Of a DNA stretch of 24,492 nucleotides, positions 1 to 24,492 are shown one piece after another. Source of the stretch: a virus. Position numbers and translations under genes: made by a program. The notes under the pieces were generated by a model that ran no database searches, had not been told where the DNA came from, and saw only the letters and a program-made list of their open reading frames with translations. Location: positions 1 to 24,492 of the IMG/VR virus record IMGVR_UViG_3300025011_000676. The stretch is one strand, 5' to 3'. Position 1 is the first letter of the stretch. Every line of letters starts with the position of its first letter.

Positions 1-129
1 CAAGTTGAACATGATAAAAGAAAATGTGAATATGCACAGAATAATAATATAAATTTACTTGTAATATGGTATTGGGATTTTGATAGGATTGAAGAAATAT
101 TGGATAAAGAATTGAATAAATATAATTAG
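1..129 (+). CDS. C-terminal end of a Vsr/PD-(D/E)XK-like endonuclease (partial, cut by window edge)
   Basis: Only the last 42 codons are in the window, open from base 1 and ending at TAG 127-129. The peptide has the pattern Q-x2-HD-x2-K-x2-Y-A-x2-N-N-I-x-L-L-V-I-x-Y-W-D-F-D-x-IEEIL. This resembles the last part of phage-borne Vsr-like/PD-(D/E)XK endonucleases, where a helix with Q/D/K is followed by a beta strand and an IEEIL helix. The family assignment is by recognition of this pattern only. The gene would be a third endonuclease-like gene in this phage, distinct from the two NUMOD1-containing ones at 6518 and 22091. The upstream catalytic core lies outside the window, so activity cannot be judged. 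Confidence 0.55.
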   Translation, partial: QVEHDKRKCEYAQNNNINLLVIWYWDFDRIEEILDKELNKYN

Positions 130-322
130 AAATAGAATAGGTAAATTTGAATTTAAAGGTATTGAAACAGTTAAGCAATGTGCTAGTAGAAGAAAAGAAA
201 TTTACAAGAGAAATGATATTTATTTAGTAGACACTTTAAACACTCTTAGAAAAATAGCATATCGTAATACAGTTAATGACATATTCAAGAAAAATGAAAT
301 TGAAATTAAAGGACTAAAGTAA
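116..322 (+). pseudogene. Start-less ORF, unknown protein or gene remnant
   Basis: An open frame follows a TGA at 113-115 and ends at TAA 320-322, giving about 64 plausible residues (VKQCASRRKEIYKRN in the middle, FKKNEIEIKGLK at the end). There is no ATG, GTG or TTG early in it and no clear ribosome binding site. It overlaps the end of the preceding endonuclease fragment. It may be the 3' remnant of a gene interrupted when the endonuclease gene arrived, or a gene using a non-standard ATA/ATT start, as others in this window do. No family is recognised. Confidence 0.3.
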
Positions 323-336
323 AGGAGAGCAATAAT

Positions 337-936
337 ATGAGTAAAATATTTATTGGAGATTATGTTATTAGCAATAAATCTATTAAAAATATATATAATA
401 ATTATATTACTAGTTATAAAAATTATCCAAGAGATTTTAATAGTATTATAATAAATGAAAATGAAATATTATTTGGGAAAGTAGTAAATATTAGCAAAGG
501 TATATTTTTAGTTAAATATACTAAATTATTAAAATCTGAAACACCAACAACATATAAAGATTTTAAAAATATTTCAATAAAATTTGATGAAACAGTCAAT
601 ATGTCAGAAGAATGTTTTAATAAATGGATAATTCCTCATATGACAAAAGAAGATGAAACTATAAGATTTATAGAAATAGAAAATATTATTGAGTATTTAA
701 CAAACGAAAATTCTAGACTGATCAATTTATTAATTGACTTAGAAGAAAAACTTGATAGAAAAATTTATGATGATAAAAAATCTATAGAATATGCAAACGC
801 ACGAAGAAAAGAAGAAAGAGAAATGAAAAAATATCATGCCGAAGCAATGGATAGAGTTAATAATGCTAGAGCTGCTGGCTCAAGTCAACCATATAATTAT
901 TACCATAAAAGAGATGTATCTATTGGTAGTTATTAA
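337..936 (+). CDS. Unknown phage protein with C-terminal charged helix
   Basis: A 199-residue protein with ATG start and AAAGGAG 9 bases upstream. The first ~110 residues look like a mixed alpha/beta domain. Residues ~105-170 are rich in Glu, Lys and Arg and probably form a long helix or coiled coil (a region with RLINLLIDLEEKLDRK). The tail is short and rich in Tyr, Ser and Gly. No signal peptide, membrane segment or catalytic motif is visible. The family is not recognised. It is followed by a run of very small genes in the same direction and is probably co-transcribed with them. Confidence 0.7.
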   Translation: MSKIFIGDYVISNKSIKNIYNNYITSYKNYPRDFNSIIINENEILFGKVVNISKGIFLVKYTKLLKSETPTTYKDFKNISIKFDETVNMSEECFNKWIIPHMTKEDETIRFIEIENIIEYLTNENSRLINLLIDLEEKLDRKIYDDKKSIEYANARRKEEREMKKYHAEAMDRVNNARAAGSSQPYNYYHKRDVSIGSY

Positions 937-967
937 ATAAAAACATTAAAGGAGATTAATATTACAT

Positions 968-1132
968 ATGAATAATATGTCAATAGAATTAGCAATTAAA
1001 TCTAGTGAGTTTGGTATTTATATTACATACGACGGAGATAGGCATAAGGTATTATGTGGTACTAATTGTGGTCTCTGTAGGGATTATTTTGAGAGTGAGA
1101 AAATTGAAGGATATTGTGATAGGTGTAAGTAA
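968..1132 (+). CDS. Small Cys-rich protein, probable zinc ribbon
   Basis: A 54-residue ORF starting ATG, with GGAG 13 bases upstream. Its C-terminal half has four cysteines in two pairs, C-x4-C-x2-C (CGTNCGLC) and C-x2-C at the very end (CDRCK), a spacing typical of a small zinc-binding ribbon. The function is unknown. It sits between two similarly tiny genes in the same direction, each with its own ribosome binding site, an arrangement typical of phage early regions. Confidence 0.6.
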   Translation: MNNMSIELAIKSSEFGIYITYDGDRHKVLCGTNCGLCRDYFESEKIEGYCDRCK

Positions 1133-1161
1133 ATTAAATATAAGAAAGGAGAAAATTAATT

Positions 1162-1293
1162 ATGTATGCTGACAATGAATTCTTAACTGCTTTTGCTAAT
1201 AAATTATTAGAATTAGCAGATGAGACAACTGATATAAATACCGAACAAGAATTAAGAAATATGGCAGAATTAGCAATTGACACTTGTATTTAA
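1162..1293 (+). CDS. Small acidic unknown protein (43 aa)
   Basis: A 43-residue ORF with ATG start after AGAAAGGAG at about 9 bases spacing. It is acidic and almost entirely helical by composition (FANKLLELADETTD, then an NMAELAIDTC segment). No family is recognised. Support is the strong ribosome binding site and the packing between neighbours. A promoter begins 16 bases after its stop, so it probably belongs to the upstream transcription unit. Confidence 0.55.
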   Translation: MYADNEFLTAFANKLLELADETTDINTEQELRNMAELAIDTCI

Positions 1294-1308
1294 AATGGAA
1301 ATTAATAC

Positions 1309-1337
1309 TTGACAAGTTCACTACAGAATGTTAATAT
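1309..1337 (+). promoter_or_regulatory. Sigma-A/sigma-70 type promoter upstream of the nrd gene group
   Basis: TTGACA at 1309-1314 is followed after 17 bases by TAATAT at 1332-1337, and a TATAAT lies slightly downstream at 1335-1340. The TTG of the -35 box is in frame with the next gene and could be mistaken for its start. The true start is TTG 1366, behind GGGAGG. The promoter probably drives 1366 to the terminator at 4883-4911, including nrdD and nrdG. Confidence 0.7.
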
Positions 1338-1365
1338 AATAGTAGATAGTGAGGGAGGTGAATTT

Positions 1366-1533
1366 TTGTCTGAATTTAATCTTTGTAGAAATGATGATTG
1401 TAAAAAATCTCAGAATTGTTTAAGGTTTTTGAGTAAAGAAGATGTTAGTCAAACATATTGTAATATGGATGAATGTGGAGAAGTAAATGGGTATGAATGT
1501 TTTATTGAAGTGAAGAGGTTGAAGGTGGGTTAA
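1366..1533 (+). CDS. Small Cys-rich protein, unknown
   Basis: A 55-residue protein starting at TTG 1366, seven bases after GGGAGG. A longer in-frame reading from 1309 is rejected because those bases are a promoter -35 box. It has six cysteines (residues 7, 12, 18, 32, 37 and 45), suggesting zinc or another metal site. No family is recognised. It is the first gene after the promoter at 1309 and leads the group containing nrdD/nrdG. Confidence 0.6.
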   Translation: MSEFNLCRNDDCKKSQNCLRFLSKEDVSQTYCNMDECGEVNGYECFIEVKRLKVG

Positions 1534-1554
1534 AATAAAAAGGAGGAATTATTT

Positions 1555-1803
1555 TTGGAAGGTAAAATAGTAAGACATTTTAAAGGTGATTTATATTTGA
1601 TATTAAATATTTGCACACATACAGAAACAGGAGAAGAACATGTTGTATATAAATCATTATATGAATCAGGAAAGGTATGGGTTAGACCATTAAGTATTTT
1701 TCAAGAAGAAGCACCTAAAGAAAAAGAAAATCCTACTAAACAAAAGTTTAGATTTGAATTATTTAAACCAAAAAGAATTTCTAGTTATGTAGTAGGAGAT
1801 TAA
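1555..1803 (+). CDS. DUF1653-like protein
   Basis: An 82-residue protein starting TTG, eight bases after AGGAGG. Residues ~8-50 match the pattern I know for DUF1653: GDLYLIL, then HTETGEEHVVYKSLY, then VWVRPLSIF. That domain is a small beta-rich fold of unknown function, common in bacteria and phages. The tail is lysine-rich and lower in complexity. The short leader AGGAGGAATTATTTTTG is nearly identical to that of nrdD just downstream, so the two are probably translated to similar levels. The family call is from memory of the pattern. Confidence 0.75.
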   Translation: MEGKIVRHFKGDLYLILNICTHTETGEEHVVYKSLYESGKVWVRPLSIFQEEAPKEKENPTKQKFRFELFKPKRISSYVVGD

Positions 1804-1843
1804 ATTAATAAATAAAATAATAAAATAAATGGAGGAATTATTT

Positions 1844-3889
1844 TTGAAACAAATTATTAAAAGAAATGGTGTAATGGTTAACTTTGATACATATAAAATC
1901 ACCATTGCAATTTTATCAGCACTAAATGAAACAAAAGAAGGAAATTATGAAACTGCACAAATGTTATCAGATAAAGTAGTATTAAAAATAAATGGTAGAG
2001 ATAAATTTAAAGTAGAAGAAATCCAAGATATTGTAGAAGAAGTTTTAATGACAGAAGGATTTCTTCAAACAGCAAAAAAATATATTTTATATCGTGAAGA
2101 TAGAGCAAAACAAAGAAATTTTGAATCTGATTTTATGAAAAGAATTGCAAAAATTGACAAAGAAACTAGTAGAGATAATGCCAATATTGGTCACTCTACT
2201 GCAAGTAAAATGTATCAGATTGCTTCTGAAACAAGTAAATATTATTATCTTAATAGATTAATTCCTAAACATCTTAGTAAATTACATAAAAATGGAGACA
2301 TACATATTCACGATCTTGACTACTATTCCAAGAGTCCCAATTGCTTATCAATTCCTTTAGAGCAATTATTACGAACTGGATACAATGGAGAATATGGATT
2401 TGTAAATTCTCCTAAAAGAATCAAAAGTGCAATGGATTTAGCAGCAAATATTCTTCAAAGATGTTCTAATGATATTTTTGGTGGAACACTTTTACCAAAC
2501 ATTGATATGACAATTGAAAACTTAATTAAAGACAAAGTTATTGAAGAACCTACTATTGAAGAATTAGAACAAGGATGTCAAAGTTTACTTTATAATCTTG
2601 CTACTATGCCTACTAGAGCTGGAAATCAAATACCATTTTCTTCCTTAACCTTTGGATTAGAAACTGGAGATTGGGGTAGAAAAACATCTTTTGCAATGTT
2701 AAGTCAATTTGAAAAAGGCATGGGAAAAGGTGAAACATTTATTTTCCCTAATATAGTATTTAAAGTTAAAGAAGGAGTTAATTTTAATCCAGAAGATAGA
2801 AATTATGATTTATATAAATATGCAATAAAAGTATCTTGTAATAGAATGAATCCTACATTTGCATTTATGAATAACGCAGGTAATGAAATATTTCCAGCAA
2901 AAGAAATTAATCCTATGGGATGCAGAAGTAGAATTGTTGCAAATCAACATGGAGATTCTTGTTCAGAAAAAAGAGGAAATATATTTCCAACAACTATTAA
3001 TTTACCTAAAATTGCTTTAAGGGCAAAAGGTAATCATTATAATAAAGATTTAAAAGATTTTTGGAAAAAATTAAATAAAATGCTTGATGATGTAAAAGAA
3101 TTATCATTACATAGATGGAATATTCTTAAAAATCTTAAAGTAAAAGATATGCCTTTTGTATTTGGAGAGGATATATATTATAATTCAGGTGAATTATCTC
3201 CTGAAGATACTGTTGGAGAATCATTAAAACATGGAACTATTGCAGTAGGATTTATTGGTATTGCAGAGTGTGTTAAAGATTTAATTGGTGTTCATCATGG
3301 AGAAAATGAAAAAGGATTAAGTTTAGCATTAGAAATTAATAATAGATTTAGACAATTCTGTGATGAAATGTGTGAAGAAACTAAATTAAATTGGTCGTGT
3401 TATGCTACACCAGCAGAGTCTACATGTAATAAAGTAATAAAAGATAAAGAAGAATTTGGTGTTATTAATGGAGTAACAGATAAAGAATATTACACAAACT
3501 CTTTCCATATTCCTGTATATTTTCCTATATCAATTGCTAGAAAAATTACTATTGAAGGACAATTTCATAGATTCAATAATGCAGGACACATTAGTTATAT
3601 TGAATTAACAGATGCACCAATTCATAATATTGATGGTGTTGAACATATTTTAAAACACATGAAAAATTCAGATATTGGATATTGTGGTATTAATTATCCT
3701 AAAGATGAATGTTTAAATGGCGAATGTAGAAATAGTGGTGTATTTGATAATTGTTGTCCTAAATGTGGAAATACAAATATAAGAAAAATTAGAAGAATAT
3801 CTGGATATTTGGGATTTGAAGATAGAATTAATAGTAGTAAAAAGAAAGAAATTGATGAAAGATTAAAGCATGATACAATAGGTAGTTAA
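1844..3889 (+). CDS. nrdD: Anaerobic (class III) ribonucleoside-triphosphate reductase, large subunit
   Basis: It reduces ribonucleotides to deoxyribonucleotides using a glycyl radical and works only without oxygen. About 681 residues. An ATP-cone regulatory domain fills residues ~1-90. The catalytic ten-strand barrel follows, with NPMGCRSR carrying the expected thiyl-radical Cys and SPNCLSIPL a second conserved Cys. Near the C-terminus is a Cys cluster (C-x4-C then CC-x2-C) where the family has a zinc site, then RISGYLG with the radical Gly at about residue 654. I chose TTG 1844, eight bases after GGAGG. The in-frame ATG at 1829 overlaps that ribosome binding site. nrdG follows after 2 bases. 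The first Cys pair is spaced C-x4-C rather than the usual C-x2-C. Confidence 0.95.
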   Translation: MKQIIKRNGVMVNFDTYKITIAILSALNETKEGNYETAQMLSDKVVLKINGRDKFKVEEIQDIVEEVLMTEGFLQTAKKYILYREDRAKQRNFESDFMKRIAKIDKETSRDNANIGHSTASKMYQIASETSKYYYLNRLIPKHLSKLHKNGDIHIHDLDYYSKSPNCLSIPLEQLLRTGYNGEYGFVNSPKRIKSAMDLAANILQRCSNDIFGGTLLPNIDMTIENLIKDKVIEEPTIEELEQGCQSLLYNLATMPTRAGNQIPFSSLTFGLETGDWGRKTSFAMLSQFEKGMGKGETFIFPNIVFKVKEGVNFNPEDRNYDLYKYAIKVSCNRMNPTFAFMNNAGNEIFPAKEINPMGCRSRIVANQHGDSCSEKRGNIFPTTINLPKIALRAKGNHYNKDLKDFWKKLNKMLDDVKELSLHRWNILKNLKVKDMPFVFGEDIYYNSGELSPEDTVGESLKHGTIAVGFIGIAECVKDLIGVHHGENEKGLSLALEINNRFRQFCDEMCEETKLNWSCYATPAESTCNKVIKDKEEFGVINGVTDKEYYTNSFHIPVYFPISIARKITIEGQFHRFNNAGHISYIELTDAPIHNIDGVEHILKHMKNSDIGYCGINYPKDECLNGECRNSGVFDNCCPKCGNTNIRKIRRISGYLGFEDRINSSKKKEIDERLKHDTIGS

Positions 3890-3891
3890 TT

Positions 3892-4374
3892 ATGATTGAA
3901 ATTGCAGGAATTAGAACAGAAAGTTTGGGAGATGGAATAGGAGTAAGAACAGTAATATTTTTTCAAGGATGTACTCATTATTGCTATGAATGTCATAATC
4001 CTGATACTTGGGAAATAGGAAATGGTCAATTAGTTACAATGCAATATCTACTTAATATAATTAAAAATGATGCATTATCATATGGGGTAACTTTTAGTGG
4101 TGGTTGCCCCATGTGCAACAATATAGATGAAATTATTAAATTAGCAAAAGAAATAAAATTATTAGCTAAAAATATATGGTGTTATTGTGGAGAAAGATTT
4201 GAAGAATTAACTATCAAACAAAAAGAACTATTACAGTATATAGATGTTTTAGTTGATGGAAAATACATACATGAATTAAGAGATTTAACATTAGCATTTA
4301 GAGGAAGTAAAAATCAAAGAATTATTGATGTTAAAAAAACATTAGAAAGTGGAAATATAATTATATTAAAATAA
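3892..4374 (+). CDS. nrdG: Anaerobic ribonucleotide reductase activating protein (radical SAM)
   Basis: This partner of NrdD uses a 4Fe-4S cluster and S-adenosylmethionine to form the glycyl radical. It has 160 residues, a normal length. The cluster motif C-x3-C-x2-C is at Cys27, Cys31 and Cys34 (GCTHYCYECHNPDTW). The start is ATG 3892, two bases after the nrdD stop, with only a weak GGTAG upstream, which suggests translational coupling to nrdD. Where the family usually has SGGEP or SGGDP, this protein has SGGCPMC, so the acidic residue is replaced by Cys. That could be a real variation in this subgroup, but it is unusual. Confidence 0.93.
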   Translation: MIEIAGIRTESLGDGIGVRTVIFFQGCTHYCYECHNPDTWEIGNGQLVTMQYLLNIIKNDALSYGVTFSGGCPMCNNIDEIIKLAKEIKLLAKNIWCYCGERFEELTIKQKELLQYIDVLVDGKYIHELRDLTLAFRGSKNQRIIDVKKTLESGNIIILK

Positions 4375-4395
4375 AAAAGGAGAATAAATATACAT

Positions 4396-4861
4396 ATGAA
4401 AACAACAATCCATTTTGCAAGAACAAATCCAAATGCAATTATTCCATCAAAAATAGAAGAGAATGCAGGGATGGACGTATATCCATGTTTTAATGAAGAT
4501 TATATGATAATTCAATCCAATGAAACAAAAATGATTCCTACTGGAATTATTTGAAAGAAGTTCAACAGGAACAAAAGGAATTGGTCAACGATGTGGGGTT
4601 ATAGATTCTTCATATAGAGGAACATGGTTCGTACCTATTACAAATCACAATAATAAACCTATTATAATAACTAAAGAAAAAAATGAAGATGTATTAAAAT
4701 TACTACAAGATTTGGCAATAGTTTATCCATATTCTAAAGCAATTTGCCAAGTAGTATTATTGCCTGTTCCTAAAGTTAATATAGAAGAAATTGATTATGA
4801 AACATTGAAAAAATTTGAATCCGAAAGAGGAATAGGATGTTTAGATAGCACTAATAAATAA
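4396..4861 (+). pseudogene. dut: dUTPase gene broken by an internal deletion and frameshift
   Basis: dUTPase hydrolyses dUTP to dUMP, keeping uracil out of DNA and feeding thymidylate synthesis. The first frame (ATG 4396 to TGA 4552) has motif 1 (AGMDVYP) and ends at PTGII. A second frame, from about 4550 to TAA 4859, has motif 2 (FERSSTGTKGIGQR), motif 3 (GVIDSSYRGTW), motif 4 (CQVVLLPVP) and motif 5 (ERGIGCLDST). Family members normally have roughly 10-15 more residues between PTGI and the RSS motif, so I infer about 30-35 bases are missing, a number that leaves the frame shifted. It follows nrdG and precedes the terminator at 4883. It is probably inactive unless the deletion is an assembly error. 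Confidence 0.85.
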
Positions 4862-4882
4862 AATAATCAATATTACCAAACA

Positions 4883-4911
4883 GAAAGTAGAGACTAACAA
4901 TCTCTACTTTC
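4883..4911 (+). terminator. Hairpin terminator after the nrd/dut group
   Basis: GAAAGTAGAGA (4883-4893) and TCTCTACTTTC (4901-4911) form a perfect 11-bp stem around a 7-base loop. No long T run follows on the + strand, so it may be a weak or structure-dependent terminator, or an mRNA 3'-end stabiliser. It lies between the dut remnant and the promoter at 5020, which fits a transcription-unit boundary. Confidence 0.65.
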
Positions 4912-5019
4912 CCCTAAATTAAAACAAATTAAAAAAATTAATACTAGTAAACACCAATCAACAAATAAACAAACAAAAATAAATTACCAAACTTAACTAA
5001 TTAAAATGGTAATGAACAG

Positions 5020-5048
5020 TTGACAAATAATAAATATAATAGTATAAT
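5020..5048 (+). promoter_or_regulatory. Consensus sigma-A promoter
   Basis: TTGACA at 5020-5025 and TATAAT at 5043-5048 are separated by exactly 17 bases, a perfect consensus. The following gene starts at ATG 5077. The TTG of the -35 box is in frame with it and is not its start. The placement just after a terminator supports a new transcription unit running toward 9327 or beyond. Confidence 0.85.
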
Positions 5049-5076
5049 AATCATTACAAGAAAGGACAAGTCGAAT

Positions 5077-5316
5077 ATGAAAGCGGAAGTTAAAGAATTA
5101 AAATGTATAAAAGAAAAATGTCCGTTTTACTATCAATCAAACATATATCAAGAAACTTGCTACTTAACCAGCAAATATAAACTACTAGATAAATGTTGTG
5201 GAATATTAGAAATACCTAATAAAAAAGAAATTATTATTTGTAAAATTGCTAAACTAATCAACGAATTAGATTGCTTGGAAGAAACTAACACATTAATTAT
5301 GTGTAACCAAATTTAA
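5077..5316 (+). CDS. Small Cys-rich protein, unknown
   Basis: A 79-residue protein starting at ATG 5077 behind AAAGGA. The longer in-frame reading from 5020 runs through a promoter and is rejected. Cysteines cluster as C-x5-C-P (CIKEKCPF), then a lone Cys, CC and two more Cys, suggesting metal binding. No family is recognised. It is the first gene after a perfect promoter, so it is likely strongly and early expressed, a position where phages often keep host-takeover or anti-defence genes. That role is inference only. Confidence 0.65.
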   Translation: MKAEVKELKCIKEKCPFYYQSNIYQETCYLTSKYKLLDKCCGILEIPNKKEIIICKIAKLINELDCLEETNTLIMCNQI

Positions 5317-5366
5317 AAATTAACATAGAATGTAAATATAATAAAAAGAAAGGGATAATAAATTAA

Positions 5367-5693
5367 ATGAAACAAATAATCACTAAAGAACAACTCAAAG
5401 AATTATCAACTACACAAAAAGTAAAACTATTTAATTGGTGGATTAACAAAGGTATCAAAATGGGAGATATTTATTATCTAAATGTTAACGGAACAGAATT
5501 TATTAATTGTTTCACTAAACCATGTAAGGAATTATCTTATGAATGTACGAAAGTTTACTACGAATATTATCCACTTCCTAACATTGGTCAAATGATAGAA
5601 TTGTTAGATGATTTTAATGCACCATTAATTAGAGTAAACGGTGTAGATGAAATATGTGATTTTCTATGGGAAGAAATTAAAAATACATTATAA
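5367..5693 (+). CDS. Unknown phage protein with PLPNIGQMIELL motif
   Basis: A 108-residue protein, ATG start, with AAAGGG about 11 bases upstream. The N-terminus looks helical (TKEQLKELSTTQKVKLFNWW). The segment PLPNIGQMIELL near residue 72 resembles a motif I associate with small hypothetical proteins of Firmicute phages, none of known function. No catalytic motif is seen. It shares direction and probably transcript with the neighbouring unknown genes. Confidence 0.65.
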   Translation: MKQIITKEQLKELSTTQKVKLFNWWINKGIKMGDIYYLNVNGTEFINCFTKPCKELSYECTKVYYEYYPLPNIGQMIELLDDFNAPLIRVNGVDEICDFLWEEIKNTL

Positions 5694-5722
5694 TTATAAA
5701 ATTAAAAGGAGAGACATTACTT

Positions 5723-6397
5723 ATGACAATTTCAATTAAAAATCAATTTATCCAAAACCTAATCAAAGAATTAAATAATGAAAATGAACACATGATTAAT
5801 AATAGCAAAAACCCTTTAGACATATGTTATATGATTTCAGTAATTGACCAACAAATTGAAAATTGTAAAGAATTCTTAGATGATATTACTAAGCATACAT
5901 ATTGTATTAATGGTTATGACAAAGACTACTCTGAAGGTTATACAAATGGTAAAATTAAAATTTTAATTGAAAAAACAGAAGATGAAAAAAAATCAAAACA
6001 TTGGGTAGATGCATACTATAACTATTATTATTGTATAGAATTTTTATATGATGAAAGACATTGGGGTTATTGTGAATGTACTCCTGAAGATAAAGGTTAT
6101 AATGAAAAATATGAATGTTGTGGTGATGGATGCGATTGGAATTCACCATCTTTTAAAATAGAAAAGATTACCAATTTAAGTTATTGTACATGGAAAGGAC
6201 AAGAAAAAGATTATTGGAAATTTGAAGAACAATTTTTATTAAATGAACAAAATAAAAATGAAAATGTTGAGAAGTTTAAAATAGAAGAAAAGAAACAAAA
6301 TATAAAAGATAGAATTAAAGATTTACAAAAAGAATTAGATAAATTAGAATTTGAAGAAAAACATAAAGAGTTCGGAAATTTAAAATTAATTAAATAA
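5723..6397 (+). CDS. Unknown protein with Cys-rich centre and C-terminal coiled coil
   Basis: A 224-residue protein with ATG start and GGAG 11 bases upstream. Residues ~115-140 hold a Cys cluster (GYCECTPEDKG, then ECCGDGCDWNSP) that could bind zinc. The last ~45 residues are Lys/Glu-rich heptad-like helix (RIKDLQKELDKLEFEEK), a probable coiled coil for oligomerisation. The family is not recognised. The minus-strand ORF inside it is a shadow of this gene. Confidence 0.65.
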   Translation: MTISIKNQFIQNLIKELNNENEHMINNSKNPLDICYMISVIDQQIENCKEFLDDITKHTYCINGYDKDYSEGYTNGKIKILIEKTEDEKKSKHWVDAYYNYYYCIEFLYDERHWGYCECTPEDKGYNEKYECCGDGCDWNSPSFKIEKITNLSYCTWKGQEKDYWKFEEQFLLNEQNKNENVEKFKIEEKKQNIKDRIKDLQKELDKLEFEEKHKEFGNLKLIK

Positions 6398-6517
6398 TTA
6401 ATATAATATATTTAGAAAGGAGATAAAATAGATTCAAAAAGAAAAATAAATTAATAGATAGAAATGTAAAATAAATTGTAAGAAAAACAATATTAAAAAG
6501 GAGGATATAAAATTATA

Positions 6518-7936
6518 TTGGGAACTAAAAATAAAATAAGGAATTATAAATATAATAATGGAGATACGATAAAAACAAAAAATGGTGAAATTGAAATACT
6601 AGAACAAATAACAATAATAGATACTAGAAAATCTAATATAAAAGCATATAAATATAAATGCTTAATAGATGGAAATATTGATAACATAAGTGAATCTTCT
6701 TTAAAACGTGGCGTAGGTTGTAATGTATGTTCAAATAATAAAGTTTTAAAAGGTTGTAATGATTTATGGACAACACATCCTGAAATTGCTCAATTATTAA
6801 AATATCCAGAAATAGGTCATGGAATAAGTTATGGTAAAACAGAACCAGAAATATTTATTTGTCCTGACTGCGGATATAAAAAATCTATAAATATAAATTC
6901 TCTTATAAGACAAGAAAAATTTCCATGTCCAAATTGTGGTGATAGTATTTCATACCCAGAAAAATTTGGTATATTTTTATTTAATCAACTAGAAGAAATA
7001 TATATAGTAAATAATTTTGAATATCAATATAATCCTAATTGGATCAAACCTAAAAGATATGATTTTTATTTTGAATTAGATGATAAGGGTTATATTTTAG
7101 AAATAGACGGAGGATTAGGACATGGTAATTATAATCCATTTATCGGTCAATCAGCAGAAGAAACTCAAGCAATTGATGATTATAAAGATAAATTAGCAAG
7201 AGAACATGGCATAGAAGTTATTAGAATAGATTGTAGAAAATCAAATTTAGAATATATAAAAATTAATATATTACATAGTAGATTAAGTGAATTATTTGAT
7301 TTATCAAATATTAATTGGTTAAAATGTCATGAATTTGCGTGTAGTAGTTTAGTTAAAAAGGCATGTGAATTATGGAGTAATGGAATTGATAATACAAAAG
7401 AAATTGGTAAAATAATGAAATTAGGTCTGAATACTATAAGTGGTTATTTAAAACAAGGTGCTAAATTAGGTTGGTGCGATTATGATCCAGAAGAAATACA
7501 AAGAATGAATGGTAAAAATTTGAGTCAAAAAAGATTCAAACCTGTAGTTCAATTATCTTTAGACGGTAAATTTATAGCAGAATATAAAGGAGCCATAGAA
7601 GCAGAAGAAATATTAAAAATAAAAAACATAAACACAGGCATTTCTGCTTGTTGTAATAGTAGATTAAAAACAGCAAATAATTATAGATGGATGTTTAAAG
7701 AAGATTATTATAAAAATATGAATAATATTAAACCTTTGAAAAAATATGAAAGTATGACTATAAGTGTTGTTCAATTAGATTTGAATAATAATTTTATAAA
7801 AAACTGGAATAGTATAAGAGAAGTAGAAAGAGAATTAAATATATTTAATAGTGGTATAACTTCATGTTGTAAAGGAAGACATAAACAGCAGGTGGTTATA
7901 GATGGATGTACAAAGAAGATTACAATGAATACATAA
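6518..7936 (+). CDS. HE1: free-standing homing endonuclease, Vsr-like (EDxHD) core with two NUMOD1 repeats
   Basis: A 472-residue selfish DNA nuclease. Zinc-ribbon-like pairs lie at residues ~68-71, 115-118 and 137-140. The nuclease core has YDFYF (Asp182), ILEIDGGLGH (Glu195, Asp197, His202) and a helix around Asp220-Lys223, then GIEVIRIDCR, matching the Vsr-related EDxHD homing endonuclease family. A conserved WLKCHE block follows at ~268, a helix-turn-helix-like segment at ~300-315, and two NUMOD1 DNA-binding repeats at ~342-397 and ~416-472. The last 16 residues depart from NUMOD1. The neighbouring frame restores AGGYRWMYKEDY and ends at 7950, so one A seems lost near 7883-7885. The TTG start is 13 bases from AAAAGGAGG; ATT 6512 or ATA 6515 would be better spaced. 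It is a paralogue of HE2 at 22091. Confidence 0.85.
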   Translation: MGTKNKIRNYKYNNGDTIKTKNGEIEILEQITIIDTRKSNIKAYKYKCLIDGNIDNISESSLKRGVGCNVCSNNKVLKGCNDLWTTHPEIAQLLKYPEIGHGISYGKTEPEIFICPDCGYKKSININSLIRQEKFPCPNCGDSISYPEKFGIFLFNQLEEIYIVNNFEYQYNPNWIKPKRYDFYFELDDKGYILEIDGGLGHGNYNPFIGQSAEETQAIDDYKDKLAREHGIEVIRIDCRKSNLEYIKINILHSRLSELFDLSNINWLKCHEFACSSLVKKACELWSNGIDNTKEIGKIMKLGLNTISGYLKQGAKLGWCDYDPEEIQRMNGKNLSQKRFKPVVQLSLDGKFIAEYKGAIEAEEILKIKNINTGISACCNSRLKTANNYRWMFKEDYYKNMNNIKPLKKYESMTISVVQLDLNNNFIKNWNSIREVERELNIFNSGITSCCKGRHKQQVVIDGCTKKITMNT

Positions 7937-7975
7937 AAAAAGATAATTAATAATATAAATACTAAGGAGAAATTT

Positions 7976-8728
7976 ATGTTACAATCTATTGAACAAATTA
8001 AACTAACAGAAATAATCGAAACAAACAATCCAACCAATCTTCACCACATGGCAATAGAAAATTCAGAAAACACTTGTTTTAATTGTTTGCAATTATCCTT
8101 ACAAATATATGAAATACTTATTCCTGCACTTAATCATAATTCTAAATTTACCAACTTTTCTACTATATTGCAACTTTGCAATAATTGCTTCAAACTTACA
8201 AATCCTGAATGGTGGAAACTAGAAATTATTAAAACATATTCAGAAAATAATATGATGCAATTACGTTATAAATATGAAAAAGAAATATTAGATTTTGTTA
8301 ATCAAATGCCAATCGAAGGTAGAGAATTATTTTATGCAAGATTCGGAAATGGTGCAAATGCAGATCTTATGAGTGGTCAAGATTGGATTGATTACGTCCT
8401 AGATATCTTACCGCATGATAAGTGTAAATTATATGGTTGTTTTTCTCCAGATGAAATTAAAGCATATGATGAAAGATTTCCTATATGTGATAAAGTTAAA
8501 AAAGTAATTTACGAAAATGAAAATAAAAATTATATTGTACTTAAATCAAGATGTCCATTTGGAGTAGACGATACTCAAACACAATCTCAATGCTACGAAT
8601 GTAAATTATTTGTAGAAAGAAATGGTGAAATAGAAATTATGGATATAGATGATTTTGAGATTTATGAATTGCAAATTAAATTAGAATTAAAAATATTATT
8701 AAAAGAATTAAAGAATAGAAAGGAATAA
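7976..8728 (+). CDS. Unknown protein with several Cys pairs
   Basis: A 250-residue protein with ATG start and AAGGAG eight bases upstream. Cys pairs occur at C-x2-C (CFNC, residues ~34-37), C-x2-C (CNNC, ~68-71) and a later group including CPFG and CYEC, so up to two zinc sites are possible. The C-terminus is a Leu/Lys/Glu helix. The family is unknown. It follows HE1 directly and is followed by a small coiled-coil gene 8 bases downstream. It has no obvious link to the homing endonuclease beyond position. Confidence 0.65.
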   Translation: MLQSIEQIKLTEIIETNNPTNLHHMAIENSENTCFNCLQLSLQIYEILIPALNHNSKFTNFSTILQLCNNCFKLTNPEWWKLEIIKTYSENNMMQLRYKYEKEILDFVNQMPIEGRELFYARFGNGANADLMSGQDWIDYVLDILPHDKCKLYGCFSPDEIKAYDERFPICDKVKKVIYENENKNYIVLKSRCPFGVDDTQTQSQCYECKLFVERNGEIEIMDIDDFEIYELQIKLELKILLKELKNRKE

Positions 8729-8735
8729 TAATTAT

Positions 8736-8969
8736 ATGGATTTGACTAATACAATCAATCAATTAGAAACACAAATTAATATCTTAGAAGAAGAATTAAT
8801 AAACCAATCTGACAAATCAATAGTAAGAAATTATAAAAGAAAACTTAGAAATTTAAAAACATCGCTGTCAATAAATATCCAACAAAATAAAATTAAATTA
8901 TATAATAATATTGATATTGATGATATTGATATTGTTGATAGTGAAGAAAGGAGTAGTTATATTGAGTAA
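8736..8969 (+). CDS. Small coiled-coil protein with acidic Asp-Ile tail
   Basis: A 77-residue protein with ATG start behind AAAGGA. Residues ~4-50 are a heptad-like helix (INQLETQINILEEELI, then RNYKRKLRNLKTSL). The tail is an acidic Ile/Asp repeat (NIDIDDIDIVD) encoded by a near-perfect GATATT repeat at about 8909-8940, which could vary in length by slippage. Its last 8 bases overlap the TTG start of the next gene, implying coupled translation. The function is unknown. Confidence 0.6.
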   Translation: MDLTNTINQLETQINILEEELINQSDKSIVRNYKRKLRNLKTSLSINIQQNKIKLYNNIDIDDIDIVDSEERSSYIE

Positions 8970-9327
8970 GAATAGCAATAACTACATCTATAAAAATCCA
9001 TTAGACCAAGGATATAAACAATTTTATTTAACTAAAAAGCAACATAATAAATTATTTGAACAACGTAAAATTAAATTTTATCATAAATATGAATATTATT
9101 ATAATGATAATTGTATATTGCTACATAAATTCTGTAATTGGAAAGGAATATTATTTAATACAATTATATTGCCTATAATTGTATTAATGGAAGGATTAGC
9201 AAACATAAAAGAAACTATGTATGATTATAAAAGTTTATGTAATCAAAAGAAAAGTGGTAGTTTTACTGGTGATGACATTTGTAAAGGTACAGATATGTAT
9301 AATGAAGTTATAAAAATAATATCGTAA
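8962..9327 (+). CDS. Unknown protein with one hydrophobic segment
   Basis: A 121-residue protein starting at TTG 8962, nine bases after GAAAGGAG, overlapping the preceding gene by 8 bases. An upstream in-frame ATG at 8911 lies inside the previous gene before the ribosome binding site and is not used. The N-terminal half is Lys/Tyr/Asn-rich. A hydrophobic stretch (ILFNTIILPIIVLMEGL) at about residues 65-81 may be a single membrane segment. No family is recognised. Confidence 0.6.
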   Translation: MSKNSNNYIYKNPLDQGYKQFYLTKKQHNKLFEQRKIKFYHKYEYYYNDNCILLHKFCNWKGILFNTIILPIIVLMEGLANIKETMYDYKSLCNQKKSGSFTGDDICKGTDMYNEVIKIIS

Positions 9328-9383
9328 CCAATTTTAAGATTTATTCAAATATTAAAAAATATAAATAAAGGAGGACACCTAAG

Positions 9384-10244
9384 ATAGAATTCACAAAACA
9401 AAACTTAATAAAATCGCCTTTAAACTATGTCGGAGGTAAATATAAATTACTTCCTCAAATTCTACCACTATTCCCTGACAATATAGATACATTCATTGAT
9501 TTGTTTTGTGGTGGATGTAATGTTGCAGTTAACGTTAAAGCAAATAAAATTATATGCAATGATACCATTGAAGAAGTGATCAATCTATATGATAATTTTT
9601 ATTTATTAGGTACTGAACATATTATTTATCAAATAGAATCAATAATAAAAAAATTTAATCTATCAAAAGATAATCAAGAAAACTATCTTAAATTAAGAGA
9701 ATATTATAATCACGTAAATAAAGAATGGGAATATTTCTACACATTAATATGTCATTCATTTAGTAATCAAATTAGATTCAATTCAAAAAGAGAATTTAAT
9801 TTACCATTTGGTAAGCGAACATTTAATTCTACTATGAAAGATAATTTGATTAAGTTTGTAAATTATTTGCAAGATATAAATATGGAATTCACAAATTTAG
9901 ATTTTAGAGAAGTAGACATTAGTTATTTAACCGATTCAGATTTTTGCTATATTGATCCGCCTTATTTAATCACATGTGCTACATATAATGAAAAAGGCGG
10001 ATGGAAAGAAAAAGATGAAAAAGATTTATTAAATTTACTTGATAAACTAAATGATAATGGTGTTAGATTTGCATTATCAAATGTATTAGAGAGTAAAGGT
10101 GAATCAAATGATATATTGAAAGAATGGGTTAAGGATAAGAAATATAATGTACATAATTTAGATGTTAAATATGGCAATGCAAATTATCAGAGAGTAGATA
10201 AGAATGATAGTACGACAATGGAAGTTTTGATTACGAATTATTAA
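9384..10244 (+). CDS. dam: Dam-type DNA adenine N6-methyltransferase (D12 class), ATA start
   Basis: It transfers a methyl group from S-adenosylmethionine to adenine in DNA, probably GATC. About 286 residues. SAM-binding motif SPLNYVGGKYKLL is at residues ~11-23, FIDLFCGGCN at ~37-46 and catalytic DPPYL at ~191-195, then GWKEKDEKDLLNLLDKL. Motif I begins only a few codons after AAAGGAGG (9367-9374). The only initiation-like codon there is ATA 9384, 9 bases downstream, and the first in-frame ATG/GTG/TTG is TTG 9501, which would remove motif I. An ATA start is therefore strongly implied. It is the first gene of a probable modification island with the Mom-family gene at 11445. Phage copies usually give protection from host restriction. 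Confidence 0.92.
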   Translation: MEFTKQNLIKSPLNYVGGKYKLLPQILPLFPDNIDTFIDLFCGGCNVAVNVKANKIICNDTIEEVINLYDNFYLLGTEHIIYQIESIIKKFNLSKDNQENYLKLREYYNHVNKEWEYFYTLICHSFSNQIRFNSKREFNLPFGKRTFNSTMKDNLIKFVNYLQDINMEFTNLDFREVDISYLTDSDFCYIDPPYLITCATYNEKGGWKEKDEKDLLNLLDKLNDNGVRFALSNVLESKGESNDILKEWVKDKKYNVHNLDVKYGNANYQRVDKNDSTTMEVLITNY

Positions 10245-10273
10245 TATAAACGGAAAGGAGGAAAATTAATACA

Positions 10274-10651
10274 GTGTCTAAAGAATTAATAGATGTATTT
10301 ATATGTAACATATGTGGATATGAAGATTCATCATTTTATTATAAATGTTGTCCTAAATGTAGTAATGATGAACATTATAAAATTATTGAAATGCCATTTG
10401 GTGAATATATGACTCCAAGAGATTATAATGAATTATTAAAATATATTTATAAAAATTATAATCCTTTTAAATCAGATCAACGTATAAAATATGTAGATTG
10501 TAGTTTTGATAATAGAACAGGAAGAATATTTTGCGTAACAATTAGAACATATTCTGAAGAATTTAAATTTAGTATTACAAATGAAAATAGACATAGGAAT
10601 TTAAAAGAATGGATTTATAATTGGTTAGATGAATATAAAAATAATAAATAA
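10274..10651 (+). CDS. Zinc-ribbon protein, unknown
   Basis: A 125-residue protein starting GTG, 12 bases after GGAAAGGAGG. The N-terminus has a clear zinc ribbon, C-x2-C then C-x2-C (FICNICGYED, YKCCPKCSND, residues ~10-30). The rest is a small mixed fold with aromatic residues and no catalytic motif that I recognise. It lies between dam and a P-loop protein with short spacing and is probably co-expressed with them. Confidence 0.65.
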   Translation: MSKELIDVFICNICGYEDSSFYYKCCPKCSNDEHYKIIEMPFGEYMTPRDYNELLKYIYKNYNPFKSDQRIKYVDCSFDNRTGRIFCVTIRTYSEEFKFSITNENRHRNLKEWIYNWLDEYKNNK

Positions 10652-10666
10652 GGGGAGTAAATTGAT

Positions 10667-11221
10667 ATGACAATTGTGGTAAACTTTTTTGCTGGAAGTG
10701 GAGTAGGGAAAAGTAGTTTAGCAAGTGGTGTATTTTCAGAATTAAAATGGTTAGGTGTGAATGTGGAATACGTTATGGAGTACGTCAAACACCAATTATT
10801 TGAAGAAAGAACTGCTATTTTTAAAGACCAAGATTACATATTCGGAAAACAAAAATATAATATAAAACGACTAGTAGATTGTAATAAATTAGATGTAGTA
10901 GTTACAGATTCACCAATTATATTATCTGCATTTTACAATAAACCAGTTGACGAAACATTTAATCAACATGTAATAGTTGAATTTAATAAATTTAACAATT
11001 TTAACTATTTTCTTGAAAGAGTTAAACCTTTTAATAGTGTGGGAAGATTCCAGACGGCAGAAGAAGCAAAACAAGATGATATTAAATTGAGAAAAATGTT
11101 AGATGATTATGGAATTAAGTATACAGATATTAAAGGTGAACAAGCAAGTACAGAAATAATTGCAAATCAAATTAAAAACATGCTAGAATATCAAAAACAA
11201 GGTATTGCATGGAGAAGTTAA
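10667..11221 (+). CDS. P-loop NTPase, possible nucleotide kinase or AAA-type ATPase
   Basis: A 184-residue protein with ATG start behind AAGGGGAG. Walker A is at residues 10-16 (GSGVGKS), directly after a beta strand. A Walker B-like VVVTDSP is at ~77-83. An Arg-containing segment at ~115-130 (FLERVKPFNSVGRFQ) could be the lid. Size and layout fit small phage kinases or AAA_28-type ATPases, and the substrate cannot be told. It sits between the zinc-ribbon gene and the mom-like gene, so a role in nucleotide supply or in DNA modification is possible, but that is inference from position. Confidence 0.75.
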   Translation: MTIVVNFFAGSGVGKSSLASGVFSELKWLGVNVEYVMEYVKHQLFEERTAIFKDQDYIFGKQKYNIKRLVDCNKLDVVVTDSPIILSAFYNKPVDETFNQHVIVEFNKFNNFNYFLERVKPFNSVGRFQTAEEAKQDDIKLRKMLDDYGIKYTDIKGEQASTEIIANQIKNMLEYQKQGIAWRS

Positions 11222-11230
11222 ATATAAATT

Positions 11231-11270
11231 ATCTAACAATATCTAACAATATCCAATTATATCTAATTAA
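11231..11270. repeat. Four degenerate 10-bp tandem repeats
   Basis: ATCTAACAAT occurs twice in tandem (11231-11250), followed by two degenerate copies, ATCCAATTAT and ATCTAATTAA. They lie immediately after the P-loop gene. Short phased repeats like these can bind a protein, but in such A+T-rich DNA a chance origin is possible. Confidence 0.4.
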
Positions 11271-11320
11271 ATTATTTTATAATTAGCAAAATTTATAAAT
11301 TTACACAATTTACCATTTTT

Positions 11321-11347
11321 CTAAACCCTTGATTTATAAGGGTTTAG
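11321..11347. terminator. Perfect 10-bp hairpin, one of three related elements
   Basis: CTAAACCCTT (11321-11330) and AAGGGTTTAG (11338-11347) form a perfect stem around GATTTAT. It lies between the P-loop gene and mom. A TTTT run follows about 10 bases later, so it may terminate transcription, but related hairpins with 7-base loops at 18374 and 19893 also sit ahead of genes, so an operator role is equally possible. Confidence 0.6.
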
Positions 11348-11444
11348 AGGGTGTTAATTTTTCAAAAATCATAACCAAATCCACGTTTTGTCATGTTTTA
11401 AAATTTTAACAAAATATAAATATAATTGTTAGGAGGAAATAAAT

Positions 11445-12242
11445 ATAGAAAATTTACATATAATAAAGAGAGAGCAGTCAAGTATAAATAAGACAGAAAA
11501 TAAAAATTATTATATGACTGAAATAGATGCAAAAATTGCTAAAGAATTAATTAAAAAATATCATTATAGTGGTAAAGTTGTTCCAAATAGTAAATTACAT
11601 TTAGGAGTTTTTGATAAAACAAATAATGAATTAATTGGTGCATTGCAGTATGGAACTCCTATGAATGCTAGTAAAACACCACAGAAATTAGTAGAAGATA
11701 GTAATAAAAATGAAATGTATGAATTAAATAGAATGGCAATGCTAGATGAAGCACCTAAATTTTGTGAAAGTCAAGCAATTGGATTATCTATAAAATACAT
11801 AAAAAAATTTAAACCACATATAAAATGGCTATTATCTTTTAGCGATGGTAAAGAAGGAAATGTTGGTACAATATATCAAGCAACTAATTGGGGATATTAT
11901 GGATATAGAGTTAGTGATAGTTTTTTTGAATTAGATGGAAATGTATTACATGCTGTGCAAATATGGCATAAGTATAAAGAAGGTAAGAATACACCAAAAA
12001 CTACAAATCAATTATTATATGAAATATATAATAATGTAAGCAAAATATATTCAAAACAACATATTTACATTTTTACATTAGATAAGAATATAAATATATT
12101 ATTGGGAAAATCTACATACCCTAAAAGGGAAAATGAACAAAAGATTATTAAACAAGTATATTATAAAAAAGACGGTGTTGTTTTAGATAAAAAATTCATA
12201 ATTGATTTTAATACATATCAAGATGATTTAAAAGTTAGTTAA
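11445..12242 (+). CDS. mom: Mom-family adenine modification protein (GNAT-like), ATA start
   Basis: Mom of phage Mu converts adenine in DNA to N6-carbamoylmethyladenine, blocking many restriction enzymes. This protein shows the family pattern: KKYHYSGKVVPNSKLHLGV, YELNRMAMLDE, SQAIGLSIKYI and SFSDGKEGNVGTIYQATNW then YYGYR. AGGAGG at 11431-11436 is followed 8 bases later by ATA 11445, in frame with a 23-codon N-terminal extension before the first ATG (11514). Because the ribosome binding site matches the ATA and not the ATG, I use 11445 (265 residues). It follows dam, zinc-ribbon and P-loop genes. Mu mom depends on Dam methylation, but no GATC is seen in the 223 bases upstream here, so regulation would differ. 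Confidence 0.82.
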   Translation: MENLHIIKREQSSINKTENKNYYMTEIDAKIAKELIKKYHYSGKVVPNSKLHLGVFDKTNNELIGALQYGTPMNASKTPQKLVEDSNKNEMYELNRMAMLDEAPKFCESQAIGLSIKYIKKFKPHIKWLLSFSDGKEGNVGTIYQATNWGYYGYRVSDSFFELDGNVLHAVQIWHKYKEGKNTPKTTNQLLYEIYNNVSKIYSKQHIYIFTLDKNINILLGKSTYPKRENEQKIIKQVYYKKDGVVLDKKFIIDFNTYQDDLKVS

Positions 12243-12254
12243 TTAATTAAAAAC

Positions 12255-12313
12255 ATACTATATATAGTATCGTAATAACTATTCAACTACTATATATCTA
12301 TATATATATAGAT
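12255..12313. repeat. Pair of long A+T palindromes downstream of mom
   Basis: ATACTATATATAGTAT (12255-12270) is a perfect 16-bp palindrome, and ATCTATATATATATAGAT (12296-12313) is a perfect 18-bp palindrome 25 bases further on. They begin the 354-base non-coding stretch between mom and the tnpB-like gene. They may be transcript-end hairpins, protein-binding sites or element-end structures. No tRNA or ORF is seen here. Confidence 0.5.
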
Positions 12314-12348
12314 AAATAAATATTTGAATAAATCGAACATTTTATAAA

Positions 12349-12372
12349 TTATCGTCATATAATTGACGATAA
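12349..12372. other. Hairpin with GACGAT stem, upstream of the mini-CRISPR
   Basis: TTATCGTCA (12349-12357) and TGACGATAA (12364-12372) form a perfect 9-bp stem with a TATAAT loop. Further on, TGGGT/ACCCA (12418-12430) and a 17-bp palindrome TAAAAGTT-A-AACTTTTA (12432-12448) precede the first CRISPR repeat. Together they could be a structured leader or regulatory region. No good -35/-10 pair was found here. Confidence 0.4.
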
Positions 12373-12466
12373 AAATGTAGTCTTCAATTGAATAAATTCA
12401 TGAGAAGATAGATGGTATGGGTCTTACCCAGTAAAAGTTAAACTTTTATTAAAATTTATATATGCA

Positions 12467-12560
12467 GTTTTAAACTAACTATATTTAAATATGACCTGGA
12501 AGATTCCTATGAAGTAAGATGTATTTTTACCGTTTTAAACTAACTATATTTAAATATGAC
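12467..12560 (+). CRISPR. Mini-CRISPR unit: two identical 29-bp repeats flanking one 36-bp spacer
   Basis: Repeat 1 is 12467-12495 and repeat 2 is 12532-12560. They are identical over all 29 bases, starting GTTTTAAACTAACTATAT and ending AAATATGAC. The spacer 12496-12531 is 36 bases and is not A+T-monotonous like its surroundings. Repeat and spacer lengths match clostridial type I-B arrays, and from memory the first 18 bases differ at about two positions from the C. difficile I-B repeat, while the 3' half differs. No cas genes are in the window. Repeat 2 ends 36 bases before the tnpB-like ATG. No third repeat was found on either side. Mini-arrays in phages are known and are thought to use host Cas proteins against rival phages. 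Confidence 0.8.
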
Positions 12561-12596
12561 AGTCTCATAAGAAATTAAATTAATAAAGGAGTATAA

Positions 12597-13577
12597 ATGA
12601 AAGCAAATAGAGTAGAACAACATATAATAAAAAAGAATAATCCACATTGGAAGATAGTAGATAATCTATGTTTTAAATCTAAAAATATTTATAATTATGC
12701 TAATTATATAATAAGGCAAATATTTATTATTACAAATTTATTGAAAGATAATAAAGAAATTACACAAGAACAATCAGATTTTTTAAAATGGGTAAATGAT
12801 AATGTGGATGAATATAATAAAAATAAACTGAAAAATCTAGATATAAAACAATCCAAAGGAAGAAATTTAGATAAAGTATTTAAATCACTTGAATATTTTG
12901 ATAAAAATAATAGAGTATGTAGATATGATTTTTTAGATTATATTACAAAATATAGTGAACCATTTATAGATTTAGGTTCAAGTAGTTCACAACAAACTTT
13001 GAAAGTATTAGATAAAAATTGGAAATCATTCTTTGCAGGTATTAAAGGATGGAGTAAAAATCCTGAAAAATATCTAGGTAGACCAAAATTGCCTAAATAC
13101 AAACATAAAGAAAAAGGCAGAAAAGAATTAATTTTAACAAACGTACAATCAAAAATAATTGACGGATATTTATTCTTTTCATTTCATCCATTAAAACCAT
13201 TAAATAATACTTTTAAAACTAATATTATTGGTAAATTAATGCAAACAAGATTTATACCAAAAGGTGATACATATGTAATGGAAATTGTTTATGAGATTGA
13301 CATTCCTGAACAAATGAGTTATAATGTAAATATAATTGGAATAGATATTGGAGTAGACAATTTAGCAACAGTAGGAAATAATATTGGATTAAAACCATTT
13401 GTAATTAACGGAAAACCACTTAAATCAATGAATCAATTTTATAATAAAGAAAAATCTAATAGTCAAAGTCATTTAAAATTAAAATATGATAAGAATTGGA
13501 GTAATAAACTTCAACAATTAACTAATAAAAGAAATAATAAAATAACTGATTACATACATAAAGCAAGTAAATATTAA
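12597..13577 (+). CDS. tnpB: Truncated TnpB/IS605 OrfB-like (Cas12-related) protein lacking RuvC-II, zinc ribbon and RuvC-III
   Basis: TnpB proteins are RNA-guided nucleases of IS200/IS605 elements and ancestors of Cas12. This 326-residue ORF (ATG, AAAGGAG upstream) keeps the N-terminal RNA- and DNA-binding lobe, the ILTNVQSKI and FSFHPLKPL strands, and RuvC-I GIDIGVDNLAT with catalytic Asp at ~250, then NGKPLKSMNQFYNK and KRNNKITDYIHKASKY. It stops exactly where the strand leading to the RuvC-II Glu should begin. None of the three frames downstream restores RuvC-II, the CxxC zinc ribbon or RuvC-III. It should therefore not cut DNA but may still bind guide RNA. There is no TnpA, and no 3' omega-RNA region remains. 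A 9-bp direct repeat (AGTAAATAT) sits at the truncation point. Confidence 0.85.
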   Translation: MKANRVEQHIIKKNNPHWKIVDNLCFKSKNIYNYANYIIRQIFIITNLLKDNKEITQEQSDFLKWVNDNVDEYNKNKLKNLDIKQSKGRNLDKVFKSLEYFDKNNRVCRYDFLDYITKYSEPFIDLGSSSSQQTLKVLDKNWKSFFAGIKGWSKNPEKYLGRPKLPKYKHKEKGRKELILTNVQSKIIDGYLFFSFHPLKPLNNTFKTNIIGKLMQTRFIPKGDTYVMEIVYEIDIPEQMSYNVNIIGIDIGVDNLATVGNNIGLKPFVINGKPLKSMNQFYNKEKSNSQSHLKLKYDKNWSNKLQQLTNKRNNKITDYIHKASKY

Positions 13578-13579
13578 GT

Positions 13580-13723
13580 AAATATAAACAAAACGGTGCA
13601 AAAAATTCTTGTATAGCAAAAATTCATCCTGGATTAAAAAATGATAAATATATTGTAGAATCACTTAATAATTTAATAGATTATATTAGAGATAACTATG
13701 ATATGGAGAGATTAAGTAAATAA
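13580..13723 (+). pseudogene. Orphan C-terminal ORF next to the tnpB truncation point
   Basis: An open frame with no start codon runs from just after the tnpB stop to TAA 13721. It encodes ~47 plausible residues (KNSCIAKIHPGLKND, then LIDYIRDNYDMERLSK). This is not the missing TnpB C-terminus. It looks like the 3' end of another gene whose start was lost when the tnpB region was inserted or deleted. The family is not recognised. Confidence 0.4.
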
Positions 13724-13753
13724 TAAATAAAATAAAATGGAGGAAATGTAATT

Positions 13754-13963
13754 ATGAAAGGTTTATACAACAAATACATAATTTCTAAAGCAGACGGAAC
13801 ACCTATTGATCCTAATGCAGATTATTTTGTATTAAGATTAGATACTGATTCATGTGCTAGAGAAGCAATGAAATTTTACGGAAGTGCTATTTATCAAGAT
13901 AATCTTGAACTTGCACATGATATTTTTAATAAATTAAATATATATTGGGAGAAAGGTAAATAA
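13754..13963 (+). CDS. Conserved small phage protein of the 'KADGTPIDPNADYFVLRLDTD' type
   Basis: A 69-residue protein with ATG start, 11 bases after GGAGG. The central pattern KADGTPIDPNADYFVLRLDT, followed by a helix with AREAMKFY, is one I recognise from many small hypothetical proteins of Firmicute phages. The function is unknown. The next gene starts 3 bases after its stop, so the two are translationally linked. Confidence 0.75.
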   Translation: MKGLYNKYIISKADGTPIDPNADYFVLRLDTDSCAREAMKFYGSAIYQDNLELAHDIFNKLNIYWEKGK

Positions 13964-13966
13964 ACT

Positions 13967-14164
13967 ATGTCAAAACCACTCATAGAATTGATAACTTTTG
14001 ATGCAGGTGATTGGAGTGTACTAAGAGTTAATTTAGGTGAAGATTTTGAATGTCAAGGACACTCAATACCTGAAAGTGAATGGATTAGATTAATAAAATT
14101 ATTAGGATATGAAGTTGAAAAAAGAGAAATATCAGATGAAGATATGGAAGATGGTAATTATTAA
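13967..14164 (+). CDS. Small acidic phage protein, unknown
   Basis: A 65-residue acidic protein, ATG start three bases after the previous stop, with GAGAAAGG inside the upstream gene as ribosome binding site. Pattern: LITFDAGDWSVLRVNLG, then GHSIPESEWIRLIKLLGYEVE. This resembles small hypothetical phage proteins but has no assigned role. Its gene is followed at once by another small gene at 14166. Confidence 0.65.
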   Translation: MSKPLIELITFDAGDWSVLRVNLGEDFECQGHSIPESEWIRLIKLLGYEVEKREISDEDMEDGNY

Positions 14165-14165
14165 T

Positions 14166-14384
14166 ATGAAAAATATAAAATTAATTAAGAAAAATGGAAT
14201 TAATTTTCTTTGCTTTACTTGGTTTAATAATAAAAAATATTCTTTTATATGGGAATTTGATTTTAAAAATATATGGTGGTTTCCTAAATATATAAAAGAA
14301 AAATATACTAAACATTATGGATGGTTATTCTTACAAATAGGATTTGGAAAACCACCAGAATTAATAGATAAGAAAGGAGATTAA
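14166..14384 (+). CDS. Small basic, Trp-rich unknown protein
   Basis: A 72-residue protein. I use ATG 14166, one base after the previous stop, rather than the in-frame ATG at 14109, which lies inside the preceding gene. It is rich in Lys, Phe and Trp (FIWEFDFKNIWWFPKYI, then HYGWLFLQIGFGKPPEL). No family is recognised. The ribosome binding site is weak (GGAAGATGG), so translation probably depends on read-through coupling. Confidence 0.5.
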   Translation: MKNIKLIKKNGINFLCFTWFNNKKYSFIWEFDFKNIWWFPKYIKEKYTKHYGWLFLQIGFGKPPELIDKKGD

Positions 14385-14390
14385 TATATT

Positions 14391-14591
14391 ATGCAACAAT
14401 CTAATAATGCAAAAAACTATGAAAATTTAAATACTAATATTGATTATGTAGAAGGAGAATATTATCACCTTAAAGATATAATTAATGAGTTAAAAAATAC
14501 TATGATAATTATGATACTTCTACTATTAATACACATTCTGTATTTCTTGCAGGTAAGAAAAGTATGTTATATGATATTATTAAATATTTAG
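14391..14591 (+). CDS. Small unknown protein with a probable -1 frameshift; intended stop at 14608
   Basis: As read, 66 residues ending in an unlikely hydrophobic tail. From about 14495 the neighbouring frame gives a natural sequence (NTHSVFLAGKKSMLYDIIKY, then LERVYE) ending TAA 14606-14608, overlapping the ATG of the next gene as TAATG. Adding one A to the run at about 14492-14497 joins the frames through ELKKYYDNYD. The hydrophobic tail is therefore probably not a membrane segment. The function is unknown; the reading-frame conclusion is fairly firm. Confidence 0.6.
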   Translation: MQQSNNAKNYENLNTNIDYVEGEYYHLKDIINELKNTMIIMILLLLIHILYFLQVRKVCYMILLNI

Positions 14592-14607
14592 AAAGGGTAT
14601 ATGAATA

Positions 14608-14979
14608 ATGAACAACAATAGAAAACAAAAAGTTTATAGTGTGTTAGATTCAATAACTAGGACAGAATTAGAGAATTATATTTCTGATAATAAATTAATG
14701 AAAACTAAATCAAAAGAATTATTAGAATTGCTTGATAGAGTAAGAGCAAACAGTAACCATAATCAATCAAGTAAGATAATCAATAAACTAAATAAAAATA
14801 TTCAAGAATCAATTAATGGATACTATAAAATGGGAGAAGCATATATTATAGCATTTATATTAGAATGTTTTTATGATAAAAAATATAAAATTAAAGACTT
14901 ACAACAATATCTTAAAGCAATAATTGAAGATGATAAAGAATTAAAAGAATACGTCTATGAGATTATGAAGGATATGTAA
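14608..14979 (+). CDS. Unknown helical protein
   Basis: A 123-residue protein, ATG 14608 overlapping the preceding gene's intended stop (TAATG), with GAAAGGG 10 bases upstream. It is predominantly Lys/Glu/Leu/Ile helix by composition (TKSKELLELLDRVRA, then EAYIIAFILECFYD, then DLQQYLKAIIEDDKELKEY). No motif, signal or membrane segment is recognised. Confidence 0.65.
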   Translation: MNNNRKQKVYSVLDSITRTELENYISDNKLMKTKSKELLELLDRVRANSNHNQSSKIINKLNKNIQESINGYYKMGEAYIIAFILECFYDKKYKIKDLQQYLKAIIEDDKELKEYVYEIMKDM

Positions 14980-15061
14980 AGGAACAAAACAAATACATCT
15001 AGTGCAAAAATCATAATCAAAATTCAAATATTGGTGTTGATATAGGAAAGGAGATTATAGT

Positions 15062-15295
15062 ATGGCAGAAATTAGTCATGGAGAATTAAGTTGTATGTTA
15101 AGTAGACATGGAAAAGAAGCATTTGAAGAAGGTAGAATTGTAGAAAAAAATAGAGTAAAATCAATAGTAAATAAATTAATCAAAGAAAATGAATTATTTC
15201 AAGATAGCAATTATAAGAAAGGCAGAGAAGATATTTTAGAAATATTATTATTTGAAATTAATAAATATGTCAAATATAATAAACTAAATATTTAA
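15062..15295 (+). CDS. Small helical unknown protein
   Basis: A 77-residue protein with ATG start and GAAAGGAG nine bases upstream. It is rich in charged helix (HGKEAFEEGRIVEKNRVKSI) and has a GR(E/I) pattern also seen in the 65-residue protein at 19245 (MEEGRIKERQNIISKLI against FEEGRIVEKNRVKSIVNKLI). These two may be distant paralogues. The function is unknown. Confidence 0.6.
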   Translation: MAEISHGELSCMLSRHGKEAFEEGRIVEKNRVKSIVNKLIKENELFQDSNYKKGREDILEILLFEINKYVKYNKLNI

Positions 15296-15319
15296 ATAAA
15301 TCTATATAAGGAGAATAAT

Positions 15320-15508
15320 ATGTTAAAACTATCTGAATTACTTCAATGGATGGAAGACGAATTTGAAAACGGCAATAGAATCAAAGCACAAAAACTATAC
15401 AAAATATTTTGTAAATATGCAAAAATGAGATTTAAAGATGCAGATGAATTTAGATTAAGAAATTATAAACAATATAGTTGGGATAAATATGTGTATATAG
15501 ATTATTAA
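15320..15508 (+). CDS. Small basic unknown protein
   Basis: A 62-residue protein with ATG start and AAGGAG about 7 bases upstream. It is helical and basic (LLQWMEDEFENGNRIKAQKL, then FCKYAKMRFKDADEFRLRNY), ending in a Tyr-rich tail. No family is recognised. It is one of a run of closely packed small genes sharing orientation and strong ribosome binding sites. Confidence 0.6.
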   Translation: MLKLSELLQWMEDEFENGNRIKAQKLYKIFCKYAKMRFKDADEFRLRNYKQYSWDKYVYIDY

Positions 15509-15553
15509 AATATTAAATTAAAATAAAAATATAGGATAAAAGGAGATTAAATT

Positions 15554-15868
15554 ATGAAAAAGGTAATCCATATTTGTGACAAATGTAATACTGAGAAAAT
15601 TTATAATAAATCAGAAGAATCGGAATTTAGGGTAATTAAACTATTGATAGGCAAAATAGGAAAAGACGAATATGTTAGTGATGTAAATACCTCTAGTATA
15701 TCAACAATAAAAAATCTATTTATATGTAAAGAATGTCAATTTAAACTAGGTCTCAATACAGATAAAAGAGTAGATGATAACTTTTATCAACAACCAGAGT
15801 TAATTGATAAAATTTTAGAATTATTTACTGAAATTGCAGATAAATTAGGATATGTGAAAGGTGAGTAA
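15554..15868 (+). CDS. Zinc-finger-like small protein
   Basis: A 104-residue protein with ATG start and AAAGGAG nine bases upstream. Two Cys pairs, C-x2-C (CDKC, residues 8-11) and C-x2-C (CKEC, ~58-61), bracket a variable insert and probably bind one zinc. The C-terminal ~25 residues form an amphipathic helix (ELIDKILELFTEIADKLGYV). The function is unknown; such proteins are common in phage early regions. Confidence 0.65.
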   Translation: MKKVIHICDKCNTEKIYNKSEESEFRVIKLLIGKIGKDEYVSDVNTSSISTIKNLFICKECQFKLGLNTDKRVDDNFYQQPELIDKILELFTEIADKLGYVKGE

Positions 15869-15905
15869 ATTAATATTTAAATAAAAAATAAAGGAGGATA
15901 AAACT

Positions 15906-16345
15906 ATAGAAAATCTATTACAATTTCAAGAATTATTAGCAACAAGATATAAATATAAAAACTAAATAAAAAATTATTATTAGAAGTAAAACAGAAATAT
16001 TTAGATAATATACCTAATCAATTAAATATTGAAGGTGATATAAACTTCAAAATATATTCCTTATCAAACACTTTAATCTCTAATGGTTACAATAGAATTG
16101 TTATAGGTAATTATGGTGCGTTCGTTGAATTTGATAAAACTCAAATAATTAGAGAAAATATTAAAGTTAAACAAGGACAAGAGTATAGAATTAATGATCC
16201 TAAATATAGTGACAACGTAAAATACTATTGGCTAACTGCTAAAAATGATAGGGATATAAAGATTTATTATCAAAAGAAAACTGTTACATATGCAGATTAT
16301 AAACCAGAAGTATTTTATGTTTCACCTTATGAAATAAGAATATAA
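15906..16345 (+). pseudogene. Phage protein with ATA start and one-base frameshift near the 5' end
   Basis: AAGGAGG (15891-15897) is followed after 8 bases by ATA 15906 and a reading frame (IENLLQFQELLATRYKYKN) that meets TAA at 15963. The frame entered from 15959 continues naturally for ~128 residues to TAA 16343, with GYNRIVIGNYGAFVEFDKTQ, VKYYWLTAKND, IYYQKKTVTYADYKP and FYVSPYEIRI. Adding one A to the A-run at 15957-15961 joins them into a ~146-residue protein. I recognise the NYGAFVEF / YYQKKTVTYADYK / VSPYE pattern from hypothetical phage proteins but know no function. It has neither a standard start nor an unbroken frame, so ordinary gene callers would miss it. Confidence 0.65.
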
Positions 16346-16363
16346 AATTTAAAGGAGAAATAA

Positions 16364-16630
16364 ATGGGTAGTATTTGTCATATTTATAAAAAAGAAAATT
16401 GGAAAATAATAAATAAAGGTAAATTAAAAACTGATAAAAATTGTGAAATAGTACATATATCATGTGGTGAATGGGAAGATTATGGTAGTAATGGCTGTCT
16501 ATCTATTTGGATGAAAGAAGAGATATACAATAAAATAATAAACAACGAATATAAAATAATATCACAAGCATATTCAGAAACGCCAATAAAAGTATTAAAC
16601 AAAAATGATAAAGAAATAGATTTAATATAA
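16364..16630 (+). CDS. Small unknown protein
   Basis: An 88-residue protein with ATG start six bases after AAAGGAG. Mixed composition, with SCGEWEDYGSNGCLSIWM in the middle and a beta-rich tail. No known motif. It lies just upstream of the aspartate carbamoyltransferase gene, whose ribosome binding site starts 2 bases after this stop, so the two are likely co-transcribed. Confidence 0.6.
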   Translation: MGSICHIYKKENWKIINKGKLKTDKNCEIVHISCGEWEDYGSNGCLSIWMKEEIYNKIINNEYKIISQAYSETPIKVLNKNDKEIDLI

Positions 16631-16650
16631 AAGAAAGGAGAGTGTTTACT

Positions 16651-17598
16651 ATCAACATAAATAATCAAACAAGATGTATTAACTCTAATCAATACACACT
16701 AGAAAATCTACTCAATCTATGCGATACAACTGATAAAGTAAAATCAATTGCATCAACTTCAGATGGATTAAAATACCTAAAAACAATTCTATCAGATAAA
16801 AGGGCAATGCTTTATTTCAAGCAATCAAGCACTAGAACATTTTTATCCTTCCAAAACGCATGTCATATATTAGGAATATCTACATCTGAAATTAGAGATA
16901 CATCAACATCATCAGAAACTAAAGGTGAAAGTGAATTAGATGCAATTAAAACTTTCTCACAATATTCTGATTTAATTATTATGAGACATCCATCTTCAGA
17001 TTTTATTTATGAAATATCTAATAATCTATCTGATAAAACAAGAATTATCAATGCAGGAAGTGGATCTGACCAACATCCCACACAAGCATTATTAGACTTC
17101 TATACTATCTATAAATACGGTTTAGAAAATAAGAAAGTTGCTTTTGTAGGTGATCTATTAAGAGGACGTACAGTTAGATCGTTATCATTACTATTAAATA
17201 AAGTTAATGGTACTAAATTATATTTTGTTTCACCTAAACAATTTCAAATTAAATCTGATATATTAGAACAATTAAATGTAGATTATGAAATCACAGATGA
17301 TTTTGAAAAGGTATTGCCTGATATGGATGTAGTTTATATGGTGAGATTGCAAGATGAATATAAACACGAAGTTATTAATGAAAATGAAATTATAGATACA
17401 AGTAAATATAGTATTAATAGTAGTAATGTAAACAAAATGAAAAATGATGCAATTATACTTCATCCACTTCCTAGAAGAGATGAAATTAGTGTTGAAGTTG
17501 ATAAAGATAAAAGAGCAAAGTATTGGGAACAGGTTGAAAACGGGATGTGGGTAAGAGTAGGGTTAATTATGAGTATGTTTGGTGCAAGTAAATTATAA
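16651..17598 (+). CDS. pyrB: Aspartate carbamoyltransferase catalytic chain, phage-encoded
   Basis: It makes carbamoyl-aspartate from carbamoyl phosphate and aspartate, the committed step of pyrimidine synthesis. About 315 residues, a normal length. Family residues are all present: SSTRT (phosphate loop), TSSETKGES (matching the E. coli Ser80/Lys84 loop), MRHP, DQHPTQALLDF (His134/Gln137), GDLLRGRTVRSL (Arg167), VRLQDEY (Arg229/Gln231) and HPLPRRDEI. This distinguishes it from ornithine carbamoyltransferase. The start is uncertain: GTG 16642 overlaps the AAAGGAG (16634-16640), and the best-spaced codon is ATC 16651. No regulatory subunit PyrI is nearby. Together with NrdDG and ThyX it would raise pyrimidine supply during infection. 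Confidence 0.93.
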   Translation: MNINNQTRCINSNQYTLENLLNLCDTTDKVKSIASTSDGLKYLKTILSDKRAMLYFKQSSTRTFLSFQNACHILGISTSEIRDTSTSSETKGESELDAIKTFSQYSDLIIMRHPSSDFIYEISNNLSDKTRIINAGSGSDQHPTQALLDFYTIYKYGLENKKVAFVGDLLRGRTVRSLSLLLNKVNGTKLYFVSPKQFQIKSDILEQLNVDYEITDDFEKVLPDMDVVYMVRLQDEYKHEVINENEIIDTSKYSINSSNVNKMKNDAIILHPLPRRDEISVEVDKDKRAKYWEQVENGMWVRVGLIMSMFGASKL

Positions 17599-17647
17599 AA
17601 TAAATAATATAAATAAATATACTTCACACAGAAAGGAGAAATCATCT

Positions 17648-18151
17648 ATATTAAAATTAGCATTTACATACAAAGACAAATTACAATCAACATTTCAAAA
17701 TATAGTATTCCAAAATAAATTTAAATTCTATAATTATAGTAATTATTGGGATTGCAATTTAAAACTAAGTGAAGATTCTTGGAATGATATTGAATTAGTT
17801 AGTGTTGATAATCAAGATAATGTAATTGGATTTTTCAGAGCAAGTATAATAAGAACATCAGAAAAAGTATCATCTTTAGGTATTGTGAATTTCTATGATA
17901 AAAATTTAACATTCTCAAGAGATTTATATCAATTCTTAAAAGAATTATTTGAGAAATATAATTTTAGAAAAATAGAATTTAATGTTGTAATAGGTAATCC
18001 TATTGAAAAAATGTATGACAAATACATAGATAAATATGGTGGTAAAATTATAGGTATAAGTAGCAAATCTACAAGACTTCACGATGGGATTTATTATGAT
18101 GTTAAACATTATGAAATATTTAGAGAAGATTATTTGAAAAATAGAAAATAA
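17648..18151 (+). CDS. GNAT-family N-acetyltransferase, ATA start
   Basis: About 167 residues. The pattern DNVIGFFRASI, a central strand with SLGIVNFYDKNLTFSRDL, then FRKIEFNVVIGNPIEKMYDKY and YGGKIIG fits the GNAT fold: acetyl-CoA-binding strand and helix, then the beta-bulge region and the C-terminal Tyr-containing helix. The substrate is unknown. GAAAGGAG at 17631-17638 is followed after 9 bases by ATA 17648. An in-frame ATG at 17579 lies inside pyrB, before the ribosome binding site, and no in-frame ATG/GTG/TTG occurs near 17648. It directly follows pyrB and is probably in the same transcript. Confidence 0.75.
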   Translation: MLKLAFTYKDKLQSTFQNIVFQNKFKFYNYSNYWDCNLKLSEDSWNDIELVSVDNQDNVIGFFRASIIRTSEKVSSLGIVNFYDKNLTFSRDLYQFLKELFEKYNFRKIEFNVVIGNPIEKMYDKYIDKYGGKIIGISSKSTRLHDGIYYDVKHYEIFREDYLKNRK

Positions 18152-18154
18152 TTC

Positions 18155-18183
18155 TTGCAATTATAATAGATTAGTAATATAAT
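18155..18183 (+). promoter_or_regulatory. Probable sigma-A promoter
   Basis: TTGCAA (18155-18160) and TATAAT (18178-18183) are separated by exactly 17 bases, in the gap between the acetyltransferase gene and the tiny gene at 18241. The -35 box is imperfect but the -10 and spacing are ideal. Confidence 0.6.
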
Positions 18184-18240
18184 AAATATAATACACATAA
18201 ATAAAATATTTAATTTAACAAAAAGGAGCTGAAAAATTAT

Positions 18241-18354
18241 ATGGATACTTGTGAAAATTGTACGATGCGTTGCTGTCCATTTAGAATTAATAATAAAAGA
18301 TGTGAAAATTATACTATTTATCGTTGGCAAGATAGATTTGATGAAACTAAGTAA
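18241..18354 (+). CDS. Tiny Cys-rich protein (37 aa)
   Basis: A 37-residue ORF, ATG after AAAAAGGAGC at ~13 bases. It starts with CENCTMRCCPF (C-x2-C-x3-CC) and has a further Cys, then an aromatic, charged tail. The Cys spacing suggests a metal-binding knuckle. It lies 58 bases after a good promoter, so it may be well expressed. The function is unknown; its small size keeps confidence moderate. Confidence 0.5.
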   Translation: MDTCENCTMRCCPFRINNKRCENYTIYRWQDRFDETK

Positions 18355-18373
18355 ATTTAGAAAATATCAAATT

Positions 18374-18400
18374 ACAAATCCTTAATTTATAATGGTTTGT
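18374..18400. promoter_or_regulatory. Imperfect 10-bp hairpin of the 11321 family
   Basis: ACAAATCCTT and AATGGTTTGT pair with one wobble and one mismatch around the 7-base loop AATTTAT. It has the same layout as the elements at 11321 and 19893. About 30 bases later comes TTATGTTAATTTAGAAAG, similar to the sequence after the 19893 hairpin. It precedes the gene at 18459. Confidence 0.5.
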
Positions 18401-18458
18401 AATACATAAAAACAGTATATAATCAAACATTTATGTTAATTTAGAAAGAAGTAAACAT

Positions 18459-18647
18459 ATGAATAGTATTCTATCTGAATCACAAGAAACAATTTTCAAT
18501 AGGAATATTAGTTTAATTGCAGATTCTTATAAAAGAATGGCAACTAATCGTGATACTAATTATAGAAATCAACAATTAGAAAAATGTAGTAAATGGTTAG
18601 AAGAGATTACTGTTTTATTAGAGGATCATATTTGTCAAACTGATTAA
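18459..18647 (+). CDS. Small helical unknown protein
   Basis: A 62-residue protein, ATG start, behind a modest ribosome binding site (AGAAAGAAG). Composition suggests two helices (SLIADSYKRMATNRD, then QLEKCSKWLEEITVLLEDHI). No family is recognised. It is the first gene after the hairpin element at 18374 and could be under its control. Confidence 0.55.
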   Translation: MNSILSESQETIFNRNISLIADSYKRMATNRDTNYRNQQLEKCSKWLEEITVLLEDHICQTD

Positions 18648-18667
18648 GAAAGGAGAATAAATAATAT

Positions 18668-18916
18668 ATGATAATTGATTTAACTGAATTTAATAAACTT
18701 AAAAAATTTATATTTGAAGAAGATATAAATGAAACACACCCTTATTTTACTGAGTATTGTTATGAATGTGAACATCCAGAAGAAAATAATAAATGTGAAT
18801 ACCAAAAAATGTGCTTAAGATATTATCTTATATCTCTCAGAGAAGATTATTATTATTTAGTTAAAGATTTATTTGAAACTATTGAATACTTAATTAAAAA
18901 TAAATCTAAAGAATAA
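18668..18916 (+). CDS. Small acidic protein with Cys cluster
   Basis: An 82-residue protein, ATG start after AGAAAGGAG at ~14 bases, with an in-frame stop just upstream. Four cysteines in C-x2-C ... C-x5-C (CYECEHPEENNKCEYQKMC) suggest zinc binding. A C-terminal helix (YYLVKDLFETIEYLI) follows. The function is unknown. Confidence 0.6.
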   Translation: MIIDLTEFNKLKKFIFEEDINETHPYFTEYCYECEHPEENNKCEYQKMCLRYYLISLREDYYYLVKDLFETIEYLIKNKSKE

Positions 18917-18942
18917 ACAAGAAAGGAGAAGGAAAATATAAT

Positions 18943-19188
18943 ATGCCATTCGATTCAAAACACTACGCATATAGAAATAAATCATTAGTAAATTCAATAA
19001 GAAAAAATTTATATAACTATGATAATGACACAAAACAAACAACAAGAATCAAATTACAACAATGCAAATATTGCTATTATATGAGTAATAAAATATCACT
19101 TCAAGCATTTACATCATTTATTTGTAAGAATTGCAATGATGAAATTATACACCATAATTCTAATGTTAATAAATATTGTATGGATTAG
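18943..19188 (+). CDS. Small zinc-finger-like protein
   Basis: An 81-residue protein with ATG start and GAAAGGAG upstream. Its C-terminal half has CKYC, then CKNC and a final His/Cys group (HH...CMD), consistent with a zinc finger. The N-terminus is basic and Tyr/Asn-rich (HYAYRNKSLVNSIRKNLY). The arrangement resembles small phage zinc-finger proteins. The function is unknown. Confidence 0.6.
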   Translation: MPFDSKHYAYRNKSLVNSIRKNLYNYDNDTKQTTRIKLQQCKYCYYMSNKISLQAFTSFICKNCNDEIIHHNSNVNKYCMD

Positions 19189-19244
19189 TGTTATGTTGAT
19201 ATTAGATATTATTAAATTAAATAGAAAGGAGGAGGAAAATAATT

Positions 19245-19442
19245 ATGCCAAGAGATGAAATACTAATGAAACAAAAAGATTGTCTAACTAAATACATAGA
19301 AATTAAAATGGAAGAAGGAAGGATTAAAGAAAGACAAAATATTATTAGTAAATTAATTAAGAATGGGAATTGTTGCGATATGAATAAATTTTATTGTCAA
19401 GATGATTGTATAATTTGTTGGAATAATTTTTTCGACTCTTGA
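19245..19442 (+). CDS. Small helical protein with Cys-rich tail
   Basis: A 65-residue protein with ATG start behind GAAAGGAGGAGG. A charged helix (KYIEIKMEEGRIKERQNIIS) precedes a Cys-rich tail (NCCDMNKFYC, then DDCIICWNNF). The EGRI helix resembles the protein at 15062. No function is recognised. Confidence 0.55.
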   Translation: MPRDEILMKQKDCLTKYIEIKMEEGRIKERQNIISKLIKNGNCCDMNKFYCQDDCIICWNNFFDS

Positions 19443-19478
19443 ATTTAATTTAAATTACATAAAAAGGAGATTATAATT

Positions 19479-19646
19479 ATGAATAATGATTCAAAAAATT
19501 ATTATGGTGTTTGTGCAAATGGTAAATTATATTGTCCGAAATGTAGAAGATTAATTGTTAATCCTGTAATTATTAGAGTGGATGATGGTAAGCCTGTGAC
19601 ATTTTGTTATTGTGGGAATTATATTATAATTAAAGATAACAAGTAA
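19479..19646 (+). CDS. Tiny zinc-ribbon protein (55 aa)
   Basis: A 55-residue ORF with ATG start and AAAAGGAG about 9 bases upstream. It shows a textbook zinc ribbon: YCPKCRRLIVNP, a short beta insert (VIIRVDDGKPV), then FCYCGNYIIIKD (C-x2-C ... C-x-C). A stand-alone ribbon of this size is probably a nucleic-acid- or protein-binding adaptor. Confidence 0.65.
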   Translation: MNNDSKNYYGVCANGKLYCPKCRRLIVNPVIIRVDDGKPVTFCYCGNYIIIKDNK

Positions 19647-19683
19647 AAATAAATAATAAAAGAAAGGAGAAATATAATAAATA

Positions 19684-19890
19684 ATGAATGATAATCTAAT
19701 ATGTCAATTTTGTTTACAAGATATTAACAATCACGCATGGAATTGTGAAATGAATCCTATTAATATGAATAATAATGAATTTCAAAGTAAAAATCATAAA
19801 CAATACAATGAAATGTTTACGAATTTTATAAATTTAGAAAAATTAATCAAAAATCATGAAAATATCAAATTTACCAAAATTGACGATTGA
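19684..19890 (+). CDS. Small zinc-knuckle-like protein
   Basis: A 68-residue protein with ATG start 13 bases after AAAGGAG. The N-terminus has CQFCLQDINNHAWNCEMNP, a C-x2-C ... H-x3-C pattern typical of a CCHC zinc site. The rest is Asn/Lys/Phe-rich helix. The function is unknown. Confidence 0.6.
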   Translation: MNDNLICQFCLQDINNHAWNCEMNPINMNNNEFQSKNHKQYNEMFTNFINLEKLIKNHENIKFTKIDD

Positions 19891-19915
19891 CGAAACCATT
19901 GTAATATAAGGGTTT
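19880..19915 (+). promoter_or_regulatory. Weak promoter overlapping a hairpin of the 11321 family
   Basis: TTGACG (19880-19885) and TAATAT (19902-19907) are 16 bases apart. AAACCATT (19893-19900) and AAGGGTTT (19908-19915) pair with one mismatch around GTAATAT, so the hairpin overlaps the -10 region. About 30 bases later comes TTTTGTTATGATTTTAGAAAG, then the TTG start at 19977. If the hairpin is a protein-binding site, it could act as an operator. Confidence 0.45.
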
Positions 19916-19976
19916 ACAGGATCGTAAGTTTGCATGAATTACATCTTTTGTTATGATTTTAGAAAGGAGGATAACT

Positions 19977-20165
19977 TTGAATAACAAAGAATTACTAGAT
20001 AAAATATTATTAAATAAAAATGATTATTTTATTTGGGTGTATGAAGATACTATATTTGCTGAAGATAGAATAGATAAAACTACTTATAATTTTTCTATTT
20101 ATGGTAAAGAAATGATAGTATTTTTATTTCGTTATTTTGGATTTGATGCAATAAATGTATATTAA
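19977..20165 (+). CDS. Small unknown protein
   Basis: A 62-residue protein starting TTG 19977, six bases after GAAAGGAGG. An in-frame ATG at 19953 lies before the ribosome binding site and is rejected. It is acidic and rich in aromatic residues (KNDYFIWVYEDTIFAEDRID, then EMIVFLFRYFGFDAINVY). No family is recognised. It ends just before two strong promoters at 20203 and 20306. Confidence 0.55.
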   Translation: MNNKELLDKILLNKNDYFIWVYEDTIFAEDRIDKTTYNFSIYGKEMIVFLFRYFGFDAINVY

Positions 20166-20202
20166 TTTATTAAAATTATATAACAAATTATAAAAATAAT
20201 TG

Positions 20203-20231
20203 TTGACAACACATAGACAAAATGGTAAAAT
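20203..20231 (+). promoter_or_regulatory. Sigma-A promoter
   Basis: TTGACA (20203-20208) and TAAAAT (20226-20231) are separated by 17 bases. It is followed by AAGGGGA and a very short open frame only (ATG 20270, five codons), so it may give a leader transcript into the gene at 20426. It is the first of two tandem promoters. Confidence 0.7.
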
Positions 20232-20305
20232 AATAATTGTAAGGGGAAATTAAAATAAATCATATTATTATGATTGGAAAAAGATAAAAGAAGATAAATA
20301 AAAAC

Positions 20306-20334
20306 TTGACAGATTAGAAATATAATTATATAAT
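20306..20334 (+). promoter_or_regulatory. Consensus sigma-A promoter
   Basis: TTGACA (20306-20311) and TATAAT (20329-20334) are exactly 17 bases apart. It lies 92 bases before the ATG at 20426, leaving a leader of about 85 bases with a hairpin. With the promoter at 20203 it gives tandem promotion of the longest unknown gene in the window. Confidence 0.85.
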
Positions 20335-20351
20335 AATATTAATAAACAAGA

Positions 20352-20378
20352 TATTAACTCTATTCGTTAGAGATAATA
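20352..20378 (+). other. Leader hairpin in the 5' UTR of the 20426 gene
   Basis: TATTA-A-CTCTA (20352-20362) pairs with TAGAG-A-TAATA (20368-20378) around TTCGT, giving two 5-bp stems separated by an A-A mismatch. It starts about 12 bases after the predicted transcript start, so it probably protects the mRNA 5' end or regulates it. Confidence 0.5.
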
Positions 20379-20425
20379 TAAATAAAAATATGGGTTGCTA
20401 CCAAACGCAAAAGGAGAATGTATAT

Positions 20426-21472
20426 ATGGACATTAAAGAAACAATTAAGAAAGATATTGAACACATTTTTAACAAGTTAGAAAAACTTAGAACTGATGAA
20501 TTGCCTTGGACAGATAATAAAGAATTAGATTTTAAACCATATAGAAGTATGGCAAGTTGTCTTATTGACACATTTAATAATTATAAATTTATAAACAATC
20601 ATTTAATTGCTACTGACAATGAATTTATTCGTAACTTTATAAATAAACTTGAATATGAAATTAAAAAACTTCATGAAATTATAGAAGTGCATAAAGAAGG
20701 ATATCAACAATTCAAAAGTCTTAATGATGCATTTATTAAATTGACTAGATTATTACAAAATATAAAAGAAGATATTTGCAATTCATTTATTAAATCATAT
20801 AAAGAAATACATGAGCAAAAATCAAATAAATGTGAAAAAATTAAGCACGATTCATCTATAAATAAATTAGAAATTGAAAAACAAAAATATGAAAAAAGAA
20901 TAAATGATAAACTTAAAGCGATTGAAAATGAAAACGTATCAGACAAAATTAATGTAATGGTAGATTGTAAACTAGATAAGAAAGGTATAGAAAATTTTCA
21001 AAAAGAATTAAAATCTTATGACATAGGAAAGGAATTTAACTATGCAGTTGCAATAATAAAAGTGTTAATTGCTAATGGCGAAGATCATACAGATAATACA
21101 AATGAAATTCTTGGAATTAATATTGTCACAAAAGTACAATACATAGTACCATTTGTTAGTAAAGAATTAGCAGAAAAATATTTAGAAGAATTATCTGTAT
21201 TTAAAAAGATGACAATGTTTATACCAGTTGATGAAGATGGTAAATTAGTTGTTAAAGATTATAATGTTGAAAATACAATGAATGAATATGAAAATAAAGC
21301 AATGTATAATGATTTATCAATAGAAAAATATTTATTTTTATTAGCTAAATGGCTAAAAACAGCAAATGATGAACATATAGATAATTATTTAACAGATATT
21401 TTTGGATTAAAATTTAAGAATACAGCCAAAGAATTTATAAAGGAAATACATTTAAAATGTAATGTTGAGTAG
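20426..21472 (+). CDS. Large unknown protein with central coiled coil
   Basis: About 348 residues. I use ATG 20426, nine bases after AAAGGAG. The in-frame ATG at 20390 lies before that site. Residues ~60-185 are helical, with a Lys/Glu-rich coiled coil (NKLEIEKQKYEKRINDKLKA). Residues ~205-290 look like a mixed alpha/beta domain (FNYAVAIIKVLIANGEDHTD, then TKVQYIVPFVSKELAEKYLE), and a helical tail follows. No catalytic motif or family is recognised. It is alone between tandem consensus promoters and a strong terminator, so it forms its own strongly expressed unit, which suggests an important product. Confidence 0.75.
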   Translation: MDIKETIKKDIEHIFNKLEKLRTDELPWTDNKELDFKPYRSMASCLIDTFNNYKFINNHLIATDNEFIRNFINKLEYEIKKLHEIIEVHKEGYQQFKSLNDAFIKLTRLLQNIKEDICNSFIKSYKEIHEQKSNKCEKIKHDSSINKLEIEKQKYEKRINDKLKAIENENVSDKINVMVDCKLDKKGIENFQKELKSYDIGKEFNYAVAIIKVLIANGEDHTDNTNEILGINIVTKVQYIVPFVSKELAEKYLEELSVFKKMTMFIPVDEDGKLVVKDYNVENTMNEYENKAMYNDLSIEKYLFLLAKWLKTANDEHIDNYLTDIFGLKFKNTAKEFIKEIHLKCNVE

Positions 21473-21487
21473 TTTATAGAATAATAA

Positions 21488-21530
21488 AATAAATATGGTT
21501 TGTTATATATTTTAGCAAACCATATTTATT
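21488..21530. terminator. Strong 15-bp hairpin terminator
   Basis: AATAAATATGGTTTG (21488-21502) and CAAACCATATTTATT (21516-21530) form a perfect 15-bp stem with a 13-base loop, 15 bases after the stop at 21472. The stem ends in T-rich sequence on both strands, so it could work in both directions. It closes the transcription unit begun at 20203/20306. Confidence 0.8.
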
Positions 21531-21571
21531 AAAATATTAGTACAATAATTAAAATTAAAAGGAGAATTAAT

Positions 21572-21976
21572 ATGAATAAAACACTATGGCAAATAATTAA
21601 AGATTCTAAAGAAGGAAATAAATATACTGAAAGTAAAAAACAATATAAAAATTTACATAGTATCTTATCAAAATTACCACAAAAAGAAGTAAGTAAATTA
21701 AGAGATGATTGGTCAGACTTATCTTTTAAAATGACTAATAATGATGAATTTGAAAAACTTCATCGTGACAATGGTGGAATTATTACTAGTGGAGATGATG
21801 GATTTTATATGGATTTTGCTAGTTGGTTAATGGCACAAGGAGAAGAATTATACGAAGATTTTATGAAAAATGGACATAGTATGGTTTTGAATTATATTAA
21901 AGAAAATAATATTCCAAAAAGTGATTATATGTTTGAATGTATGGAGTATGCGTTTCATGATTTTTTAGAGGATTAA
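21572..21976 (+). CDS. DUF4240-like protein
   Basis: A 134-residue protein with ATG start and AAAAGGAG upstream. It begins LWQIIKDSK, continues with a helical region, and has the segment SGDDGFYMDFASWLMAQGEE followed by LYEDF. A W-x-I-I start and a (D)DGF-x-x-F-x-x-W-L-x-x-G pattern are features I associate with DUF4240 proteins, whose role is unknown. It is acidic at the C-terminus. It is followed by the regulated homing endonuclease gene HE2. Confidence 0.65.
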   Translation: MNKTLWQIIKDSKEGNKYTESKKQYKNLHSILSKLPQKEVSKLRDDWSDLSFKMTNNDEFEKLHRDNGGIITSGDDGFYMDFASWLMAQGEELYEDFMKNGHSMVLNYIKENNIPKSDYMFECMEYAFHDFLED

Positions 21977-22029
21977 ATAGAATAATAGAAAAATAAAATA
22001 GAAAAATAATATATTATAATATAATGGAG

Positions 22030-22083
22030 AACTTGCAAGTTTATACATATATATATGCGTAGCTACGCCTCCTGACGAGGAGG
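22030..22083 (+). promoter_or_regulatory. RNA structure hiding the HE2 ribosome binding site
   Basis: CCTCCT (22068-22073), loop GACG and AGGAGG (22078-22083) form a 6-bp GC-rich hairpin in which the second arm is the HE2 ribosome binding site. Just upstream lie a perfect 12-bp palindrome GCGTAGCTACGC (22057-22068) and AACTTGCAAGTT (22030-22041). These are by far the most GC-rich bases nearby. Hairpins that restrict translation are established for T4 homing endonuclease genes such as I-TevI, so I infer translation control of HE2. Confidence 0.7.
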
Positions 22084-22090
22084 AAATAGG

Positions 22091-23305
22091 TTGAGAAATA
22101 AAAATAAAAATAGTAAATCATTTGAACAATGGTGTATTGATAACAATAGACAGGATGTATTAGATAGATGGGATTATGAATTAAATGATTGTAAACCAAG
22201 TGAAATTTCATTTGGAAGTAGTAGTAAAAAATATTATTTCAAATGTCCAAAAGGAATACATAAGAGTGAGTTAAAGAATATTAGTAGTTTTACAAGTGGA
22301 AAACAAAATAATTTAAATTGTAATCAATGTAATATGATTGCTACTACTCATCCATATTTAATAAAATATTTCACTAACAAAGAAGATTCAGAAAAATATT
22401 CAAAAGGGTCACATGCTAATATCCCTATGAAATGTCCTGATTGTAAATTTGAAAAATTAACTATGGTATCTAATTTAGTGAAACAAGGATTTGGTTGTCC
22501 AAAATGTAAAAAAAATTATTATCCAGAAAGATTTTTCATTAATTTCTTAGAACAATTAAATATTAAATTTTCAACACAATTATCAAAAACAACATTTGAA
22601 TGGTGTAATGATTATTATTATGATTTTTATATACAGTTATTTAATATAATAATTGAAACACATGGTTTACAGCATTATAAACAAAATAAAGGAAAAGGTA
22701 ATTGGGTAAATTTAAAAGAAACGCAAAAAAGAGATAAAATAAAAGAACAACTGGCAAAAGAAAATAATATAAACAATTATATAGTTTTAGATTGCAGATA
22801 CTCTACTTTAAAATGGATTAAAAATAATATTATGAATAGTGAATTACCAACATTATTAAATTTTAAAGAAAATGATATTGATTGGTTAAAATGCCATGAG
22901 TCTGCTTGTAAAGGATTAATTAAAATTGCTTGTGATTTATGGAATGAAGGTAAAACTACTATAATTGAGATTTCCAAAAAATTAAATGTATGTCGTAATA
23001 CAGTTAAAACATATATAAAACAAGGATCAAAATTAGGATTATGCAATTATAATTCAGAAGAAGAAATTAAAAAAAGTAATACTATAATGCAAAAAAAACG
23101 ATGTATAAAAGTAATATGTTTAACAACTGGAGAAATATTTAATTCTTTGATAGAAGCAGAGAATAAATATAATATATATAATAGTTCTATTTCTCGATGT
23201 TGTAAAGGAAAATATAAATCAGCAGGTAAACACTTAGAAACAGAAGAACCTTTAAAGTGGATGTATTATGATGAATACATAGAACAACAAAATAAAAGTT
23301 TCTAA
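22091..23305 (+). CDS. HE2: homing endonuclease, Vsr-like (EDxHD) core with NUMOD1 domain
   Basis: A 404-residue free-standing homing endonuclease starting TTG 22091, seven bases after AGGAGG. Zinc-ribbon-like pairs are at residues ~77-80, 115-118 and 136-139. The nuclease core has YYDFY (Asp178), IIETHGLQHY (Glu189, His191, His195) and a helix with KRDKIKEQLA (Asp215), then IVLDCR. It shares with HE1 the block WLKCHESAC near 266 and LWNEGKTT, a helix-turn-helix-like segment at ~290-312 ending KQGSKLG, and a C-terminal NUMOD1 (CIKVICLTTGEIFNSLIEAE, then SISRCCKGKYKSAGKH). Unlike HE1 it has one NUMOD1 and an intact frame. It probably cuts a homologous site in related phages to spread itself. 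Confidence 0.85.
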   Translation: MRNKNKNSKSFEQWCIDNNRQDVLDRWDYELNDCKPSEISFGSSSKKYYFKCPKGIHKSELKNISSFTSGKQNNLNCNQCNMIATTHPYLIKYFTNKEDSEKYSKGSHANIPMKCPDCKFEKLTMVSNLVKQGFGCPKCKKNYYPERFFINFLEQLNIKFSTQLSKTTFEWCNDYYYDFYIQLFNIIIETHGLQHYKQNKGKGNWVNLKETQKRDKIKEQLAKENNINNYIVLDCRYSTLKWIKNNIMNSELPTLLNFKENDIDWLKCHESACKGLIKIACDLWNEGKTTIIEISKKLNVCRNTVKTYIKQGSKLGLCNYNSEEEIKKSNTIMQKKRCIKVICLTTGEIFNSLIEAENKYNIYNSSISRCCKGKYKSAGKHLETEEPLKWMYYDEYIEQQNKSF

Positions 23306-23347
23306 TAAATACATATAATAAATTAAATATGAAAGGAGGTGGAATTT

Positions 23348-23560
23348 ATAAAATTATTAAAATTTATCAAGTCATTATTTATTTCAAATTATATACCTAA
23401 GAAAGCAAAACTATTAATAGATATTGAATTAGATAATGGTGGGATAATGAAAATAGGTAATATAGTTGAAATTTTAAAAGATTATAAACATGGATATTAT
23501 CATATAGAAAATAATAATTATTCATGTGTTGTTTATGAAACAGAGATAGAAATGTTGTAA
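23348..23560 (+). CDS. Small unknown protein, ATA start
   Basis: About 70 residues. AAAGGAGG is followed after 8 bases by ATA 23348. The in-frame GTG at 23339 is part of the ribosome binding site itself and cannot be the start. The N-terminus is basic and hydrophobic (KLLKFIKSLFI). The C-terminal half looks like a small beta barrel (LIDIELDNGGIMKIGNIVEI, then GYYHIENNNYSCVVYETEIE). No family is recognised. Confidence 0.6.
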   Translation: MKLLKFIKSLFISNYIPKKAKLLIDIELDNGGIMKIGNIVEILKDYKHGYYHIENNNYSCVVYETEIEML

Positions 23561-23610
23561 ATGTAATTTTAATATAATAAATAAAATAAGAAAGGAGTAA
23601 TAATAAATAA

Positions 23611-24186
23611 ATGTCAAATTCAAACATATGCAAGCATTTATCAACTAATGAAAGTGAAAGAGGAATGGATCTTGGGATTGTAGATTACTATTGTGATTAT
23701 TATGAAAATTACATAAATCCATCAAATTGTATTAATTGTGAATATAAAAAATTAAAAGAAATCGTATATTTAGCAAACCCATATGGATTTTCTAAACAAC
23801 AAAATGAGAAATTACTACCTGAGATTATATCCAAAATTGAATCATTGGGGTATGAAGTATATGAGCCTTTTAGAAGAAATAACCAAATAGATTTTTCTGA
23901 CAACAGCAAAAATTGGGCATATGAAATAGGACAGAAAGATAAATCAGATGTTGAAAATTGTGATATTATATTTGCTATTGTAAATGGCAATCCTCCTGAT
24001 GAAGGTGTAATGATTGAGTTAGGTATTGCAATTGCTTTAAATAAGAAGATATATTTGTTTAGAGATGATTTTAGAAGATGCACTGATTCAGGTGAATATC
24101 CATTGAATTTAATGATATTCTGTGGATTACCGAAAGATAATTGGAGAGATTTTTATTTTGAGAGTGTTGATGAGATTGAGTTTTAG
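23611..24186 (+). CDS. Nucleoside 2-deoxyribosyltransferase with an N-terminal Cys-rich module
   Basis: It moves 2-deoxyribose between bases, or cleaves deoxynucleotides, for nucleotide salvage. A 191-residue protein, ATG after AGAAAGGAG. Residues ~51-185 are the transferase domain: IVYLANPYGFS, LGYEVYEPFRRN, WAYEIGQKDKSDVENCDIIF, then NPPDEGVMIELGIAIAL with the expected catalytic Glu at 136, and KIYLFRDDFR. The first ~50 residues add a Cys module (Cys7, Cys28, Cys40, Cys43; CDYYENYINPSNCINCEY), probably zinc-binding and not part of the usual enzyme. It is followed 80 bases later by thyX, so both may serve deoxynucleotide supply. Confidence 0.88.
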   Translation: MSNSNICKHLSTNESERGMDLGIVDYYCDYYENYINPSNCINCEYKKLKEIVYLANPYGFSKQQNEKLLPEIISKIESLGYEVYEPFRRNNQIDFSDNSKNWAYEIGQKDKSDVENCDIIFAIVNGNPPDEGVMIELGIAIALNKKIYLFRDDFRRCTDSGEYPLNLMIFCGLPKDNWRDFYFESVDEIEF

Positions 24187-24266
24187 GATTTAAGATGTAG
24201 GATGTAAGTTAAGTAGTATAAAAATATAAATATAATTAAATATAAAAAGGAGAATGAATATTATAT

Positions 24267-24492
24267 ATGATTAAAGTATTAGACTATACAAAAACTCCAT
24301 TAACTTTAATGGGAATTTGTGCTTCAGAATGTTGGGGAAGTAAACCATCTCCACAAATAGGAATTGATTGTATTGAATCAGGGCATCATCGTGTTCTTGA
24401 ATATCCAGAAGTTACGGTTTTAATTGATAATTATTCTGCAAGAGTTATAAGAGAAATTTATACACATATTGTCGGTACTACTCGTTTACAAT
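24267..24492 (+). CDS. thyX: FAD-dependent thymidylate synthase, 5' part (cut by window edge)
   Basis: ThyX makes dTMP from dUMP with methylenetetrahydrofolate and FAD, without a partner dihydrofolate reductase. Seventy-five residues are present before the window ends. ESGHHRVLEYPEVTVLIDN followed by YSARVIREIYTHI and TTRLQ matches the phage-type ThyX pattern, where the first conserved region has HHR in place of the common RHR. The start is ATG 24267, with AAAAAGGAG about 14 bases upstream. It ends the nucleotide gene cluster with the deoxyribosyltransferase. Confidence 0.88.
   Translation, partial: MIKVLDYTKTPLTLMGICASECWGSKPSPQIGIDCIESGHHRVLEYPEVTVLIDNYSARVIREIYTHIVGTTRLQ

What the first reader, a model, noticed from the sequence alone, without database searches (positions are those of the whole stretch)
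12467..12560. Cas-less mini-CRISPR in a phage genome with a clostridial I-B-like repeat
Two 29-bp copies are identical at every base, separated by exactly 36 bp of unrelated sequence. This is CRISPR geometry, not iteron geometry. The 5' half of the repeat resembles clostridial type I-B repeats (from memory), but the 3' half, which forms the crRNA 5' tag, differs. It sits with no cas genes between mom and a truncated tnpB. The likeliest role is to hijack host type I-B Cas proteins to exclude rival phages, as proposed for mini-arrays in other phages and archaeal viruses.
Basis: partly seen in the sequence, partly recalled or inferred. Interest (0 to 1): 0.85.

Follow-up and report, generated by a model that had tools for sequence, protein, structure and literature searches.

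The report
Split guide RNA beside truncated TnpB
What looked like a lone type I-B mini-CRISPR in a phage is the guide-RNA part of a small TnpB/Cas12-like system (a detached scaffold RNA, two repeats and one guide) whose nuclease gene next door has lost its cutting half; it captures in viral genomes the step by which a transposon guide RNA becomes a CRISPR.

Summary
The two identical 29-bp copies and the spacer between them are real and far beyond chance, but they are not a Cas-less type I-B array. Eleven bases upstream of repeat 1 lies an RNA scaffold (12377-12455) homologous to the omegaRNA scaffold that normally sits at the 3' end of tnpB genes: a covariance model trained only on 17 canonical 3'-end scaffolds finds it at E = 3e-6 (next best in the window, E = 2.3). 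The last four bases of repeat 1 (GACC) pair with that scaffold's hairpin loop (GGTC), a pseudoknot that covaries across the family. The gene 36 bp downstream is a TnpB-family RNA-guided nuclease. The same order occurs in three viral contigs and one Tissierellia contig with full-length TnpB; three of these form one well-supported clade with the window protein. This is a split omegaRNA (tracrRNA-like scaffold plus crRNA) of a phage-borne TnpB/Cas12 system of the 'TranC'/type V-U kind. In the window TnpB ends after residue 326, lacking two RuvC catalytic residues and a foldable RuvC domain, so this copy is a non-cleaving relic or works with a nuclease outside the fragment. No protospacer and no host array with this repeat were found.

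The parts
12377..12455 (+). tracrRNA-like scaffold, homologous to the 3'-end omegaRNA scaffold of canonical tnpB genes: stem A (12380-12385/12404-12409), ATAG linker, hairpin GGTA/TACC (12414-12417/12425-12428) with loop TGGGTCT, third stem (12431-12438/12442-12449)
   Evidence: Model R1 built from 17 canonical tnpB 3' ends hits here with 30.3 bits, E 2.9e-6; next-best place in the window 10.4 bits, E 2.3. Single-strand fold recovers stem A and the third stem.
12454..12464 (+). putative anti-repeat segment (AUUUAUAUAUG) that pairs with repeat bases about 12480-12490
   Evidence: Minimum-energy fold of 12377-12496. The homologous position pairs in L078, L019 and L022 (p 0.0025, 0.0015, 0.0025), not significant in the window alone (p 0.15).
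12420..12423 (+). GGTC, loop strand of the pseudoknot, partner of 12493-12496
12467..12496 (+). repeat 1 (30 nt; bases 12493-12496 GACC form the pseudoknot strand just before the guide)
   Evidence: loop/end tetramers complementary in 21 of 21 loci, with GGTT/AACC, CGTT/AACG, TGTT/AACA and GGTC/GACC types.
12497..12531 (+). spacer = predicted guide (TGGAAGATTCCTATGAAGTA...); target unknown
   Evidence: No match in phages, none to its 21-mer GGAAGATTCCTATGAAGTAAG in viral contigs, none in relatives apart from one 3-mismatch hit in a 3.1 Mb genome whose reversed control also gives one.
12532..12560 (+). repeat 2, terminal copy (29 nt identical, then GACA instead of GACC, so the pseudoknot strand is broken)
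   Evidence: the terminal repeats of L078, L019 and L022 are degenerate too.
12597..13577 (+). truncated TnpB-family RNA-guided nuclease gene, 326 aa; keeps WED/REC and the RuvC-I aspartate, lacks the RuvC-II and RuvC-III residues and the 3'-end omegaRNA scaffold
   Evidence: NCBIfam NF040570 guided_TnpB 102.8 bits against cut-off 100; Pfam OrfB_IS605; alignment to intact L078, L020, L019, L022; AF2 model confident to about residue 235, pLDDT 37-55 in 241-280.

Best explanation
The unit is the guide-RNA module of a phage-borne TnpB/Cas12-type system in which the transposon's single omegaRNA has been split in two. An upstream scaffold RNA (12377-12455) acts as tracrRNA. Each CRISPR-like repeat supplies the 3' strand of the omegaRNA (anti-repeat helix and terminal pseudoknot) followed by a spacer used as guide. 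The effector is the TnpB-family protein encoded just downstream. Shown by sequence comparison: the homology of the scaffold, the pseudoknot covariation, the same order in four other loci with intact TnpB, and the truncation here. Inferred: that the RNAs are made and processed, that they guide the effector, and what they target. In this copy the effector has lost most of RuvC, so it cannot be expected to cut by itself. The likeliest state is a recently disarmed system, either on its way out or using a full-length TnpB encoded elsewhere in the same phage or in the cell.
For: (1) Model R1, trained on 17 canonical tnpB 3'-end scaffolds from loci without upstream arrays, hits the window at 12377-12455 with E 2.9e-6. 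It also hits the equivalent place upstream of tnpB in L020 (1.3e-7), L022 (2.6e-7), L019 (1e-6) and L078 (6e-4). In 74 other related loci scanned, no hit lay upstream of the matched tnpB with the exception of one extra copy 4.9 kb away in L036; nearly all hits are the 3'-end copy. (2) Pseudoknot: loop tetramer and last four bases before the guide are complementary in 21 of 21 loci, cis and split, against a permuted mean of 8.8. On the excerpt alignment 97.5% of cells pair, five pairs have double changes, and slid controls pair in at most 59%. ISDra2 omegaRNA has such a pseudoknot between bases -5..-3 and -103..-105 (PMC10097598). (3) L078 (Tissierellia MAG contig) has scaffold, 3-4 repeats with periods 65/71 and an intact 463-aa TnpB sharing the window protein's internal insertion. 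L019, L020 and L022 show the same order. (4) Window, L078, L020 and L019 TnpB form one clade at 100/99 support; L022 lies elsewhere. (5) Repeats align end to end with those of L020, L078 and L022. (6) The intact L078 protein folds like AsCas12f and ISDra2 TnpB.
Against: There is no RNA evidence. The anti-repeat helix of the AT-rich window is not significant on its own (p 0.15; fold z -1.5). No protospacer was found for the spacers tested from the window, L078, L019 and L022. The effector is truncated, so the system as found is not expected to cleave. The array has one spacer. The pseudoknot table uses ends of cis RNAs that I located by eye, and related sequences inflate the permutation test. 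The window is a 24.5-kb fragment.
Confidence: 0.88

Rival explanations
1. Cas-less type I-B mini-array that hijacks the host's type I-B proteins to exclude rival phages.
For: Length, spacing and 5' half (GTTTTAnnnTAACTAT) resemble clostridial I-B repeats: 17 of 29 identical to a repeat printed in PMC8473940. Viral mini-arrays with host repeats are known (PMC11656645).
Against: The repeat belongs to a homologous series of TnpB-linked repeats and its 3' end pairs with the upstream scaffold. No host array with this repeat in 391 genomes; no other viral contig has it; no protospacer in a rival phage.
Confidence: 0.04
2. Operator or promoter duplication upstream of tnpB; the repeats are protein-binding sites.
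For: Only two copies; each holds a 12-bp palindrome ATATTTAAATAT; intergenic.
Against: Homologous loci have 2-4 copies with different spacers at CRISPR spacing, with a separate scaffold that covaries with the repeat ends. No further copy in the window or in relative G001.
Confidence: 0.03
3. Same anatomy as the best explanation, but a dead remnant: the split guide RNA of an inactivated TnpB system with no present function.
For: TnpB lacks RuvC-II/III; AF2 does not fold its RuvC part; only one spacer; repeat 2 is degenerate at its end; the 3'-end omegaRNA is gone.
Against: Scaffold and pseudoknot strand of repeat 1 are intact; the retained TnpB part keeps 37 of 39 family-conserved residues and dN/dS against L078 is about 0.22, although that average covers both branches.
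Confidence: 0.45
4. Same anatomy, used in trans: a full-length TnpB from elsewhere in this phage or from a co-resident element uses this scaffold and guide.
For: Relative G001 carries an intact homologous TnpB at 219-1430 and a second, shorter TnpB-like ORF; the RNA parts in the window are intact; the window is only a fragment.
Against: No second TnpB was recognised in the 24.5 kb; G001's TnpB sits in another clade, so cross-use is unproven.
Confidence: 0.3

Closest known systems
TranC, transposon-CRISPR intermediates (Jin et al., Cell 2025; from memory, not held in the library)
   Same: TnpB-like effector beside a short array; guide RNA functionally split into tracrRNA and crRNA; omegaRNA/reRNA scaffold retained at the gene's 3' end in L019, L020 and L078
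   Different: The loci here are in viral contigs or a phage-like contig; in the window the effector's end and its 3' omegaRNA are lost, leaving only the split guide RNA. Whether this lineage is one of the published TranC groups could not be tested.
Type V-U candidates (TnpB-like proteins linked to arrays; PMC12669027), incl. V-U TnpB/Cas14a in C. novyi sensu lato (PMC8473940)
   Same: About 50 independent associations of TnpB with CRISPR arrays or adaptation modules are inferred; similar TnpB-array neighbours in clostridial mobile elements
   Different: Those C. novyi repeats differ from this one; no tracrRNA link was described in the passages read
Cas12f (type V-F)
   Same: Dual RNA, compact effector, best PDB fold match for L078 TnpB (AsCas12f, TM 0.57-0.61)
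   Different: Sequence falls under guided_TnpB, far below the Cas12f2 cut-off (51 against 450 bits)
ISDra2 TnpB-omegaRNA
   Same: Scaffold with stems and a terminal pseudoknot next to the guide (PMC10097598)
   Different: ISDra2 uses one unsplit RNA; here the scaffold is upstream of the gene and detached from the guide
Viral type I mini-arrays (PMC11656645)
   Same: One or two spacers between repeats in a virus
   Different: Those repeats equal host repeats; this one is tied to its own scaffold and TnpB

Membership tests
Type V-U / TranC-like TnpB-CRISPR | TnpB/Cas12-family gene adjacent to the array | tested here: met
   Repeat 2 ends 36 bp before tnpB, same strand; NF040570 102.8 bits
Type V-U / TranC-like TnpB-CRISPR | At least two repeats with spacer at CRISPR spacing | tested here: met
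   Two copies, period 65; L078 periods 65 and 71
Type V-U / TranC-like TnpB-CRISPR | Separate tracrRNA homologous to the omegaRNA scaffold | tested here: met
   Model R1, E 2.9e-6; also L019, L020, L022, L078
Type V-U / TranC-like TnpB-CRISPR | Repeat 3' end forms the guide-proximal pseudoknot with the scaffold | tested here: met
   GGTC 12420-12423 / GACC 12493-12496; covariation
Type V-U / TranC-like TnpB-CRISPR | Anti-repeat:repeat helix | tested here: inconclusive
   Significant in L078, L019, L022; not in window or L020
Type V-U / TranC-like TnpB-CRISPR | Intact RuvC catalytic residues in the effector | tested here: not met
   Window protein ends at residue 326, before RuvC-II/III; relatives intact
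Type V-U / TranC-like TnpB-CRISPR | Omega/reRNA kept at the gene's 3' end (TranC) | tested here: not met
   Absent in window owing to truncation; present in L019, L020, L078
Type V-U / TranC-like TnpB-CRISPR | crRNA and tracrRNA guide DNA cleavage | not testable with these tools
   Needs expression and cleavage assay
Type I-B mini-array (host-dependent) | Repeat identical or near-identical to a host I-B repeat | tested here: not met
   0 of 391 genomes of the class searched within 3 mismatches; the host of this phage itself is unknown
Type I-B mini-array (host-dependent) | I-B type 3' tag in the repeat | tested here: not met
   Ends AAATATGAC(C); the I-B-like repeat from PMC8473940 ends AAATGTAAAT
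Type I-B mini-array (host-dependent) | Spacer matches a related virus | tested here: not met
   No match in phages, viral contigs (21-mer), G001, G003-G005
Canonical IS200/IS605 TnpB-omegaRNA | Scaffold overlaps the 3' end of tnpB, guide directly follows | tested here: not met
   In the window the scaffold is upstream of the gene and the gene's 3' end is missing

The most novel reading that the evidence does not exclude
The truncated but conserved TnpB (WED/REC with no foldable RuvC domain) still binds its split guide RNA and acts as a nuclease-free, CRISPR-programmed DNA-binding repressor in a phage, or the phage keeps an effector-free split guide RNA that commandeers TnpB proteins of co-infecting elements.
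Probability: 0.15. Interest if true: 0.8.

Novelty: new member of a known kind. Interest (0 to 1): 0.55.

Why it matters
It shows, in viral contigs and with covariation as evidence, the predicted step from a transposon's single omegaRNA to a tracrRNA-crRNA pair with a small array (the splitting hypothesis stated in PMC10097598). L019, L020 and L078 keep both the old 3'-end omegaRNA scaffold and the new split RNA, and so give compact, testable intermediates. The architecture appears in two separate branches of one TnpB tree. It also warns that 'Cas-less' phage mini-arrays beside a 'transposase' may carry their own effector.

Tried and rejected
Similarity of the window to plasmids gave single-copy, low-scoring AT-rich hits in Paraclostridium, with no array. 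Phage blastn hits were AT-rich chance. Mom-based search of viral contigs gave one weak locus without an array. Scanning viral contigs for the scaffold hairpin sequence returned mostly unrelated chance hits plus L019 and L020. A loose scan for the window-type repeat returned chance AT-rich hits; L215 was the nearest and has no TnpB and no scaffold. Duplex energies of scaffold against repeat did not exceed shuffles in the loci scored. Rfam found nothing. An apparent extension of the repeat to 46 nt rests on 11 of 17 bases and was not pursued. The TranC paper was not found in the library and the TnpB/Cas12 survey (PMC10691335) is not held.

Full report
Observation. Two copies of GTTTTAAACTAACTATATTTAAATATGAC lie at 12467-12495 and 12532-12560 on the + strand, identical at all 29 bases, start to start 65. 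In five Markov-randomised copies of the window the longest exact repeat at distances of 40-120 was 11-13 nt. The record is a 24,492-base viral fragment and holds no third copy. No other viral contig holds the exact repeat.

Surroundings. Upstream is a Mom-family gene (Pfam PF25680, 178.6 bits). Downstream, 36 bp after repeat 2 and on the same strand, is a gene of 326 codons that passes the NCBIfam cut-off for 'RNA-guided endonuclease TnpB family protein' (NF040570, 102.8 against 100 bits). The nearest relative of the phage, G001 (IMGVR_UViG_3300025000_000086, 70.8 kb), is largely colinear and about 90% identical at nrdD. It lacks the mom-array region and carries an intact TnpB of the same broad family elsewhere, without an array.

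The key comparison. Relatives of the window TnpB were collected from viral contigs and genomes. Four loci share the unusual layout scaffold - repeats - tnpB: L019, L020 (one repeat unit) and L022 in viral contigs, and L078, a contig of a Tissierellia MAG with phage-like genes. L078 carries two near-identical repeats, GTTTTAACTTACATATnTGTGTGAATATAACC, a divergent third and a degenerate last one, and a full-length 463-aa TnpB that shares the window protein's internal insertion of about 57 residues. A maximum-likelihood tree puts window, L078, L020 and L019 in one clade with 100/99 support; L022 lies elsewhere, so the layout arose at least twice or was lost repeatedly.

The scaffold. Canonical members of this TnpB family carry their omegaRNA scaffold at the 3' end of the gene (stem A, ATAG, hairpin GGGTGTAGGGTTACACCC, third stem), which probably explains why the proteins end in GIEGVGLHP. 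A covariance model, R1, was built from 17 such 3' ends, all from loci without an upstream array. With filters off it hits the window once convincingly: 12377-12455, 30.3 bits, E 2.9e-6, 11 bp before repeat 1; the next best place scores 10.4 bits. It hits the same relative place in L020, L022, L019 and L078 (E 1e-7 to 6e-4), each of which also keeps the 3'-end copy. In 74 other related loci scanned, no hit lay just upstream of tnpB; nearly all hits are the 3'-end copy (L036 has a second copy far upstream at 284-359, presumably another element). The window has lost the 3'-end copy together with the end of the gene.

The pseudoknot. In canonical RNAs the four bases just before the guide are the complement of the loop of the scaffold hairpin: GGTT with AACC, CGTT with AACG (L093, L095, L041), TGTT with AACA (L091, L087, L113), GGCTT with AAGCC (L097, L098). 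The split loci obey the same rule between scaffold loop and repeat end: window and L020 GGTC with GACC, L019, L078 and L022 GGTT with AACC. All 21 loci tabulated are fully complementary; random re-pairing gives 8.8 on average. On an alignment of excerpts, 97.5% of cells pair and five pairs show changes on both sides; slid controls pair in at most 59%. Caveats: I located the ends of the canonical RNAs by eye, the excerpt alignment is a hand-made composite in which the L097 row is one base out of register (which lowers the score), and related sequences inflate the permutation. ISDra2 omegaRNA has a pseudoknot of this kind, and its authors proposed that tracrRNA-crRNA pairs arose by splitting the omegaRNA (PMC10097598). 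This places the end of repeat 1 at 12496, so the repeat is 30 nt and the guide begins at 12497. Repeat 2 ends GACA and is a degenerate terminal repeat.

Anti-repeat. The segment after the third stem pairs with the repeat in L078, L019 and L022 (p 0.0025, 0.0015, 0.0025 by shuffling), but not significantly in L020 (0.18) or the window (0.15), both very AT-rich. The minimum-energy fold of 12377-12496 does show it, but the fold as a whole is not exceptional (z -1.5). Duplex energies did not exceed shuffles where scored.

The effector. The window protein keeps 37 of 39 family-conserved residues over its length, and dN/dS against L078 is about 0.22 (0.16/0.72; an average over both branches). It ends before RuvC-II and RuvC-III. 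AF2 models its first 235 residues confidently, but residues 241-280 fall to pLDDT 37-55; the intact L078 protein models at mean 86.7 and matches AsCas12f and ISDra2 TnpB. The sequence after 13577 holds no recognisable continuation of tnpB in any frame.

Targets and hosts. No spacer tested from the window, L078, L019 or L022 matches a phage record. The window guide's 21-mer has no exact match in viral contigs, and the one 3-mismatch match of its 20-mer in related records is at chance level by the reversed control. The repeat is absent with up to 3 mismatches from 391 genomes of the class of L078's host; the window phage's own host is unknown.

Interpretation. The unit is a split omegaRNA: tracrRNA-like scaffold plus a one-spacer array, cognate to the TnpB beside it. 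It works like, and is built like, the TranC (from memory, Jin et al. 2025) and type V-U systems (PMC12669027). It fails two membership features in this copy, intact RuvC and the retained 3' omegaRNA, both through the truncation; relatives meet them. I therefore file the lineage as a new, phage-borne member of a known kind and the window copy as a disarmed one. Whether it is dead, helped in trans, or acts without cleavage is open; I put these at roughly 0.45, 0.3 and 0.15.

Noticed in passing
window 12318-12340: AATATTTGAATAAATCGAAC resembles the right-end tail that precedes the guide in canonical tnpB elements of this family (L020 AATATTTGAATAAATTCGAGG). It may be a relic of another TnpB right end between mom and the scaffold, or chance in AT-rich DNA.
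   Followed up: no
window 4396-4860: The dUTPase-like gene appears interrupted: the frame from 4396 stops at 4554 and the coding sequence seems to continue in another frame; G001 has an intact 161-aa copy (L015 12541-13026).
   Followed up: no
L015 (G001) about 9073-10484: nrdD of the relative carries an in-frame insertion of about 470 codons that looks like an intein and that the window nrdD lacks.
   Followed up: no
window 6518-7936 and 22091-23305: Two related endonuclease-like ORFs (NUMOD1 in one, DUF4379 zinc finger in the other) share repeated segments of 70-73% DNA identity.
   Followed up: no
window 13565-13590: The tnpB truncation point lies at a short tandem duplication, AAGTAAATATT AAGTAAATATA, followed by an unrelated 47-codon open stretch with no PHROG match.
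   Followed up: partly
window 16642-17598: The phage encodes an aspartate/ornithine carbamoyltransferase-type enzyme, unusual cargo for a phage.
   Followed up: no
L053 6511-6588, L103 7587-7663, L036 284-359: Second scaffold hits (model R1) away from the matched tnpB, possibly orphan omegaRNAs or second tnpB copies.
   Followed up: no
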